Source: Pelosinus propionicus DSM 13327
GTDB taxonomy: Bacteria; Bacillota; Negativicutes; DSM-13327
Direction: 5' to 3'
Assembly: GCF_900114615.1 (NCBI RefSeq)
Contig: NZ_FOTS01000010.1
Span: 62,001-126,000, forward strand
DNA length: 64,000 nucleotides
A program made the position numbers and the translations under genes. Positions 1 to 64,000 of this stretch are shown here, piece by piece (position 1 is the first letter of the stretch; each line of letters begins with the position of its first letter). The notes under the pieces were generated by a model. It worked only from the letters and a program-made list of their open reading frames with translations, did not search any database and had not been told where the DNA came from.

Positions 1-327
1 AACATTGTTTCCTTCCAAAACTCCCATTTGACAGATTTCTTTAATTTCAGCAACGATATTTTTCATGATCGACTTGGTAAATTCAAGCATGTATTCATCT
101 TGAGAATAAGAAGATCCAATGCAGAAAGTAGAGATTCCTAATTTATAACGAAGAGACCCCGTATCCAGTTGGATATAATTCATATTAGTCATCGTTTGTA
201 AAATAGGATACAGTGTACTCTTGGGAACCGAGATAGCCTTGGATATTTCGGTAAGAGTTAATCCTTCTACATTTATAGATAAAAGATTTAATATATTTAA
301 TACTCGTTCTGTAGGTTTATGAGACAT
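1..327 (-). CDS. IclR-family transcriptional regulator (N-terminal part, cut by window edge)
   Basis: The reverse strand reads without a stop from an ATG at 327 to base 1, giving 109 residues of a protein that continues outside the window. Residues about 5-60 form an IclR-type winged helix-turn-helix, with the pattern LTLTEISKAISVPKSTLYPIL. The rest begins the effector-binding domain. IclR proteins usually control a neighbouring catabolic operon and sense its substrate. Here the gene is divergent from the sugar-acid dehydratase/aldolase pair, so it is the probable local regulator. The effector cannot be read from the fragment. Confidence 0.85.
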   Translation of the reverse strand, partial: MSHKPTERVLNILNLLSINVEGLTLTEISKAISVPKSTLYPILQTMTNMNYIQLDTGSLRYKLGISTFCIGSSYSQDEYMLEFTKSIMKNIVAEIKEICQMGVLEGNNV

Positions 328-653
328 AAATACTCCTTATAGTAATAAAATTTATATCATTACTATTTTATTGATTTTAAAAAAGATTGTCTACTGAAAT
401 ATGAATTGCAAATTACTTGCTTAACCTAATTGGACGAATGAAAAATGATTGCGAATAATTGCATAACTGTGTTATTATCAAATTAATAATTCCGATAATA
501 GAATTAAGTTCGTATATAAGAATAAAATATGCGCATAATTACGGTGATTTTATTGAAATTGATACAATGAGGGGTGTTTCGCAGAAAAATAAATCTCATC
601 CTTTAGATTTTTGTCATTTTTCAATGCAATGAAATTCTAAGGAGGAACTGTTT
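328..653. promoter_or_regulatory. Divergent promoter region between the IclR gene and the dehydratase gene
   Basis: This 326-bp, very AT-rich gap holds two inverted repeats that could be operators. AATAAAAT at 344-351 pairs with ATTTTATT at 365-372, just upstream of the regulator start. TAATTC at 487-492 pairs with GAATTA at 501-506, upstream of the dehydratase. A strong ribosome binding site, GGAGGA at 641-646, precedes the ATG at 654. Assigning the repeats to IclR binding is inference from position and symmetry only. Confidence 0.4.
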
Positions 654-2645
654 ATGTCAATGAACTCAATTTATGATGTAAAAGATGTATCTTTATATGA
701 CATTTTCACTCATGCTGAGGGACCGAAAGGAAAGCTGCCTTTTACGGAAGAGTTCTTAAGAAAATCACCAAGTGGACATATTTTTGGAATGACTCTAAAT
801 GCTGGTATGGGCTGGAATCCGGAAAGGCTTAATGATGATGACGTACTTATTTTAAGCACTCAAGGAGGAATCCGTGGTGAAGACGGCAGCACCATAGCTG
901 TGGGGCTACATACAGGCCACTTTGAATTAGGTTTGCAGATGCGTGCAGCCGCTGATGAACTAGCACGCCATGGTGCCATACCATATGCAGCATGTGTTAC
1001 CGATCCTTGTGACGGGAGAAGCCAAGGAACAACGGGCATGTTTGACTCATTGCCTTATCGCAATGATGCTGCAATCGTGCTGAGACGATTGGCACGGTCT
1101 CTTCCAACAAGAAAAGTAGTAATGGGTATTGCTACTTGCGATAAGGGATTGCCAGCAATGATGATGGCATTGTCATCAATGCATGATTTTCCGACTGTTC
1201 TTGTCCCAGGAGGTGCAACGCTTCAACCTGTAAAAGGTGAAGATGCTGGAACGGTTCAGACAATCGGGGTTCGGTTTGCCAGTAATGAAATTTCTTTTGA
1301 TGAAGCGGCAAGAGTAGGTTGCAGTGCTTGTGCATCTGCTGGCGGCGGATGTCAATTTTTCGGAACGGCAGGGACTTCCCAGGTCATAGCGGAATCATTG
1401 GGGCTCGCAATTACACATTCCGCTTTAGCGCCTTCGGGTCAGCCAATTTGGGAAGAAATTGCAAGACAGTCTGCTAGAGCTGTAATGGAATTAAAAGAAA
1501 AGGGTATTACAACAAAGGATATTATTACTGATAAGGCAATTGAAAATGCAATGGTTCTACATGCGGCATTTGGCGGCTCGACAAATTTACTTCTTCATTT
1601 GCCAGCTATTGCTTTTTCAGCAAATTGTAGGGTGCCTACAGTAGATGACTGGGCTGCCGTTAATAAAAAAGTTCCTCGTTTAGTCAGTGTCATGCCAATT
1701 GGCCCGGTTAACTATCCAACAGTAAGTGTTTTTTTAGCTGGTGGAGTTCCAGAAGTGATGCTTCGTTTAAGAGAACTAGGTTTGCTGCATGAAGATGTTA
1801 TGACAGTTACGGGTGATACATTAGGAGCTAACTTAGATTGGTGGGAAAAATCGGCGAGACGTCAAAAATGCAGGGAGCGATTAGAATCATTAGATGGGAT
1901 AAATCCTGACGATGTAATTATGACTCCTACCAAAGCTAAGGAGAGAGGGTTAACATCTACGGTTACATTTCCTGTTGGAAACATTGCTCCAGAGGGATCG
2001 GTTGTCAAATCTACAGCCATTGATCCAACGGTTATTGATGAAGATGGCGTTTTTAGACACACTGGAAAGGCTAAAGTGTTTATATCCGAAACGTCAGCAA
2101 TTGCAGCAATAAAAAATAAAAAAATACAATCAGGCGATATTATGATTGTTATGGGTGGAGGTCCTAAAGGAACCGGCATGGAGGAAACCTACCAATTGAC
2201 TTCAGCATTGAAAAAACTATCTTTTGGCAAACACGTTTCTTTGATTACAGATGCTCGTTTTTCTGGTGTTTCTACAGGAGCGTGTTTTGGACACGTAGGA
2301 CCTGAAGCATTGGCTGGCGGACCACTGGGAAAATTGCGAGATGGGGATTTAATAGAGATTATTGTTGATGGAAATCAGTTTGAAGGCTCACTTAACTTCA
2401 TTGGAACGGAAGAAAATCGACTTTCCTATGATGAGGCTGCTGAAGTATTAAAAAAGCGCGAGATCCATTTAGGATTACAGCCAAATCCGGCCTTACCTGA
2501 TGATACTAAATTGTGGGCAGAACTTCAGTCTATTAGTGGCGGAATATGGAGAGGGTGTGTCTATGATGTGGATAAAATCATCGAAGTTATTGAAGCTGGA
2601 AAGAAGGTTTTAGCAGATCAAAAAAGTAAACAGCGAAATCGATAA
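654..2645 (+). CDS. Sugar-acid dehydratase, YjhG/YagF family (D-xylonate dehydratase-like)
   Basis: This 663-residue protein belongs to the IlvD/Edd dehydratase superfamily and follows the E. coli YjhG/YagF sequences closely along its whole length. Shared stretches include [11 protein letters not shown] near the start, [32 protein letters not shown] and [19 protein letters not shown]. The conserved cysteines fit Fe-S cluster ligation. Family members dehydrate D-xylonate or related aldonic acids to 2-keto-3-deoxy acids. The downstream YagE-like aldolase would cleave that product, making a non-phosphorylative sugar-acid pathway. The start at 654 has GGAGGA seven bases upstream. The substrate (xylonate, galactonate or another) is inferred from the family. 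Confidence 0.9.
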
Positions 2646-2700
2646 CAACCCGGAGACAAATTTAACCGTTATTATTTATATAATATAGGAGGAATTTGAA

Positions 2701-3597
2701 ATGAAGTGTAATTACATTAGTCCAATTTTAACATCCATCAATGCAGATGGAACGGTAGATTATGAGACGATGCATAAGCTGTACGACACGTTGATTAATG
2801 CAGGAATTGATGGAATTTTGGTCGGAGGGAGTTCGGGCGAGTTCTATGCTTTTACGTATGAAGAGATTAAAGAATTTATCTTAGATGCGATTTCATATAT
2901 TGGCAATCGAGCAATTGTAATGGCAGGTACAGGACGTATGGCATACAAGGAAACGGTGGATTTATCAAATTTGGCTTTAGCAGCCGGTGCAACGTCAGTA
3001 CTCGTAGTAGGTCCATATTATAGTGCCTGCAACCAGGAAGATGTTTTTAACTATTATGACAATCTATTAACCGATGTAAACGGGCCACTTTATATCTACA
3101 ATTATGAAGACCGTACTGGTTATGATGTTACCGTCGACACCTTTTTGCGCCTACTAGCTAAGCATAAGCATCTAGAAGGCATGAAAGATACGCATGCCAT
3201 GCTTCGGCATACACAGAAATATATTCAGCTTGTAAAATCTAAGTATCCAGATTTCATTGTTTATACTGGATACGATAATAATTGCATTCCATCGGTTATT
3301 TCTGGCGGCGACGGTTGCATCGGTGCGTTATCGAATGTATATCCATCTCTATGTGCTGAAGTCGTAGAATCTCTTCGCAAGGAAGATTTGAATCAAATTG
3401 TAAAGTCTCAACGATCGATCGATGAAAAAATGCGTTTTTACGAAGTCTATACACCATTCAATCCTGTAATGAAATGGGCTATGGCAGAGTTAGGTTTGGG
3501 TATGCAAGAGAACTGCAAAGCACCACTGACTGCGCTGACTGAAGATACAAAAGCTTCTCTGTCTGGTTTTGCTGATCAGTTATGGCGTAATAAATAA
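2701..3597 (+). CDS. DapA/NanA-superfamily 2-keto-3-deoxy sugar-acid aldolase (YagE/YjhH-like)
   Basis: The 298-residue protein is a class I TIM-barrel lyase of the dihydrodipicolinate synthase superfamily. GGSSGEFYAFT near residue 44 is the usual substrate-carboxylate loop. YNYEDRTG near residue 137 carries the catalytic tyrosine, and the Schiff-base lysine lies in EGMKDTH near residue 161. It follows the dehydratase by 55 bp with its own AGGAGGAA site. With a YjhG/YagF dehydratase upstream, cleavage of 2-keto-3-deoxy-pentonate or -hexonate is more likely than lysine synthesis. A separate dapL in this window supports that reading. The exact substrate is uncertain. Confidence 0.85.
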   Translation: MKCNYISPILTSINADGTVDYETMHKLYDTLINAGIDGILVGGSSGEFYAFTYEEIKEFILDAISYIGNRAIVMAGTGRMAYKETVDLSNLALAAGATSVLVVGPYYSACNQEDVFNYYDNLLTDVNGPLYIYNYEDRTGYDVTVDTFLRLLAKHKHLEGMKDTHAMLRHTQKYIQLVKSKYPDFIVYTGYDNNCIPSVISGGDGCIGALSNVYPSLCAEVVESLRKEDLNQIVKSQRSIDEKMRFYEVYTPFNPVMKWAMAELGLGMQENCKAPLTALTEDTKASLSGFADQLWRNK

Positions 3598-3771
3598 TCT
3601 ATATACCGTTTCCTGATTCTCCCGACAACTTCATCTTCGGAATGTGTTTTCTCAAGGATCTTCCCTAATCAATCTAGTCTTTTTTCTTCATTATATTATT
3701 AGTAGTACCCAGCCTTAGGCCAATTATATCAATATCATTTCTTCACTCTAATAATTATGCAAAAAAATTAT

Positions 3772-3808
3772 AAAAGGCTTCAATCCATAGTTGAATTGAA
3801 GCCTTTTT
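3772..3808 (+). terminator. Intrinsic terminator
   Basis: Perfect 13-bp arms AAAAGGCTTCAAT (3772-3784) and ATTGAAGCCTTTT (3795-3807) enclose a 10-nt loop and end in a T-run. It lies about 175 bp beyond the aldolase stop codon and probably ends the dehydratase-aldolase transcript. Confidence 0.8.
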
Positions 3809-3852
3809 ACCGTTACCAGTGATATGGTTCTGCATATCACTGGTAACGGTAA
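3807..3852. repeat. Perfect 20-bp inverted repeat resembling the rlmH 3' end
   Basis: Arms 3807-3826 and 3833-3852 are exact reverse complements around a 6-nt centre, GTTCTG. Read on the minus strand, 3833-3813 gives GCA GAA CCA TAT CAC TGG TAA, which is A-E-P-Y-H-W-stop. The genuine rlmH gene ends E-P-Y-H-W-stop at 4235-4252. Over GAACC to GG the two copies agree at 18 of 21 bases. The differences are three transitions, two of them at synonymous third codon positions. The rlmH 3' end is the known integration site of SCC-type cassettes, so an att-like scar is one reading. A stray hairpin is the other. Confidence 0.6.
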
Positions 3853-3901
3853 ATTCGTATTTAGAAATATCAATGTGAAAAGACATCCCTTTTCCCATTA
3901 T

Positions 3902-4054
3902 TTAATGTAAATCTTTTTTCAGCATTGCCTGAATCGCTTTCGCCAAGTCTTGCACAACTTCTGGTGGTGGCTGTTCTTTTGGATACTTCTTACCACCTAC
4001 AATCAAGCTATCTTTTGTCACAAGAAATTCTTGCTTTTTCTTATCCTCTGCCAA
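3902..4054 (-). CDS. Small charged protein of unknown function, 50 aa
   Basis: A TTG start at 4054-4052 follows a strong GGAGGGGG ribosome binding site at 4068-4061 with a 6-nt spacer. The frame runs 50 codons to TAA at 3904-3902. The product is lysine-rich at the N terminus (AEDKKKQEF). It has a short central motif, VGGKKYPKEQPPPE, and ends in an amphipathic helix, VVQDLAKAIQAMLKKDLH. The protein-like composition and the ribosome site argue that it is real, and an overlapping plus-strand frame is then a shadow. It lies 180 bp beyond rlmH. I do not recognise a family. Confidence 0.65.
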   Translation of the reverse strand: MAEDKKKQEFLVTKDSLIVGGKKYPKEQPPPEVVQDLAKAIQAMLKKDLH

Positions 4055-4234
4055 AAAAATCCCCCTCCGCACCAACACTCACACCGTCCCAAGGTGACGA
4101 TTCTATTGATTACATGTTCTATATTCCACAATCTTTACTGCCTTCCTGCCATTTTTCACTAATACCCTGCTTCCTTATTTCTCTCTTAAAAATAACCTGA
4201 TCTTCATTCATAAATATCCAGGCCATTGCTGCCA

Positions 4235-4717
4235 TTACCAATGATACGGTTCTCCCCGATTAATCTTAAATGCCCGATAGATCTGTTCTACTAACAGCAA
4301 CCGTATCATTTGGTGAGTGAATGTCATTTTAGAGAAAGATAATCTTTCTTTTGCAGCTTTTAATAAGTCGGGAGAAAGACCAAAGGCACCTCCGATGATG
4401 AAGGTAATATCACTTTTCCCAGAGACGCCTAAAGCACTTATTCTTTCTGCAAGCTCTTCTGAAGACGCTTGCTTGCCAATGACGTCAAGAACGATGAGGT
4501 GGCTGCTTTCTTTCACGTATCTTAGCATGCGCTCTCCTTCCTTGAGCAGTACTTTTGTTTTCTCAGCATCAGAAGGATGTTCAGGCATACGTTCTTCATC
4601 AACTTCTATAATCGACAAACGACAATAGGGTGTAAGACGCTTGACGAATTCAGCAATACCCATGGTCAGATACTTTTCTTTGATTTTGCCAACAGCAATA
4701 ATTGTAATTTTCATCAC
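4235..4717 (-). CDS. rlmH: 23S rRNA (pseudouridine1915-N3)-methyltransferase RlmH
   Basis: At 160 residues this has the usual length of the SPOUT-class methyltransferase that modifies pseudouridine 1915 in helix 69 of 23S rRNA. The N terminus, MKITIIAVGKIKEKY, and the SAM-binding loop, FIIGGAFGLS, are diagnostic. The C terminus ends R-G-E-P-Y-H-W, as in many Firmicutes. The ATG overlaps the htrA stop by 4 bp (ATGA), so translation is probably coupled. The 3' end of this gene is an established integration site in staphylococci; a near copy of its last codons lies 400 bp downstream. Confidence 0.97.
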   Translation of the reverse strand: MMKITIIAVGKIKEKYLTMGIAEFVKRLTPYCRLSIIEVDEERMPEHPSDAEKTKVLLKEGERMLRYVKESSHLIVLDVIGKQASSEELAERISALGVSGKSDITFIIGGAFGLSPDLLKAAKERLSFSKMTFTHQMIRLLLVEQIYRAFKINRGEPYHW

Positions 4718-5829
4718 TGCTGAGTCGGCATTTCTTCTAAAAGTACATTTACAGTCTGTTGATTGCCTTTACGAAGAATTGTCACACTAATCGTATTGCC
4801 AATTGCCTGGCCATCCACTGCTCCTCTTAGATCAGCCACGCTATTCACTTCAGTGTCTCCTATCTTCAATATAACATCACCTTCCCTAAGACCAGCCTTA
4901 GCTGCTGGTCCTCCTTTTGCAATCTGCAGTAAATAGACGCCTTTATCAATGGCGAGCTCATATCCATAAGCAGCAGCTGTATTGCGATCAAGTATACCTA
5001 CCCCAAGATAAGCTCTTACCACACGTCCTTTTTCAATAAGAGATTGCAAGATAGGTCTGGCAGTATTAACCGGAATGGAAAAACCAATACCTTCCACACC
5101 TGCAACTGATATTTTTGCACTGTTAATTCCAACGACTAGACCATCAGCATTTACCAATGCTCCACCCGAATTTCCAGGATTAATAGCCGCATCTGTTTGA
5201 ATCAGTTTAAATTTTCGTTCGCCAATCTCAATAGAGCGATTCAGCGCACTGATAACACCAGCAGTCACACTCCCCTTGAATTCCAAGCCAAGAGGGTTAC
5301 CAATGGCAAGCGCTGGTTCACCAACTAATAGACTATCTGAATCCCCCAAGACAGCTGCGGGTAAACCCGTAGTATCTACTTTTACGACTGCTAGATCAGT
5401 AGCAGGATCAGCTCCCAATACTCGTCCAGCAAGCACCCGACCATCCGCTAGGGACACTGTAATTTCCTGAGCATTTTCTACAACATGATTATTGGTGGCA
5501 ATATATCCATTGGCATCAAAAATTACTCCTGAACCTACACCTTGCTCTACAAGTTCTTTACGGTTAAAAGAGTTTCGAGCATAAGCTTTATTCGTAATCC
5601 CCACTACTGCTGGACCAACAGTTTGTGCGGCTCTTACCAAAGGCGTATTACGTGCTTCAGATACTTGTGCTTGCGCTGCAGGTTCCTGTAGTAAACTTTG
5701 AATCGGCGTCCTATTTTGCGGTGTGGATTTCGATATAAATCTGCCGCCATAGCCTAATACTAGGCCGCCGCCAATCAGCGCTCCAATCACAGCGATTAAG
5801 AATACTTGTCCAATTTTTCTATTCATCAT
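4714..5829 (-). CDS. HtrA/DegP-type membrane-anchored serine protease
   Basis: The 371-residue protein has one N-terminal membrane anchor (about residues 9-27), a trypsin-like protease domain and one C-terminal PDZ domain. The catalytic triad is visible as His115 (TNNHVVENA), Asp145 (ATDLAVVK) and Ser221 (GNSGGAL). The PDZ domain starts near residue 275 (YLGVGI) and has the GLREGDVILKIG motif. HtrA proteins act outside the membrane as quality-control proteases. The order walJ-htrA-rlmH matches the end of the wal (yyc) locus of Firmicutes, but walRK is absent here. The stop overlaps rlmH by 4 bp. Confidence 0.95.
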   Translation of the reverse strand: MMNRKIGQVFLIAVIGALIGGGLVLGYGGRFISKSTPQNRTPIQSLLQEPAAQAQVSEARNTPLVRAAQTVGPAVVGITNKAYARNSFNRKELVEQGVGSGVIFDANGYIATNNHVVENAQEITVSLADGRVLAGRVLGADPATDLAVVKVDTTGLPAAVLGDSDSLLVGEPALAIGNPLGLEFKGSVTAGVISALNRSIEIGERKFKLIQTDAAINPGNSGGALVNADGLVVGINSAKISVAGVEGIGFSIPVNTARPILQSLIEKGRVVRAYLGVGILDRNTAAAYGYELAIDKGVYLLQIAKGGPAAKAGLREGDVILKIGDTEVNSVADLRGAVDGQAIGNTISVTILRKGNQQTVNVLLEEMPTQQ

Positions 5830-5838
5830 CCTGCCCCC

Positions 5839-6615
5839 TTAGACGTTACTACTCACTGTACGATCAGGATAGGTAATATGCAATTCAATTTCTGAGCCAA
5901 GATTTAAACCCTGTTCTTCTAATATAGCACTTACCGTGTTTTTTGCCAATTCTGGATTATTATTTTCTTTGCTCATGTGAGCCAAGAATACTTGCATTGT
6001 CGGTTTTCTTTTTAGCCGAGCCAGCGTCCACGCAGCATCTACATTCGACAAATGTCCGCGATTGCTCTTAATACGCCGTTTTAAATGCCAAGGATATGCA
6101 CCATTTTCCAGCATATCTAAATCATGATTGCATTCTAAAACTAATACATCGCTCAAAGAAATCGCGTCTTTTACTGCATCAGTAACAAAACCAATATCAG
6201 TAACAACACTGCATTTACTACTTCCATGATAAAAGCGAAAACCAACTGGATCTGCTGCATCGTGAGAAATACTAAATGGCTCTACTCTGACTTGTCCAAT
6301 AGTAACTTTCTCAGATAAATTCTGGCAGCAAATATCAGGTATAACAGCACGACAGTACATAGCCCGCCAGGTATAGGGACTGGCATATACAGGCAAATTG
6401 TACTTTTTAGTCATAGTCGGCAAGCCACTAATATGATCTCTATGCTCATGAGTAATAAATACCCCATCCAGCTCTTCGATATCGGTACCTAATGCCGCTA
6501 AACTTTGTTTAATGCGCCTTGTGCTGATCCCCGCATCCACTAATATTTTAGTATGTTTAAAATCTAAAAAAATGGCGTTTCCTGTGCTGCCACTTGCCAA
6601 AACATGAACTTGCAT
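5839..6615 (-). CDS. walJ: MBL-fold metallohydrolase, WalJ/YycJ family
   Basis: This 258-residue metallo-beta-lactamase-fold protein has the metal-binding motif HEHRDH at residues 56-61. Further expected ligands lie in SHDAADPVG and in ECNHD. The start, MQVHVLASGSTGNA, is typical of YycJ/WalJ, thought to be a DNA-processing exonuclease tied to cell-wall and division homeostasis. It is the first gene of the minus-strand walJ-htrA-rlmH group, with a 9-bp gap to htrA. The absence of walRKHI upstream means the classic operon has been split here. Confidence 0.9.
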   Translation of the reverse strand: MQVHVLASGSTGNAIFLDFKHTKILVDAGISTRRIKQSLAALGTDIEELDGVFITHEHRDHISGLPTMTKKYNLPVYASPYTWRAMYCRAVIPDICCQNLSEKVTIGQVRVEPFSISHDAADPVGFRFYHGSSKCSVVTDIGFVTDAVKDAISLSDVLVLECNHDLDMLENGAYPWHLKRRIKSNRGHLSNVDAAWTLARLKRKPTMQVFLAHMSKENNNPELAKNTVSAILEEQGLNLGSEIELHITYPDRTVSSNV

Positions 6616-6760
6616 ACATTCTCCTTTAATTCTACTTTACATATTATTTGAGTATTTCCATGACACTACTTGTAAAATTACATTAAAAACTATATAGTAT
6701 TATATCAGAAAAGTTCTTATGATTTAACCTGCAATTCTATATAAAGAGGGATTTTATATA

Positions 6761-8317
6761 ATGAATGATCAACATAAAGCTAAAAAACAGCTGATAGAGG
6801 AATTGATTTCATTACGTCAGCAGCTTGCAAAATGGAGCGGCGCTGCACCAACTCCCTCCTGCCCTTATCCTAGTACAAATGAGTCACACCATACAGTAAC
6901 CTTTCCTCAAAAAACGCATACTTGCTTATGGGAAGGGGAATTTAAATCCTTAGTAGAAAGCTCTCCTGATGCAATTATTCGCTTTGACAAAGATTTGCGA
7001 TTTTTATATGCAAACAAGGCTGCCCTAAAAGCAATGAGAATATCACAAGAAACTTGTCTAGGAAAAACCGTCAATCAATTAAAATTACATAAGAAATATT
7101 ATAAGCTGTGGAAGACCCAGATTGAAACCATATTTGAAACCAGACAGCAAGTAAAATTTGAAGCGGATTTTACGAATAGCAAGGAACTTCTCTTTTACTA
7201 TCACGCACGTCTTGTTCCTGAATTTTCTGCAGACGGTTCTGTTGTATCCGTTTTGTGCACCTTACGTAATATTGATGAATTAAAGAAAACGGAATTAGAA
7301 TTACGAGCTAGTGAATCTCGCAATCACAAGCTTTTATCATCTTTACCCGATTTCTTATTTTATCTCACAAATGAAGGGGTTTATTTAGATTATCATGTGA
7401 CCAATCCCCACTTATTATATAAGCCTCATAATAGCCGCATCGGTAAGCACTTAACAGAAGTACTCCCTGCTAAGCAGGCTCAGCAATTCATGTCTGAAAT
7501 AAAACGTGCCATCAAAAGCGGAAAAATGAAGAGTATTGAGTACCAATTGCCTATCAATGATACAATCTGTTCACTGGAGGCACGTATCATGGCCTATGAC
7601 AAAAACAGTGTCTTGGTCATTGTCAGAGATATTACAGAATTGAAACATCTCCGTCAAGAACTTACCCGCCTTGATCAGCTCAACTTAGTAGGAGAGATGG
7701 CAGCTACAATTGGTCATGAAGTACGAAACCCAATGACAAGTGTTCGAGGCTTTTTACAATTTTTGAGTTATAAGGAAGAATGTCAAAGCTTTAAAAATTA
7801 TTTTCAACTTATGATGGAAGAATTAGACCGTGCCAATTCTATTATTAGTGATTTTTTATCCTTGGCTAAGAATAAGCAGGTCAAGTTAGAAATTCAAAAT
7901 CTGAATAAAATTATTAAGACCATTGCTCCTTTACTGCAATCCAATGCGATGATCTCCAATAAGTCTCTTCATTTAGACCTAAATCCCATACCGGATCTAC
8001 CCCTTGATTCCAAGGAAATCCGTCAATTGCTCTTAAATCTAGTGTATAATGCGTTAGACGCTATGCCGCCAAATCGAAATATCACTATAAAATCCTTCAT
8101 AGAAAAAGGTCAGGTCATATTAGCGGTTCAGGATGAAGGTACGGGCATACCACCAGAATTGATCGGAAAGCTAGGAACGCCCTTCTTAACGACTAAGGAA
8201 AAAGGGACTGGTCTGGGATTAGCAGTTTGCTACCGTATTGTGGCCAGACACAAAGCAACCATTGAAATTGATACTTGCTCTCAGGGAACTACTTTTTTTA
8301 TTAAATTTAATCAGTAA
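6761..8317 (+). CDS. Cytosolic PAS-domain sensor histidine kinase, sporulation-kinase type
   Basis: The protein has 518 residues and no membrane segment. A short coiled start is followed by a PAS domain at about 65-180 (SPDAIIRFDKDLRFLYAN) and a second at about 185-300. The HisKA domain has phosphorylatable His319 in GHEVRNP, and the HATPase domain shows N (LLNLVYNALDA), G1 (DEGTGIP) and G2 (GTGLGLA) boxes. No response regulator is adjacent. Orphan kinases of this layout in spore formers commonly feed the Spo0F/Spo0A phosphorelay, so a sporulation role is inferred. It is divergent from walJ. Confidence 0.85.
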   Translation: MNDQHKAKKQLIEELISLRQQLAKWSGAAPTPSCPYPSTNESHHTVTFPQKTHTCLWEGEFKSLVESSPDAIIRFDKDLRFLYANKAALKAMRISQETCLGKTVNQLKLHKKYYKLWKTQIETIFETRQQVKFEADFTNSKELLFYYHARLVPEFSADGSVVSVLCTLRNIDELKKTELELRASESRNHKLLSSLPDFLFYLTNEGVYLDYHVTNPHLLYKPHNSRIGKHLTEVLPAKQAQQFMSEIKRAIKSGKMKSIEYQLPINDTICSLEARIMAYDKNSVLVIVRDITELKHLRQELTRLDQLNLVGEMAATIGHEVRNPMTSVRGFLQFLSYKEECQSFKNYFQLMMEELDRANSIISDFLSLAKNKQVKLEIQNLNKIIKTIAPLLQSNAMISNKSLHLDLNPIPDLPLDSKEIRQLLLNLVYNALDAMPPNRNITIKSFIEKGQVILAVQDEGTGIPPELIGKLGTPFLTTKEKGTGLGLAVCYRIVARHKATIEIDTCSQGTTFFIKFNQ

Positions 8318-8407
8318 TTATCCGATGATCAAGTTACTCTAAGACTCCCATCTTCTATCTCGTTAACAGCCTGTAATACCTTTCCCTCTGGTCAGGATAA
8401 CAGTCTG

Positions 8408-8541
8408 TAGAACTCGAACTAAGTTCGCTCTAAGGGTCTTCGGACCCAAGGATCACTTATATAAGTGGAAGCTCCAAAGTAGCTAATTCCCTGGATACGT
8501 GCGACTAAGATTCAGATGGAGTTTATAACTCCGCCTGAATC
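8408..8541. other. Run of five adjacent hairpins between convergent genes
   Basis: The gap between the kinase and the phosphohexomutase contains consecutive hairpins. TAGA..CGAAC pairs with GTTCG..TCTA (8408-8432). GGGTC-TTCG-GACCC (8434-8447) is a stable tetraloop. CACTTAT/ATAAGTG occupies 8454-8467. GGAAGCT pairs with AGC..TTCC (8467-8490). GATTCAG..GGAGTT pairs with AACTCC..CTGAATC (8509-8541) and overlaps the mutase stop codon. No clear T-run follows on either strand, so a simple terminator does not explain it. It could be a small RNA or a copy of a dispersed structured repeat. Confidence 0.45.
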
Positions 8542-9899
8542 AAGTCTTCTTTATATTGCGGTGGTAATGCATTCATTACTGCCGTTTTTATAGTTTCTGG
8601 CAGGGCGCATACTAATGTGTCAATAATCTCCCTCAGACGCTTTGCTGACTTTGATTCGAAACGCAACGTAAATAACGGCTCTGTAACAGAGGCGCGAATC
8701 ATCCCCCAACCATCTTGAAATTCAATTCGTACACCATCAATACGATTCGGTTTATACGCCGCTAATTTTTCGGCTACAGCATCTAAAACTGCTTCTTTAT
8801 CCATTCCCTTATACGTAATCCGAATATCAGGGGTAAGAATATAATTAGGAATTTCATCCACAAGTTTCGCCAGGGAACCATGAGCAGAAACAAATTCACA
8901 TACCTTTAATCCAGCAAACATACCATCATCATAGCCCAGTTCACGGAAGAAGAAGTGTCCACTGATTTCCCCGGCAAATAACGCCTTCTCTTGTATAAAA
9001 GCAGCTTTACTAAAGGTATGTCCGGCTCTTGCCATGACAGGTCTGCCACCAAGCTTGCTAATTTCTTCTGGTGCAACCATCGAACATTTTGCATCATAAA
9101 TAATCGTTCCTGGCTGTTTCTCAAGATAATATTGAGCGATCAGGACAATGATATCATCATTATCAACGGCACGTCCGTCTTCATCAACAAAAGCGACTCG
9201 ATCTCCATCACCATCAAAGGCTACACCTAGGTTTGCACGGCTTTCTCGAACCTTTTCTCCAAGTCCCTGCAAATTTTCAGCCAAGGCTGGATTAGGAGAA
9301 CGATTTGGAAAATTGCCATCGGGCTGACAATATAATTCGATTACATCATAACCTAATTGCTTAAATAATTGTGGTGCAATCTGAGAGGTAGCTCCATTAC
9401 CAGCATCAACGACCACTCGCAATTTACTTTTCTGAGCTAAAAGTGCAGTAGACGCTATGTACTCATCCACAATGGATAATGTGAGTGTCACTGTGCCTTT
9501 ACCTGTGACACTCACATTATCTTCCACCATTTGTTTTATTTCTAGAATGTCGTCTTCTGTTACAGGTTGATCACCAAATACTAGTTTAAAACCATTATAA
9601 GGAGCAGGATTATGGGAAGCAGTAACCATGACTCCTCCCATCGCCTGCATCACTTTTTGCGCATAATAAAAAACAGGGGTGGCCACCGTCCCAATATCAA
9701 TGACGTCACAACCTGATCCCACCAGTGCTTTGATAAGAATATTTTTTAAAGTTGGCGTGGATAAACGAACATCACCGCCTACTACTACTTTTTTGCCAGT
9801 TAATTTAACGCCCACTGCCAAACCGATCTTATAGGCAATCTCCTCTGTCAATTCAGTACCTGCAATCCCCCGAATGTCACATGCATGGAAAATTTTCAT
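8523..9899 (-). CDS. Phosphomannomutase/phosphoglucomutase
   Basis: The 458-residue protein is an alpha-D-phosphohexomutase of the ManB/AlgC group. It has the phosphoserine loop TASHNPAPYNG near residue 98, the metal loop DGDGDR near residue 232, and the sugar-binding GEISGHFFF near residue 313. A C-terminal phosphate-binding domain follows. It interconverts hexose 6- and 1-phosphates, supplying nucleotide sugars for surface polysaccharide. It stands alone, convergent with the PAS kinase. Whether glucose or mannose is preferred cannot be decided from sequence alone. Confidence 0.93.
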   Translation of the reverse strand: MKIFHACDIRGIAGTELTEEIAYKIGLAVGVKLTGKKVVVGGDVRLSTPTLKNILIKALVGSGCDVIDIGTVATPVFYYAQKVMQAMGGVMVTASHNPAPYNGFKLVFGDQPVTEDDILEIKQMVEDNVSVTGKGTVTLTLSIVDEYIASTALLAQKSKLRVVVDAGNGATSQIAPQLFKQLGYDVIELYCQPDGNFPNRSPNPALAENLQGLGEKVRESRANLGVAFDGDGDRVAFVDEDGRAVDNDDIIVLIAQYYLEKQPGTIIYDAKCSMVAPEEISKLGGRPVMARAGHTFSKAAFIQEKALFAGEISGHFFFRELGYDDGMFAGLKVCEFVSAHGSLAKLVDEIPNYILTPDIRITYKGMDKEAVLDAVAEKLAAYKPNRIDGVRIEFQDGWGMIRASVTEPLFTLRFESKSAKRLREIIDTLVCALPETIKTAVMNALPPQYKEDLIQAEL

Positions 9900-10039
9900 A
9901 GATCAAGTATTCTCCCTTCAGAACATTATTATGGCTATTGTAGCATTTAAGGACAAGTAAGTACAATCTACTGTCACTCTTTCTATCTTTTAACATAGGA
10001 TATACAAAAGATTTAACTAAAACAGTAGGGGGAATCAGA

Positions 10040-10222
10040 TTGGCTAGTCCTGAAAAAATGATTAAAATGCTGCTTGAGGAAATTCATCAAATTACAATAC
10101 CATTAGCTGCTATCGTAAAAAATCAGGAAATCCTTATTATTCAAAACAAGCAGGTCATCGAATTATTAGAACAAATTCGTATTTCCAGAGCGGAATCGGA
10201 AGAGGAAGATGAGGAAGAATAG
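10040..10222 (+). CDS. Small acidic-tailed protein of unknown function, 60 aa
   Basis: A TTG start follows AGGGGGA with normal spacing. The 60-residue product is predicted mostly helical, with an isoleucine/leucine-rich amphipathic middle (QITIPLAAIVKNQEILIIQNKQVIELLEQI) and a strongly acidic tail ending EEEDEEE. It probably forms a short coiled coil. It is a single gene followed directly by a strong bidirectional terminator. I recognise no family. Confidence 0.6.
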   Translation: MASPEKMIKMLLEEIHQITIPLAAIVKNQEILIIQNKQVIELLEQIRISRAESEEEDEEE

Positions 10223-10242
10223 AAAACAAATCTTGTAAATAT

Positions 10243-10287
10243 AAAAAATAGCAAGCGATATTGAATTTCTATCGCTTGCTATTTTTT
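10243..10287. terminator. Bidirectional intrinsic terminator
   Basis: Perfect 18-bp arms (10243-10260 and 10270-10287) carry an A-run on the left and a T-run on the right around the core TAGCAAGCGATA. It serves the small plus-strand gene. Its right arm overlaps the end of the convergent peptidase gene, which stops at 10279. Confidence 0.9.
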
Positions 10288-11154
10288 TATATTTGTATTC
10301 ATATGCACTACAGCCCACTGCTTCCACGAATTTTCAAAAGTGGCATAATCCATGCCTACATTTGTACCAATCGCTTTCTCTAAGCTTTTACCAGTTTTCA
10401 AACTCTTAACAATTTCTTGCAGCGTATCATCCCCATAGACTTCGGCAATATAACGTACCGCAGCTAGTGATTGGCGATATGCTAATGACTGATTAGGCAG
10501 CTCATCAAAGCTGTCTTCCAACTCTCTCATACTGTACATCTTATCATCTAATACATTATCAGCAGTAATCCATTCATAACGATTTGCACGATACTCCACA
10601 TATTGAGCCAAACCTTCTGTAAACCAGCGAGGATAGTTCCCATTGGTTATATGATCAAATACCAAATGAGTGTATTCATGCACCATCGGACCTGAATGAA
10701 TAAATTCCTCTACAGACTCTCCATCATTTAACCATACATGAGGTGATAAGAGCTGAATCGTTCCACCCCAGTATACTCCCATTGCACTTTCATTCCCAGA
10801 CCAGCCAAAAGCCTTACGCAGCTGGCTTTTATTTGAATGAATAAGAATTAAGGTTTTACCAGCAGGCGCATACTGCAGCGTTTCAACTACAGGATCATAT
10901 GCTGCTTCAGCAGCCTGTCCAATCATACTTACCGTATCAGCATCTACTGGAGCGTATTTAATTCTAAAATGGGCAGTTTCGTAAGTTGCCATATTCCTTG
11001 TTTCGTAATTAACCTTTATCTGTACTGCTTGGCGCACCAGAGGATAAAGCCACATACGAGGTTTAGTAGGCATCGCAAAAACCAGCATTAAAATAAAGAA
11101 TAATCCAGCAATCATTATAATGGTATTCGCTTCGCCTATTAGTACTTTACGCAT
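10279..11154 (-). CDS. Membrane-anchored gluzincin metallopeptidase (peptidase MA-like)
   Basis: The 291-residue protein has an N-terminal membrane segment (about 8-28) followed by an external domain. The zinc motif HEYTH is at residues 159-163. The third ligand is probably Glu180 in RWFTEGLAQYVEYR, the gluzincin arrangement. This matches the peptidase MA-like group common in spore-forming Firmicutes, whose substrates are mostly unknown. A membrane-tethered protease acting outside the cell is the reasonable reading. It is a single gene sharing a terminator with the convergent 60-aa gene. Confidence 0.8.
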   Translation of the reverse strand: MRKVLIGEANTIIMIAGLFFILMLVFAMPTKPRMWLYPLVRQAVQIKVNYETRNMATYETAHFRIKYAPVDADTVSMIGQAAEAAYDPVVETLQYAPAGKTLILIHSNKSQLRKAFGWSGNESAMGVYWGGTIQLLSPHVWLNDGESVEEFIHSGPMVHEYTHLVFDHITNGNYPRWFTEGLAQYVEYRANRYEWITADNVLDDKMYSMRELEDSFDELPNQSLAYRQSLAAVRYIAEVYGDDTLQEIVKSLKTGKSLEKAIGTNVGMDYATFENSWKQWAVVHMNTNIKK

Positions 11155-11238
11155 AAGGCACCCTCCTCCCCTTCTAAGAGTTACAGGTGCTAATTATAGC
11201 ATAGGCTTAACATACTTTCTATCGGTATTTTATGTAAA

Positions 11239-11871
11239 CTAACTTACAATTGCAATTCCGTTACTGGTTCCAATTCGCGTAGCTCCAGCAGCAATCATAG
11301 CTGCGGCTTCTTCCGATGTACGAATTCCACCTGATGCTTTAATCCCGATTCGCTCTCCGATAATGGACTTAAATAACCTAATATCTGCAAGAGTGGCACC
11401 GCCTTTTGCAAATCCTGTAGATGTTTTGATAAACTGTGCGCCACTTTCTAAAACAATATGGCAAACCCGTTCTTTTTCTTCCTCTGTTAACAAACCAGTT
11501 TCTACAATCACCTTAACAATCCTACCTTGCCCTTCTGCAAGTACTTGCTGTATATCATATAATACAGCCTCCCAGAGACCTAATTTGGCGGCACCAATAT
11601 TAATCACCATATCTAATTCATCTGCACCATGCAAAACAGCTTGCTTCGCTTCAAAGGCCTTGACAATCGACAAATTTGCTCCTAAGGGAAAGCCAATCAC
11701 CGTAGCCACCTTGACACCCGTTCCGACCAATAAACTGACTGCCAAATCTACATAGCATGGGTTAATACACACAGCAGCAAATTTATATTCTGCTGCTTCT
11801 CTACATAAGCAACGAATGTCATGAGGCGTTGCATCTGGTTTTAAAAGTGTATGATCAATATAGGTATTCAA
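11239..11871 (-). CDS. deoC: Deoxyribose-phosphate aldolase
   Basis: DeoC cleaves 2-deoxyribose 5-phosphate to glyceraldehyde 3-phosphate and acetaldehyde in deoxynucleoside breakdown. Visible motifs are YIDHTLLKPDA at the start, ELDMVINIGA with the catalytic Asp, FIKTSTGFAKGGAT with the Schiff-base Lys, and GIKASGGIRT with the second Lys. The chosen start is TTG at 11871, because GGAG lies eight bases upstream and known DeoC proteins begin near N-T-Y-I-D-H-T. A longer in-frame extension to 11931 is unlikely. The length is then 210 residues. No other deo genes are adjacent. Confidence 0.93.
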   Translation of the reverse strand: MNTYIDHTLLKPDATPHDIRCLCREAAEYKFAAVCINPCYVDLAVSLLVGTGVKVATVIGFPLGANLSIVKAFEAKQAVLHGADELDMVINIGAAKLGLWEAVLYDIQQVLAEGQGRIVKVIVETGLLTEEEKERVCHIVLESGAQFIKTSTGFAKGGATLADIRLFKSIIGERIGIKASGGIRTSEEAAAMIAAGATRIGTSNGIAIVS

Positions 11872-11976
11872 TTTTAATTCTCCTTTACTTGTGAAGTATA
11901 ATTCCGTTCCTAATTGATACATATTTCGCACTATATCACTAAATACCTTTAAACTAAAGATATTTCAGCGTAATAT

Positions 11977-12006
11977 AAAAAGACTTAGCTTTCGCCAAGT
12001 CTTTAC
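11977..12006 (-). terminator. Intrinsic terminator after the PerR-type gene
   Basis: The hairpin AAAGACTT (11979-11986) and AAGTCTTT (11997-12004) reads on the minus strand as a stem followed by TTTTTATA. It lies 23 bp beyond the stop of the Fur-family gene. Confidence 0.8.
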
Positions 12007-12026
12007 TAATTTTTCAAAATTATGAT

Positions 12027-12452
12027 TTAATTGCTATTTTTACGTTGACAATTCGGGCAGATTCCATGAAAATAGAACTGTTGTCCCATAATCTGATATT
12101 TAGTACCTTGGGAGACTTCATTGACAAATGCATCAATATTAACATCATAAACATCTTCAACTTTACCGCATTCCGTACATCTCACATGCGGATGATTCGT
12201 CATAACAGCATCATAGCGAAAACTATCTTCACCAGCATTTAGTACTTGCACTAGACCAATTTCTTTAAGGATTTCCATGGTTTTATAAACAGTCGCTAAA
12301 CTCATCGTAGGATACATTGCCTGCAATTCATTAAAAATCATTTCTGCATTTGGGTGAGACCTTGTAGAAGATAACATATTATAAATAGCCAACCGTTGAG
12401 GGGTAACCTTAAATCCTTTATCTCTGAGCAAAGAAGTGATACAGACTTCCAT
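12027..12452 (-). CDS. perR: Fur-family regulator, PerR-type
   Basis: The 141-residue protein has an N-terminal winged helix (VTPQRLAIYNML; SLATVYKTMEIL) and a C-terminal metal domain. Two CxxC pairs, Cys92/Cys95 and Cys132/Cys135, form the structural zinc site. Candidate regulatory-site residues are His33, Asp81, His87, His89 and Asp100. The aspartate at the last position matches PerR rather than Fur, suggesting a peroxide sensor oxidised at its histidines. It has its own promoter and terminator. No peroxidase or rubrerythrin gene is next to it. Confidence 0.82.
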   Translation of the reverse strand: MEVCITSLLRDKGFKVTPQRLAIYNMLSSTRSHPNAEMIFNELQAMYPTMSLATVYKTMEILKEIGLVQVLNAGEDSFRYDAVMTNHPHVRCTECGKVEDVYDVNIDAFVNEVSQGTKYQIMGQQFYFHGICPNCQRKNSN

Positions 12453-12514
12453 ATATTCACCACCAATTCCAATTTATTTTTTATAGAAAACAATTATCGA
12501 GTAATTTTATCTTT

Positions 12515-12544
12515 ATTTTAATATATATTAAAAACTATTGTCAA
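12515..12544 (-). promoter_or_regulatory. Predicted sigma-A promoter of the PerR-type gene
   Basis: On the minus strand TTGACA (12544-12539) and TAAAAT (12520-12515) are separated by 18 bp, about 65 bp upstream of the start codon. The surrounding DNA is extremely AT-rich, which could hold an autoregulatory Per box, but no consensus box is clear. Confidence 0.55.
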
Positions 12545-12572
12545 GAAAAATCTCCATCTTAATTTAACGTAA

Positions 12573-12614
12573 AATGGAAGAGTCTATGCGAAGTATCGCA
12601 TAGACTCTTCCATT
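12573..12614 (-). terminator. Long perfect hairpin, probable terminator of the coat genes
   Basis: Perfect 19-bp arms (12573-12591 and 12596-12614) with a 4-nt loop lie 18 bp beyond the coat-gene stop. On the minus strand the stem ends in a short TTTT tract. Confidence 0.75.
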
Positions 12615-12632
12615 ACGCAAAGACCGCTTATT

Positions 12633-12953
12633 TTAACTGCTGAACTTACTTTGGGCTTTATTGATCTGCTGAGCAGTTGCATTTTCAACATTGTAGAAGC
12701 CTTTTTGCTGCATGACATCAAAGATTTGTTTTTGCTGACTATATACATCCCCAAGAACATTCATGTAATCCTTGCGAAGCTGTTCATTGGCAGCTTCCAG
12801 AATGTATGAATTAATCGATTCTGCAATATGTTTGCTTTCATTTAAAGCCAATTGCAGTATGTCCTGATCCGCAAACTGGCTGCCTTGTCCATTCATTTGG
12901 CCTTGCTGCTGCTGTTGATTTTGTTGTTGGTTTTGTTGACCTGCTTGTGCCAC
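12633..12953 (-). CDS. Spore coat protein, CotF-like
   Basis: The 106-residue protein has a glutamine-rich N terminus (residues 1-20) and a helical ferritin-like CotF segment. Typical pieces are DILQLALNESKHIAESINSYILEA and LRKDYMNVLGDVYSQQKQIFDVMQQKGFY. CotF-family proteins are components of the spore coat. It forms a two-gene unit with the coat-like gene 17 bp upstream. The sequence supports an endospore-forming host. Confidence 0.8.
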   Translation of the reverse strand: MAQAGQQNQQQNQQQQQGQMNGQGSQFADQDILQLALNESKHIAESINSYILEAANEQLRKDYMNVLGDVYSQQKQIFDVMQQKGFYNVENATAQQINKAQSKFSS

Positions 12954-12970
12954 AATATCACCCCTATTCT

Positions 12971-13174
12971 TTATTGTAATGTTTGACTCATACTCAAATG
13001 CTTACTAAGAGTTTGAAAATGTTGCTGATTTTTTTGTGCCATTTGTTGAAAAAGTTGTTTGGTTTGTTTGCACTGAATGGTGCTAGCAAAGTGATTCAGG
13101 CATTGCACTGAATTCTGCTCCATTCCCAGAAAATCTTCCAATTGCATTACTTCTTTGGATGTTAGCATGACCAT
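12971..13174 (-). CDS. Small spore-coat-associated protein
   Basis: This 67-residue helical protein shares the style of short CotF-neighbour proteins: LTSKEVMQLEDFLGMEQNSVQCLNHFA, then a glutamine-rich second helix. GGAGGGATGG on the minus strand gives a good ribosome site. It lies directly upstream of the CotF-like gene and is probably co-transcribed in the mother cell. The function is inferred from the neighbour. Confidence 0.65.
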   Translation of the reverse strand: MVMLTSKEVMQLEDFLGMEQNSVQCLNHFASTIQCKQTKQLFQQMAQKNQQHFQTLSKHLSMSQTLQ

Positions 13175-13328
13175 CCCTCCTTTCTCCTATGTAAGTTAGC
13201 TTTCGGCGAAATGCATGCATCTCACACTCGCTGACTATAGCATGCACCATAAAAATACCAACTATACAAAAAATAGCCTGATAAAAAAGCTGCAGCAACT
13301 CTTTCTATCAGACCGTAGTGATATTTTC

Positions 13329-14081
13329 TTATTTTAATCCTAAGATATTTTTGATCTCTCTAACTCGGCTTTTGCTAATTGGTATTTCCACATCTCCTTC
13401 AACTTTTAGCCAATACGTTCCCTTAAACCAAGGTACTACCTCTTTTACCTTATCCATGTTGACAATATAACTCTTGTGCACACGCACCAAATTAGTTTGA
13501 GCTAAACGCTCCTCTAATTCTGTTAAAGTACTTGCATAGCTAAATTCACCATAAATCGTAACGACTGTAACAGTACCTTTTTGAGTATACACATAAATCA
13601 AATCATTGTAATGCACCATAATAATCTTCCCGTTCTTTTCCACTGGAAGTTTTTGCACAACAATCTTAGATTTATTTAATGCCGTATCCACACGACCAAT
13701 GGCAGCCCGCCATTCATCGCCATGATAATTCTTTAGCCGCTCGATTGCCATCTGTACACGTTCTCTTTCGAAAGGCTTTAAAAGATAATCGACTGCTCCA
13801 ACTGTAAAAGCGCGAACAGCGTACTCGTCATAAGCAGTAGCAAATACCAACATTGTTTCCGGAACGATCGTACGTAGTATAGCTGCAGTTTCCAAACCAT
13901 CCATACCCCGCATTTGCACATCCATAAATATAACATTTGCCTTTAATTGAGCTGCTAAACCGATCGCAGCAGCCCCACTATCTGCTTCGCCCACAATTTC
14001 CACATCATTTTCTAATGATAATAAATACTTTAATTCATCACGAGCTGGCCTCTCATCATCTACAATTAAAATGCTAAGCAC
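13329..14081 (-). CDS. LytTR-family response regulator (LytT/LytR-like)
   Basis: The protein has a receiver domain (residues 1-120) with phosphoacceptor Asp54 in IFMDVQMRGMDGLE, and a C-terminal LytTR DNA-binding domain with RVHKSYIVNMDKV. The GTG at 14081 is taken as the start because AGGGGG lies six bases upstream and the receiver begins at once (L-S-I-L-I-V-D-D-E). The frame extends upstream to 14099, but that part holds the ribosome site. The start overlaps the end of the sensor gene by 8 bp, a coupled two-component operon. LytTR pairs of this type often control lrgAB, which lies at 32.8 kb here. Confidence 0.9.
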   Translation of the reverse strand: MLSILIVDDERPARDELKYLLSLENDVEIVGEADSGAAAIGLAAQLKANVIFMDVQMRGMDGLETAAILRTIVPETMLVFATAYDEYAVRAFTVGAVDYLLKPFERERVQMAIERLKNYHGDEWRAAIGRVDTALNKSKIVVQKLPVEKNGKIIMVHYNDLIYVYTQKGTVTVVTIYGEFSYASTLTELEERLAQTNLVRVHKSYIVNMDKVKEVVPWFKGTYWLKVEGDVEIPISKSRVREIKNILGLK

Positions 14082-15771
14082 ACTCTTCCCCCTCATCATG
14101 CATACGCTTTGGAATTCGCAAAGTTACTGTTGTTCCACTTCCTGGGGCACTCATGAGAGATAAACCATATCCTGTGCCATATTGTCCTCGCAAACGTTCA
14201 TGAACATTGGATAGGCCAATGCATTCTGGAGCAGGTACCGTCAAAGGACACCGTCCTTCAACATCCATGCCAACACCGTCATCACAAATTGTAATCACAA
14301 TATCGGGACCCTCTTCCTTGGCACTGATTATAATACAACCACCATTTTCCTTGGGCTGCAATCCATGTTTTATCGCATTTTCTACTAAAGGCTGTATCGT
14401 TAATGTAGGAATCAAATATTTTTCTACATCTTGGGATATCATCTCTTGAATAACCAATTTTTCACCATGTCTGGCTTGCTCAATGGCTAAATACGCACGT
14501 ACCTGGGATAGTTCCTCTTTAAGAGTTATATTACGTCCTGTTTTATGCAGCGTATGCCGAAACATAGCTCCCAACTTTAGCAAAAGCTCTCTTGCTAAAT
14601 CTGGCTTTGTTCTCACTAAAGAAGTAATCGTATTAAGAGTATTAAATAAAAAATGGGGATTTATTTGTGCATAAAGTGCTTTAAGTTCTGCCCTAGCAAC
14701 TAATTTAGCCTGACGATCAATTTCTGTTAATTCCAATTGGGTGGAAAATAAATGGGCGATACCAGAGGCAAAAACTCTGTCCCCATGTCCTACAGCATTT
14801 GCTCTTGTATAATATAACTTCAAAGTACCTATAACACGATTTGCACGTTTTAATGGCACAATAATAGCACTAGCCAATTTGCAATTCTTACAAGAACAGC
14901 CAATTTCAAAAGCATTTTGCGCAATGTGCATCTCTCCCCTAGAGAGCACTTGACTGGTGGCAAGAGTTAGCCCTAACGTATCGGCAGAATGATGCGTTGA
15001 CTCCACCCCGACAAATGCCAGCACCTGCTCCGTGTCCGTTATGGCAACTGCATCATAACTTCCTGCGTTAAAAATAATTTGAGCTGTTGCCTGAGCAGAG
15101 CTGCGATCTAAGCCATGCCGCAGATAGGGCAAAGTCTTGGTTGCAATATCAAGAGCTTTATGAGATTGCTCAGCGCCAACCTGCTCTTGGGTATATATCG
15201 CAGTCTTTATAATCAGCATGAAAATAGCAACACCTAAAGAATTGGCTAGAATCATTGGCATTCCAATGGCATCTACCAAATTCCTAGCCATATCATAGGG
15301 ATGAGCAGTAAGTAAAATAATAATCATCTGCATGACTTCCCCTACGACGCCTGCAACAAGAGCGATCCACCAAGGAATGAGTTTCTCATGATAATAGCGG
15401 TGAATTAACCCTGCTAGCAATCCCTCACAAATACTAGAAATTCCACAAGAAAATGCTGTAAAGCCACCTAATAAATAACGATGGCCGCCAGCAATAATTC
15501 CAGCGGCTGTCCCCATAATAGGGCCGCCAATAAGCCCAGCAGCCATTACACCAATAACCCTAGAATTCGCCAATGCATCGCTAACAGGAATACCAGCATA
15601 GGTTCCTAAAATGCCGATAATACCAAAAACAATAGTGATCGCGGCTTTTTCACTAAAATTGCCTTGTCGGTAAATCATCCTTCGAAACACTGAAAATTGA
15701 GACAATAGAAACGCAAGCGTAGCAGCCACACTCATTCGCTCGATCATTTCCCATAATAAAAAATCAGTCAA
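14074..15771 (-). CDS. LytS-type sensor histidine kinase (5TM, GAF, HisK domains)
   Basis: The N terminus has five to six membrane segments of the 5TM-5TMR_LYT type, up to about residue 205. A GAF-like domain follows, then a His_kinase domain with the phosphoacceptor in QINPHFLFNTLNTI, and an HATPase domain (VENAIKHGL, DDGVGMD). The start is set at TTG 15771, which follows GAGGTGAGG; the frame itself opens at TTG 15813, where I see no ribosome site. LytS-like sensors respond to envelope or metabolic signals such as membrane potential or extracellular pyruvate. The signal here is unknown. Confidence 0.88.
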   Translation of the reverse strand: MTDFLLWEMIERMSVAATLAFLLSQFSVFRRMIYRQGNFSEKAAITIVFGIIGILGTYAGIPVSDALANSRVIGVMAAGLIGGPIMGTAAGIIAGGHRYLLGGFTAFSCGISSICEGLLAGLIHRYYHEKLIPWWIALVAGVVGEVMQMIIILLTAHPYDMARNLVDAIGMPMILANSLGVAIFMLIIKTAIYTQEQVGAEQSHKALDIATKTLPYLRHGLDRSSAQATAQIIFNAGSYDAVAITDTEQVLAFVGVESTHHSADTLGLTLATSQVLSRGEMHIAQNAFEIGCSCKNCKLASAIIVPLKRANRVIGTLKLYYTRANAVGHGDRVFASGIAHLFSTQLELTEIDRQAKLVARAELKALYAQINPHFLFNTLNTITSLVRTKPDLARELLLKLGAMFRHTLHKTGRNITLKEELSQVRAYLAIEQARHGEKLVIQEMISQDVEKYLIPTLTIQPLVENAIKHGLQPKENGGCIIISAKEEGPDIVITICDDGVGMDVEGRCPLTVPAPECIGLSNVHERLRGQYGTGYGLSLMSAPGSGTTVTLRIPKRMHDEGEECA

Positions 15772-16070
15772 AGCCCTCACCTCATAATGATGCCAATTTT
15801 CATATTTCTTCAACGTACATAAGGCCCGATCCTATTCTCATTAAAGAATAACACGTTTAAATTTAGCAAGCAACTACAACGTAGACCGATTGTCCATAGT
15901 AGAATTATTGATTTACCAATACTCTTTTCCTAGATCAACATCGTAACAGGGTCTAATTCCCTAGATTAATAGGACTATAGTACCTTATTCCTTCCTGAAA
16001 AATCCATTACAATAATACATACAATACTACAAAATATTACAGAAACGTTTTTGTACTGGGAGTTGTTTTA
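15772..16070. other. Divergent intergenic region, nothing specific seen
   Basis: About 300 bp of AT-rich sequence separate the LytS-type gene from the HD-GYP-like gene. I see no convincing hairpin, RNA or coding frame. Promoters for both genes must lie here, but no strong consensus pair stands out. Confidence 0.4.
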
Positions 16071-17093
16071 ATGATCATTGACTATGCTGAACCTGGAATG
16101 ATATTAGGGCAGGACGTTATAGACGAGTATGGAAAACTTTTACTTGAAAAAGGAATTACTTTAACAGAAAGCTATATTAAGCGCTTAAAAAAATTTGGTA
16201 TTCATACCATTCGCATTTTTGACCAAGAGGCAACTCTATTAAAGCAGCAGCAAGTAATTCCGTCCGAATTGCGTACTGAGTTGTCTCTTTGCTTTCAGGC
16301 TTTATCTTCACTACAAACTAGTTTTCTGGCAAATGAAAAACTTACTTTTTTATACTTGGAACAAATCGGTAGTTTAATTAACAATATTATTGACCAAGCC
16401 TCACAACAAGCAACCACAATGATTAATACACAAATTTATTATCCTAATCAGCAAGAACTCGTTCATTCCATCAATGTTTGTTTACTTTCATTACTAACAG
16501 GTTTTCAGTTGAAGATGTGCAAGGATGATCTTTATGAACTGGCTTTAGGAGCCCTATTACATGACATTGGAAAGGCCACTCTTCCTCGCATCAATGGTTT
16601 ATTATTTGATAGTGCCAAATTACATACATTATATGGACGCAATTTACTGCTGCGCAATAAATTATCACCGACAGTTGCACGAATTGTGTCGGAACATCAT
16701 GAAGCGTTAGACGGATCAGGACTGCCATTAGGTCTCACTAACAATAAAATTCATTTATTTTCAAAAATTGTAGCGATTGCTAATTATTTTGATAAAGCCA
16801 TCACAAAAGCCGTTATTGAAAACACCTCTCAGTTAGAAGTCATTGAAGGGATGTTAGCAAAAAGCAATACCATTTTTGATGTACATCTTCTCACTATATT
16901 CATTCATACTATACCCATTTATCCTGTAGGCAGCTTAGTCCTCTTAAATACAAAGCAAGTGGCTCATGTAACCAAAAATCATAAAAGTCATCTGCTGCGT
17001 CCTGAAATCAAACTCAATACTAAACTAGGTAAAGTGATTGTCAATTTGCGACAAGAGCCAAATCTAGCAATCAGTAAAGTAATTGAATACTAA
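16071..17093 (+). CDS. HD-GYP-like phosphohydrolase
   Basis: The 340-residue protein has an N-terminal domain (1-125) like that of many HD-GYP proteins, beginning YAEPGMILGQDV. An HD domain follows with HSINV, LLHDIGKATLP and EHHEALDGSGLPLG. The metal-binding H, HD and HH residues are present. The signature GYP tripeptide is replaced by G-L-P. HD-GYP enzymes degrade cyclic di-GMP; the substitution may weaken or alter this, so activity is uncertain. It is a single gene. Confidence 0.8.
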   Translation: MIIDYAEPGMILGQDVIDEYGKLLLEKGITLTESYIKRLKKFGIHTIRIFDQEATLLKQQQVIPSELRTELSLCFQALSSLQTSFLANEKLTFLYLEQIGSLINNIIDQASQQATTMINTQIYYPNQQELVHSINVCLLSLLTGFQLKMCKDDLYELALGALLHDIGKATLPRINGLLFDSAKLHTLYGRNLLLRNKLSPTVARIVSEHHEALDGSGLPLGLTNNKIHLFSKIVAIANYFDKAITKAVIENTSQLEVIEGMLAKSNTIFDVHLLTIFIHTIPIYPVGSLVLLNTKQVAHVTKNHKSHLLRPEIKLNTKLGKVIVNLRQEPNLAISKVIEY

Positions 17094-17193
17094 AAATCTC
17101 ATTTTTTCCCATATTCTTCCCCTATATATTATTCTATTTATAATTTTTTATGGTATAATAAAAACCATCTAAAAATCATAAAGTTGGTGCAAT

Positions 17194-19380
17194 ATGTTAT
17201 ATACTGATATTCCTATCGTAATCGCCAAGGAACTTGCTATCAAAGTTCCTCAGGTAATTGCTGCTATTAATCTATTAGACGAAGGCAATACGGTTCCTTT
17301 TATTGCTCGCTATCGTAAAGAAGCCACTGGAGAACTGGATGAAGAACAACTTCGCACTACAGAAGAACGTCTGCAATATTTGCGTAATCTGGTGAAACGG
17401 CAAGAAGACATCCTTGCTACGATTGAAGAACAAGGCAAATTGACCCCCGAATTAAGTGCGGCCATTATTGCCGCTACTAAACTGCAAGAGTTAGAAGACT
17501 TATATCTTCCTTTTAAACAAAAGAAACGTACTCGTGCCCAAGTTGCCCGGGAAAAAGGACTCGAACCTTTAGCCGAGATTATCCTGTCTCAACAACTGAC
17601 GATAGGTACACCTCTTACAGTTGCAGCAGATTTTGTATCCCATGAAAATAAAGTGGATACTGCTGAAGATGCCTTAACAGGAGCTCTTGATATTATTGCT
17701 GAAACAATTAGTGAAACAGCCGATATCAGAGCCAACATGAGAAAGCAGCTATGGAGAACAGCCGAAATTCGTACAGAGCTGGCAGTAGCAGAAGAACTAG
17801 GTAAAGAAGTTCTTACTTATAAAGAATATAAAGAACCAGTTAACCGCATTCCCTCTCACCGCATTTTAGCAGTCAATCGGGGGGAAGATAAGAAACTACT
17901 TAAAGTAACCTTAGAAGCCCCACACGATACCAATATAGAACTAATCAATCGTCAAATCAATAACAATACTTCTATTTTCAGCGAATGCATCTTATTAGCA
18001 ATCACTGATGGATATAAGCGTCTATTATTTCCTGCTCTTGATCGGGAAATTCGCTCTCTTCTAACAGATAATGCGGAAAAGCAGGCAATCCGTGTCTTTA
18101 GCCTTAACCTGCGACAATTACTTCTCCAACCCCCTTTTGCTGGACATACCGTCATGGGACTTGATCCAGGTTATCGCACAGGCTGTAAAATGACCGTCGT
18201 TAGTCCTACAGGCTCTGTCCTCACGACAAATGTACTGTATGTGACTATGGGAGAGGGACAAAAAGAAAAATCAGCCCAAATTGCTTTAGAAGCCATAAAG
18301 CAATTTGGTGTAACCCTCATTGCAATTGGCAACGGTACAGCATCCTATGAAACAGAAGAATTTACAGCCGGGCTGATTAATGCCCACCAACTGCCAGTAA
18401 ATTATTTAATTACCAATGAAGCCGGTGCTTCTATCTATTCTGCTTCTAAGCTGGCAAAAGATGAGTTGCCTGATTTGGATGTCACTTTGCGAGGTGCCGT
18501 ATCGATTGCAAGAAGAGTGCAAGATCCTTTAGCTGAATTAGTAAAAATTGATCCGAAATCTATTGGCGTTGGTCAATATCAACATGACGTAAACCAGAAA
18601 GAACTGGGTACCACTCTTGCTAATGTAATCGAATCTGCTGTAAATCATGTTGGTGTCGAGTTAAATACTGCCTCAGTTGAACTATTGAAACATGTATCAG
18701 GAATTAATGCCACAGTAGCCAAGAATATCGTCGCTTACCGAGAAGAAAATGGAACTTTTAAAAGTCGATCTCAGCTGCTTAAAGTTGCTCGTTTAGGACA
18801 ATCCACCTTTATCCAATGCGCTGGTTTCCTGCGTATTCAAGATGGAGAGACACCACTAGATAATACTCCTGTTCATCCAGAATCCTATAAGTTAGCAGCT
18901 GCTATTTTATCCAAACTGGGATTCTCGCCAAAAGATTTAAAAGATAAATCCACGCTGCAAACCATTCAAGAAGAAGCACAAAAAGCAAACGCTGCTGCTT
19001 TGTCAGCCGAGCTGGAAGCAGGCGAACCTACTGTTCGTGATATCTTGTCAGCACTAGCCAAACCCGGTCGTGATCCTAGAGAAGATATGCCAGCTCCTAT
19101 GACTCGTAAAAATATTGTTAAATTATCAGAACTGACAGCTGGAACGATTGTAAAAGGGACTGTACATAATGTAACTGACTTTGGTGTTTTTGTAGATATT
19201 GGTATTAAAACCAATGGCCTTATCCATCGCTCAGAGCTCAGTTACAAACCCTTTCGACATCCACTAGATGTTATTTCAGTGGGCGATATCGTCGATGTTA
19301 TGATTTTGAACGTAGACGAAAATCGAAATCGCATTGGCCTAAGTCTAAAACAAGTGGCAGCAACAGGAGATAAGAAATAG
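17194..19380 (+). CDS. tex: Tex-family RNA-binding transcription accessory protein
   Basis: The 728-residue protein shows the standard Tex layout: a helical N-terminal region (VPFIARYRKEATGELDEEQL), a YqgF/RNase H-like domain (MGLDPGYRTGCKM near residue 320), helix-hairpin-helix motifs (LLKHVSGINATVAKNIVAYREENG), and a C-terminal S1 domain (about 645-715, GTVHNVTDFGVFVDIG). Tex binds nucleic acid and helps transcription and ribosome-associated processes. It is followed 13 bp later by a strong terminator. Confidence 0.96.
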   Translation: MLYTDIPIVIAKELAIKVPQVIAAINLLDEGNTVPFIARYRKEATGELDEEQLRTTEERLQYLRNLVKRQEDILATIEEQGKLTPELSAAIIAATKLQELEDLYLPFKQKKRTRAQVAREKGLEPLAEIILSQQLTIGTPLTVAADFVSHENKVDTAEDALTGALDIIAETISETADIRANMRKQLWRTAEIRTELAVAEELGKEVLTYKEYKEPVNRIPSHRILAVNRGEDKKLLKVTLEAPHDTNIELINRQINNNTSIFSECILLAITDGYKRLLFPALDREIRSLLTDNAEKQAIRVFSLNLRQLLLQPPFAGHTVMGLDPGYRTGCKMTVVSPTGSVLTTNVLYVTMGEGQKEKSAQIALEAIKQFGVTLIAIGNGTASYETEEFTAGLINAHQLPVNYLITNEAGASIYSASKLAKDELPDLDVTLRGAVSIARRVQDPLAELVKIDPKSIGVGQYQHDVNQKELGTTLANVIESAVNHVGVELNTASVELLKHVSGINATVAKNIVAYREENGTFKSRSQLLKVARLGQSTFIQCAGFLRIQDGETPLDNTPVHPESYKLAAAILSKLGFSPKDLKDKSTLQTIQEEAQKANAAALSAELEAGEPTVRDILSALAKPGRDPREDMPAPMTRKNIVKLSELTAGTIVKGTVHNVTDFGVFVDIGIKTNGLIHRSELSYKPFRHPLDVISVGDIVDVMILNVDENRNRIGLSLKQVAATGDKK

Positions 19381-19392
19381 AACGCTATACAG

Positions 19393-19426
19393 ATAAAAGC
19401 CGATTGCATTTGCAATCGGCTTTTAT
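19393..19426. terminator. Bidirectional intrinsic terminator
   Basis: Perfect 16-bp arms (19393-19408 and 19411-19426) have an A-run on the left and a T-run on the right around GCCGATTGCA. It ends tex and, from the other side, touches the stop codon of the convergent gene at 19426. Confidence 0.9.
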
Positions 19427-19902
19427 TAGCTGTATCGATCCTTATCTTTTCCTTTGTTCTTATATTTATCCCATACATTACGAACCAGTATAACCACTCC
19501 ACCAATGACCAATAAATTGAGTAACATACTGAAGATGCCCGACATACCTCCCATATGTCCACCAAACAGACTGCCAAATAAGCTTCCTGCTAAAAATCCG
19601 CCTCCGATCATACTGGCATTTCGCCAGAAGCCGCCAGTGGATTGGGATGGATTGCTTTGCTGTACATCAGGTGTTGTCTGTTTTGCAGGTGCCTTATCAC
19701 TAAAACTGTTGGCAGGTGCCGACGGTTTATAATTGCTTCCCGTATTTCCCGGCGCTGCCGATTTACTAGGCGAACTGCTGGAAGACGGCGCTGAAAACGA
19801 TTTAGAACCTGAAGACGACTTTGACCCTGAGCTGCTTACTGCAGCAAAACATACTGTACTAAGAAAAACAAACAATAATGTAAATGCTATAATCTTTCTC
19901 AC
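19426..19902 (-). CDS. Exported Ser-rich membrane protein of unknown function
   Basis: The 158-residue protein has a signal peptide (about 1-21, ending CFAAV). A low-complexity Ser/Pro/Lys linker follows to about residue 90, then glycine-rich GGGFLAGSLFGSLFGGHMGG and one membrane helix (LLNLLVIGGVVILVRNVW). The tail is basic. This layout is common among small envelope proteins of Firmicutes, including Tim44-like truncated forms. I infer an envelope location, with the charged tail probably in the cytoplasm. The function is unknown. The 89-aa gene upstream may be in the same transcript. Confidence 0.7.
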   Translation of the reverse strand: MRKIIAFTLLFVFLSTVCFAAVSSSGSKSSSGSKSFSAPSSSSSPSKSAAPGNTGSNYKPSAPANSFSDKAPAKQTTPDVQQSNPSQSTGGFWRNASMIGGGFLAGSLFGSLFGGHMGGMSGIFSMLLNLLVIGGVVILVRNVWDKYKNKGKDKDRYS

Positions 19903-19910
19903 TGAAATTT

Positions 19911-20180
19911 TTACTCCTCCTTATGAACTTTCACATCTCCTGGAAAAGCATATATAGCCGACAAATTAGGCAGCTCTCCACTTAAATAACGATCAATATC
20001 ATGAATATCGACAAAGAAGGAACAATTTACTTCTAGATATCCCTGTTCTTTAGTTTTGGTGAGGGTTTTTAAGTGTTCCCGCAGCTTATGGCACTCCGCT
20101 TCAGAAGCAGTAATATCTAGTGTTACTAATGGCACGCCATATTCGCGCAGTACATCTTGTAAACTTATTCTTTCAGACAT
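19911..20180 (-). CDS. Hypothetical protein, 89 aa
   Basis: The small soluble protein has a mixed alpha/beta appearance: ISLQDVLREYGVPLVTLDI, then a helix rich in Lys/Thr, then EVNCSFFVDIHDIDRYLSGELPN. A GGGGGA ribosome site precedes the ATG. It sits 8 bp before the exported Ser-rich protein and is probably co-transcribed with it. I recognise no family. Confidence 0.6.
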   Translation of the reverse strand: MSERISLQDVLREYGVPLVTLDITASEAECHKLREHLKTLTKTKEQGYLEVNCSFFVDIHDIDRYLSGELPNLSAIYAFPGDVKVHKEE

Positions 20181-20200
20181 AATGATCCCCCTTTACCTTA

Positions 20201-21421
20201 CTATAATGCACAAACCTCATCAGCCCATGCTACTGCTTTTTGATAATCATCTGGAATCGTTTTCTCCTCAATACCTAGATCAGCAGCACAAGTTATAAAA
20301 GTTTCCCACTGCGCTCTTTCATAGGATAACACCAAATGATAGATTTTACCAAAATCATTATATTCTCCTAATAAAGCACTTTTTATTTCCTCGCTAATGG
20401 GCAGCTCAGCCATAATATCTTTCAGAGGTCTGCCAATAAAAACGTCAATTAAGGAAAACATCCCCATCATAAATAATTCTGACTCACGCCCTTTAAATCC
20501 TACCCGCTCAGCAAGTAATTCAGAAAATTTTGCCCGTACCAACGAAGTAACAAGTATACCATCTGTTTTATTATCACCCACTGTCCGCATAACAATTAAA
20601 GATACCCATTTAACAATCTCATTTTTCCCCATTAACACTAAAGCATGTTTCACAGAGGAAATTTCATTTGTTAGGCAAAAAGCAGCAGAGTTAATAAATC
20701 GCAACAATTGATACGACAGAGCTAAATCATACATAATGAATTTTTCAATAGCGTTAAAGTTAAAGTTTTCTTTATCCAGCTCTTGCAGCACTCTAAGAAC
20801 TCGTAATTGATTGATCTTACTACTTGGGACCGATTTCCCCTTCAAAACCAGAGGCTTACTGAAGAAATATCCTTGAAAATATGAATACCCTAGTTTTACA
20901 GCTTGCTCAAAATCAGCTCGCGATTCTACTTTTTCTGCTAAAAATTTAATGCTGCGTCCACCAACACTGCCCATAATCTTTTTTCTATCATGCCCAATGG
21001 TGGTTAAAAAATCAACTTTTATAATATCAGCAATATCCAGCAGAGGCATAAATTTAGGGTGAAAGACAAAATCATCTAATGCTACTATATATCCTGCTTG
21101 TTTTAATTTTTCACAAGCCTTGATCAATTCTGCAGTTGGCTCGACCGTCTCTAATATTTCAATTACAACTACTTCTTTAGGTAATAACAGCGGTATTTCT
21201 TTTTTTATGAGATTCTCTGTAAAGTTAACAAATGCACGTTTACCACCAGTAAGAACATCCATACCAATTGCAAAAAAGCTGTTGCAGATTACCTCAGATG
21301 TCGCTTGATCACCATCATCGCAAGTGCATGTGTTTTCATAGCTGTCTCGAAATAACAGTTCATAGGCAAAAAGCTTTTGACTTTTTGTGAAAATAGGCTG
21401 CCTCGCTACAAAAACATCCAC
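20201..21421 (-). CDS. EAL-HDOD signalling protein with degenerate EAL domain
   Basis: The N-terminal half is an EAL-like fold beginning VDVFVARQPIF, and the C-terminal half is an HDOD domain (LRVLQELDKENFNFNAIEKFI onward). This is the YuxH/CdgJ architecture. The EAL motif reads E-L-L, and DDF is followed by V instead of G, so cyclic di-GMP hydrolysis is doubtful. Such proteins more often act in signalling by protein contact. The start is GTG at 21421, nine bases after AGGAGG; the frame extends to 21445 without a better site. It has a single-gene context. Confidence 0.85.
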   Translation of the reverse strand: MDVFVARQPIFTKSQKLFAYELLFRDSYENTCTCDDGDQATSEVICNSFFAIGMDVLTGGKRAFVNFTENLIKKEIPLLLPKEVVVIEILETVEPTAELIKACEKLKQAGYIVALDDFVFHPKFMPLLDIADIIKVDFLTTIGHDRKKIMGSVGGRSIKFLAEKVESRADFEQAVKLGYSYFQGYFFSKPLVLKGKSVPSSKINQLRVLRVLQELDKENFNFNAIEKFIMYDLALSYQLLRFINSAAFCLTNEISSVKHALVLMGKNEIVKWVSLIVMRTVGDNKTDGILVTSLVRAKFSELLAERVGFKGRESELFMMGMFSLIDVFIGRPLKDIMAELPISEEIKSALLGEYNDFGKIYHLVLSYERAQWETFITCAADLGIEEKTIPDDYQKAVAWADEVCAL

Positions 21422-21458
21422 TTTGTATAGCCTCCTCTGGCGCATATACCTTTCAAAA

Positions 21459-21491
21459 CAAACCTTCCTAGAACATCTCTAAGAAGGTTTG
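21459..21491 (-). terminator. Intrinsic terminator after the DAK2-domain gene
   Basis: CAAACCTTC (21459-21467) pairs with GAAGGTTTG (21483-21491). On the minus strand the stem is followed by TTTGTTTTG. It separates the fatty-acid kinase genes from the EAL-HDOD gene. Confidence 0.75.
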
Positions 21492-21505
21492 CCAACTTAA
21501 ATTCC

Positions 21506-23122
21506 TTATTCAATGCTAATAATGAAATCATAATGCGGTTGGGCACCTAAATATAATTCAATTTCGACAGCAGGCAAATGGAATGACAAATCATCAGCTA
21601 TTACCTGTGCCTCCTCTTTTTTCAGGTTAGCACCATAATACAAGCTAACAACTTCATCCTCATCATCCAATAAAAACTCTACCATGCTGCGCAGTGCCGT
21701 ACCTACATTATCCGCATCAACAATTACTTTACTATCCTGTACACCAATATATTTGCCGGCCGTTACCGTACGGCCATTTACAACGCTATCACGTACAGCC
21801 ATTGTAACCGCTGCACCTTTTACTTCTTTACTCCGATCTGTCATACGAACGACATTATCCTGTATAGAAAGATCGGCATCAAAAGCCATTAGGGCGGCCA
21901 AACCTTGCGGCACATTCGTAGTTGCTACAATTTCTACTCGATCACCTAATAACTTTTGGGCTTGAGCCACTGCCAACAGAATATTTTTATTGTTAGGCAG
22001 AATAATATATTTTTCACTATTCCCCCGATGCACTGCATCAATAAAATCCTCCACAGGCGGATTCATAGTCTGCCCACCCATAATAACAGTTGCTGCTCCC
22101 ATTTGCTTCATAATATCAGCCAAACCTTGACCCGCAGCTACACTGATGATCGCCACTTGATTATGACCTGGTACTACATCTAGAAATTCATGACGCTGCT
22201 GATGCTGATCCGCCATATTATCAATCTTTATATCATGCAGCGTTCCCCAAGACAGTGCAGACTCTAGCACCACTCCTGGACGAGCGGTGTGAATATGCAC
22301 TTTCATAACATCACTACCTGCCGCTACGACCAAAGAATCCCCCATCGGAAGCAGATGTTCTCTTACCTCATTGGTATTGAGATTACAATGTTTTACCAAG
22401 AATTCTGTACAATAGGGATGCGTAATATCAACTTCTGCATATTCAAGAGACGCAACTCGCAGATTGCTGTCAAAATTAGCTTCAGGTCCTGAAGACTGAC
22501 CACTCAACCCTTCTAAACAGCCCGATAAAAATACGATAAGCCCTTTGCCTCCCGCATCAACCACTCCAGCAGATTTTAGTATTGGTAATAAATCTGGAGT
22601 TTTCTCCAATTCTACTTCACCAGCTTTAATAGCTTCTGCTAAAACATCCATAAAATCTAAGCCGTCTCTCACTGCCCGATGAGCACCTTTAGCAATTCCT
22701 TTAGCCACAGTTAGAATGGTACCCTCCACAGGTTTTGATACGGCACGATATGCATATAGCACACCATATTGAAAGGCTTTGCCGACTTCTGAAGATGTAG
22801 CTTGCTCTTTTGCAGCCAATCCTCGGGCAATACCGCGAAAAATTTGAGATAAGATGACTCCGGAATTTCCTCGTGCCCCCATAATCGCACTATCTGTTGC
22901 CCGCTTACTCAAGGGACCGATGCCAGTCTCTGGGGCCTCTTTTACAGCCTGGGCTACTGCCTTTAATGTTAATAACATATTTGTGCCAGTATCACCATCA
23001 GGCACTGGAAAAACATTTAAACTGTTAATATGTTCGTGCTCTCGCATAAATGTCTGGTACGCCCCAAGTATCATTCGACGAAAATCATTACCTGTAAGCC
23101 ATTCAGTCTTCCCCTGCATCAT
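21506..23122 (-). CDS. fakA: Fatty acid kinase catalytic subunit FakA (DAK2 domain)
   Basis: The 538-residue protein has an N-terminal DAK2 domain with the metal/ATP loop NVFPVPDGDTGTNM (about 39-52) and GARGNSGVILSQ. A middle domain and a C-terminal DegV-like domain follow. It phosphorylates fatty acids held by DegV-type FakB proteins for phospholipid synthesis. A degV-family gene lies 29 bp upstream, the expected partner. AGGAGG is four bases before the first ATG and seven before the second, so the true start may be 23119. Confidence 0.92.
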   Translation of the reverse strand: MMQGKTEWLTGNDFRRMILGAYQTFMREHEHINSLNVFPVPDGDTGTNMLLTLKAVAQAVKEAPETGIGPLSKRATDSAIMGARGNSGVILSQIFRGIARGLAAKEQATSSEVGKAFQYGVLYAYRAVSKPVEGTILTVAKGIAKGAHRAVRDGLDFMDVLAEAIKAGEVELEKTPDLLPILKSAGVVDAGGKGLIVFLSGCLEGLSGQSSGPEANFDSNLRVASLEYAEVDITHPYCTEFLVKHCNLNTNEVREHLLPMGDSLVVAAGSDVMKVHIHTARPGVVLESALSWGTLHDIKIDNMADQHQQRHEFLDVVPGHNQVAIISVAAGQGLADIMKQMGAATVIMGGQTMNPPVEDFIDAVHRGNSEKYIILPNNKNILLAVAQAQKLLGDRVEIVATTNVPQGLAALMAFDADLSIQDNVVRMTDRSKEVKGAAVTMAVRDSVVNGRTVTAGKYIGVQDSKVIVDADNVGTALRSMVEFLLDDEDEVVSLYYGANLKKEEAQVIADDLSFHLPAVEIELYLGAQPHYDFIISIE

Positions 23123-23151
23123 AAATCCTCCTACTATAAAAATATTGCGAA

Positions 23152-23991
23152 TTAGATTTTTTCCTGGAAAACTAAGCCTAACAAGCCTGGTCCTAAATGG
23201 GCACCTAATACTGACCCAATGTTTGCAGGTAATATTAGAGTTTCTGGATACAGCTCCTGTATTCGTACCCTCAATGCTTCTCCTTCATCCGGTACATCAA
23301 TGTGCCCGATGCCAATATATTCTAAATTCTGATACTTTTGCAGCTCATCTAACATTCGATTTACGACTCGCTGCTTGGTACGAACCTTATCCATAACATC
23401 AACTCTACCATCAACTAAATATAGCAGGGGTCTTATTTGCAGTATACTGCCAAATAAAGCAGACGCGCCGCCAATCCGTCCCCCTTTATATAAATACTCT
23501 AAGGTATCTGGGATTAAAAACGTATGCGTCGCCTTTACCATGGCTTCTAATCTGACGACAATCTCCTTAGCAGAGCAGCTGGTCGAAGCCATCTCTAATG
23601 CAGCCTTAGCCATCTGCACCATGCCAACTGACGCAGTACCGGAATCAACAACATGAATTTTCTTTCTGTCGATCATATTCGCTACGGATCTGGCACCTTC
23701 TGCAGTACCGCTTAATCCTCCTGATACACTGATAATAATGACTTCTTTACCTGCTTCAATAAGAGGCTTACAAATTTCTATAAAATCACCTGGTGCCGGC
23801 TGTGATGTTTTAGGATGTTGTTTCGTCTCTTGAGAAACGCGAAACAACTCTTTTGTCGAAATCTCATTTTCTCGCCACTCCTGATCACCAACCCGTACCT
23901 TAAGGGCTACGACATGCAAATTAAGATGCCTAGCAAGCATTTCATCAGGCACTTGCCCAATGCTATCGACTACAATGTGTATTTGAGACAC
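23152..23991 (-). CDS. DegV-family fatty-acid-binding protein (FakB-like)
   Basis: The 279-residue protein shows the DegV pattern: IHIVVDSIGQVPDE, TSQPAPGDFIE with the fatty-acid head-group contact, SGGLSGTAEGA, HVVDSGTAS and GGRIGG. DegV/FakB proteins carry a fatty acid to FakA for phosphorylation. It is first in a two-gene operon with fakA, which makes this assignment firm. Chain specificity cannot be read from the sequence. Confidence 0.92.
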   Translation of the reverse strand: MSQIHIVVDSIGQVPDEMLARHLNLHVVALKVRVGDQEWRENEISTKELFRVSQETKQHPKTSQPAPGDFIEICKPLIEAGKEVIIISVSGGLSGTAEGARSVANMIDRKKIHVVDSGTASVGMVQMAKAALEMASTSCSAKEIVVRLEAMVKATHTFLIPDTLEYLYKGGRIGGASALFGSILQIRPLLYLVDGRVDVMDKVRTKQRVVNRMLDELQKYQNLEYIGIGHIDVPDEGEALRVRIQELYPETLILPANIGSVLGAHLGPGLLGLVFQEKI

Positions 23992-24328
23992 AGATAAACT
24001 CCTCTCAATCTAAGCAGGCTATTGCCCTACCATATAAATATTTATATTTATGTTACATTTTATCAAAAAATGCATTATAAATACATACTTTTTTTCTTAC
24101 TATATGGCAGGTAAAGTATTAACCCAGACAGGATTATACTTATCTTAGCAGTTGACAGAGCAATTATTTTTTGCAAAAAGGAAATTAGCAGAATAACGCG
24201 AAAGTAATACTATTTATAGAGATTCTTTCCCAATCAAGTAAGAAAAAAACGCTTACTCCTTCCTATTTTACGCACTCCAGAAATTCATATTCTGGTACAA
24301 ATAAACCATACATAAAAGGAGCACATTA
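23992..24328. other. Divergent intergenic region
   Basis: This 337-bp AT-rich gap separates degV from the FtsA-like gene. A small hairpin, AGTAAG/CTTACT, lies near 24236-24256. A TTGACA occurs near 24149 without a convincing partner box. I see no coding frame or RNA here. Confidence 0.4.
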
Positions 24329-26461
24329 ATGGAAAAAAATCTACTCTTTGCATTAGATATTGGAACACGCAGTGTAGTCGGCTTAGTAGGGGAAAAAGTA
24401 GATAATAGCATTCAGATCATTGCCTCTCATCGCCAGGAGCATCGTACTCGTGCGATGATGGATGGCCAAATTCATGATGTTCCACAAGTGGCAGCGATCA
24501 TTGCTGAAGTAAAAAATGCATTAGAGACTTCTTATGGTCCCTTGAAAAAAGTCTCAGTAGCTGCAGCTGGCCGCGCTTTATGCACCATTCAATCTAAGGC
24601 CGAGATTGAAATGTCGGATCGTGGTGTACTAACCGCGAGTGATGAGCATGCATTAGAACTAGCAGCGATCCAATCGGCCCAGCATAAATTAGCTACATCC
24701 AATACAATATCCGATCCCGCTTCTTATTATTGTGTAGGTTATAGTGTTGTTAGCTTCATCCTGGATAAAACACCATTAAAAACGTTAGTCGGACAACGAG
24801 GCAGAAAAGCTACCGTTGATCTAATTGCAACTTTTCTTCCAAGGCAAGTTATCGATTCTTTGCAGTCAGCTATCACTTCTGTTAATTTAGAAATAGCCAC
24901 TCTCACCTTAGAACCTATCGCAGCAATTAATGTATTAATTCCACAAACTATGCGACATTTGAATCTAGTCCTAGTTGACATTGGCGCAGGGACATCGGAT
25001 GTAGCCATTACAAAGGATGGTTCCATTATTGCTTATGGCATGGTTCCCTGTGCTGGTGATAAAATTACCGAAGCTATTTCCCAGCAATATCTTTTGGATT
25101 TCAATGTGGCAGAAAAGGTCAAACGCCAGCTTACAGGTAATGAACTCTCTACGATTACTCTTACCGATGTATTAGGTCTTCCCCAAGAAATAGCCGTAAG
25201 TGAAATTATTAAAAACATTCAACCCCATGTAGCTGAATTGGCTCAGTTAATTGCAGAACAAATCGTATCTCTTAATGTTACGGCCCCTCAGGCTGCTCTC
25301 TTAGTTGGCGGTGGTTCCCTCACCCCGATGATTTCTGAAGCATTAGCCCAATGCCTTGACATGCCAGCGCCGCGAGTAGCAGTTCGCCGCCCTGATATAA
25401 TTGAAGGAATTAGCCAAATTCCTGCTGACCTTTGTACCCCTGATGCGGTTACTCCTCTTGGCATTTTGAAACTTTCGGCCAGCCGTACACTTAATTTTAT
25501 GAATGTTACCTTAAACGAGCAGCCCTTGCATCTCTTTAATTTGGGTCACTTAACCGTTGCAGATGCACTGTTAGCTGCAGGTATTGACACGCGGAGCCTT
25601 CACGGCAAACCAGGTCTTGGCATCACCATTAATATTAACTCCCAAACCAACTTCTTTCCTGGAACCCATGGCACTCCTAGTCTTATTGAACTAAATGGTC
25701 AGAAAGCTGCTCTTTCTGAACTGCTGCAGGAAGATGATATCATTAAGGTAACCAAAGGCACGAGCGGTACTATGCCTTCTCTTTGTCTTTCTGATATCTT
25801 TGATATTCTTCCTTCTTATCTTATCTCTATAAATGAAAAGCCCTACGAAATATCTCCAATTATTACGATTAATGATGAATTGGCCAAACCAGATGCAGTA
25901 CTGGCCGATAGAGATCAAGTACTTTATCGTATACCCAGTACCCTAGAAGAAGTTCTGGGCGCAACTGGAAATACTATGGAGGTCCCGCCTTACCACTATA
26001 TTATCAATGGCAGTGACCGAGAATATAGTGTTTGGCGTAAATACACCATTAACGGAAATACCGCGACAGCAACAAGCCCCGTAAGCGTTAACGACCAGAT
26101 CATGATTTCACCTCTTTGTGAGCCCACTTTGGGTGAACTCTTAGGGCTGAATAACGATGAGGAACATTTCATTACCGTATTATTCAATAAAGTTAAATGT
26201 AGTATCCCCCTTCGCCGCTATACGATCATCATGAACGATAAAGTTGCTCAAATCACAGATATTGCTCTCAATGAAAGCATCATTCATTTTTCTTCTACCG
26301 AGCAAGAGCATCCCATGATTAGCGATGTACTGCTGGCTGCCAATTTCAATCCCAAAACCATTCCTTCCGGCAGTATTGTAAAAGTCCTTTTAAATAATCA
26401 ACCAACAGAATATACGTCTCTTGTTAAAAACGGTGATGAGATTACGCTTGTAGTAAGCTGA
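24329..26461 (+). CDS. Large FtsA-like actin-fold ATPase
   Basis: The first about 370 residues are an actin/Hsp70-fold ATPase of the FtsA/PilM type: LLFALDIGTRSVVGLVG (phosphate 1), LVDIGAGTSDVAI (phosphate 2) and ALLVGGGSLTPMI (adenosine motif). Residues about 395-710 are an added region with repeated beta-grasp-like segments such as HLTVADALLAAGI. The total of 710 residues is far above the roughly 420 of canonical FtsA. Similar long forms occur in Negativicutes and Clostridia and are annotated as cell-division proteins, but no ftsZ is adjacent. A cytoskeletal or envelope role is inferred. Confidence 0.75.
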   Translation: MEKNLLFALDIGTRSVVGLVGEKVDNSIQIIASHRQEHRTRAMMDGQIHDVPQVAAIIAEVKNALETSYGPLKKVSVAAAGRALCTIQSKAEIEMSDRGVLTASDEHALELAAIQSAQHKLATSNTISDPASYYCVGYSVVSFILDKTPLKTLVGQRGRKATVDLIATFLPRQVIDSLQSAITSVNLEIATLTLEPIAAINVLIPQTMRHLNLVLVDIGAGTSDVAITKDGSIIAYGMVPCAGDKITEAISQQYLLDFNVAEKVKRQLTGNELSTITLTDVLGLPQEIAVSEIIKNIQPHVAELAQLIAEQIVSLNVTAPQAALLVGGGSLTPMISEALAQCLDMPAPRVAVRRPDIIEGISQIPADLCTPDAVTPLGILKLSASRTLNFMNVTLNEQPLHLFNLGHLTVADALLAAGIDTRSLHGKPGLGITININSQTNFFPGTHGTPSLIELNGQKAALSELLQEDDIIKVTKGTSGTMPSLCLSDIFDILPSYLISINEKPYEISPIITINDELAKPDAVLADRDQVLYRIPSTLEEVLGATGNTMEVPPYHYIINGSDREYSVWRKYTINGNTATATSPVSVNDQIMISPLCEPTLGELLGLNNDEEHFITVLFNKVKCSIPLRRYTIIMNDKVAQITDIALNESIIHFSSTEQEHPMISDVLLAANFNPKTIPSGSIVKVLLNNQPTEYTSLVKNGDEITLVVS

Positions 26462-26500
26462 TTACCTATAACTATATTGATTTTTTAGCAAATATTTGCA

Positions 26501-26546
26501 AAATGTGACATACATCACATTTATTCTTTCTCAATACCATTATACT
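26501..26546 (+). promoter_or_regulatory. CRP-type operator and promoter of the hybrid-cluster protein gene
   Basis: AAATGTGA (26501-26508) and TCACATTT (26515-26522) form a perfect CRP-type palindrome with a 6-nt centre. TATACT at 26541-26546 is a good -10 box and predicts transcription from about 26553. The operator centre then falls at about -41.5, the class II activator position. The Crp/Fnr regulator encoded at 27931-28635 has the recognition helix R-E-T-V-T-R, which suits TGTGA half-sites. Confidence 0.8.
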
Positions 26547-26583
26547 AATTATGTAATAAAAAATGGTAAGGGGGATATGATTC

Positions 26584-27882
26584 ATGAGCATGTTTTGTCA
26601 TCAATGCGAGCAAACCGCTGGAGGTACAGGCTGTACCAAGGTGGGTGTTTGCGGTAAAAATGAGGATATTGCCAGTCTGCAAGATACACTTGTTTTTGGA
26701 CTAAAAGGAATTTCTGCATATGCCCACCACGCTAGAGAACTTGGTGCTAGAGATGAACAAGTCGACGCTTTTATGCATGATGCTTTATTCTTTACTCTCA
26801 CAAACGTTAACTTTAGCTTAGAGCGCCATATTGAGATGGTTTTAAAATGCGGCGAAATGAACCTTAGAATCATGGAAGTATTAGATAATGCCCATGTTAC
26901 TCGTTTTGGATCACCAGCCCCTGCACAGGTATTTACAGGCACTAAAGCTGGCCCTGGAATTGTAATTACAGGACATGATCTTTTAGATCTTGAAGAATTA
27001 TTAAAACAAACAGAAGGTACAGGGGTCAACGTTTATACGCATGGAGAAATGTTGCCTGCGCATTCCTATCCTGAACTTAGAAAATACAAACACTTAATTG
27101 GAAATTTCGGCACCGCATGGCAAAATCAGCGCACCGAGTTCGAAAATTTCTCTGGTGCTATTTTGGTTACAACAAATTGCGTAATGCCGCTCACTGACAA
27201 ATGTACCTATGGAGATCGCATTTATATGCGTAATATTACAGGTCTGCAAGGGGGAAAACAAATCCTTGACCGTGATTTCTCCGAAATTATTGCCCACGCC
27301 AAATCCTTACCAGCTTTGCCTGAAACAGCTGGTAACTATACAATTGCTACCGGTTTCCATCATAGTGTTATCCTTAGCTTAGCTGACAAAGTGGTAGAAG
27401 CGGTTAAAGCCGGTAAAATCAAACGTTTCTTCTTAATTGGTGGTTGTGACGGTGCAAAAACCGGACGTAACTATTATACTGAAATTGCACAAAAAGTTCC
27501 TAAAGATTGTGTAATCTTAACTGTAGCTTGTGGTAAATATCGCTTTAACAATTTGGATTTCGGTGATATCGACGGTATTCCTCGCCTCTTGGATTTAGGG
27601 CAATGCAACAATGCATTCTCAGGCATTCAAGTAGCCGTAGCATTAGCCAAAGCATTTAATTGCGGCGTAAATGACCTGCCACTTTCCTTTGTTTTATCTT
27701 GGTATGAGCAAAAGGCAGTAGCAATTCTCTTAACTTTGCTGCACTTAGGAGTTAAAAATATTCGCATAGGCCCTACGCCACCGGCTTTCATTTCACCAAA
27801 TGTCTTCAAAGTATTAAATGAATCCTTCGGGTTACAATTGATTACCACTCCTGATGAAGATTTAAAAGCTATTCTTGGCTAA
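26584..27882 (+). CDS. hcp: Hybrid-cluster protein (hydroxylamine reductase-like), short class III form
   Basis: Hcp carries a [4Fe-4S] cluster and a hybrid Fe-S-O cluster and acts in nitrosative stress, as a hydroxylamine or NO reductase. The N-terminal cysteines are Cys5, Cys8, Cys17 and Cys23. Hybrid-cluster ligands appear in order: GHD, HGEML, TTNCVMP, GGCDGAK (persulfide Cys), VACGKYR, LGQCNN and SWYEQ. At 432 residues it lacks about 110 residues of class I/II proteins, as class III members do. It has a CRP-type operator at -41.5 and a convergent Crp/Fnr gene next door. Confidence 0.93.
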   Translation: MSMFCHQCEQTAGGTGCTKVGVCGKNEDIASLQDTLVFGLKGISAYAHHARELGARDEQVDAFMHDALFFTLTNVNFSLERHIEMVLKCGEMNLRIMEVLDNAHVTRFGSPAPAQVFTGTKAGPGIVITGHDLLDLEELLKQTEGTGVNVYTHGEMLPAHSYPELRKYKHLIGNFGTAWQNQRTEFENFSGAILVTTNCVMPLTDKCTYGDRIYMRNITGLQGGKQILDRDFSEIIAHAKSLPALPETAGNYTIATGFHHSVILSLADKVVEAVKAGKIKRFFLIGGCDGAKTGRNYYTEIAQKVPKDCVILTVACGKYRFNNLDFGDIDGIPRLLDLGQCNNAFSGIQVAVALAKAFNCGVNDLPLSFVLSWYEQKAVAILLTLLHLGVKNIRIGPTPPAFISPNVFKVLNESFGLQLITTPDEDLKAILG

Positions 27883-27923
27883 ATAAAAAATCCTGGATGA
27901 AATTCATCCAGGATTTTTTATTT
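27881..27923. terminator. Bidirectional intrinsic terminator between hcp and the Crp/Fnr gene
   Basis: Perfect 21-bp arms (27881-27901 and 27903-27923) have A-rich and T-rich ends around TCCTGGATGAA. It serves both convergent genes. Confidence 0.9.
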
Positions 27924-27930
27924 AGTTACG

Positions 27931-28635
27931 CTATGAAATGACTCTCCGCAAATAACCCACGTCCAGAATTTTTATTTTCTGACCATCAAAATCGATGTAT
28001 TTATCTTTCTTTAAGGAACTCAGCGTCCTAGTTACCGTTTCTCTTGTTGTCCCCACCAGATTTGCTAAGTCTTGCCTCGATAAATCAAGAGCAAGTTCAA
28101 TTATACCATTATCTTTGATATCACCTTGCTCCTGGCTTAAACGCAATAATACTTCTATGGTACGTGACATTACATCATTCAAAGCTAAGTTTTTAATTTT
28201 CTGCTGGGCATAGATTAATCGCTGACTTAGCGCTTTAATCAGCTGTAACGCCAGTTCATTATTCGTAAGTACCAGCTGTTCTAAGTCTACATTACGTATT
28301 ATACCAATACAGGAAGGCTCAACAGCCACGGCTGTTGCCGGGTAAGGCTGATTATTAAACATCAGCACCTCAGCAAAGATCTCTCCTGCCCCTAAAATCT
28401 TAATAATATGTTCCCGCCCATCATCTGAAGTTCTAAGAACTTTTACCTTTCCGCTTTTTACATAATGAAAGCCTTCTCCTGCATCACCTTCATGGAAAAC
28501 AATCATGCCTTTGCGGAAGCGCCGCTCAATGGTATGATTATGAATAATCTCCAGTTGATTTTCCGGAAGTTTCGAAAAAACAGGTATCTCTCTTAGATAT
28601 TCCCATCCCTCTTTATCACTTTCCACAATACTCAT
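27931..28635 (-). CDS. Crp/Fnr-family regulator, HcpR-like
   Basis: The 234-residue protein has a cyclic-nucleotide-type beta-barrel (about 15-130), a long dimer helix and a winged helix (about 170-225). The recognition helix RETVTRTLSSLKK matches the CRP pattern that reads TGTGA. No N-terminal FNR-type cysteine cluster is present, so an Fe-S oxygen sensor is unlikely; a heme or ligand sensor is possible. Its position against hcp and the operator there suggest an HcpR role in nitrosative stress. The gene start overlaps the M20 hydrolase stop by 4 bp, so it is transcribed with that gene. Confidence 0.8.
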   Translation of the reverse strand: MSIVESDKEGWEYLREIPVFSKLPENQLEIIHNHTIERRFRKGMIVFHEGDAGEGFHYVKSGKVKVLRTSDDGREHIIKILGAGEIFAEVLMFNNQPYPATAVAVEPSCIGIIRNVDLEQLVLTNNELALQLIKALSQRLIYAQQKIKNLALNDVMSRTIEVLLRLSQEQGDIKDNGIIELALDLSRQDLANLVGTTRETVTRTLSSLKKDKYIDFDGQKIKILDVGYLRRVIS

Positions 28636-29870
28636 CGCTCCCCCTCACTACTTTCTTGTTCTTTCATAAGCAAAAATTGACAGGCAATCGCCTGGTATCC
28701 TGCTGCTGCTGCCGTTAATTGACTGATTTCCAAACTCTCATCTGCAGTATGCATCTCTTCTTCACAACCAGGACCAAAGCCGATGGTAGGAATGTTGGCT
28801 GTCCCAGCAGAGTAACAAGCATTTGTGGAAATAGTATAGGTGGAAAGCGCAGGCGCAAATCCAGCTTTACCTAAGGCTTCTTGAGAGCCACTTACCAGTT
28901 CATGTTCAAGGGATAATATCCATCCAGGAAAAAATCGTTTTCCCGACAAATATTGTCCTGTATAACACTCGAAACCAGACTCAGCGATCCCTACCTCTGC
29001 AATAAATTCAGCATCCTGGTGCTGCAATATAGAAATCGCGTCATAAATCGGCTGCAAGATATCTTCTTCTGCTTCTTCCTCAATCATATACCGATCAAAA
29101 GTAGTCCAACATGTATGCGGTATCGTAGAACTTCCAGGAGAGGGGGCCGAAGCTATACTTACCAGTTCTAAACTGCCAGATCCTAAAGAACTAACTGAAA
29201 AGGTGATTTGCTTCTTAATTTCTTCTATCAATTTTAACATCATATCACCGGCATTTTTCCCTGCTAAGGGAACAGCAGAATGAGCAGCTTTTCCTTTTGT
29301 CATTACAATTACCTGAGAACGCCCTCGCTGCCCATAGCAAACCCTCAAATCAGTAGCTTCCCCAGTAATCACATAATTTGGCTTTATTACCTGAATGACC
29401 TGGCGAAATGCCAATCCTTCAAACTGCTCCTTACCAACAGTACCAGATACAAAAACAGATCCAGCCAATCTTTCCTTATATTGAGCAAAAGGCGATAAGC
29501 CGCATATCATTGCAGACAAAGCGCCCTTCATGCTCACAACCCCGCGACCATAAATACGCCCATCCTCAACCAAACCTTCAAAAGGATCATGAATCCATAG
29601 TTCAGTACCACTTACAGGTATCGTATCAATATGACTATCAAATAATACTTTTGGACCTGGATGTTTTCCACGAATCTCACCGATAACATTGCCTACGCCA
29701 TCAATCCAAGCCGAGTCATACCCCAAAGCAAGCATCTTCTCGACTAACCAATCCGCAATTTCTTGTTCTTGCCCTGTATAACTAGGAATCTGCACTAACT
29801 CCTGACATGTCTTAATAATCAATTCTTCATCAACTGCCCCAAGTGGTCCGCAAATTTGTTGAAGATTCAT
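28632..29870 (-). CDS. M20-family metallohydrolase (YgeY-like)
   Basis: The 412-residue protein is a di-zinc M20 amidohydrolase: FDSHIDTIPV with the first His/Asp ligands, TGEATDLRVCYGQRG, a dimerisation domain, and HTADESLEI near the end. It resembles the YgeY group that travels with selenium-dependent purine or pyrimidine catabolism, though none of those partner genes is here. The chosen ATG at 29870 follows AAGGAGGGGGAGA; the open frame to 30053 has no ribosome site. It overlaps the Crp/Fnr gene by ATGA. The substrate is unknown. Confidence 0.8.
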   Translation of the reverse strand: MNLQQICGPLGAVDEELIIKTCQELVQIPSYTGQEQEIADWLVEKMLALGYDSAWIDGVGNVIGEIRGKHPGPKVLFDSHIDTIPVSGTELWIHDPFEGLVEDGRIYGRGVVSMKGALSAMICGLSPFAQYKERLAGSVFVSGTVGKEQFEGLAFRQVIQVIKPNYVITGEATDLRVCYGQRGRSQVIVMTKGKAAHSAVPLAGKNAGDMMLKLIEEIKKQITFSVSSLGSGSLELVSIASAPSPGSSTIPHTCWTTFDRYMIEEEAEEDILQPIYDAISILQHQDAEFIAEVGIAESGFECYTGQYLSGKRFFPGWILSLEHELVSGSQEALGKAGFAPALSTYTISTNACYSAGTANIPTIGFGPGCEEEMHTADESLEISQLTAAAAGYQAIACQFLLMKEQESSEGER

Positions 29871-30210
29871 TCTCCCCCTCCTTATTGTCAACCCAACTTT
29901 AAGTATCTTGTTAGAGTATGACAATAGTATAAATTTATAAAATTCGATTCCATACTCACTAAATCCTGCATAATAAGAAGTATCATCTAAAAACCTAATC
30001 GAGGTGCTAGGACGTATTAAAATAAATTCGACTATCAAACTATACCTAAGCATCGGTTAAAATATGCTTAATCCTTTTCTATGGCAGGAAATCCTCAACC
30101 CACCACGAAAAGAAATACTTATACATATCTACTATTTAACGCCTGTCATGCATCACATTCAATTAATATAAATAGCATCGCAGACTATATGAAGGAGCGC
30201 AGACATTACC
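29871..30210. other. Divergent intergenic region, nothing specific seen
   Basis: About 340 bp between the M20 hydrolase and the metallophosphoesterase. I see no clear hairpin, riboswitch or conserved-looking frame. The ribosome site of the plus-strand gene, AAGGAG, lies near 30191. Confidence 0.35.
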
Positions 30211-31350
30211 ATGATCATCATTTTCTTACTACTCTATAGTGTCATTATTTTTTATATTGGACTACGCGGATGGCAATCCTTACGCGGGAAATCATCTCTT
30301 ACTTTTTCTTTAAGTTATCTCTTTATTTTTAGTCTTTTTTCATTAAGTTACCCTTTAGGAAGCTCCATCCAGAAATATTTCCCTTCAGTTCTTGGGAATA
30401 CCCTTCTTTGGACAGGTTCCTTTTGGCTCGGGATGATCTATTATCTATTTTTATTTACTCTCAGCATTGATATTCTGCGTTTCATTGATACATACAAACC
30501 TTTTTTACCACTAAAGTTAAAACAACGCCCTTTACTAGTGGCTGCTGCTATTTTTATGGTGACAACTTGCCTGATTGCTTATGGTACGTGGAACGCTCGT
30601 CATCCTGTAACCATCAACTATGAGATCACAATCCCCAAAACAGCAGGAACAAGTTCTTTAGAAACCTTACAAGTCGTCATGGTTTCTGATATTCATCTGG
30701 GAGAGATTATTGATAATCGTCGTTTAAAACGATTAGTCAATCGAATTAATCAACTAGAGCCTGATATTGTACTGATTCCTGGGGATATTATTGATAATGA
30801 GATCGATGTTCTGCCAAATCAGAATATGATCGAGACATTTCGTAAACTTCGACCTAAATTAGGTACTTATGCGGTATTAGGAAATCACGAATATTTCGAT
30901 CAGCAGACAGATCTTGCTATTCAATACCTAGAGCAGGGCAATATACACATACTCCGAGATCAATGGACCTTAGTTGATAATAGTTTTTATGTAGTAGGCC
31001 GAGATGATCTTGCGAAAATGCGTTATACAAGCTCCTCTCGGCAAGATCTAAAAACGATCATGGAAGGCATTGATCATAGTCTGCCGATTATTCTCCTTGA
31101 CCATCAACCTAAAAATTTACAAGACGCAGTCGATCAAGGAGTTGATTTGCAGCTATCAGGTCATACTCATTTGGGTCAGTTATTTCCCAATAGCTTAATT
31201 ACTAGACAACTCTACGAACTCGATTGGGGATATCTGCAGAAAGAAAGCTTACAGGTGATCGTTTCTTGCGGCTTCGGCACGTGGGGTCCCCCCGTCCGTA
31301 TTGGCAACTCCCCAGAAATCATTAACGTAACGATTCACTTTGCAAAATGA
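30211..31350 (+). CDS. Membrane-anchored metallophosphoesterase
   Basis: The 379-residue protein has four or more N-terminal membrane segments (residues 1-130) followed by a calcineurin-like phosphoesterase domain. Metal motifs appear in order: VSDIHLGE, PGDIIDN, LGNHEYF, LDHQP and SGHTHLGQ. This resembles YkuE/YaeI-type enzymes, which act on lipid A precursor or related lipid pyrophosphates near the membrane. The true substrate is unknown. It is a single gene, with a riboswitch-controlled htpX following. Confidence 0.85.
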   Translation: MIIIFLLLYSVIIFYIGLRGWQSLRGKSSLTFSLSYLFIFSLFSLSYPLGSSIQKYFPSVLGNTLLWTGSFWLGMIYYLFLFTLSIDILRFIDTYKPFLPLKLKQRPLLVAAAIFMVTTCLIAYGTWNARHPVTINYEITIPKTAGTSSLETLQVVMVSDIHLGEIIDNRRLKRLVNRINQLEPDIVLIPGDIIDNEIDVLPNQNMIETFRKLRPKLGTYAVLGNHEYFDQQTDLAIQYLEQGNIHILRDQWTLVDNSFYVVGRDDLAKMRYTSSSRQDLKTIMEGIDHSLPIILLDHQPKNLQDAVDQGVDLQLSGHTHLGQLFPNSLITRQLYELDWGYLQKESLQVIVSCGFGTWGPPVRIGNSPEIINVTIHFAK

Positions 31351-31443
31351 TTTTTTCCTCCAGATTTTCCTGTGCATTACTCATTACTTAAATTGCAGCT
31401 ATTGAACGTATACAAGCGTTCCTTTCTCTATAAGGAATAATTA

Positions 31444-31472
31444 TTGACAATTATATAATCTCATGCTATTAT
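31444..31472 (+). promoter_or_regulatory. Sigma-A promoter for the Mn2+ riboswitch transcript
   Basis: A consensus TTGACA at 31444-31449 and TATTAT at 31467-31472 are separated by 17 bp. The predicted start, about 31479, is 20 nt before the riboswitch core. Confidence 0.8.
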
Positions 31473-31479
31473 ATAGGCA

Positions 31480-31620
31480 AACAAAGATATAAATACCCTG
31501 CAAGGGGAGTAGCTGTACAGTATCTGCCGTCAACACGGATTCATCCCGGCTATACTGGCAATATAATTGCAAGCAAGACCTTGCCTCATATCTAACAGTA
31601 TGTGGGCAAGGTCTGTTTAC
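31480..31620 (+). promoter_or_regulatory. yybP-ykoY family (Mn2+) riboswitch
   Basis: The leader has the signature AAGGGGAGTAGC (31502-31513), then CCGTCAACACGG, a GGCTATACTGG pairing segment, and GCAAGACCTTGCC. AGACCTTGCC (31576-31585) pairs with GGCAAGGTCT (31605-31614), as in other members of this family. The family binds Mn2+ and usually switches on exporters or membrane proteins when manganese is high. Here the downstream gene is htpX. The T-tract after the last stem is weak, so the switch may act on translation as well as termination. Confidence 0.88.
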
Positions 31621-31670
31621 CATATCTTGATTTTTACTGTAAAGCAAAATTAAAAGGAGGCTTTTTTATA

Positions 31671-32531
31671 ATGAACAATCTAAAAACAACCTTATTGTTA
31701 GCAGCCCTAACAGGTCTATTAATGGCAATTGGTGGTCTATTTGGCGGCAGATCCGGAGTAGGTTTCATGCTGATAGTCTCCTTGGCTATGAATTTAGGAA
31801 GTTATTGGTTTAGTGATAAACTGGTTCTACGTATGTACAGTGCCCGAGAGATTACATCTGAGCAAGGGCCAGACTTGTTCAAAATGGTGGCCAATCTTGC
31901 TCATCGAGCAAACTTGCCGATGCCCAGAGTTTATGTAATTGATTCCGATGTCCCTAATGCTTTTGCTACAGGACGCAGTCCTCAGTATGGTGTTGTTGCA
32001 GTCACCACTGGGATTATGAAAACTCTATCCTATGACGAATTATCAGGTGTTATCGCTCATGAGTTAGCTCATATTAAAAATCGTGACACACTTATCAGTA
32101 CTGTTGTTGCCTCCATCGCAGGCGTTATTACTTGGATTGCCCACATGGCTCAATGGTCAGCCATCTTCGGTATGGGACGAAGCAATGAAGAGGATAATGG
32201 AGGCGGTATTGTAGGTATGCTATTTACCATCGTATTAGCTCCAATTGCTGCAACCCTTATCCAGTTAGGAATCTCCCGTTCCAGAGAATATATGGCCGAC
32301 GAAATTGGTGGTTCCATCTCAAATAATCCGTTAGCATTAGCAAGTGCTTTAGAAAAAATTGACTATTATGCCAAACATAAAGTACTGCCTGCTTCCACAC
32401 CATCAACCTCCCACTTATTTATTATTAACCCTTTGAGCGGAACAGGTGAATGGATGACGAATCTATTCAGCACTCATCCAGCTACTGCGCAACGTGTAGC
32501 ACGACTCAGAGAACAAGCCAGTCGAAGATAA
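31671..32531 (+). CDS. htpX: M48-family membrane metalloprotease HtpX
   Basis: The 286-residue protein has two N-terminal membrane helices (about 6-22 and 31-47), two more around 145-200, and the zinc motif HELAH at residues 130-134. A third ligand lies in EYMADE. HtpX degrades damaged membrane proteins on the cytoplasmic side. The ATG at 31671 follows AAAGGAGG; the open frame starting at 31602 lies inside the riboswitch and is not used. Control by a manganese riboswitch implies induction by metal excess. Confidence 0.95.
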   Translation: MNNLKTTLLLAALTGLLMAIGGLFGGRSGVGFMLIVSLAMNLGSYWFSDKLVLRMYSAREITSEQGPDLFKMVANLAHRANLPMPRVYVIDSDVPNAFATGRSPQYGVVAVTTGIMKTLSYDELSGVIAHELAHIKNRDTLISTVVASIAGVITWIAHMAQWSAIFGMGRSNEEDNGGGIVGMLFTIVLAPIAATLIQLGISRSREYMADEIGGSISNNPLALASALEKIDYYAKHKVLPASTPSTSHLFIINPLSGTGEWMTNLFSTHPATAQRVARLREQASRR

Positions 32532-32542
32532 TTTTTTAAACT

Positions 32543-32601
32543 AAAAGAGGTATTCCCTAAAATAGGTTTTAAAAACTGATTTTAGGAGGATGCCTCTTTT
32601 T
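32543..32601 (+). terminator. Intrinsic terminator after htpX
   Basis: AAAAGAGG (32543-32550) pairs with CCTCTTTT (32593-32600), with an inner CCCTAAAAT/ATTTTAGG stem and a T-run. It lies 12 bp beyond the htpX stop. Confidence 0.75.
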
Positions 32602-32765
32602 CTATTGCAACTGCACACTCAACGGTTTCTTATGCTTTTTATAAGATTTCTTGAAATCTTCTTCACTACTATTTATAGCCACAGCCAATAATTATAATTG
32701 TTATTATGAATTTTACGCATGGTTCATAATGATATATACTGCTTATATAGTATGGAGGCGAAAAA

Positions 32766-33128
32766 ATGTATCTTTTAAAATGTATTGCACAAATCGGTGG
32801 TTTATTAGGAATCGCCTTATTAGGCAATAAACTAACACAGGTATTTGATTTGCATTTTCCAGGCAGTATCTTAGGAATCTTATTTATTTTTCTCTTGCTA
32901 GAAACCAAAATCATTTCGTTAAAATGGGTGGAAACAGGCGCTAATCTTTTAATTGCAGAATTAATTTTATTTTTTATTCCATCAGCCGTTGGAGTCCTTC
33001 AGTACAAACAGTTAATCCTAACCAATGGAGCAAGCTTTGGATTTGTTATTTTTCTTAGTACCATAACAGTAATGGTTTCTACAGGATTACTTGCAGAATT
33101 TCTGAATAAAATTGGAAAGGGACGATAA
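32766..33128 (+). CDS. lrgA: CidA/LrgA-family holin-like membrane protein
   Basis: The 120-residue protein has four predicted membrane helices and the LrgA/CidA signature FPGSILGILFIFLLL near residue 37. These small proteins act with an LrgB/CidB partner in murein hydrolase control, and in several species in pyruvate uptake. The lrgB gene begins one base after this stop codon. A LytST-type pair, the usual regulator of lrgAB, is encoded at 13.3-15.8 kb in this window. Confidence 0.9.
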   Translation: MYLLKCIAQIGGLLGIALLGNKLTQVFDLHFPGSILGILFIFLLLETKIISLKWVETGANLLIAELILFFIPSAVGVLQYKQLILTNGASFGFVIFLSTITVMVSTGLLAEFLNKIGKGR

Positions 33129-33129
33129 T

Positions 33130-33807
33130 ATGTTAGCAGGATTTAGCTTTATCATTACAATTCTTAGTTATGTAGGAGCAAAGCTTTTATATAGAAAAAA
33201 ACAATCTGTTTTTTTATCACCATTAGTCATCTGCCCCTTTATATTAATCAGTTTGCTATTATCATTTCAGGTGTCTTTAGAAACCTATTCTGCAGGCACA
33301 CAATGGATCACAAATATGCTGCAGCCAGCAATCGTCGCTTTTGCAGTTCCTTTGTATAAATACCGAGCATTATTAAAGAAATATGCAGTAGAGATTGCAC
33401 TTGGAGTCTTCGGAGGTTCGATTGTTGCAATCGTATCTTCCGTTATGTATGGCAAATTGTTTCATTTAACGCCGCAACTGCTTGATAGTTTGGCGCCACG
33501 TTCCATTACCACTCCCCTCGCAATGAATATTTCTCAAACCATTGGCGGTTTGCCTGCCATGACAGCTAGTTTTGTAATCGTAACAGGTATTGTAGGAATT
33601 ATTGCAGGTCCTTTTATTCTAAAATGGTTTCCCATTCATCATCAAGTTAGTAAGGGCATGCTTCTAGGAATGGGGGCACATGGAGCAGGAACCGCACAAG
33701 CATATGAAATAGGTTCTATTGAAGGTGCAATCGCTAGTTTGACAATGATTGTCGCTGGTATAATTACAATCATCGTAGCACCTATGCTAGTCCCTATTAT
33801 AATATAA
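33130..33807 (+). CDS. lrgB: LrgB-family membrane protein
   Basis: The 225-residue protein has six or more membrane helices and the LrgB signatures APRSITTPLAMNIS and GMGAHGAGTAQAYE. It is the partner of LrgA. The ATG at 33130, one base after the lrgA stop, is preferred because the LrgB fold begins there; an in-frame TTG at 33112 inside lrgA is less likely. Together the two genes form a compact operon for a membrane export or uptake system whose substrate in this host is not certain. Confidence 0.92.
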   Translation: MLAGFSFIITILSYVGAKLLYRKKQSVFLSPLVICPFILISLLLSFQVSLETYSAGTQWITNMLQPAIVAFAVPLYKYRALLKKYAVEIALGVFGGSIVAIVSSVMYGKLFHLTPQLLDSLAPRSITTPLAMNISQTIGGLPAMTASFVIVTGIVGIIAGPFILKWFPIHHQVSKGMLLGMGAHGAGTAQAYEIGSIEGAIASLTMIVAGIITIIVAPMLVPIII

Positions 33808-33882
33808 AGCACGGTCAAAAAATTCACGTAATGAAAACTGGCATTTTGGAGAAAATAGAATATATCATGGTGTAATCGAAAC

Positions 33883-33939
33883 TCCTGCTTATAATATGGA
33901 ATGATATTTTTTAAATATCATTCCATATTATAAGCAGGA
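33883..33939. repeat. Perfect 27-bp inverted repeat, no T-tract
   Basis: Arms 33883-33909 and 33913-33939 are exact reverse complements around TTT. They run from TCCTGCTTATAATATGG inward to ATATTT. No T-run follows on either strand, so it is not a standard intrinsic terminator. It lies 75 bp beyond lrgB and 138 bp before dapL. A small mobile-element remnant, an RNA-processing hairpin or a factor-dependent terminator are possible. Confidence 0.7.
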
Positions 33940-34076
33940 AAATAGCCATATATAGTATAATAAAGCTATACGATATGTAACTATTGAATCAATAGAATTA
34001 ATAAGTATGTAAATACGATATCAAACTAACAATTCTTTAGTTAAAATGTATCATATTATGGAAGGAGCTTACATTA

Positions 34077-35309
34077 ATGGCTTTAATTAACGAAAACTAT
34101 TTGAAACTCCCTGGCAGTTATTTATTTGCAGAAATCGCAAAGCGAGTTACAGCTTTTAAAGCAGAGTTTCCAGAAGCAAACGTCATTCGATTGGGAATTG
34201 GTGATGTCACGCAGCCCTTAACCCCTGCTGTCGTTGAAGGTTTACACAAAGCTGTAGATGAAATGGCACATGCTGAAACATTTAGAGGCTATGGCCCAGA
34301 ACAAGGTTATAACTTCCTCATCAAAAAGATCATTGAAACTGATTATCGCTCTAGAGGTGTCGAAATTGAAGAAGATGAAGTCTTCGTCAGTGACGGTTCC
34401 AAAAGCGATGTAGGTAACATTCAAGAAATTTTTGGTGTACATAACAAAGTTGCAATTACTGATCCTGTATATCCTGTATATCTGGATACCAATGTAATGG
34501 CAGGTAGAACAGGTGATTTTTCCAATGGTATCTTTGAAAATGTCACCTATTTAATCTGCAATGCAGAAAATAATTTTGTTCCAGAGTTACCTACAGAAAA
34601 AGTAGACCTTATTTACTTATGTGTTCCTAACAATCCTACAGGCACCACACTTTCTAAAGAAGAATTAAAAAAATGGGTTGATTACGCAAGAACAAACAAC
34701 TCCATTATTTTATTTGATTCTGCTTATGAAGCATATATCCAAGATCCAGAGCTTCCTCACAGCATTTATGAAATTGAAGGTGCCAAAGAAGTCGCTATTG
34801 AGTTTCGATCTTTCTCCAAAACAGCTGGATTTACTGGTACTAGATGCGCTTATACCGTTGTACCTAAAACCGTCCTGGCCCTAACTGCCAATGGCGAGAA
34901 ACACCCCTTAAATAAATTATGGAACCGCAGACAAACGACAAAATTCAATGGCACCCCTTATATTATCCAAAAAGGTGCGGAAGCGACTTATACTCCTGAA
35001 GGTCAAGCCGAAATCAAGAGTGTCGTTAAATATTACATGGATAATGCAAGAATCATTAAGGAAGGCCTAGAAAGTATTGGCATACAAACCTTTGGTGGTG
35101 TAAATGCACCTTACATTTGGCTGAAAGTACCAAAAGGACTGGATTCTTGGTCTTTCTTCGACAAGCTGCTCCATGAAGTACATATTGTAGGTACTCCTGG
35201 TACTGGCTTTGGTCCATCTGGAGAAGGTTACTTCAGATTGACTGCCTTTGGCAATAAAGAGGCTACTATTGAAGCAATTGAAAGAATTAAAAACAAATTA
35301 AGCTTATAA
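34077..35309 (+). CDS. dapL: LL-diaminopimelate aminotransferase
   Basis: The 410-residue protein is a fold-type I PLP enzyme that converts tetrahydrodipicolinate directly to LL-diaminopimelate for lysine and peptidoglycan. The start, [20 protein letters not shown], and [12 protein letters not shown] are DapL hallmarks. The PLP lysine is in [24 protein letters not shown] and the C-terminal [11 protein letters not shown] complete the fold. GGAAGGAG precedes the ATG. It is a single gene; the DapL route bypasses DapC/DapE/DapD or DapX variants. Confidence 0.96.
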
Positions 35310-35346
35310 GTAAAACGCTAATGCGTCATTAAAAATAAAAATGTTT

Positions 35347-35464
35347 GAACCGTGAATACGCAAAGACCACAGAGGGATCTATGCTCGCAATGACAAAATT
35401 ACGCGATCTTGGAATATTTATAATACTCCCTTTGTGACCTTTGCGATTCATTGTTGTTTCACAT
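35347..35464. repeat. Dispersed inverted-repeat element, copy A
   Basis: The left end reads GTGAATACGCAAAGACCAC and AGAGGGA. The right end, reverse-complemented, reads ATGAATCGCAAAGGTCAC and AAAGGGA. The imperfect ends of about 30 bp flank about 55 bp. It shares AACC-type ends and a CACARAG / CGCAAAG vocabulary with four other copies in this window. Confidence 0.6.
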
Positions 35465-35469
35465 TGTAC

Positions 35470-35527
35470 AATTTATAAAAAATCAGGAAACGGCTGCTTA
35501 CGCCGCTTCCTGATTTTTTTATAAATT
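35470..35527. terminator. Bidirectional intrinsic terminator
   Basis: Arms AATTTATAAAAAATCAGGAA and the matching TTCCTGATTTTTTTATAAATT enclose a GGC..GCC stem. It ends dapL and, from the other strand, the FlxA-like gene. Confidence 0.85.
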
Positions 35528-35556
35528 GAAATATTAAAATAGCTACTCAAACGAAG

Positions 35557-35922
35557 TTATAACTCAATCGTATCATCGGTATCCTTTTCCGCTGTTACAT
35601 TTGAGGAACTAAGATTCGCTTCCTTACTTTCCTGTGTAAGGCTCAGGTTGTATGCAGGACCAACAGTTACATTGCTCGAAGCAGTTTGCTCATTATTTGA
35701 ACTTTTCGATTGGGCTCTTTGCTGCACTTGCTGAATCTGCAGTTGGATTTGTTGCATTTGTTGTTGAAGCAGCTGAATCTGCTTTGCATTTTCAGCTGCA
35801 TTGTCCTCTTGCAATTCTTGAATTTGCCTTGTAAGGCTTTGTATTTGCTTTTGTAAATCGCTTACACTACTTTGCGTACTAGATTGACTGCTTTGGTTAT
35901 TTCCACTAATCGTCATAGACAT
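35557..35922 (-). CDS. FlxA-like coiled-coil protein
   Basis: The 121-residue protein has a Ser/Gln-rich start, a long Gln-rich coiled coil (about 22-75, with LQKQIQSLTRQIQELQ), and a disordered acidic tail. The coiled-coil part matches FlxA-like proteins, named from a flagellar-regulon gene of unknown function. The ATG at 35922 follows AAAGGAGGT; the frame extends to 35958 but that part overlaps the ribosome site. The repeat protein upstream ends 23 bp before this start, suggesting one transcript. Confidence 0.65.
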   Translation of the reverse strand: MSMTISGNNQSSQSSTQSSVSDLQKQIQSLTRQIQELQEDNAAENAKQIQLLQQQMQQIQLQIQQVQQRAQSKSSNNEQTASSNVTVGPAYNLSLTQESKEANLSSSNVTAEKDTDDTIEL

Positions 35923-35945
35923 AACGTCTACCTCCTTTATATCAC

Positions 35946-36800
35946 TTAAACCTTCCAAGCAGAGGAAATAAGATCACTTGATTGGTAATCAGTTTCATAA
36001 GCATCTGCAGCAGTCGCTAACAATTGCGAATACGGTTGTTGATTATTTTGATTGGGTTGTATTTTATCAGCATTGGAAAGAAGAACTTGCAGACTTGTCA
36101 AATCCTCTGTTGTAACCGTCCCACTTTTCACTTTGTTCAAGAAAGAGGTAAGGCTGGAATCAAAGTCATTACTTGTACTAGTACTTTGGCTGGATGATGT
36201 AGGACTATTAGCAAGAAGAGCCTGCAGACTTGTCAGATCTTCCGTTGTAACCACCCCATTTTTCACCTTATCCAAAAAGGCAGTAAGGCTGAAATCAAAA
36301 TCATTGCTTGTACTAGTTTGGTTAGATGACGCGGGACCATTAGCAAGGAGAGCCTGCAGACTTGTCAGATCCTCTGTTGTAACCGTCCCATTTTTCACCT
36401 TGTTCAAGAAAGCAGTAAGGCTGGAATCAAAGTCGTTACCTGTACTAGTATTCTGGTTGGAGGATGTGAGATCAACATCAGTAAGAAGAGCCTGCATATT
36501 TGTCAGATCCTCTGCTGTAACTGTCCCATTTTTCACCTTATCCAGAAAACTTCTAAGATCCGAATCAGAATTGTCTTCACTGGCATTGCTTTGTGCATTT
36601 CCAGCATAAATCGCTGATATTGCTGATAACATAGACATCAATTCAGCAAAATTGTCTTGCGTACTACTGCTGTTAATACTGCTCGTTTTTTTCAGAGACG
36701 TACTATCATCCGTGGTTGTTGTGGCCGCAGTGGTATTCGCACCTTTGGCTAGTGATGCCCAATAGAGTGCTTCACTGGAACTAATAGACGAAATAGACAT
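35946..36800 (-). CDS. Tandem-repeat protein with four 44-45 aa repeats, unknown function
   Basis: The 284-residue protein starts MSISSISSSEALYWASL and has no signal peptide. Residues about 80-255 hold four repeats with the core FLxKVKNGTVTTEDLTSLQALL, separated by Ser/Thr/Asn linkers such as SSNQTSTSND. The repeats differ slightly, so they are diverged duplications of about 132-135 bp. The helical unit resembles a small docking or EF-hand-like helix pair, but I see no calcium loop. It precedes the FlxA-like gene. Its N terminus, rich in Ser/Ile, recalls substrates exported through flagellar-type systems, which is speculation. Confidence 0.7.
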   Translation of the reverse strand: MSISSISSSEALYWASLAKGANTTAATTTTDDSTSLKKTSSINSSSTQDNFAELMSMLSAISAIYAGNAQSNASEDNSDSDLRSFLDKVKNGTVTAEDLTNMQALLTDVDLTSSNQNTSTGNDFDSSLTAFLNKVKNGTVTTEDLTSLQALLANGPASSNQTSTSNDFDFSLTAFLDKVKNGVVTTEDLTSLQALLANSPTSSSQSTSTSNDFDSSLTSFLNKVKSGTVTTEDLTSLQVLLSNADKIQPNQNNQQPYSQLLATAADAYETDYQSSDLISSAWKV

Positions 36801-36876
36801 ATAACTTTTCCCCCTTTATATACATCGATCTGCTTTATATATCGGAGATTTTTCTTTGAAATTTCTTTGAATTCTT

Positions 36877-38247
36877 TTAATTGCCTTTGATTTTGTTAAA
36901 TTGGTTATTTCTTTTTAGTTTAGCTTCCAAATTTGTTATTACCTCTGCTAAAACGCCTTGCCAGTCACCTCTATGAATTTGACGAAAAATTCGTATCGTT
37001 GGATACCAAAGACTCTCTTGTCCTTTTACCTGCCAGCGCCAATCAGGGTCAATAGGCAAAAGCAGCCATGTGTCTTTCCCCAGAGCTCCTGCTAAATGTG
37101 CAACTGCCGTATCTACTGTTATAACCAAATCCAGATTCTCAATCAACCCTGCTGTCTCAGCAAAATCACTGATATTCTCATGAAAATCAAGTACTTGATG
37201 CGAAACCGTTTGTAGATCCGCAGCTTTTTCATCCATTTGTAAGCTTATCCAATTTACCGTCTGAAGAGAAAAAAGCTGCTTGAACACATGAAAAGGAATC
37301 GACCGATTTTTATCATTTTTATGATTTGGATTACCAGCCCAAGCGACTCCAATGGTAAAAGAATGATCTTTTATTTCTTTTTTTACAATCTCACTCCATT
37401 TGCTTATCAGGTTAGAATCTGCTTTTAGATAGGAAATAGGGCTAGGAATCGTATCTAATGTAGTACGAAACATATATGGCAAACTTGGTAATGGACAGGA
37501 AAAGTTATAGTCTCCGACCATCTTTTCGTCTGTTTCAATGGTAATACTCTTAAAAGATGCAGATATTAATCGTTTTAGCTGCTCTGGAATGAACAAAACC
37601 ACTTCGGAAGCCACTTTTTCAATTTCTTTAACATATCTTACAAAATGAATTGCATCCCCAAACCCTTGCTCATGAAACAATACTATTTTTTGCCCAGTTA
37701 GATCTTCCACCTTCCAATTGCATCTAGAATCACAGGTATTAAAAATTCTGCGGCGCAGTTCATACCCTTTCCAGCCTTTTTCATACTGTCCCTGAAGTAA
37801 ATATAAAACGCCTAATGCAAATTCCGCTTCTTTAAAGTCAGTTCGTAGTCTGATAGACAATACAAGATGCTTTTCAGCCTCGTCTAAGCGTTCCATCTGC
37901 TTTAGCACCATGCCAAGACGAAAATGCGCTTCTGGAAAATCTGGTTGCAAACTTATCGTCTCGCGAAGACAAACTTCGGCCTCTTCCAGAAGACTTGTTC
38001 TAGAAAATAGCGTTCCTAAATTAAATAAAGCTTCTGGATAATCTACTTTTAATTCTAAGGCACGCTGAAGATAGAATTCTGCTTCATTTAGATTATTTAT
38101 GTTTATTAATAGTGCACCTATACCATTGTAAGCTTCAGCATAATCTGGTTTTAAAGAGATTGCTTGATGAAAAAGCTCTAATGCCTGCAATGCATCTCCT
38201 TTATGTGCCAGCTCAGCTCCCTGAGTGAAACACAGCTCTGCATTCAT
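36877..38247 (-). CDS. TPR-repeat glycosyltransferase (GT9/GT41-like)
   Basis: The first about 170 residues are four to five tetratricopeptide repeats (ALELFHQAISLKPDYAEAYNGIG and following). The remainder is a GT-B glycosyltransferase-like domain with HEQGFGDAIHFVRYV, IGVAWAGNPNHKNDKNRSIP and DLVITVDTAVAHLAGALG. This architecture is common beside flagellin or surface-glycan genes and glycosylates proteins or lipids. The ATG at 38247 follows AAGGAA; an upstream in-frame ATG at 38298 has no ribosome site. The acceptor is unknown. Confidence 0.82.
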   Translation of the reverse strand: MNAELCFTQGAELAHKGDALQALELFHQAISLKPDYAEAYNGIGALLININNLNEAEFYLQRALELKVDYPEALFNLGTLFSRTSLLEEAEVCLRETISLQPDFPEAHFRLGMVLKQMERLDEAEKHLVLSIRLRTDFKEAEFALGVLYLLQGQYEKGWKGYELRRRIFNTCDSRCNWKVEDLTGQKIVLFHEQGFGDAIHFVRYVKEIEKVASEVVLFIPEQLKRLISASFKSITIETDEKMVGDYNFSCPLPSLPYMFRTTLDTIPSPISYLKADSNLISKWSEIVKKEIKDHSFTIGVAWAGNPNHKNDKNRSIPFHVFKQLFSLQTVNWISLQMDEKAADLQTVSHQVLDFHENISDFAETAGLIENLDLVITVDTAVAHLAGALGKDTWLLLPIDPDWRWQVKGQESLWYPTIRIFRQIHRGDWQGVLAEVITNLEAKLKRNNQFNKIKGN

Positions 38248-38309
38248 ATCATTACGTTCCTTCACTTTTTTTACAATTGTTATAAAAGATTGGCTCATGG
38301 CTAACTGGG

Positions 38310-39299
38310 TTAGAAGAGAGTATTTGGTTCTTTCTCTACTCTACTGCTTTTAACTGAAGATTTATACAGTTTACGATTATTCAGCAGCCAAACTTTGTCA
38401 GAGAAATGTCCATCTTCTATCTTTTCTAAAGTTCGCCCCATATCATACATTCTTGCATCCATAATATCCAGATAATGCAGTATCTCAGCTTCAGGTATCA
38501 TTGGCCTTTTAGGACTGCCAAACTCTGGCTCATAATGATGGGACAAGACCATATGCTGCAAAAGCAGGGAGGCTTCCGGATCGGCTCCCACCGCTACAGC
38601 AGTCTGATCAATCATTTTTATTCCTTGGATGATATGCCCTAAGAGCTCTCCCTCTACCGTGTATTCAGAGACAATCCCTAATTCACTAGCATTCATTTCT
38701 GCTATTTTTGCAATATCATGAAGAATGATGCCTGCAAATAGTAAGTCCCGATTCAGACTTACATACACTTCGCTTACCTTTTCACCCATTTTCAACATAG
38801 TGGTTATATGATATAAAAGGCCGGAACGAACAGCATGGTGATTTTGCTTTGCTGCCGGATATAATAGCAGCTTCTCTTTATTAGCAGCAACTAAAGTACT
38901 GACAATTTTGCCAATATCAGCATTCTCAATCATGCTTATATATTTTTCAATCTCCCCATACATCGCTTCTGGACTATAGGGAGCAACAGGCACAAAATCA
39001 CCAATATTTAATGCATCTTCTTGTGTAGCGACCCTGATTTTGTCAATTTTAAGCTGCAGCCGGCTCTGCCATTCAGAAACACTTCCCCGTATTCTGACTA
39101 ACATATTTACATTGCATTTCGGTTCCGTCTCTGTGCTGTGATCCCAGATCTTAGCATTAATTTCACCAGTAGAATCCACTAATGTTAGATCAAGATAGCT
39201 TTTATTAGTACTGGTTGTTTTGTATTCAGCAGCCTTCACAAGAAAAAAACTCTGAATTAGATCACCAGGCTGAAAATCTCTAATTTTTTTAGTTTCCAT
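38310..39299 (-). CDS. yhaM: OB-HD 3'-5' exoribonuclease, YhaM family
   Basis: The 329-residue protein has an N-terminal OB-fold (about 10-95, LVDSTGEINAKIWD) and an HD phosphohydrolase domain with LLYHITTML, ILHDIAKIAEM and LSHHYEPEFGSP. This is the YhaM pattern, a 3'-5' exonuclease acting on RNA or DNA in Firmicutes. It sits in a run of minus-strand genes, 2 bp after the TRIC-family gene, and is likely co-transcribed with it. Confidence 0.88.
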   Translation of the reverse strand: METKKIRDFQPGDLIQSFFLVKAAEYKTTSTNKSYLDLTLVDSTGEINAKIWDHSTETEPKCNVNMLVRIRGSVSEWQSRLQLKIDKIRVATQEDALNIGDFVPVAPYSPEAMYGEIEKYISMIENADIGKIVSTLVAANKEKLLLYPAAKQNHHAVRSGLLYHITTMLKMGEKVSEVYVSLNRDLLFAGIILHDIAKIAEMNASELGIVSEYTVEGELLGHIIQGIKMIDQTAVAVGADPEASLLLQHMVLSHHYEPEFGSPKRPMIPEAEILHYLDIMDARMYDMGRTLEKIEDGHFSDKVWLLNNRKLYKSSVKSSRVEKEPNTLF

Positions 39300-39301
39300 C
39301 C

Positions 39302-39940
39302 TTACTCTCCCTTACTTTCAAATTTCTCTCGTCCTTTTGCAGCAGGTACCGGAAAATTAATATCATATTTCATGCAAACCATCCGAATGCTTACTGTAAC
39401 AAAAAAACATAAATACATCGCACCATTTCCTAATAAGAACGGCTTTGAATAAAAAAAACAAATCGCGCCTACCATAGAGGCTACTGCATATACTTCTTTT
39501 TGAAAAATAAACGGAATATCCCGCACAAATACATCTCGAATCACACCACCGCCTACACCGCTTAGTACGGCCATCATGACGGTGATAAACAACCGATGAT
39601 ACTCATATAAAAATGACATATTAGCACCGGCTGCCGTAAAGGCACCCAGCCCTACTGCATCACAGATTAAAATCACATTGTTGAATTTATTAATCCACTG
39701 ATAATTGATACTTACAATAATAGCTGTAACCAAACTGATAATAGTAAAAAAGGGATAGACAAAGGCCGTAGGAGGATTAATCCCAATTAAAACATCCCGT
39801 ACAATACCTCCGCCAACTGCTGTAGTTAGCGCTAACATAAACACGCCAAATAGATCTAAATGTTTGTGTATCCCCGTCAAAGCTCCTGCCGCAGCAAAGG
39901 CAACGGTTCCAATCACTTCAAAAATATTTAATACGTCCAT
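39302..39940 (-). CDS. TRIC/UPF0126-family membrane protein
   Basis: The 212-residue protein has about seven membrane helices arranged as two copies of the same motif: GTVAFAAAGALTG..AVGGGIVRDVL and LGAFTAAGANMS..GVGGGVIRDVF. This matches UPF0126/YadS proteins, homologues of TRIC cation channels; some members also transport glycine. The ATG at 39940 follows AAGGAG; the frame opens earlier at 39994 without a ribosome site. The substrate is unknown. Confidence 0.85.
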   Translation of the reverse strand: MDVLNIFEVIGTVAFAAAGALTGIHKHLDLFGVFMLALTTAVGGGIVRDVLIGINPPTAFVYPFFTIISLVTAIIVSINYQWINKFNNVILICDAVGLGAFTAAGANMSFLYEYHRLFITVMMAVLSGVGGGVIRDVFVRDIPFIFQKEVYAVASMVGAICFFYSKPFLLGNGAMYLCFFVTVSIRMVCMKYDINFPVPAAKGREKFESKGE

Positions 39941-39960
39941 TCGATTTACTCCTTGCTCTA

Positions 39961-40563
39961 TTACTCTTTCAGCAATTCTTTGTGACGATAACAATGGATT
40001 ATATGGTCATTCACCATTCCAATTGCCTGCATATAGGCATAACAAATCGTCGGTCCAACAAAAGAAAAGCCCCTTTTCTTCAAAGCCCTGCTCATTTCCT
40101 TTGATTCTAACGTCTCCGTGGGAACCTCTTCCAGAGAAGACCATCTGTTTATTTTAGGCATACCACCAATAAACTGCCAAATATACGTTGAAAAACTGCC
40201 TGTTTCTTGTTGTACTTGCAAAAAAGCTTTAGCATTTTTAACAATCGCTGTCATCTTTAGTGAATTACGAATCAATCTTGGGTCAGACATCAATTGTAAC
40301 ATTTTTTCCTCATCATAAACAGCAATTTTGGCTGCCAAAAATCCATCCAGCACTTCACGATAAACTTCACGCCTCTTTAATATAGTAATCCAGCTTAACC
40401 CTGCCTGTAAGCCTTCTAGCAGCAGAAATTCAAACAATTTATCATCATCATATTGAGGCACTCCCCATTCGGTGTCATGATATTTCTGATATAAAGCATC
40501 AGACGTTACCCAACCACACCGTTGTATTTTATGAGAAGTACATAACACATCATTTTTTTTCAT
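39961..40563 (-). CDS. tag: DNA-3-methyladenine glycosylase I
   Basis: The 200-residue protein removes 3-methyladenine from alkylated DNA. Hallmarks are RCGWVTSDALYQKYHDTEWGVP with the zinc-binding Cys, LLLEGLQAGLSWITILKRR, and the C-terminal NDHIIHCYRHKEL with zinc-binding histidines. It lies 20 bp before the TRIC-family gene and may share its transcript. Confidence 0.95.
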   Translation of the reverse strand: MKKNDVLCTSHKIQRCGWVTSDALYQKYHDTEWGVPQYDDDKLFEFLLLEGLQAGLSWITILKRREVYREVLDGFLAAKIAVYDEEKMLQLMSDPRLIRNSLKMTAIVKNAKAFLQVQQETGSFSTYIWQFIGGMPKINRWSSLEEVPTETLESKEMSRALKKRGFSFVGPTICYAYMQAIGMVNDHIIHCYRHKELLKE

Positions 40564-40686
40564 ATAATTACTCCCATTGCTTCTTTTTCATCCTATTCTA
40601 CAAAATCGCCCTTCCCTACTTCCATACCAAATTCACAAATTCCTGCACAACCAAAAGCTATGCATTCTTTAAAACATAGCCATTTT

Positions 40687-40732
40687 GAACCACAAAGACG
40701 CAAAGGAAACAGTCTTGCGCCTTTATGGTTTA
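40687..40732. repeat. Dispersed inverted-repeat element, copy B
   Basis: AACCACAAAGACGCAAAGG at the left pairs imperfectly with TGCGCCTTTATGGTTT at the right. It is the shortest copy in the window and lies between nifV(alpha) and tag. Confidence 0.55.
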
Positions 40733-40777
40733 TAAATCTTATATTTCTCTACTTACAAACTTATACTTTCCAGACGA

Positions 40778-40832
40778 TTAGAAAAACTCCAAGACTCCTT
40801 GCATATCGCAAGTCATCTTGGAGTTTTTCTAA
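40778..40832 (-). terminator. Terminator of the nif operon
   Basis: TTAGAAAAACTCCAAGA (40778-40794) and its exact complement (40816-40832) form a 17-bp stem, with a short inner TTGC/GCAA pairing. On the minus strand the stem ends in TTTTTC. It is 12 bp after the nifV(alpha) stop. Confidence 0.85.
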
Positions 40833-40843
40833 ACACTAGACTA

Positions 40844-41728
40844 CTAAGCTATTTTATTAGCATGAGCGTCAGTAAAAGCATTGCCAATGATTGGCTTATA
40901 GTCAAATACATCCTTGCTGCCAGCCTGCATCACCAAATGCCCTAAGTGGGGTAAATCAGTTCTATTAACATGACATTTCATGCCATATACCACTTGCCAT
41001 GCAGTGACCACTTCCTCTAATGCCGCATTTCCCGCCCGTTCGCCAATCCCCCCGATCGTTGTACTTGCCAGTTCAGCGCCGGCAGCAAGTGCTACTAAGG
41101 TATTGGCATTGGCTAAACCAAAATCATTGTGCATATGAACTTCTACCGGCAATGGGCAGCGAGGAATCAATTCCTGAAAAATAGAATGCACCGCTAATGG
41201 ATTTAGACAACCTACCGTGTCCGCATAACGTATACGAACTGCTCCTAATTCTGCCGCTATATTTGCAACTTGCAGGAAATACTCCCGATCCCCTCGTGAA
41301 GCATCTTCCGCTCCCACAGAAACCATGCAGCCAAAGCTTTGTGCCAACAATATGGATTGTTTTAAATTCTCCAGTACCCATTCTCTGCTTTTTTTTAATT
41401 TTTGTTCAATATGCAAATCAGAAACAGGGACAGAAATATGCAATTGGGAAAAACCACAAGAAACTGAAGACAAAATATCATTTTTAAGGGCACGATTCCA
41501 AGCAATTACATTCGCTTTCAGTCCAGCAGACAAAATCATCTTCATCGCTTCTTGCTCTTCTTCTCCCATAACAGGTACCCCTGCCTCAATCCAGGTGACT
41601 CCCGCCTTATCTAGAGCCTTAGCAATATTTAATTTATCCTGAGCAGAAAAAACAATGCTTGGAGACTGTTCTCCATCTCGAAGAGTTGTATCCACAATCT
41701 CAATTGTTCTTGCATCCTTCATAATCAT
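40844..41728 (-). CDS. nifV-alpha: Homocitrate synthase, alpha (catalytic) part of a split NifV
   Basis: The 294-residue protein is the catalytic TIM barrel of homocitrate synthase, which makes the homocitrate ligand of FeMo-cofactor. It starts IEIVDTTLRDGEQSPSIVFS and contains the metal motif VHMHNDFGLANANT and GGIGERAGNAALEEV. It stops soon after the barrel, without the C-terminal region of full NifV (about 380 residues). That region occurs in the gene just upstream. Clostridium pasteurianum has the same nifV(omega)-nifV(alpha) split. AGGAAGG precedes two possible ATG starts, at 41728 and 41722. Confidence 0.9.
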   Translation of the reverse strand: MIMKDARTIEIVDTTLRDGEQSPSIVFSAQDKLNIAKALDKAGVTWIEAGVPVMGEEEQEAMKMILSAGLKANVIAWNRALKNDILSSVSCGFSQLHISVPVSDLHIEQKLKKSREWVLENLKQSILLAQSFGCMVSVGAEDASRGDREYFLQVANIAAELGAVRIRYADTVGCLNPLAVHSIFQELIPRCPLPVEVHMHNDFGLANANTLVALAAGAELASTTIGGIGERAGNAALEEVVTAWQVVYGMKCHVNRTDLPHLGHLVMQAGSKDVFDYKPIIGNAFTDAHANKIA

Positions 41729-42793
41729 CTATCCTTCCTGCTTTGCCTGTATTGCTTGATACAACTCCCATAATACGGGATCATCTATTTGCTTCTTTTG
41801 CCTCACTGCCATTCTTCGAACCTGTTTTAATAAAATTTGAGCGTGATTATCAGACATGCTAACATTCCACTGCCGAAACTTAGCTTGGATAGATGCATTT
41901 CCTGAATGCTTGCCAATTACTAGTTGTCTGGTCAACCCAACCTCTTCTGGAGAAAAAGCTTCATACATCTGAGGATTTTTAATTACTCCATCTACATGAA
42001 TTCCTGACTCATGAGCAAAAATATCCTGCCCAATGATCGCTTTTGTCTTCGGCAGGATTAGCCCCATAGCAGACAAGATTTGAGAACAAATCAACGCTAA
42101 ATGCCTTGTTTCCTTACTTGCATCTCCTAGCAATCGTTTTTGCGCCATGATAACTTCTTCCACAGCAGCATGCCCCTGCAGACCGATACCAGCTACTGCT
42201 ACTGCAATTCGTTTTACACCAACTTGTAAGGCAGCTAGTGCATTACCGGTAGCCAGGCCATAGGCATTATGCCCATGAAATTCTAAACAAGCAGGTATCT
42301 TAATCAATAAAGCAGTTAGAATTCTCGAAGCTGCTACCGGATCCAAAAGACTCTCTTTATCCCCATATATAAACGTATCGATTCCATCAATGGGAATATC
42401 TCTCCAGAGAAAGCAAAGTTCTTCTATTGAAAATTGGGAAGCATTGTCTATGCAAAATCCAATATTCATACCTAACCGCTGCGCAGTAAAAAGGGCTGTA
42501 CAAACAGTACTTGTGAGACCTTGCCCCAAATGTGGAGTACAAGTAATAATAACGTTTTTAAACCCTAACTTGTCAGCCAATGTGACTTCCGCTAACGTGC
42601 CATTAATTTTCCCGCGTATATATTTTTGCTGAGACATATCCAACTTCGGCAAACTATGTTTCTCCCAGTCAGCTACTTTACAATCAACAACATCCACTGG
42701 AAGCTTTTGCAAAAGCTCAAGCAAGAGATTTATCTGTCCATTGTCCATTCCTCTTCGCAGACCTTCTTGTATCGTTTGATCAGCCCAAATCAT
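41729..42793 (-). CDS. nifV-omega: Homocitrate synthase, omega part of a split NifV
   Basis: The 354-residue protein has a barrel-like first half and the C-terminal region absent from the alpha gene, marked by QDIFAHESGIHVDGV and GLTRQLVIGKHSG. Its opening motif reads DQTIQEGLRRG where active enzymes have DTTLRDGEQ. The catalytic Arg/Asp/Glu set is therefore lost, although the metal motif FHGHNAYGLATGNAL remains. It is best read as the non-catalytic partner of the alpha protein, as in Clostridium pasteurianum. The start overlaps the AnfO-like stop by 4 bp, and the stop abuts the alpha start. Confidence 0.88.
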   Translation of the reverse strand: MIWADQTIQEGLRRGMDNGQINLLLELLQKLPVDVVDCKVADWEKHSLPKLDMSQQKYIRGKINGTLAEVTLADKLGFKNVIITCTPHLGQGLTSTVCTALFTAQRLGMNIGFCIDNASQFSIEELCFLWRDIPIDGIDTFIYGDKESLLDPVAASRILTALLIKIPACLEFHGHNAYGLATGNALAALQVGVKRIAVAVAGIGLQGHAAVEEVIMAQKRLLGDASKETRHLALICSQILSAMGLILPKTKAIIGQDIFAHESGIHVDGVIKNPQMYEAFSPEEVGLTRQLVIGKHSGNASIQAKFRQWNVSMSDNHAQILLKQVRRMAVRQKKQIDDPVLWELYQAIQAKQEG

Positions 42794-43425
42794 TTTTCAC
42801 AAACTCTTTTACTAATATAAACGTGAGTTTCGGCAGGTGCTGTTTTTTCTATTTCACCAACTAAATTACCACCTGTCAATTCTGTTTCCAGCCAAGGAGG
42901 AATGTGATTGCAAAGGACCTCTAGACGATAGAATTTCCCTTGCCGCAAGAACGGCAGCAGCACTTGTTTAGAACTCATCCCACCAGAATTCTCCTGAATC
43001 TCTTTGATGGATATATAATATTCGCCCTTCCCTCTTTCTATGGGCAAAGGAATTACATTATTGCCTTGGAATTGCTCCTCCTCTTCCTTGTTTTCTTCTT
43101 GCATTGCCACATAATCTAGAAATGATAACGGCTTTTGCTTTCCTTCAAATTCCCAAATACTGCACTGAATTTTTTCTAATTCAAAGTAAGGTACACCAAC
43201 AACAGCACAGCCTACAAAAATCTTACATTGGTCTAAAAACAAAATGATTTCAGCCATCTGCCGACGCAAACCAACCAATCCAGCTTCTTTGTCTAATGAA
43301 AATTTTTGTTCTCTGATAATCTTCCACGACCCCTGTACTTTTTGATAAATGACTATAGCTTTTGCCTCATCGAAAGAACTGGTTACGCCATCATCATTTA
43401 TACAGACTGCGACTTCTGGATACAT
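42790..43425 (-). CDS. anfO-like: AnfO-family nitrogenase accessory protein
   Basis: The 211-residue protein matches AnfO, named from the Fe-only nitrogenase operon of Azotobacter. Matching parts are an N terminus with VCINDDGVTSSFDEA, GLRRQMAEIILFLDQCKIFVGCAVVGVPYFELEK, and IWEFEGKQKPLSFLDYV. The C-terminal part (130-211) is less conserved, with FLRQGKFYRLEVLCNHIPPWLE. No anfHDGK or vnf genes are in the window and the neighbours are Mo-type nif genes. AnfO's biochemical role is not established; its place beside nifV and nifB suggests cofactor work. GGGGGAGGAG supports the ATG at 43425. Confidence 0.75.
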   Translation of the reverse strand: MYPEVAVCINDDGVTSSFDEAKAIVIYQKVQGSWKIIREQKFSLDKEAGLVGLRRQMAEIILFLDQCKIFVGCAVVGVPYFELEKIQCSIWEFEGKQKPLSFLDYVAMQEENKEEEEQFQGNNVIPLPIERGKGEYYISIKEIQENSGGMSSKQVLLPFLRQGKFYRLEVLCNHIPPWLETELTGGNLVGEIEKTAPAETHVYISKRVCEK

Positions 43426-43470
43426 TGCAGCTCCTCCCCCTTTCTTTCACAACTAAGATCCTACTTTCTA

Positions 43471-43782
43471 TTAAAGTGCTAAACGTTCTACTATATTACC
43501 ACCTTCAATATGCTCCTCCATAATGGCTTCTACATCATCAGGAGTGACCCCCTTATACCATGTACCACCGGGATATACAACAACCACAGGCCCTTGTTCG
43601 CAGATGCCAAAACAGCCTGTATTATTCACAAATACTTCACCGCCTAAATCCCGATCCTCAATTTCCTCCATGAATTTTGCCACCAATTCCACGCCGCCCT
43701 TCGTATGGCAGTAACCTTTCTGTTGACCATTTGCTCTCGAGCTGGTACATACGAAAATATGAAACTTTGGTTTATTCATCAT
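43471..43782 (-). CDS. Thioredoxin-like [2Fe-2S] ferredoxin
   Basis: The 103-residue protein has the thioredoxin-like [2Fe-2S] ferredoxin pattern: FVCTSSRANGQQKGYC with two cysteine ligands and TGCFGICEQGPVVVVYP with the other two. Clostridium pasteurianum has a ferredoxin of this type, reported to interact with its MoFe protein. It may feed electrons or protect nitrogenase. GGAAGGG gives the start at 43782, though the next ATG is also possible. It lies between nifB and the AnfO-like gene in the same operon. Confidence 0.9.
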   Translation of the reverse strand: MMNKPKFHIFVCTSSRANGQQKGYCHTKGGVELVAKFMEEIEDRDLGGEVFVNNTGCFGICEQGPVVVVYPGGTWYKGVTPDDVEAIMEEHIEGGNIVERLAL

Positions 43783-43798
43783 GATTAGACCCTTCCTT

Positions 43799-45037
43799 TC
43801 AAATCGCTTTTTTCATCGTTAACTGTTCTACTACATAAGACAAGCCCTCTTCCACGGTATAACAATATTCCACACTCACAATGCCATGCTCTAATAGCCT
43901 TTGTTGTCCATGATAACCAATACGCATGGTCAAAACGGCATCACAATCCTCAATCGCTTGAATTGCTGCGTTCTTTTGTCCCTCCTTAGAATCTGAATCA
44001 TCACATTCTGAAGCACCAGAGCAATACTGTTCCACTTTGCGTCTTTCCATAAGGGTAAAGGATTCATCATTTACCTGGTAAATTAAAAATTCTGTCGTAT
44101 GCCCAAAATGTTGATCAACTAATTTTCCATGTTTGGAGGTAACTGCAATCCTATACTCTTTACCAATCTGCTTAGTTGGCAACACGGATTTTTCTGGTTC
44201 TGGCTTAGTCATACGAAACTCATTAGACCTGTCATTGCCTAAGAGTCCAACTGCATCAGCCCGGCACTGCTTACAGTGTCTCATCTGCTGCATTTCAAGC
44301 TGACAGAGATCTCTCATTTCATTAATTTCTTTCATGCTGGTTTGCGGAAATTTTTCAAACGCACTTCCGGGAGCCGGAATCAGCGGCATAATGTTCGTGA
44401 TAAAGACCCCTAATTCTTTCATTTTCTTTACGACTTCCGGAATATGCTGATCATTGATTCCTTTTACCATGACAATGTTGATTTTAACCAGCACTCCATG
44501 CTCCACCAAATAGGCAATGCCTTGCAATTGATTTTGAATCATCAATTCAGCCCCAGCTACTCCGGTATAGCTTTTGCCTTCATAATTCACGACTTTATAA
44601 AGCCGCGCCCCAATGTTAGGATCAAGGCAATTCACCGTAACGGTAATATGCTTTATACCCAGTTCTACAAGCTCTGCTGCATAGTGAGGCAACATTAAGC
44701 CATTCGTTGACAAGCAAAAGATAATATCCTCACCTTTAGCCTGAATTAATTCAATGGATTTTTTGGTAACATCCCAATTTGCCAAAGCATCTCCAGGACC
44801 GGCGATCCCTACTACACTTAAATTTTCAATATTTTCTTTGACCCAGGAAAATTTTTGGCTGGCAAGCTCTGGTGTCAGCACTTCACTCGTTACTCCTGGC
44901 CGGCTTTCATTTACACAGTCAAATTTACGATTGCAATAATTACAGCTAATATTACACTGGGGTGCCACTGGCAAATGCATTCGCGCATATTTATGATGAG
45001 CATCCGCATTATAACAAGGATGTTTGCTCTCTTCCAT
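43799..45037 (-). CDS. nifB: FeMo-cofactor precursor synthase NifB with C-terminal NifX-like domain
   Basis: NifB is a radical SAM enzyme that builds the 8Fe-9S-C core (NifB-co). The radical SAM cysteines are in CNISCNYCNRKFDC; further expected cysteines lie in MRHCKQCRADAVG. A NifX/NafY-type domain follows from about residue 300 (YRIAVTSKHGKLVDQHFGH). The ATG at 45037 follows GAGGTGAAGGG; a GTG nine bases upstream is an alternative, and the frame opens at 45082. In Clostridium pasteurianum nifN and nifB are fused, while here they are separate, 59 bp apart. Confidence 0.96.
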   Translation of the reverse strand: MEESKHPCYNADAHHKYARMHLPVAPQCNISCNYCNRKFDCVNESRPGVTSEVLTPELASQKFSWVKENIENLSVVGIAGPGDALANWDVTKKSIELIQAKGEDIIFCLSTNGLMLPHYAAELVELGIKHITVTVNCLDPNIGARLYKVVNYEGKSYTGVAGAELMIQNQLQGIAYLVEHGVLVKINIVMVKGINDQHIPEVVKKMKELGVFITNIMPLIPAPGSAFEKFPQTSMKEINEMRDLCQLEMQQMRHCKQCRADAVGLLGNDRSNEFRMTKPEPEKSVLPTKQIGKEYRIAVTSKHGKLVDQHFGHTTEFLIYQVNDESFTLMERRKVEQYCSGASECDDSDSKEGQKNAAIQAIEDCDAVLTMRIGYHGQQRLLEHGIVSVEYCYTVEEGLSYVVEQLTMKKAI

Positions 45038-45096
45038 ACCCTTCACCTCAATTTCCCCTAGCATTGCAGGGTAATTTTTCACTTTACTACAGCCAG

Positions 45097-46476
45097 CTAT
45101 CCTTGCTGATAGAATTTTTCATACATAGAGCTTCGATATGATTTATATTTGCTTTCCAGCAAGGTATTAGTGATGCGATCCAACAACATCATTGTACCCG
45201 TATAGCCTACAGATAAAAGTCTCTGTCCTCCTACCCGATCATGAATGGGAAAACCCAGCCTTACGAGAGGAATACCACCTTTTTCTGTAAGATATCGACC
45301 ATCGGAAGGACCAATTCCAATATTGACTTTTCCTTCCTTACTGGCAGCTAAGATATGAGAAAAATCTGTTTCAATTAATATCTTACTTTGTTCTGGACAA
45401 TCAGCTACTGCTGCTGTTACTAATTGATTGAACTTCCCAATTTGACTGCCGGTAGCCACGACTGCTGGAAAAACGCCATTTTCTACACAAATTTTGGTTA
45501 CCGCATAAGCCATTTCCGGCTCACCAAAAATAACACTTCTTCCTTGAAAATTATATTTATGAGAGTCAATCATCCCATCTAACAAACGTCCACGCTCTTG
45601 TTTCATACTTTCCGGAACCTTCTTACCAGTAATTTCTACTAAGGTATTGATAAATGCATCTGTACTTTCCACACCCATAGGTATGGCTATATTATATAGA
45701 GGAATACCAAATTGTTCTTCTAAATATTTTCCTGGAGAAATCCCATCCTCTATGGTGATTCCCATTTGGATGGTCGCTACAGCACCACCCATAGATCGTA
45801 TTTCCGTAATTTTGGTCCCACCATTGCTCATCTTGGTATAAGGCTTTGCAAAAGGGCGATCCAGAGTATCGGAAAAATCAGGATATAAGACATATTCAAT
45901 TTGCATGAGAGCTAACATACGCTTTATTTCACGAATATCAGCAGGACTGATATTCGGAATAATAATATTTATTTTATTATTCTTTTCTGCAGCTTCTGTT
46001 AGCTGCATCAATATTCTTTTTAGAGTAAAAAAATAACCTTCAAAGTGACTTCCGCCATAGCCAGGCGTGGAAGCCGTAACAATCGGAAACTCTTCCATCT
46101 CTTTATCAATGAGATATTGCCCCGTAATTCTCTCAATATCTTCACCAATGGTTTCTGCTAAGCAAGTCGTTACAATACCAATCAAATTGGGATGATATAC
46201 CTTTCTAATATTGTCCAAAGCTTGTCTAAGATTCTTTTCCCCTCCGTATATGGTGCCTTTTTCATTTAATGAAGAAGATCCTACATCAACAGGTTCATTA
46301 AAATGTTCGGCAATATGCCTGCGCATGTAGGTACTACAACCTTGGGACCCATGAACAATAACCATAGACTGTTCGATTCCCTTTAATGCTAATATGCCGC
46401 CCATTGGCATGCACATATTACAGGGATTCTCATTCACATTCCGAAAATAGACATTCTCTTTGTTTTTTTCAGCCAT
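45097..46476 (-). CDS. nifN: FeMo-cofactor scaffold subunit NifN
   Basis: The 459-residue protein is a NifK homologue that pairs with NifE to mature NifB-co into FeMo-cofactor. It begins MAEKNKENVYFRNVNENPCNMCMPMGG and continues IEQSMVIVHGSQGCSTYMRRHIAEHFNEP. The chosen ATG at 46476 overlaps the nifE stop by 8 bp. The frame extends to 46584 inside nifE, but known NifN proteins begin near this ATG. It shares the nitrogenase component 1 fold, and order after nifE supports NifN over a second NifK. Confidence 0.92.
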   Translation of the reverse strand: MAEKNKENVYFRNVNENPCNMCMPMGGILALKGIEQSMVIVHGSQGCSTYMRRHIAEHFNEPVDVGSSSLNEKGTIYGGEKNLRQALDNIRKVYHPNLIGIVTTCLAETIGEDIERITGQYLIDKEMEEFPIVTASTPGYGGSHFEGYFFTLKRILMQLTEAAEKNNKINIIIPNISPADIREIKRMLALMQIEYVLYPDFSDTLDRPFAKPYTKMSNGGTKITEIRSMGGAVATIQMGITIEDGISPGKYLEEQFGIPLYNIAIPMGVESTDAFINTLVEITGKKVPESMKQERGRLLDGMIDSHKYNFQGRSVIFGEPEMAYAVTKICVENGVFPAVVATGSQIGKFNQLVTAAVADCPEQSKILIETDFSHILAASKEGKVNIGIGPSDGRYLTEKGGIPLVRLGFPIHDRVGGQRLLSVGYTGTMMLLDRITNTLLESKYKSYRSSMYEKFYQQG

Positions 46477-47848
46477 GATTTTCCACCCCGCTTCCCATTC
46501 CCAATGAGGTAAGGCTCTTCCATACAGGAGAACAGACGGTAGAATATACTTCTTCAGCAAAATTAACGGCACCCTCAAAACCACTTAACGGATGTTTGCG
46601 ATCATGATTATGATCAATAAAGGCAATACCCAATTTATAAGCCAAAGGCCTTTCTTTAACTCCGCCTACTAGTAAATTGGCACCTTTTTCCATCATGAAT
46701 TTTTCCAGTTCAGCAGGATTCGCATCATCTAGAATCACCGTACCGTCATCCACTAGCTCATTCATGATTTCATATTCCTCTTTTCTGCCGGTTTGCGTAC
46801 CAATCATCACTACATCAATACCAATTTCCCGAAATTGCTTAATTAGAGAAATGGCCTTAAATCCTCCACCAACAAAAATAGCAGCCTTTTTACCTTCGAG
46901 CTTAGCCCTATATCCTTTGATAATGTTTTCTACTCTAGCCGTCTCTTTAGCAATCAACTCTTCAGCCTTAACAATCATAGACTCTTCTCCTAAAGCAGCC
47001 GCAATATTACGCAATGAGGCAGCCGTATCCTCAATACCTAAAAAGGATATTTGAATATAAGGAATCTGATAGAGTTCTTCCATTTTTCCTGCAAGATAAA
47101 TCATCGATCCAGCACACTGTATGATGTTTAACCTAGCGTTAGGGGCTGATTTCAAGGCTGTATAATGGGAATCCCCTGTAAATGTAACGTTTAATTCTAC
47201 CCCCATCTGCCGTAAATAATTTTGAATGATCCAAGCTTCACCAGCCAGATTAAAATCCCCTAAATAATTAATACTATTGTTCTTTTCGACTACTGTAGAC
47301 TCAAAGGGTTTTATCAAACGAAGCAATGCATCTCCTGCAGCTCTGTAGCCTGCGGACTTATTACCAATAAATCCGCTAGACTCTACTGGTATCACTTCAA
47401 TATTATGTCTTCGAGAGGCGGCGCTGCAAATGGCTTCCAAGTCATCACCAATTACGCCGACAATACAGGTTGAATATACAAATACTAGTTTTGCCTGATA
47501 TTTTTCCACCAGTCCATCTATGGCTGCTGCTAATTTTTTTGCGCCGCCAAAAATAATATCTTGTTCTTTTAAATCGGTAGAAAAGCTATTCCGATATAAT
47601 TCAGCACCACTGCTCAAGCTGCCGCGAATGTCCCAAGTATAGGTGGCACAGCCAATTGGTCCATGTACCAAATGTATGGCATCTGTAATTGGATTGAGCA
47701 CAACTCTGGCTCCACAATACACACAAGCTCTTTGGCTTACACAGCCGGCAGAACTGTCCGCATCACATTTAAGCTGTTTCTTATTCTTACCTTTCGTAAC
47801 AATAAACTCGTCTCGTTCTATAATGCTTTCTGCAAGATCTGCAGCCAT
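46469..47848 (-). CDS. nifE: FeMo-cofactor scaffold subunit NifE
   Basis: The 459-residue NifD homologue has the conserved RACVYCGARVVLNPITDAIHLVHGPIGCATYTWD and IIFGGAKKL segments. It lacks the C-terminal histidine context of NifD (QLHSYDYSGPY) and instead has FIDHNHDRKHPLSGFEGAVNFAEE, as in NifE. It forms the NifEN scaffold with the next gene. A 188-bp gap containing a dispersed repeat separates it from nifK, so a separate promoter or processing point is possible. Confidence 0.94.
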   Translation of the reverse strand: MAADLAESIIERDEFIVTKGKNKKQLKCDADSSAGCVSQRACVYCGARVVLNPITDAIHLVHGPIGCATYTWDIRGSLSSGAELYRNSFSTDLKEQDIIFGGAKKLAAAIDGLVEKYQAKLVFVYSTCIVGVIGDDLEAICSAASRRHNIEVIPVESSGFIGNKSAGYRAAGDALLRLIKPFESTVVEKNNSINYLGDFNLAGEAWIIQNYLRQMGVELNVTFTGDSHYTALKSAPNARLNIIQCAGSMIYLAGKMEELYQIPYIQISFLGIEDTAASLRNIAAALGEESMIVKAEELIAKETARVENIIKGYRAKLEGKKAAIFVGGGFKAISLIKQFREIGIDVVMIGTQTGRKEEYEIMNELVDDGTVILDDANPAELEKFMMEKGANLLVGGVKERPLAYKLGIAFIDHNHDRKHPLSGFEGAVNFAEEVYSTVCSPVWKSLTSLGMGSGVENHG

Positions 47849-47915
47849 AGTAATCTCACTCCTCTCCTAAAAACTGTGCGAAAAAACAATTTGTAAAGAA
47901 AATAAAAACTCATTT

Positions 47916-48008
47916 TGAAAAGCCACAGAAGCACAGAGGATACAGAGAAAAGCTAACTATGAGGCTAGAAAATACTTCTCTGTGTTCTCCATACCTCTGT
48001 GGTTCAAT
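47916..48008. repeat. Dispersed inverted-repeat element, copy C
   Basis: AGCCACAGAAGCACAGAGG at the left and the complement of TACCTCTGTGGTTCAAT at the right give imperfect ends; TACAGAGAA pairs with TTCTCTGTG inside. It sits inside the nif operon between nifK and nifE, so it is transcribed in the nif message. Confidence 0.6.
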
Positions 48009-48036
48009 CATTCAAGAGATTTCAGAGAGTCTCTAT

Positions 48037-49425
48037 TTACATTACCAATTCAAAGTCTTCATCTTTGGCATCACGGTCGGCTCTGTCTAATAGCGCATTG
48101 CTGATCATCTCAATTAGCCTCATGCCGCCTCGATAACCAACAATCGGCAAGTAGGAATGAACACTTCTATCTAAAATCGGGAACCCGACTCGCATAAAAG
48201 GAACATCTTCCGCACGGGCAATATATTTTCCATAGGTATTGCCAATCAATAGATCTACAGGCTGATTCTTAATCCACTGATGCAAAGTAAATAAATCTCC
48301 TGCACTTTTTACATTAGCCTCAATTCCAGCGCCTTTCAGCATACCGTTAATGTCATCTTCAAAGCTTCCTGCTGCAGAACTGGATGATCCGCCCGGTGTG
48401 CCCGTAAGCACATGAAGAGGAACCATTCCTAAGCTTAATACAAACTCAGTTATGCCGGTTACAATATCAGGATCGCCAAATATTGCTACGGTTTTCCCAT
48501 GAAAATGGAAATGAGTGTCGGTCATAATGTCAACCAACTGACCTCGTTCTATTTCTAATTCTTTAGGAATTTCACGGGCAAAACTATTACGCAAGGTCAT
48601 TAATAACGCATCTGTAGCTTTAATTCCAATGGGTGTTTTAAGAGTAGCTACAGGAACTTTATAATCTTTGTTTAAAAGATCAGCGGGGTCACTAGAGGCA
48701 AAGCGACCAAGAGCCAATGTGATCTGAGAGTTTCCTGTATCCTGTAACTGTTCCACAGTTGTGCCACCTTCAGGATACATTTCAAATTCTCCCGTCATTG
48801 GTGAGTCGACAACCCCTGATGTATCAGGGAACATAATATATTCAATACCCATACTTTCTACCAAGCGTTTTATTTCCCGCATATCTCCAGGATTGACAAA
48901 GCCAGGAATAATATTGGCTTGTTCTTTTTTCTCTGGTGACGTACTCTTTGCTAAATAGCTCACCATCGCTTTTGTCATATTGGAGAACCCTGTGATATGA
49001 GACCCAACATAACTTGGAGTGTTCGCATGAATGACTAGCTTCCCCTCCGCAATTTCTGCTGTTTTAATAATACTGGAAACATCATCGCCGATGGTTTCCG
49101 TTAAACAAGTCGTGTGTATGGCCATAACATCTGGTTTATAGATGTGAAAAACATTTTGTATCGATGCTTTTAAATTAGCACCACCGCCAAATACGGATGA
49201 TCCTTCTGTGAAACAGCTAGTGGAAGCCATAACCGGATCACGGAAATGACGGGTTAAGTGCATACGGTGGTAAGAGCAGCACCCTTGTGATCCATGACTA
49301 TGAGGCAGACATTTGTGAATCCCGAGAGCAGCATACATAGCGCCAATTGGCTGACAAGTCTTGGCAGGGTTAATAATACCGCCGCTTTTACGTTCTGTTA
49401 TATCCTTTGGTGTACAATCTAACAT
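48037..49425 (-). CDS. nifK: Nitrogenase MoFe protein beta chain
   Basis: The 462-residue protein pairs with NifD and helps hold the P-cluster. It has CQPIGAMYAALGIHKCLPHSHGSQGCCSYHR with the cluster cysteines and STSCFTEGSSVFGGG. The length is about 60 residues below Azotobacter NifK because the N-terminal extension is missing, as in Clostridium pasteurianum. It starts 1 bp after the nifD stop, so translation is coupled. Confidence 0.97.
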   Translation of the reverse strand: MLDCTPKDITERKSGGIINPAKTCQPIGAMYAALGIHKCLPHSHGSQGCCSYHRMHLTRHFRDPVMASTSCFTEGSSVFGGGANLKASIQNVFHIYKPDVMAIHTTCLTETIGDDVSSIIKTAEIAEGKLVIHANTPSYVGSHITGFSNMTKAMVSYLAKSTSPEKKEQANIIPGFVNPGDMREIKRLVESMGIEYIMFPDTSGVVDSPMTGEFEMYPEGGTTVEQLQDTGNSQITLALGRFASSDPADLLNKDYKVPVATLKTPIGIKATDALLMTLRNSFAREIPKELEIERGQLVDIMTDTHFHFHGKTVAIFGDPDIVTGITEFVLSLGMVPLHVLTGTPGGSSSSAAGSFEDDINGMLKGAGIEANVKSAGDLFTLHQWIKNQPVDLLIGNTYGKYIARAEDVPFMRVGFPILDRSVHSYLPIVGYRGGMRLIEMISNALLDRADRDAKDEDFELVM

Positions 49426-49426
49426 A

Positions 49427-51040
49427 CTATGCCACTCCTTCCTCAGTTACTGACCCTTCTAGTAAAGGTTGATTTTTCCATGGTGGGGTTATAAAGTTCC
49501 AAGTTGGTGAGGCGAATCCCATGCTGATATCCTCAGCAAATTTAACAGCACCATTGAAACCAGCATAAGGTCCGCTGTAATCATAGGAATGTAATTGTTT
49601 CGAGTTAATACCCATTTTTTGAATGACATATTTATCCTTGATCCCGGAAGTGAAGATGTCTGGCTTCAATACTTTTATAAATTCTTCTGTTTCAAAATGA
49701 TTTAAGTCATCAACAATGATGCTGCCATCTTTCATATCAAAGCGCATGCCATTATATTGACCTAGAGGTATTTTTGCTTTTAGCTCTTCCAGCTTTTCAG
49801 GTGAAACTTTCAAGCGGAAGCGTTTTTCATCAACTTCTGCTGTATAGTGAGGAATATTCTTACTATCTGCATCTGTTTTAATGGTAGGAATGACTTCACG
49901 TCCTTCATAATCATCCCGATGAGCAAATTCATAACCTGCTAATAAAGTTTCAATGCCAAGTTCACTAAATAAGTTTTGGAAATGATGACCACGAGATCCG
50001 CCAACAAAACAAAAAGCTGTTTTACCTTCACAAATCTTCTTATATTGGTCAAAGATAGGTTCAATTCTCGCCAATTCACTGGCAATTACTGCTTCTGTCT
50101 TAAGAGTCAGTTCTTTGTCATCAAAATATAGGGCCATATTACGCAAGGATTCAATTGTCCCTTCAATTCCAATAAAGTTAACTTTAAGCCAAGGTGTACC
50201 ATATTTGGTTTCTAGCATCTCAGCAATATAGTTAATGGAGCGGTGGCATTGCACCAAATTCAGTTCTGCAGTATGCGCATTTTTAATTGCTTCATAAGAG
50301 CCATCCCCTGTCATAACCGATACTACATGGTAGCCGATTTCTTTGAGGATACGTTCTACTTCCCAGCCATCTCCGCCAATGTTGTATTCTCCAAGAAGAT
50401 TAATTGGGAACTTAGCAGGAGCTTCTTCTTGTTCCCCGGTACCAATGACTTTTTCCATTAAAATGTTATTGGCAATATGATGACCTGCGGATTGACTAAC
50501 CCCTTTATAGCCTTCACAACTAAAAGACAGTACTTGCACGCCATGCTTTGCTTCTGCCGCTTTAGCAACAGCCCCCATATCATCGCCAATTAATCCTACA
50601 GGGCAAGTAGCAGAAAGAGTAATAGCCTTAGGATTGAAGATTTCCATAACTTCATCAATTACCTTAGCCAGTTTCTTTTCTCCGCCAAAAACGATATCAC
50701 TTTCCTGCATATCTGTAGATATGCAGTAATTAATAAAATTCTGTTTTGGATCGTCAGATTTTGCTTTATTTCGTCTCGTATTCCACGCATAATAGCCACA
50801 ACCGATTGGTCCGTGAACAATATGCACCATATCTTTAATCGGACCTAACACAACGCCCTTACAACCGGCATACGCACAGCCTCTGTTGGTAATAATACCA
50901 GGAATGGTCCGGGTGTTGGCTTCGATCTGCTGACTTTCCACATCAGATCGTTTAATGAATATATGTTTCTTACGATTTTTTTGTACCTTAGGTGGATATT
51001 GATCTAGTATTTCCTGAAGTTTAGCTTCATTCATTCCCAT
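49427..51040 (-). CDS. nifD: Nitrogenase MoFe protein alpha chain
   Basis: The 537-residue protein binds FeMo-cofactor. Cys265 (LVQCHRSINYI) and His484 (KQLHSYDYSGPYAG) match the two cofactor ligands, and CEGYKGVSQSAGHHIAN holds the active-site Gln and His. P-cluster cysteines are in RGCAYAGCKGV and VHGPIGCGYYAW. An insertion of about 50 residues around 385-435 (IPHYTAEVDEKRFRLKVSPEK) is the clostridial-type insertion. The start ATG follows GGGAGGTAAGG. These residues mark a molybdenum nitrogenase; no delta subunit gene is present. Confidence 0.98.
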   Translation of the reverse strand: MGMNEAKLQEILDQYPPKVQKNRKKHIFIKRSDVESQQIEANTRTIPGIITNRGCAYAGCKGVVLGPIKDMVHIVHGPIGCGYYAWNTRRNKAKSDDPKQNFINYCISTDMQESDIVFGGEKKLAKVIDEVMEIFNPKAITLSATCPVGLIGDDMGAVAKAAEAKHGVQVLSFSCEGYKGVSQSAGHHIANNILMEKVIGTGEQEEAPAKFPINLLGEYNIGGDGWEVERILKEIGYHVVSVMTGDGSYEAIKNAHTAELNLVQCHRSINYIAEMLETKYGTPWLKVNFIGIEGTIESLRNMALYFDDKELTLKTEAVIASELARIEPIFDQYKKICEGKTAFCFVGGSRGHHFQNLFSELGIETLLAGYEFAHRDDYEGREVIPTIKTDADSKNIPHYTAEVDEKRFRLKVSPEKLEELKAKIPLGQYNGMRFDMKDGSIIVDDLNHFETEEFIKVLKPDIFTSGIKDKYVIQKMGINSKQLHSYDYSGPYAGFNGAVKFAEDISMGFASPTWNFITPPWKNQPLLEGSVTEEGVA

Positions 51041-51056
51041 GTTCCCTTACCTCCCT

Positions 51057-51467
51057 TTAAACTGCACTTTCGCCTGTTTCCCCAGTACGGACACGTATTG
51101 CATCCATAACTGGTAAAACAAAAATCTTACCGTCACCAACATTATTACAAGTTTTATTTGCTTGAATAATAGCATCTACAATCTTGCTCACTTCATCATC
51201 ATGAGCAAGGATGGTAAACAACCTTCGCGGAAACAAGCTGGTACCAACTAAAAAATCAGTTATTAGTTTTTCTGCTTCCCCTGTTTGATCCTCTCCAGCC
51301 ATAAGAAGGAGTTCTTTCTTTCTTTCCAAAATTAATGTAGGATTGGTTACTATTTTACCGCGACCTTCTACTTTAAAAGCCGTAAAACCAGCTACGCCAG
51401 CTTCCACTAAGGCTTTTTTGGTAGCGCCCGTTTTGTTCATACGCACTATAGCGATAATTTCTTTCAT
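51057..51467 (-). CDS. nifI2: PII-family nitrogenase regulator NifI2
   Basis: The 136-residue PII-like protein sits between nifH and nifD, the place typical for nifI genes in methanogens and anaerobic bacteria. It starts MKEIIAIVRMNKTGATKKALVEAGV and ends with the GDGKIFVLPVMDAIRVRTGE nucleotide-binding segment. The T-loop lacks the usual uridylylated tyrosine context. With NifI1 it is expected to bind the MoFe protein and stop nitrogenase activity when ammonium is available, released by 2-oxoglutarate. Confidence 0.94.
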   Translation of the reverse strand: MKEIIAIVRMNKTGATKKALVEAGVAGFTAFKVEGRGKIVTNPTLILERKKELLLMAGEDQTGEAEKLITDFLVGTSLFPRRLFTILAHDDEVSKIVDAIIQANKTCNNVGDGKIFVLPVMDAIRVRTGETGESAV

Positions 51468-51482
51468 CCTTATCCCTCCTTC

Positions 51483-51809
51483 TTATAGACTTGGGATTCC
51501 ACTAGAAATGGTATACGCTTCTTCAATGGAGCTTATGAAAATTTTACCGTCACCATAAGCACCTTGCTCGCTTGTTTTTGCATATTTTAGAATCAAACGA
51601 ACCATATCCTCTTTATCCTCATCACGGATTGCCATCATCAATAATGCTTTAGGAATTTCATCATAGATGATTCCTGATATTTTAATACCTTTTTGCTTAC
51701 CGCGACCAACTACATCCACAACGGTTGCTGCATGGAAACCAGCTCTTGATAACTCTGCCAATACTTCATCTTTTTTTTCCGGTCTGATTATGGCTCTAAC
51801 TAATAACAT
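51483..51809 (-). CDS. nifI1: PII-family nitrogenase regulator NifI1
   Basis: The 108-residue PII-like protein follows nifH by 43 bp. It has IIRPEKKDEVLAELSRAGFHAATVVDVVGRGKQKG and the GDGKIFISSIEEAYTISSG end. Together with NifI2 it forms the switch-off complex known from Methanococcus. The NifI pair, not a DraT/DraG system, is the only post-translational regulator visible here. Confidence 0.94.
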   Translation of the reverse strand: MLLVRAIIRPEKKDEVLAELSRAGFHAATVVDVVGRGKQKGIKISGIIYDEIPKALLMMAIRDEDKEDMVRLILKYAKTSEQGAYGDGKIFISSIEEAYTISSGIPSL

Positions 51810-51852
51810 ATTGTTTTCCCTCCAATATTTTCGTTTCTATCTCAGGTTAGAA

Positions 51853-52741
<889 letters not shown>

Positions 52742-52751
52742 ATCTGTATTC

Positions 52752-52804
52752 CCTAATCTTTATAGTTGAAAAGTATATTTTTTTGAATTATAATAAAGAT
52801 TAGG
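52752..52804. promoter_or_regulatory. Overlapping divergent promoters for nifH and the plus-strand RNA
   Basis: Plus strand: TTGAAA (52766-52771), 17 bp, TATAAT (52789-52794). Minus strand: TTCAAA (52787-52782), 17 bp, TATAAA (52764-52759). The two promoters share the same 30 bp. An 11-bp inverted repeat, CCTAATCTTTA (52752-52762) and TAAAGATTAGG (52794-52804), surrounds both, with each arm at a predicted start site. The symmetry suggests one regulator or polymerase competition acting on both directions. No sigma-54 element is seen. Confidence 0.65.
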
Positions 52805-52890
52805 TACATCGAATAAGCCCTGGTGTCTGCTGGGGAATGTAAAGATTGCCACGCTTTATGGATACCGCAAATATCCATAAAGCATTTTTT
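52801..52890 (+). ncRNA. Candidate small RNA divergent from nifH
   Basis: A near-consensus sigma-A promoter predicts a start near 52801. GCTTTATGGATA (52853-52864) pairs exactly with TATCCATAAAGC (52872-52883) and is followed by ATTTTTT, a textbook terminator. The about 90-nt transcript has no open frame with a ribosome site. A possible 5' stem pairs GCCC with GGGG around TGGTGTCTGCT. No plus-strand gene follows, so it is not a leader. It matches no riboswitch family I recognise. A nitrogen-linked trans-acting RNA is inference from position. Confidence 0.65.
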
Positions 52891-52954
52891 CCTTTCAGGA
52901 AAGCTGTACACATATACTATAAAACCACCTCCTTATATAATAAGAAAAACACAG

Positions 52955-52992
52955 ATGGAGCTTATAAACGAAAATGCGTTTATAAGCTCCAT
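52955..52992. repeat. Perfect 16-bp inverted repeat beyond the small RNA
   Basis: ATGGAGCTTATAAACG (52955-52970) pairs exactly with 52977-52992 around AAAATG. A T-rich stretch follows at 53005-53014. It may be a second terminator for the plus strand or a processing hairpin. Confidence 0.55.
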
Positions 52993-53027
52993 TGCTCATG
53001 TACTTATTTTTTTTGCAAAAAGGCAAA

Positions 53028-53064
53028 GAAGCTCACAAGGGTTTAAAAACCACTCGTAAGCTTC
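53028..53064 (-). terminator. Probable terminator of the AEC transporter gene
   Basis: GAAGCT (53028-53033) pairs with AGCTTC (53059-53064) with an inner GGTTT/AAACC stem. On the minus strand the stem is followed by TTTGCCTTTTTG. Confidence 0.6.
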
Positions 53065-53179
53065 ATTGCTTCCTGCCTATGAACTTGAGCTGAGTATAGC
53101 ACATATTTTTTAGAGGTGCAATACCCTTTTAAAATAGTCGAAATATTAAAATTAAACCTTCCGTACCCACTATACTCGC

Positions 53180-54127
53180 TTAAAGATAATACTGAAAAAT
53201 CAACATATATACTGGGATTACAGCAATCGATGCAATTGTGGTTATCGTCGTCATGATCGCAGCATATTCTGCATCTGCCTGATAGGCTTTAGCCAAAATA
53301 GAGGTCTGAGTCATGACCGGAAGCATAGCTTGAATGATAAAGACTTTCTTCATTAAAACAGGCAGCGGCATTGCATAAGTGATTGCCATGACAATCAATG
53401 GTGAAATCACAAACCTCCCCAGAAGGATGGCTATCATATCCTTGCTGACCTTTATATTACTCAGTTTTACACCATATATCGCTATACCAATAAACAGCAT
53501 AGATAACGGTGTTGTCATGTTCCCAAGATACTTACAGGTATCGAGAATAAATTGCGGCAAACTGATATTACATAAGATAAGTATCATAGCCAGCAGAAAG
53601 CCTAGCAGAGGAGGAGAAAATACTTTTTTTATCACCTCAACTGCAGACACGTTATCTTTGCCTGAAGCGCCATCGTTACGAATGCCGCTTGCTCCAATGG
53701 TCCAAAATAAAGAAGTATTGGCAATATAATATAGCAGAACATAAGGAACACTTTGTTCGCCAAACAATGCTAAATTCACTGGCAGGCCAATAAAAATAGT
53801 ATTTGAAACAAAAAACATAGATCTAAATGTTCCCTGCCGGTTAGATTTTACTCTCAAAAGCTTAGAAGCTGCATATCCAACTGCATAACAGACAAACATA
53901 GAAGAATAGGGTACAACTAGTCCCGTCGCCAAATGCAGCAGCCCGTCTTTATTAAAAGTACTCATCAAATTCCATATCATATAAGTAGGTAAAGCGACAT
54001 TTGTAATTATACGGGAAAATAATTGAGAAGCGCCTTCATTAAACCATCCTTTACCTGTAAGAATATATCCTGTTATAATCATTAAAACAATACTAAAAAC
54101 ACTTTCAATTGTGTGAAAAATAATCAT
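53180..54127 (-). CDS. AEC-family (auxin efflux carrier type) transporter
   Basis: The 315-residue protein has about ten membrane helices in two inverted halves. The first contains LFSRIITNVALPTYMIWNL and the second PLSMLFIGIAIYG, both usual AEC features. Bacterial members move malonate, malate or other organic acids; the substrate here is unknown. It is upstream of the nif region on the same strand but is separated by hairpins and the divergent RNA, so it is not part of the nif operon. Confidence 0.88.
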   Translation of the reverse strand: MIIFHTIESVFSIVLMIITGYILTGKGWFNEGASQLFSRIITNVALPTYMIWNLMSTFNKDGLLHLATGLVVPYSSMFVCYAVGYAASKLLRVKSNRQGTFRSMFFVSNTIFIGLPVNLALFGEQSVPYVLLYYIANTSLFWTIGASGIRNDGASGKDNVSAVEVIKKVFSPPLLGFLLAMILILCNISLPQFILDTCKYLGNMTTPLSMLFIGIAIYGVKLSNIKVSKDMIAILLGRFVISPLIVMAITYAMPLPVLMKKVFIIQAMLPVMTQTSILAKAYQADAEYAAIMTTITTIASIAVIPVYMLIFQYYL

Positions 54128-54169
54128 TAACGAAAACTCCTAATCATCCTTGAAATACACTAGTAAGAA

Positions 54170-54211
54170 AACCGCGGCGATCTCTGTGATCTGTGTCCTC
54201 TGCGCTTAACG
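54170..54211. repeat. Dispersed repeat element, copy D (half copy)
   Basis: Reverse-complemented it reads AAGCGCAGAGGACACAG then CACAGAGATCGC, the vocabulary of copy C. Only one end is recognisable. It lies between the AEC gene and the phage-type gene. Confidence 0.45.
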
Positions 54212-54249
54212 TTCTTTTTAAGAAGCCTATCTTTCTAGGCTTAAGTACC

Positions 54250-54696
54250 TTATACTAAAGCTGCTAAAGCCGCTTTTACTATGGCCTCTGCTTCTGAAGA
54301 ATGGCCGATTGGGGCAGCAGCATCTCTACCTTTTTTTACAAAATTACCGTAATATTGCTTCTGCTCTTGTTCCAATTTCTCTTCAGAATTGTATGTATAC
54401 CCCAAATTCTTCATATGCTCAACTATCTGCTGAGCAGCACCCATTTCCGTAGAATAGTTTGGAACATTCTCATCAAAATTCTCTCGCAATTTCAAACTCA
54501 CCATATCACTTTCTTTCACGACTGGAACGTATACACCGCCTGATTGCTCCACTTCATCTGCTGTTCCTAGCCATTTAACGGCAAGTTCTGCACTAAATTG
54601 CAGCAGGTGCTTTAACCAGATAAACCCCATCACCTTAACTGCTACTTCAATATCTAAATCTCTTCCTGGATTCATATCAATACCATTTTCTTTCAT
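54250..54696 (-). CDS. Phage ABA-sandwich-domain-like protein
   Basis: The 148-residue protein starts with a helical part containing IEVAVKVMGFIW. The segment VPNYSTEMGAAQQIVEHMKNLGYTY and the end EAEAIVKAALAAL resemble the phage ABA sandwich domain found on small prophage proteins. No other phage structural or integration genes are nearby, so it looks like a domesticated or stray gene. It lies 15 bp after the RNase H gene. Confidence 0.6.
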   Translation of the reverse strand: MKENGIDMNPGRDLDIEVAVKVMGFIWLKHLLQFSAELAVKWLGTADEVEQSGGVYVPVVKESDMVSLKLRENFDENVPNYSTEMGAAQQIVEHMKNLGYTYNSEEKLEQEQKQYYGNFVKKGRDAAAPIGHSSEAEAIVKAALAALV

Positions 54697-54711
54697 GCTC
54701 CCACTCCTCCA

Positions 54712-55338
54712 TCATATTAATTGTAGTGCTGCTTTCGCTAATTGATCAGCTTGCTCATTATATTTATCTCCGGAATGAGCTTTTACTTTTACAAAAATGA
54801 CCTCTAATTGTTTCACTACCTGATCATAATATTGTTTATACTTTTTAGTCCCCTCCTGCTTAGCCTCCCATGCATTGGTACACCATTTTTCGATCCCCTC
54901 GTAGTCGTAATAAATAACAATGGTGCGCACCCCCTGCTCTAATGCATAGTTCATAGCAATTTTTGCACCCATGGTCTCTCCCGCAACATTGCGCATACCA
55001 CTAAGCTCCGGGTCATTGCCCTTCTGGCTAAAAGTAAGCTCTGCCCCTTTCCATAATATTACAACTCCAGCAGAATACTCCTTGGTTACAATGTTATAAC
55101 TGCCGTCAACATAAGCAAGCATCATATCATCAGAAAGCTGCTCTATAGGAAGTGAAGGCAATATTACATTGCAAGAACTCCCTGTTAGATACGCATTTGC
55201 TTCTTCTTCTGTTTTGAAGCTCTTATACTCGGCTCCCGAAAAACCTTTAATTTGCTCCTGGCATTGGGGCCAAGTATAAAACAAACCATTTTTACGTCCC
55301 TTCCTAACAGCATATACCTTTTTTTGTTTGTCTGACAT
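54712..55338 (-). CDS. Ribonuclease H with N-terminal viroplasmin/RNase HI-type domain
   Basis: The 208-residue protein has an N-terminal hybrid-binding domain (about 1-50: KKVYAVRKGRKNGLFYTWPQCQEQIKGFSGAEYKSF) and an RNase H domain. Candidate catalytic acidic residues lie in LAYVDGSY (Asp), NVAGETMGAKIA (Glu), IYYDYEGIEKW (Asp) and HSGDKYNEQADQLAKAA (Asp). It removes RNA from RNA-DNA hybrids. The ATG at 55338 is chosen because the hybrid-binding domain begins there, though its ribosome site is weak; the frame opens at 55383. Confidence 0.9.
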   Translation of the reverse strand: MSDKQKKVYAVRKGRKNGLFYTWPQCQEQIKGFSGAEYKSFKTEEEANAYLTGSSCNVILPSLPIEQLSDDMMLAYVDGSYNIVTKEYSAGVVILWKGAELTFSQKGNDPELSGMRNVAGETMGAKIAMNYALEQGVRTIVIYYDYEGIEKWCTNAWEAKQEGTKKYKQYYDQVVKQLEVIFVKVKAHSGDKYNEQADQLAKAALQLI

Positions 55339-55497
55339 ACTCTCTTTTACCACCCTTATCCTTTTTACTAAGAGAAAAGCCAATCACTTGCAGCTTGTCC
55401 AACATCAGCGTAGTGAATCCTACATCCCAAGCTCTTATCTCTTTATTTTATGCTTTTCTATTTGTAAAAAGCAAGTAGTAATCAAAATAGATTCTGC

Positions 55498-55532
55498 CAA
55501 GGCACTATCTAGCTAGACACTATAGTGCCTTG
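55498..55532. terminator. Hairpin after the 167-aa gene
   Basis: CAAGGCACTAT (55498-55508) and ATAGTGCCTTG (55522-55532) form an 11-bp stem 37 bp beyond the stop. The T-tract is weak, so termination is only probable. Confidence 0.5.
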
Positions 55533-55568
55533 ACATTCTATTATGAATAACTATCTCATGCAGCACTC

Positions 55569-56072
55569 TTAATCTATGCGAAGAGAACACATGGGAGCAG
55601 TTAACTGAGAAAATACATTAACATTGGGTTGCCCTAGATTGATTCCATTAGTTAGACGATTGGTATGCAGGGAAATAATAACACTCGTAATTTTCACATT
55701 GCCGCTCGGCGTAGGTATTCCTCGAAATGGATTATAATCCAGTGGAGCAACATAATAATTCAATGTACCATCATGATTCACAACTAAACGATTGGGATCA
55801 AAGCCATCTGCAGTATAAGTCACTCCTAAAGGAGCTGCAGGCCAGACACCTCTTTCTGTTACAAAAAACAAGGTATACACTCCAAGAGGAATTAAGCCTT
55901 GCGCCGATACTTCAATATGTCCTTCATTTCCCTTGCCGCAAATTTCACCTGTAGCTGTCGCCTGCAGCCAAGCAGGCAATGCAACCCATGGCGGCCGATT
56001 AGCGGGCATATTTTCAAAGATTAGGTCACAACAACAATCAAGCAGCGACTTTCCTTTTCTATCGTCTTCCAC
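55569..56072 (-). CDS. Hypothetical protein, 167 aa, probable beta-sandwich
   Basis: The protein begins with a short charged, cysteine-rich part (LLDCCCDLIF) and a Pro/Trp segment (MPANRPPWVALPAWLQA). The rest is beta-rich: GHIEVSAQGLIPLGVYTLFFVTERG, then LNYYVAPLDYNPFRGIPTP, then VIISLHTNRLTNGINLGQ. The pattern recalls CHRD or SOD-like sandwich domains, but no metal ligands are clear. GGAGG is a good ribosome site. I recognise no definite family. Confidence 0.6.
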   Translation of the reverse strand: MEDDRKGKSLLDCCCDLIFENMPANRPPWVALPAWLQATATGEICGKGNEGHIEVSAQGLIPLGVYTLFFVTERGVWPAAPLGVTYTADGFDPNRLVVNHDGTLNYYVAPLDYNPFRGIPTPSGNVKITSVIISLHTNRLTNGINLGQPNVNVFSQLTAPMCSLRID

Positions 56073-56210
56073 ACTATCCCCTCCTTAAATGAAAATAGTA
56101 TTTAAAGTTTAACAAATTAAACTTTTTACTCTAGACCTTTTATATATGCTATGCCTCAAATAAATAAAATGTGAAAGATGCAAACTAAATGCAATAAATT
56201 TTTATAGTTA

Positions 56211-56243
56211 AAGGGGGCCATGTCATTCATACATGGCCCCCTT
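56211..56243 (-). terminator. GC-rich hairpin after the binding-protein gene
   Basis: AAGGGGGCCATGT (56211-56223) and ACATGGCCCCCTT (56231-56243) form a perfect 13-bp stem 15 bp beyond the stop; only a short T-tract follows on the minus strand. Confidence 0.7.
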
Positions 56244-56257
56244 CTCATGCTTTATTA

Positions 56258-57424
56258 TTATGGCTTAACAGTAGTCTTAAATACTTGCTTACCATCTTTC
56301 ATTTCAATAATCACAACACTTTTTACAGCATCATGAGTAGCATTTAAAGTGGTGTTACCTGTTATTGCTGAATAATCTTTCGTCCCTGCCAATGCTTCAC
56401 GAATTTTTTCAGGTTCAAGGCTATTAGCCCGTTTGATGGCATCAATGACAATATTAGCTGCATCATAGCCAAGTACAGCCATCGCATCCGGCACTTGGCC
56501 ATATTCTTTTTTATATGCCTCTACAAAAGCTTGAGAAGTAGCACTAGTATCATCTACTGAATAATGATTAGTAAAATAAGTATTATTTAGTGCTGCACTA
56601 GTTCCAACTTCCACCAGTTTCGGTGAATCCCATCCGTCTCCACCTAAAATTGGCACAGTAATGCCGATTTCTCTAGCTTGTTTCACAATTTTCCCAACTT
56701 CTTCATAATAGCCTGGTATATAAATAATTTCAGCATTTAGTGCTTTTATTTTAGTTAATATGGTCTTAAAATCCTGATCTTTTTGCAAATATGCCTCTTC
56801 TGCTAAGATGCTCCCGCCACCTTTGGTATAGGCCTCTTTGAAAAAGGTAGATAATCCTTTGCTGTAATCACTACTATTATCTACTAGTATGACAGCCTTA
56901 TTCAAATGCAGTGTGTTCAAAACAAAGTTTGCCCCCACTGTACCTTGAAAAGGATCGATAAAACACACACGGAAAGTATAATTCTTAACTTTACCGCTTG
57001 CTTCATCCACTGTTACCTTAGGGTTTGTCGCACCTACGGCAACGAAAGGAATTTTAGTCGCTTCTGCCACACTGGAAGTGGCAATTGCATTTGAACTTGC
57101 AAAAATACCGGTAACTGCCACGACTTTATCCTGAGATGCAAGTTTGGTCATTGCATTGGCTGACTCGGAAGGTTCGCTTTTATTATCAGCAATCACAGCC
57201 TGAATCTGCTTTCCAAGAATACCGCCTTTTGCATTGGCCTCTTTTATGGCCATCTTAGCACCATTAGCAGATGAGGTGCCCATAGTTGCATTACCACCAG
57301 TCATTTCATTCAAAACACCAATCTTAATATCCTTAGAAGCAGAGTCACCGCATCCTGCCAAGACTCCAGCTGATATTAAAACAATTAGAGCCACCATCAA
57401 AAGTTTAAATCCCGATTTTGTCAT
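56258..57424 (-). CDS. ABC-transporter substrate-binding lipoprotein, branched-chain amino acid (LivJ/K) type
   Basis: The 388-residue protein has a lipoprotein signal with the lipobox LAGC near residue 24, so it is anchored outside the membrane. It then shows the type I periplasmic-binding fold: IKIGVLNEMTGGNATMGTSSANGAKMAIKEAN, VTGIFASSNAIATSSVAE and ILGGDGWDSPKL. The family binds branched-chain or other small amino acids. No permease or ATPase genes follow. A tandem glycine riboswitch upstream suggests that glycine, or a related compound, is the ligand or signal. Confidence 0.88.
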   Translation of the reverse strand: MTKSGFKLLMVALIVLISAGVLAGCGDSASKDIKIGVLNEMTGGNATMGTSSANGAKMAIKEANAKGGILGKQIQAVIADNKSEPSESANAMTKLASQDKVVAVTGIFASSNAIATSSVAEATKIPFVAVGATNPKVTVDEASGKVKNYTFRVCFIDPFQGTVGANFVLNTLHLNKAVILVDNSSDYSKGLSTFFKEAYTKGGGSILAEEAYLQKDQDFKTILTKIKALNAEIIYIPGYYEEVGKIVKQAREIGITVPILGGDGWDSPKLVEVGTSAALNNTYFTNHYSVDDTSATSQAFVEAYKKEYGQVPDAMAVLGYDAANIVIDAIKRANSLEPEKIREALAGTKDYSAITGNTTLNATHDAVKSVVIIEMKDGKQVFKTTVKP

Positions 57425-57568
57425 ATTATCGTCTCTCCTTTGTTAATCATGTACTGCGAAACATACTTTCTAAATACTCTTAACTACCTCTAAAGTACAA
57501 ATCAAATCAGAAGACAGTAATTTTTCAATGCTTTTTTGCTTTCAATGAAAAATACACATTAAAAACAA

Positions 57569-57597
57569 AGAGTCAAATCACTTAGTGATTTGACTCT
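57569..57597 (-). terminator. Riboswitch-linked intrinsic terminator
   Basis: AGAGTCAAATCACT (57569-57582) pairs exactly with 57584-57597 and on the minus strand is followed by TTGTTTTTA. It lies between the glycine aptamers and the binding-protein gene and is the likely expression platform. Confidence 0.8.
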
Positions 57598-57680
57598 GGA
57601 TAAACAATTGAATACGCTAAAAGCGTTTTCAGCATCACAATATAAAGAGATCTAAATGATCCCTGTATATTACGAATTTG

Positions 57681-57862
57681 TCTCTGTCCTTTTGCCTGAG
57701 AGATTTGCCAGCAATATGATTGCTGTGTTTCACCTTCGGCGCCCTGTATAAGAGTCTCTCCAGAGTCCCGTCCATTTACGGTTCTACTCGGTACTCCAAG
57801 TGCCTGAGAGTTTTACTCCTTCGGCGGGCTATTAAGCCACTCTCCCGCAAACTTCATCCGGA
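57681..57862 (-). promoter_or_regulatory. Tandem glycine riboswitch
   Basis: On the minus strand the first aptamer reads GCGGGAGAGTGGC, then GCCGAAGGAGTAAAACTCTC and AGGCACTTGGAGTACCG. The second reads GGACTCTGGAGAGACTC, then GCCGAAGGTGAAA, then ATCTCTCAGGCAAAAGGACAG. These are the two consecutive gcvT-type glycine aptamers with their linker. Genes downstream of such switches usually degrade or transport glycine. Here the only downstream gene is a branched-chain-type binding protein. Confidence 0.95.
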
Positions 57863-57900
57863 CATATGTAGTTGTAGCAAGTACACTTTCTGTAAGTATT

Positions 57901-57929
57901 ATTATAAAACAACACATCAAATAATTCAA
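57901..57929 (-). promoter_or_regulatory. Sigma-A promoter of the glycine riboswitch transcript
   Basis: On the minus strand TTGAAT (57929-57924), a 17-bp spacer and a perfect TATAAT (57906-57901) predict a start near 57894, about 30 nt before the first aptamer. The remaining sequence from 57930 to 58159 shows nothing I can name. Confidence 0.75.
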
Positions 57930-58159
57930 TAGTAAATAAGTAAGTTTTTTCAGCATCTTTGTCTTTTTCTTCTATTCCGAATGAACATATAAGACATCAA
58001 TTGAGACACTAGGAAAGAGAACATGCAATGGAACTAGTGGCAACAAAACCTTATAAAATTGAAATCAAAGAAGCTTATTAAAACTATTGAAGTTCTTAAC
58101 CGCAAATGCTCTTTTACGAAAAATGATTCTCTTGTCTCAGTATGGTTTCTAGAATACCA

Positions 58160-58612
58160 TCATACTTCCGTAATAATAAAACGACACACTTTATCTCCGC
58201 TCGTTTTGCAAAGAGGCCTATTTAATCGGGCATTAAATCCGTTGTATAATACGTCATCAATCTCACAGTAAATGGTACCCAATTCTTGATCTCCTAGCTG
58301 CGCCCACATATCTTGCATTGGACAATAGGTAATATCCTCTGGATGATCGGGGTCTCTTTCCCAAGAAATCCCTGGCATATCCCTGACTTTAGTATAAGTC
58401 TCTGGACTTATTTCCAATCCTCTTTCTTCCGCTTCGTTTTTCATTGAAGCAAGTCTAGCTTCACCAAAATTACGTATGGCAGCCCTTATCGATTGCTTTC
58501 CTAACTCTGGTCCCATTCTTTGAACCATTTCTTGTGCCATAAAATAGTATAACTCTGCCATTAGCTTAGCCATTCTTTCAACAGGTTCTCCATCACTACG
58601 AACTTTGCTCAT
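58160..58612 (-). CDS. L-2-amino-thiazoline-4-carboxylic acid (ATC) hydrolase family protein
   Basis: The 150-residue protein has a helical first half (ELYYFMAQEMVQRMGPELG) and a second half with CPMQDMWAQLG, GTIYCEIDDVLYNGFNARL and GDKVCRFII. The spaced cysteines and this pattern match the ATC hydrolase-like family. The founding member hydrolyses a cysteine-derived thiazoline in Pseudomonas; most members are of unknown role and resemble V4R-type sensory domains. It is a single gene just downstream of the heme operon end. Confidence 0.7.
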   Translation of the reverse strand: MSKVRSDGEPVERMAKLMAELYYFMAQEMVQRMGPELGKQSIRAAIRNFGEARLASMKNEAEERGLEISPETYTKVRDMPGISWERDPDHPEDITYCPMQDMWAQLGDQELGTIYCEIDDVLYNGFNARLNRPLCKTSGDKVCRFIITEV

Positions 58613-58659
58613 CTACTAACCCCCTCGGTTATCAAAGCTTTTATTCTGTAAGCTCAACT

Positions 58660-59976
58660 TTATTTATTGTTTTTATGGTACTCTGCCACTTTAGCAAAAG
58701 CATAACCGCTTGCTGCAATCGTAGCAGCAATATCTTCTTCCGAATGAGCAGCAGACATAAATCCTGCTTCAAATTGAGACGGTGCCATATATACGCCTTG
58801 TTTTAACATCTCATGAAAGAAGGTATTGAATGCACCAATATCCGATTGTTTCGCACTCTCATAATCATATACAGGTTGGTCTGTGAAGAACATGCCAAAC
58901 ATGGCACCAAGCTGGTGGTACTGCAATGTAAAACCATACTTCTCGCCTTGAGCGCGAATTCCGGCACATAAAGTTTTGGTTTTCTCAGCTAACTTCTCAT
59001 ACAGTCCAGGTGTTTGCGATAAGAGGGTAAGAGTGGTAATCCCTGCTGTCATTGCCAACGGATTACCGCTTAGTGTACCTGCCTGATATACAGGGCCAGC
59101 AGGAGAAATGAGCTCCATAATATCCTGCCTGCCGCCATAGGCACCTACGGGCAAACCGCCACCAATAATCTTTCCTAAGCAAGTCAAATCAGGTTTTATA
59201 CCAAACACTGACTGTGCTCCGCTGTAAGCCACACGAAAACCAGTCATAACCTCATCAAATATCAGCAAAGAACCATATCGCTGCGTAATTTCACGTACGG
59301 CTGCCAGGTATCCTTCTTGCGGAAGTACCATTCCCATGTTGCCGGCAACAGGTTCGATAATAACAGCAGCAATTTCTTCGCCATATTGAGTAAAGACTTC
59401 ATTAAGACCTGCTAAATCATTGTAATTTACAGAAATCGTTCCGCCGGCAACAGCAGCAGATACACCTGGACTGTCAGGTACACCTAAGGTTGCCGCCCCT
59501 GAGCCTGCCTTTACCAGCAGACTATCATGATGTCCATGATAACAGCCAATAAATTTAATAATTTTACTGCGTTTAGTATATGCTCTTGCTAAACGCAATA
59601 CGCTCATGGTAGCCTCTGTTCCTGAGTTCACCATGCGTATCAATTCCATAGAAGGAACAGCCTGCTGCACTAACTTAGCTAAAGTAGTCTCTAAAAGAGT
59701 AGGTGCTCCATAACTTGTTCCATTCGATACAGCTTGAACTAGGGCTTCAACTACTGCAGGGTGAGCGTGGCCTAAAATCATTGGACCCCATGATCCAACA
59801 TAGTCAATGTATTGATTTGAATCAATATCATATAAGCGGCTGCCTGCAGCCCTCGCAATAAAAGGCGGCGTTCCGCCAACACCTCGAAAGGAACGTACAG
59901 GACTATTAACGCCCCCTGGTATATACTGCTTTGCTTCATTAAATGCTTCAGTCGATTTATTTAAATGAAATGCCAT
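58660..59976 (-). CDS. hemL: Glutamate-1-semialdehyde 2,1-aminomutase
   Basis: The 438-residue PLP enzyme makes 5-aminolevulinate from glutamate semialdehyde, the second step of the C5 heme pathway. The PLP lysine is Lys269 ([14 protein letters not shown]), preceded by [12 protein letters not shown]; other motifs are [10 protein letters not shown] and [11 protein letters not shown]. The ATG at 59976 follows AGGAGGTC; the frame opens at 60027 without a ribosome site. It ends the hem operon. A 139-bp gap with a dispersed repeat separates it from hemB. Confidence 0.97.
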
Positions 59977-60000
59977 GAGTAGACCTCCTAAAATAATAAT

Positions 60001-60104
60001 GGAACCACCAAGACACAACAAACACAAAGATTCTCACAAAGGGAATGTCTCCTTCATGCTCTCCTTTGCGTACCGTGCTAGCGGCATCGTGGATTGGTGG
60101 TTTA
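60001..60104. repeat. Dispersed inverted-repeat element, copy E
   Basis: GGAACCACCAAGACAC at the left pairs imperfectly with GTGGATTGGTGGTTTA at the right; inner segments CACAAAGGGA and CTCCTTTGCG also pair in part. It lies inside the heme operon between hemB and hemL. Confidence 0.55.
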
Positions 60105-60115
60105 TTGTCTCTATC

Positions 60116-61090
60116 TTATTCCTCTTTTAACCAGCGGGCAACATCCATCGCATGATAGGTAATAATAATATCCGCCCCGGCCCGTTTCATGCTAACTAAT
60201 GTTTCCATCACTGTACGCTTTTCATCAATCCATCCTTTGGCTGCTGCAGCTTTAACCATGGAATATTCACCACTTACGTTATAAACCGCCAAAGGATAAT
60301 CAAAACGATCCCTAACTTGACGAACAATGTCCAAATAAACCAAGGCTGGTTTCACCATAATAATATCTGCACCTTCTGCAATATCTAACTCAACCTCGCG
60401 CATGGCTTCCCGGCTATTAGCCGGGTCCATTTGGTAGCTTTTGCGATCACCAAATTGCGGTGCTGAATCAGCAGCGTCACGGAATGGTCCATAATAAGCA
60501 GATGCATATTTTACGGCATAGGACATAATGGATACATTGCTATAGCCACTTTCATTTAACGCATTACGAATAGCTAATATACGTCCATCCATCATATCAG
60601 AGGGCGCTATGATATCAGCCCCTGCCTGAGCCTGGCTAACAGCGGTTTTTGCCAGTAATTCCAATGTACTGTCATTATCAACCTCTTGACCTTTCAGCAA
60701 GCCGCAATGACCATGACTGGTATACTCACACAGACATACATCACCGATCACTACGATTTCAGGTAACGCCGCCTTAATCAGACTCATTGCTTTTTGCACA
60801 GGACTATTCATATCCCAGGCACTTGATCCTTCTGCATCTTTATATTCAGGAAGACCGAAAATGATAACTGCCGGTATACCTAATGAAAATGCCTCAGCGG
60901 CTTCCTTGACTGCCATATCGGGAGACAAATGAAAAACACCTGGCATAGAAGAAATTTCCTTGCGTATTTGATTTCCTGGAACCACAAACAAAGGATATAC
61001 TAGATTACCAACCTCAATAGTTGTTTCCCGAACTAACTGTCGTATTCCGGCAGAAACTCTAAGACGTCGCGGTCGAAGCAAAAAACTCAT
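60116..61090 (-). CDS. hemB: Porphobilinogen synthase (delta-aminolevulinic acid dehydratase)
   Basis: The 324-residue enzyme condenses two 5-aminolevulinate molecules. Active-site lysines are Lys194 ([16 protein letters not shown]) and Lys247 ([12 protein letters not shown]). The zinc cysteines Cys119, Cys121 and Cys129 ([13 protein letters not shown]) mark the zinc-dependent type. It follows cobA/hemD with a 2-bp gap. Confidence 0.97.
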
Positions 61091-61092
61091 TT

Positions 61093-62613
61093 TTAAGCCT
61101 CCTCATATAGCGTTTTAATGACTTCTATCATACCATGAATCGTGTATTCCTCACCAATCACATCTGGAGTAATGCCATGTTCCAAACACGTGCCGGCAGT
61201 GATCGGACCAATGCACGCAATCTTTGCATTTTTTAAGAGTTCCGCTCCTTGGTCCCCTAATAAATTCAATAAGTTAGTTACTGTAGAGGAGCTGGTGAAT
61301 GTAACAAGATCGATTTCGCCAGATTTTAGCTTTTCTGCTAAAATCTTACCATCCGTATCCCCAGTAAGGGTACGGTAAACAGGAACGACGTTTACCCTTG
61401 CTCCCATTTCCCCTAATTTCTCCGGTAAAAGATCTCTTGCTACCAACGCTCTTGGAATGAGCACTGACATCCCAGGCTGAATCCTGCCAGTCATTGCAGC
61501 AACAATACCTTCAGCTCTAAATTCCAATGGAACAATATCTGCTAAAATGCCATACTCTTTTAGTCTTGCTGCAGTTTGTGCGCCAATGGCAGCAACCCGA
61601 ATACTGCCCAAAGCCCGACTATCTTTCCTCATGCTATGTAAACGCTTAAAGAAATATTCAACACCATTAACGCTGGTAAAAATCAGCCAATCGTATGTCG
61701 TTAATTTATCAATCGCTTCATCTAGTTCAGTATAACTCTCTGGCGGAACTAGTTTGATGGCTGGGGCTTCTATACATTGAGCTCCCAAAGCTTCTAGTTG
61801 ACCTGTTAAAACACTAGCCTGCTCTCTTGCACGAGTGACTAATGCCGTTTTCCCGAACAGCAAGCGCTGATCAAACCAACCCAACTGTTCACGCAATTTT
61901 ACAACTTCACCGACAATAAAGATAGCTGGCGGCTTGATCCCTGCTTTTGCCACATCCTCAGCAGCGTTCCCTACCGTTGTGACTAAAACTCGCTGTTCAG
62001 GTTTCGTTCCCCAGCGAATGACTGCAGCAGGTGTTTCTGACGAACGGCCATGCTCAATCAGTTTGGATGTAATATGAGGAAGATTTTCTACTCCCATTAA
62101 AAAGACTAAGGTATCTACCCCTGTAGATATATTTGACCACTTAATTGTTGATTCCGGCTTAGTAGGATCTTCATGGCCAGTGATTACCGCAAATGAAGTC
62201 GCAATCCCTCGATGGGTCACAGGAATACCAGCATAAGCAGGTACTGAAATAGCTGAGGTTATACCAGGTACAATTTCAAATGAAATATGATTTTCTACTA
62301 AGGTTAGCGCTTCTTCACCGCCCCGTCCAAAGACGAATGGATCGCCGCCTTTTAAACGCACTACAGTTTTACCTTCTTTTGCTTTATCCACCAGCAGCTG
62401 ATTAATATCTTCCTGACGCATTGTATGATCACTGGATGCCTTACCTACGTAAATAAGCTCTGCATCTTCTCTAGCTGTTGACAACAACCGATCATCTGCT
62501 AATCGGTCATATACGATCGTGTCTGCCTGCTGTATATATTCAAGGGCTTTTACACTGATAAGCTTATAGTCACCAGGCCCCGCTCCTACTAAATAAACAA
62601 TTCCTTGCCTCAT
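61093..62613 (-). CDS. cobA-hemD: Fused uroporphyrinogen-III C-methyltransferase / uroporphyrinogen-III synthase
   Basis: The 506-residue protein joins two enzymes. Residues 1-245 are the SAM-dependent methyltransferase making precorrin-2 ([47 protein letters not shown]). Residues about 252-506 are uroporphyrinogen-III synthase ([46 protein letters not shown]). The fusion channels the linear tetrapyrrole toward siroheme or cobalamin as well as heme and is common in clostridia and Negativicutes. It lies between hemC and hemB. Confidence 0.97.
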
Positions 62614-62687
62614 TATTTTCTCCTCTCGTTAGAACGTAATTTATATTCTACAATGCCGCAGAGAACATATTGTGTTCTTTTCAACCA

Positions 62688-63620
62688 TTAATGATTTACT
62701 TCTAGTTCTTGCAGAATTTCTCGTCCCCCCTGGTCAAGCATCTGTTGTGCTAAGTAATGGCCAAGCTTTTTGCCCTCCTGCGGACTCCCGCTAATAATTT
62801 GTCGAATCTGCCGTGCTCCATCCACTGACAAGATCGCTGCCTCTAGCGTTAATACTTCTTGTTCTATCTTCCCGGACACACCAATGGGAATCTGGCAACC
62901 ACCTTCTACTTCAGCCAAATACGCCCGTTCGGCTTCAACAGCCCAGCGAGTTTCCTGGTGATTTAAAAAAGCAAGCATCTCTAATACTTCTATGTCATTA
63001 CTGCGCGCCTCAATAGCCAGGGCTCCTTGTCCCACTGCTGGCAAACAAATATCCTGGGGCAATACTTGGGTAATTTTATCTTGCCAGCCTAAACGTTTTA
63101 AACCAGCAACAGCTAAGATAATTCCGTCGAACTCGCCATTTTCTAATTTATTTAGCCTGGTATCCAGATTTCCCCGAAGGTCACCAATCTTAAGATCTGG
63201 CCGATATTTTAGCAGCTGTGCCTTTCGCCTTAAACTTGAAGTACCGATCCTGGCTCCTTGTGGTAAATTATCAACTGTGCCATAGTTAGGGCTGATAAAA
63301 GCATCCCCAGCATCGACACGTTCAGTAATAGCAGCCAGCAGCAATCCCTCTGGCAGCTCGGTTGGCATATCCTTTAGACTGTGCACGGCCAAATCGATTT
63401 CTCCGCCTAACATTGCCGTTTCTAATTCTTTGGTGAATAGCCCCTTACCGCCAATTTTAGCTAAAGGTACATCTAATATTTTATCACCTGTAGTTACAAT
63501 ATGAAGCAGCTCTACATCCATATCAGGATACTGAGCTCTTATACAGTCAGCAATATGATTTGCCTGCCATAGAGCTAACTTACTGCCCCGCGTACCGATA
63601 GTAATTTTTTTTCTTTTCAC
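62688..63620 (-). CDS. hemC: Hydroxymethylbilane synthase (porphobilinogen deaminase)
   Basis: The 310-residue enzyme links four porphobilinogens. Cys242 (VEGGCQIPIG) carries the dipyrromethane cofactor. Other motifs are GTRGSKLALWQA, VHSLKDMPTELP and IGTSSLRRKAQL. The start is GTG at 63620, preceded by GGAGAGGG, and lies inside the hemA reading frame, giving a 41-bp overlap. Confidence 0.97.
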   Translation of the reverse strand: MKRKKITIGTRGSKLALWQANHIADCIRAQYPDMDVELLHIVTTGDKILDVPLAKIGGKGLFTKELETAMLGGEIDLAVHSLKDMPTELPEGLLLAAITERVDAGDAFISPNYGTVDNLPQGARIGTSSLRRKAQLLKYRPDLKIGDLRGNLDTRLNKLENGEFDGIILAVAGLKRLGWQDKITQVLPQDICLPAVGQGALAIEARSNDIEVLEMLAFLNHQETRWAVEAERAYLAEVEGGCQIPIGVSGKIEQEVLTLEAAILSVDGARQIRQIISGSPQEGKKLGHYLAQQMLDQGGREILQELEVNH

Positions 63621-64000
63621 GATGTCTGCCCTCTCCTATTGTATCAAGTTTAAACAAATCCAGTATTGCATCTAAATAGAACTGTTCTTTATGTGTACAG
63701 GCTCCTTCATTAATGCAAACCATAGGGTCTCTTAACATTTTACGTATAATCATCTTCGACATATTTTCAACGGCCTTACGTTCATCTGCTGTAATATCAG
63801 GTAATTTCGTCAGCGCTCGCTTCAACTCCCGCTGGCGAATTTTTTCTGCCTTATCGGTCAGACGTGCCATAACAGGGCGAAGTGATAAATAACGGAATTT
63901 AATCATCAATTCCTCTAATTCTTTTTTAATAATTTCTTCCGCCAACTCAGCTTCCTGTTCTCTTAAACGAACATTGGACTCCACAACGGCTTCTAAATCA
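63580..64000 (-). CDS. hemA: Glutamyl-tRNA reductase, C-terminal part (cut by window edge)
   Basis: The reverse strand is open from the right edge to a stop at 63580, giving about 140 residues. The sequence DLEAVVESNVRLREQEAELAEEII and the following helical region match the linker and dimerisation domain of HemA. HemA reduces glutamyl-tRNA to glutamate semialdehyde, the first step of the pathway. Its place before hemC supports this. The catalytic domain lies outside the window. Confidence 0.88.
   Translation of the reverse strand, partial: DLEAVVESNVRLREQEAELAEEIIKKELEELMIKFRYLSLRPVMARLTDKAEKIRQRELKRALTKLPDITADERKAVENMSKMIIRKMLRDPMVCINEGACTHKEQFYLDAILDLFKLDTIGEGRHREKKKNYYRYAGQ

Follow-up and report, generated by a model that had tools for sequence, protein, structure and literature searches.

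A structured small RNA opposite nifH recurs at nitrogenase operons across the Negativicutes and is a candidate regulator of nitrogen fixation

A small RNA gene upstream of nifH in Pelosinus propionicus

The window (the whole stretch of 64,000 nt that we analysed, from Pelosinus propionicus DSM 13327) includes a Mo nitrogenase operon on the minus strand. Its genes, as identified with Pfam (and with NCBIfam for nifD and nifK), are nifH-nifI1-nifI2-nifD-nifK and two further nitrogenase components. nifH, which encodes the nitrogenase iron protein, comes first (51853-52674). Upstream of nifH and on the plus strand, there is a promoter TTGAAA-N17-TATAAT at 52766-52794 (-35 at 52766-52771, a 17-nt spacer, and -10 at 52789-52794), which matches the sigma-70 consensus at 11 of 12 positions, and an intrinsic terminator at 52853-52890, with a perfect 12-bp stem (52853-52883), a 7-nt loop (CCGCAAA), and T6 at 52885-52890. 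Both elements are present as an earlier note on this DNA had described them.

Between promoter and terminator we model a 5' domain (52803-52850) that comprises an outer helix P1 (52803-52810 with 52844-52850), an internal loop UCRAAUAARCC, and an inner helix P2 (52818-52820 with 52832-52834). Together with the terminator, this gives a small structured RNA of about 88 nt (52802-52890, plus strand) whose modelled start is the expected transcription start or at most one nucleotide off. The RNA is not followed by a gene on its own strand; the next gene, at 53180-54127, is encoded by the minus strand.

By themselves, the promoter and terminator patterns are not beyond chance: a pattern scan of the region from 50 to 56 kb found 13 promoter-like sites, versus 18.0 expected from shuffles, and 3 terminator-like sites, versus 3.6 expected. 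What lifts the small RNA above chance is its fold (a 92-nt RNA folds better than 200 of 200 dinucleotide shuffles, z = -4.1), along with its conservation in the family, the near-perfect promoters in relatives, and the covariation of its stems, which we describe below.

Other features of the window include an inverted repeat (CCTAATCTTTAT at 52752-52764 and ATAAAGATTAGG at 52793-52804) that flanks the RNA promoter and is found in part of the genus only. A gene for an RNase H with an N-terminal Cauli_VI domain (54712-55383, minus strand) lies near the nif cluster. A tandem glycine riboswitch (57674-57857, minus strand) lies upstream of a gene (56258-57424) that reads like the substrate-binding protein of an ABC transporter.

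The RNA is linked to nitrogenase operons

A DNA search found the RNA locus in 9 of the 10 genomes of the family. In the alignment of these loci, conservation extends over the -35 and -10 hexamers (nearly unchanged), the RNA body, and the terminator; the sequence between the two hexamers, by contrast, is variable. Across 64 related RNA units, the promoter matched at least 10 of the 12 consensus positions in 57 and was perfect (TTGAAA/TATAAT, 12/12) in 43. The spacing was 17 nt in 54 of those 57 units, and the -10 hexamer ends 5-7 nt upstream of the modelled RNA start. Shuffled upstream regions gave an 11/12 promoter in 0.2% of cases and never gave 12/12. The predicted promoter is near the sigma-A consensus.

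The covariance search of relatives that the earlier note had called for gave matches across the class. Our first covariance model, which was built from nine sequences and run on 300 genomes of Negativicutes, had matches in 36 of them, including a second locus in P. propionicus DSM 13327. At all 19 loci that we inspected, the RNA was near a gene for a nitrogenase iron protein, of the Mo type or the alternative type, and on the opposite strand. As a reference set, we used the 106 strong nifH loci in the same 300 genomes (TIGR01287, at least 446 bits). The first model had a match in front of 45 of these. Searching the upstream regions of the remaining 61 again, with filters off or with a second covariance model, added 22 RNA loci, for a total of 67 of 106. 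(This count treats L042 and L056 cautiously: at each, the terminator part matches but the 5' domain is atypical, so their assignment is uncertain.) The earlier note had named a lack of conservation upstream of nifH in relatives as a refutation of its proposal, and the RNA withstands this test well: these loci, with the RNA divergent from nifH, span about 24 genera.

Most nifH loci that lack the RNA belong to a single large family, in which the RNA is missing from Mo operons but present at some of the alternative-nitrogenase operons. The genome of the window has a third strong nifH copy, at G000:C78:71648-72460, that is also without the RNA and is preceded by a terminator-like hairpin on the sense strand.

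Some 15 genomes have one copy of the RNA at each of two nitrogenase loci. In P. propionicus, these are the Mo nif operon in the window and an Fe-only anfHDGK operon. Carriers of the RNA include Sporomusa silvacetica (strain DSM 10669), Sporomusa acidovorans, and Propionispora sp. 2/2-37. At Fe-only loci we also noticed a second, tandem RNA unit downstream of the first, mostly without a promoter of its own (L044:6931-7057, minus strand; likewise at L045, L083, L091, L057, L059, and L063).

When we ran the second model on 40 genomes in a more permissive search (E threshold 0.001), 68 of the 71 matches were at nitrogenase genes. Of the other three, the match in G045 is weak, and the remaining two, which come from Sporomusa-type genomes, look real. 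Both of these are near formate-tetrahydrofolate ligase (L289:6202-6289 and L291:645-728, both on the plus strand). One copy is divergent from an MFS transporter, which is followed by formate-tetrahydrofolate ligase; the other lies in the interval from formate-tetrahydrofolate ligase to an apparent gene for a formate/nitrite-type channel, and is divergent from the latter. Model matches in G053 (an integrase region) and G062 were judged to be false.

We found no matches outside the Negativicutes in a sample of 398 genomes from the phylum. In a pattern scan of all genomes, the RNA model fit, among the 115 stretches listed, only Negativicutes loci and a single contig of a Bacillota MAG, and that contig matches a genome of the window's own family. 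In the genomes searched, then, the predicted RNA is tightly linked to both Mo and Fe-only nitrogenase operons across the Negativicutes.

Selection on RNA structure and on the strand

Across 59 distinct sequences, 91.4% of cells were paired (80.3% in shuffles), 20 of 22 base pairs covaried, and 166 cells had changes on both sides (51.8 in shuffles and 15-31 in slid controls); because the alignment was fitted to the structure, these pairing and covariation counts are biased towards structure. Pairing was 97% in P2 and 76% in P1, and both helices covary. The terminator stem was 99% paired, with changes on both sides in 10 of its 12 pairs.

A strand test that is independent of this fitting compares G.U with A.C pairs. 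P2 and the terminator together contain 24 G.U pairs and 1 A.C pair, whereas selection for folding of the nif strand would have left the reverse, so the plus strand, opposite nifH, is the strand that folds. By covariation and strand asymmetry, both the 5' domain and the terminator hairpin are selected as RNA structures, and the selected strand is the one opposite nifH. The earlier note's view of the locus as a stand-alone plus-strand gene for a structured RNA with a link to nif is supported by the conserved promoter, body of about 88 nt, and terminator, by the covariation, and by the lack of a plus-strand gene behind it.

The sequence of the internal loop UCRAAUAARCC is strongly conserved across families while the helices around it change. 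The P2 loop is not conserved between families. At Fe-only loci, the terminator loop is either CCACGAA or UUCGUGG, which are exact complements of each other; at Mo loci, it is either CCGCAAA or UUUGCGG. These two exactly complementary orientations of the 7-nt loop occur in different genera, as if a palindrome had flipped.

The RNA gene lies within the predicted nif leader

The earlier note had also proposed that the RNA and nifH share a bidirectional promoter. This did not hold up: only the plus-strand hexamers are conserved there, the region has no conserved sense-strand promoter, and a conserved nif promoter is found on the far side of the RNA gene. This probable nif operon promoter (53093-53121, minus strand) is TTGCAC-N17-TATACT with TGTGC before the -10. 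In several genera, the same promoter (general form TTGCAN-N17-TATACT) lies 23-25 nt upstream of a hairpin with a hexaloop.

In the window, two such hairpins follow on the minus strand. The first, AAGC-AAUGAA-GCUU, overlaps a terminator (53020-53072) and resembles the P2 hairpin of ANTAR targets; the second, GAGC-AAUGGA-GCUU, overlaps a 16-bp terminator hairpin with a U-run (52946-52998). ANTAR target RNAs have a hexaloop with A at position 1 and G at position 4, and ANTAR control of nitrogenase was predicted earlier in Pelobacter carbinolicus (PMC3369931). Attenuators with an A1/G4 hexaloop that overlaps a terminator are present in 41 of 113 leaders, versus 1.3 expected from block shuffles (31 of 63 leaders with the RNA and 10 of 50 without it). 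The preceding P1 hexaloop hairpin of the classic ANTAR motif was found in few of the leaders, which is why we call these attenuators ANTAR-like. The source genome has two ANTAR regulators beside histidine kinases. These observations suggest ANTAR-type antitermination of nif in the Negativicutes that uses only the second hairpin of the ANTAR motif. (Besides the two in the window, examples of A1/G4 hexaloop hairpins that overlap terminators are those at L077, L093, L096, L101, L108, L109, L113, L119, L124, and L125.)

The distance from the attenuator to nifH is 259-655 nt if the RNA is present and 90-142 nt if it is not (setting aside two upstream extras), so the RNA gene sits between the attenuator and nifH. 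This layout strongly suggests that the nif mRNA begins about 420 nt upstream of nifH and continues into one or two ANTAR-like attenuators. In that case, the RNA would be more than divergent from nifH: it would be an antisense RNA of the nif leader.

Between the attenuators and the antisense of the RNA there is a Shine-Dalgarno-like motif, which in the window is AAGGAGGTGG (52925-52934, minus strand). From far to near, the order of the leader is promoter, one or two attenuators, AAGGAGGTG motif, antisense of the RNA, and nifH. Among leaders that have the RNA, 47 of about 64 contain the AAGGAGGTG motif; among the 50 that lack the RNA, none does. A start codon is absent behind 25 of the 47 motifs, and we rejected a leader peptide at this site as there was no consistent start codon or frame. 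The motif resembles an orphan Shine-Dalgarno sequence, and we speculate that it may bind ribosomes and stabilise the message.

Possible mechanisms

We think that the best mechanism is a cis-encoded antisense RNA that acts on the nif leader, and we would give this slightly less than an even chance. As is expected of a cis-encoded antisense RNA, the RNA has a promoter and a terminator to itself, and these are opposite the predicted target transcript. Since the nif mRNA apparently starts beyond the RNA gene, that gene would be transcribed through, and about 88 nt of the leader would be perfectly complementary to the RNA. This complementarity is no proof of the mechanism, as any RNA encoded opposite a leader is complementary to it. 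We envision that a nif transcript from the far promoter would pass the attenuators and then cross the small-RNA gene in antisense. The exposed terminator loop and the UCAAAUAAACC loop might be the first parts to meet their complementary sequences in the nif leader of their own operon, and the resulting duplex would lower (or, less likely, raise) the stability or the onward transcription of the nif mRNA. With a constitutive promoter, the RNA would impose a threshold, to be overcome only when antitermination of nif is complete.

The complementary orientations of the terminator loop fit a loop-loop interaction of the RNA with its complement, but the flipping of a palindrome without selection would give the same result. 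The effect is not simply to open or close the ribosome site of nifH. When we blocked the antisense region in folding predictions for 46 loci, the mean unpaired fraction of the site was 0.41, versus 0.42 when free, and openness rose at 6 loci and fell at 7; we therefore rejected the idea that the RNA frees or hides this site. We also rejected, as a general feature, a hairpin within the leader in which the region near nifH would pair with the complement of the 5' part of the RNA (mean z = -0.1 across 42 loci); it is seen at Sporomusa-like loci only. The promoter-less tandem units at Fe-only loci count against the cis-antisense account.

The RNA might instead act in trans by pairing with mRNAs from elsewhere in the genome, perhaps via Hfq at the (AAN)-rich loop, in which case its location at nif would serve only to couple its expression. 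It is a free-standing unit with a strong promoter and terminator, and the conserved, single-stranded UCRAAUAARCC resembles an A-rich Hfq site or a seed region. Also, the small RNAs that are known to regulate nitrogenase expression, namely NfiS and NfiR from Pseudomonas stutzeri and sRNA154 from Methanosarcina mazei, are reported to act in this way, by partial pairing in trans with the mRNAs of nifK, nifD, nifH, or nrpA (PMC9170634). However, there is a separate copy of the RNA at each nitrogenase operon within one genome, which a single trans-acting RNA would not need, and this is why we favor action in cis. The earlier note had suggested predicting targets at the starts of nif genes, and we saw no consistent pairing there: across 15 loci, pairing with the starts of nifH, nifI1, nifI2, nifD, and anfD was not above shuffles, with one exception (z = -2.7). 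Overall, we consider action in trans to be unlikely.

We give a similarly low probability to the idea that the 5' domain binds a regulatory protein or a metabolite, so that the RNA is a sponge or so that a ligand controls readthrough into a longer antisense RNA. If perfect pairing with the leader were all that mattered, the conservation of UCRAAUAARCC across families would not be needed, and this hints at a protein or some other partner. A compact domain followed by a terminator is consistent with such binding, and the Sporomusa-type copies before formate-related operons suggest a common signal. On the other hand, the P2 loop varies between families, the RNA matches no aptamer in Rfam, and by inspection we found no alternative pairing that would break the terminator. 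A sponge for ANTAR proteins in particular was rejected: hexaloop hairpins with A1 and G4 are present in just 1 of 62 RNA bodies.

Transcriptional interference, in which the opposing promoter hinders polymerase as it crosses the leader and the RNA itself is of little weight, would account for a near-perfect constitutive promoter that is directed against the nif leader. It would not account for the compensatory changes or the excess of G.U pairs, which indicate selection on the structure of the RNA, including its 5' domain, and we consider it quite improbable. Finally, a chance pattern (the scan by itself was at chance level) or a riboswitch that decayed after gene loss is refuted by conservation in about 24 genera with covariation and a promoter, and a riboswitch would lie in the sense-strand leader of the gene that it controls while no plus-strand gene follows at the loci inspected, so we put the probability of either at nearly nil.

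Comparison with known systems

The earlier note had named a match to a known cis-acting family as a refutation, and we found none: no family in Rfam 15 matched at its gathering threshold, and searching with permissive E-values gave no relevant match. Searching full-text literature, with thin coverage of subscription papers so that absence is no proof, we found no such RNA in the Negativicutes. A review of nitrogen-related non-coding RNAs describes nif-related examples only from Pseudomonas, Azotobacter, cyanobacteria, and Methanosarcina, and none for nif in Firmicutes (PMC9170634). From the conservation and covariation, we consider this previously unlisted RNA family, tied to the nitrogenase operons of Negativicutes, to be real, and we propose that the RNA is a candidate regulator of nitrogen fixation, both new and widespread. 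Because it is predicted at most nitrogenase operons of one class, Mo and Fe-only alike, it is a testable candidate for a missing layer of control.

We can also imagine a broader role, which we consider unlikely: these RNAs could be a new class of structured antisense RNA that is common to Mo and Fe-only nitrogenase operons and the formate-related operons of Sporomusa-type genomes. The internal loop would sense a common cellular signal and would gate the leader after ANTAR antitermination, as a second, RNA-based checkpoint on nitrogen fixation.

In contrast to NfiS, NfiR, and sRNA154, the RNA described here is encoded within the nif leader region but by the other strand, and it recurs at both Mo and Fe-only operons. 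The leaders of eut, nas, and ami operons are ANTAR targets, and the nif leaders resemble them in having A1/G4 hexaloops that overlap terminators. They differ in that the first hairpin is mostly not recognised. The small RNA, for its part, does not have the hairpins of an ANTAR target. EutX and Rli55 are sponge RNAs, each a small RNA that adjoins an ANTAR-regulated operon; our RNA, unlike these, is on the opposite strand and has neither ANTAR hairpins nor a riboswitch match. An ANTAR-like attenuator, an orphan Shine-Dalgarno-like motif, an antisense RNA gene, and nifH in succession would be an unusual regulatory stack.

There is also a parallel with CopA and RNA I, which are short, structured, cis-encoded antisense RNAs of an mRNA leader, with an exposed loop of 5-8 nt whose complement is in the target. 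Unlike these, the RNA here lies at a chromosomal metabolic operon, behind an antitermination attenuator, and has a conserved internal loop, and its pairing with the leader is only predicted. Like CopA and RNA I, it is short, constitutive-looking, and highly structured, and it is antisense to the predicted leader of the operon beside it.
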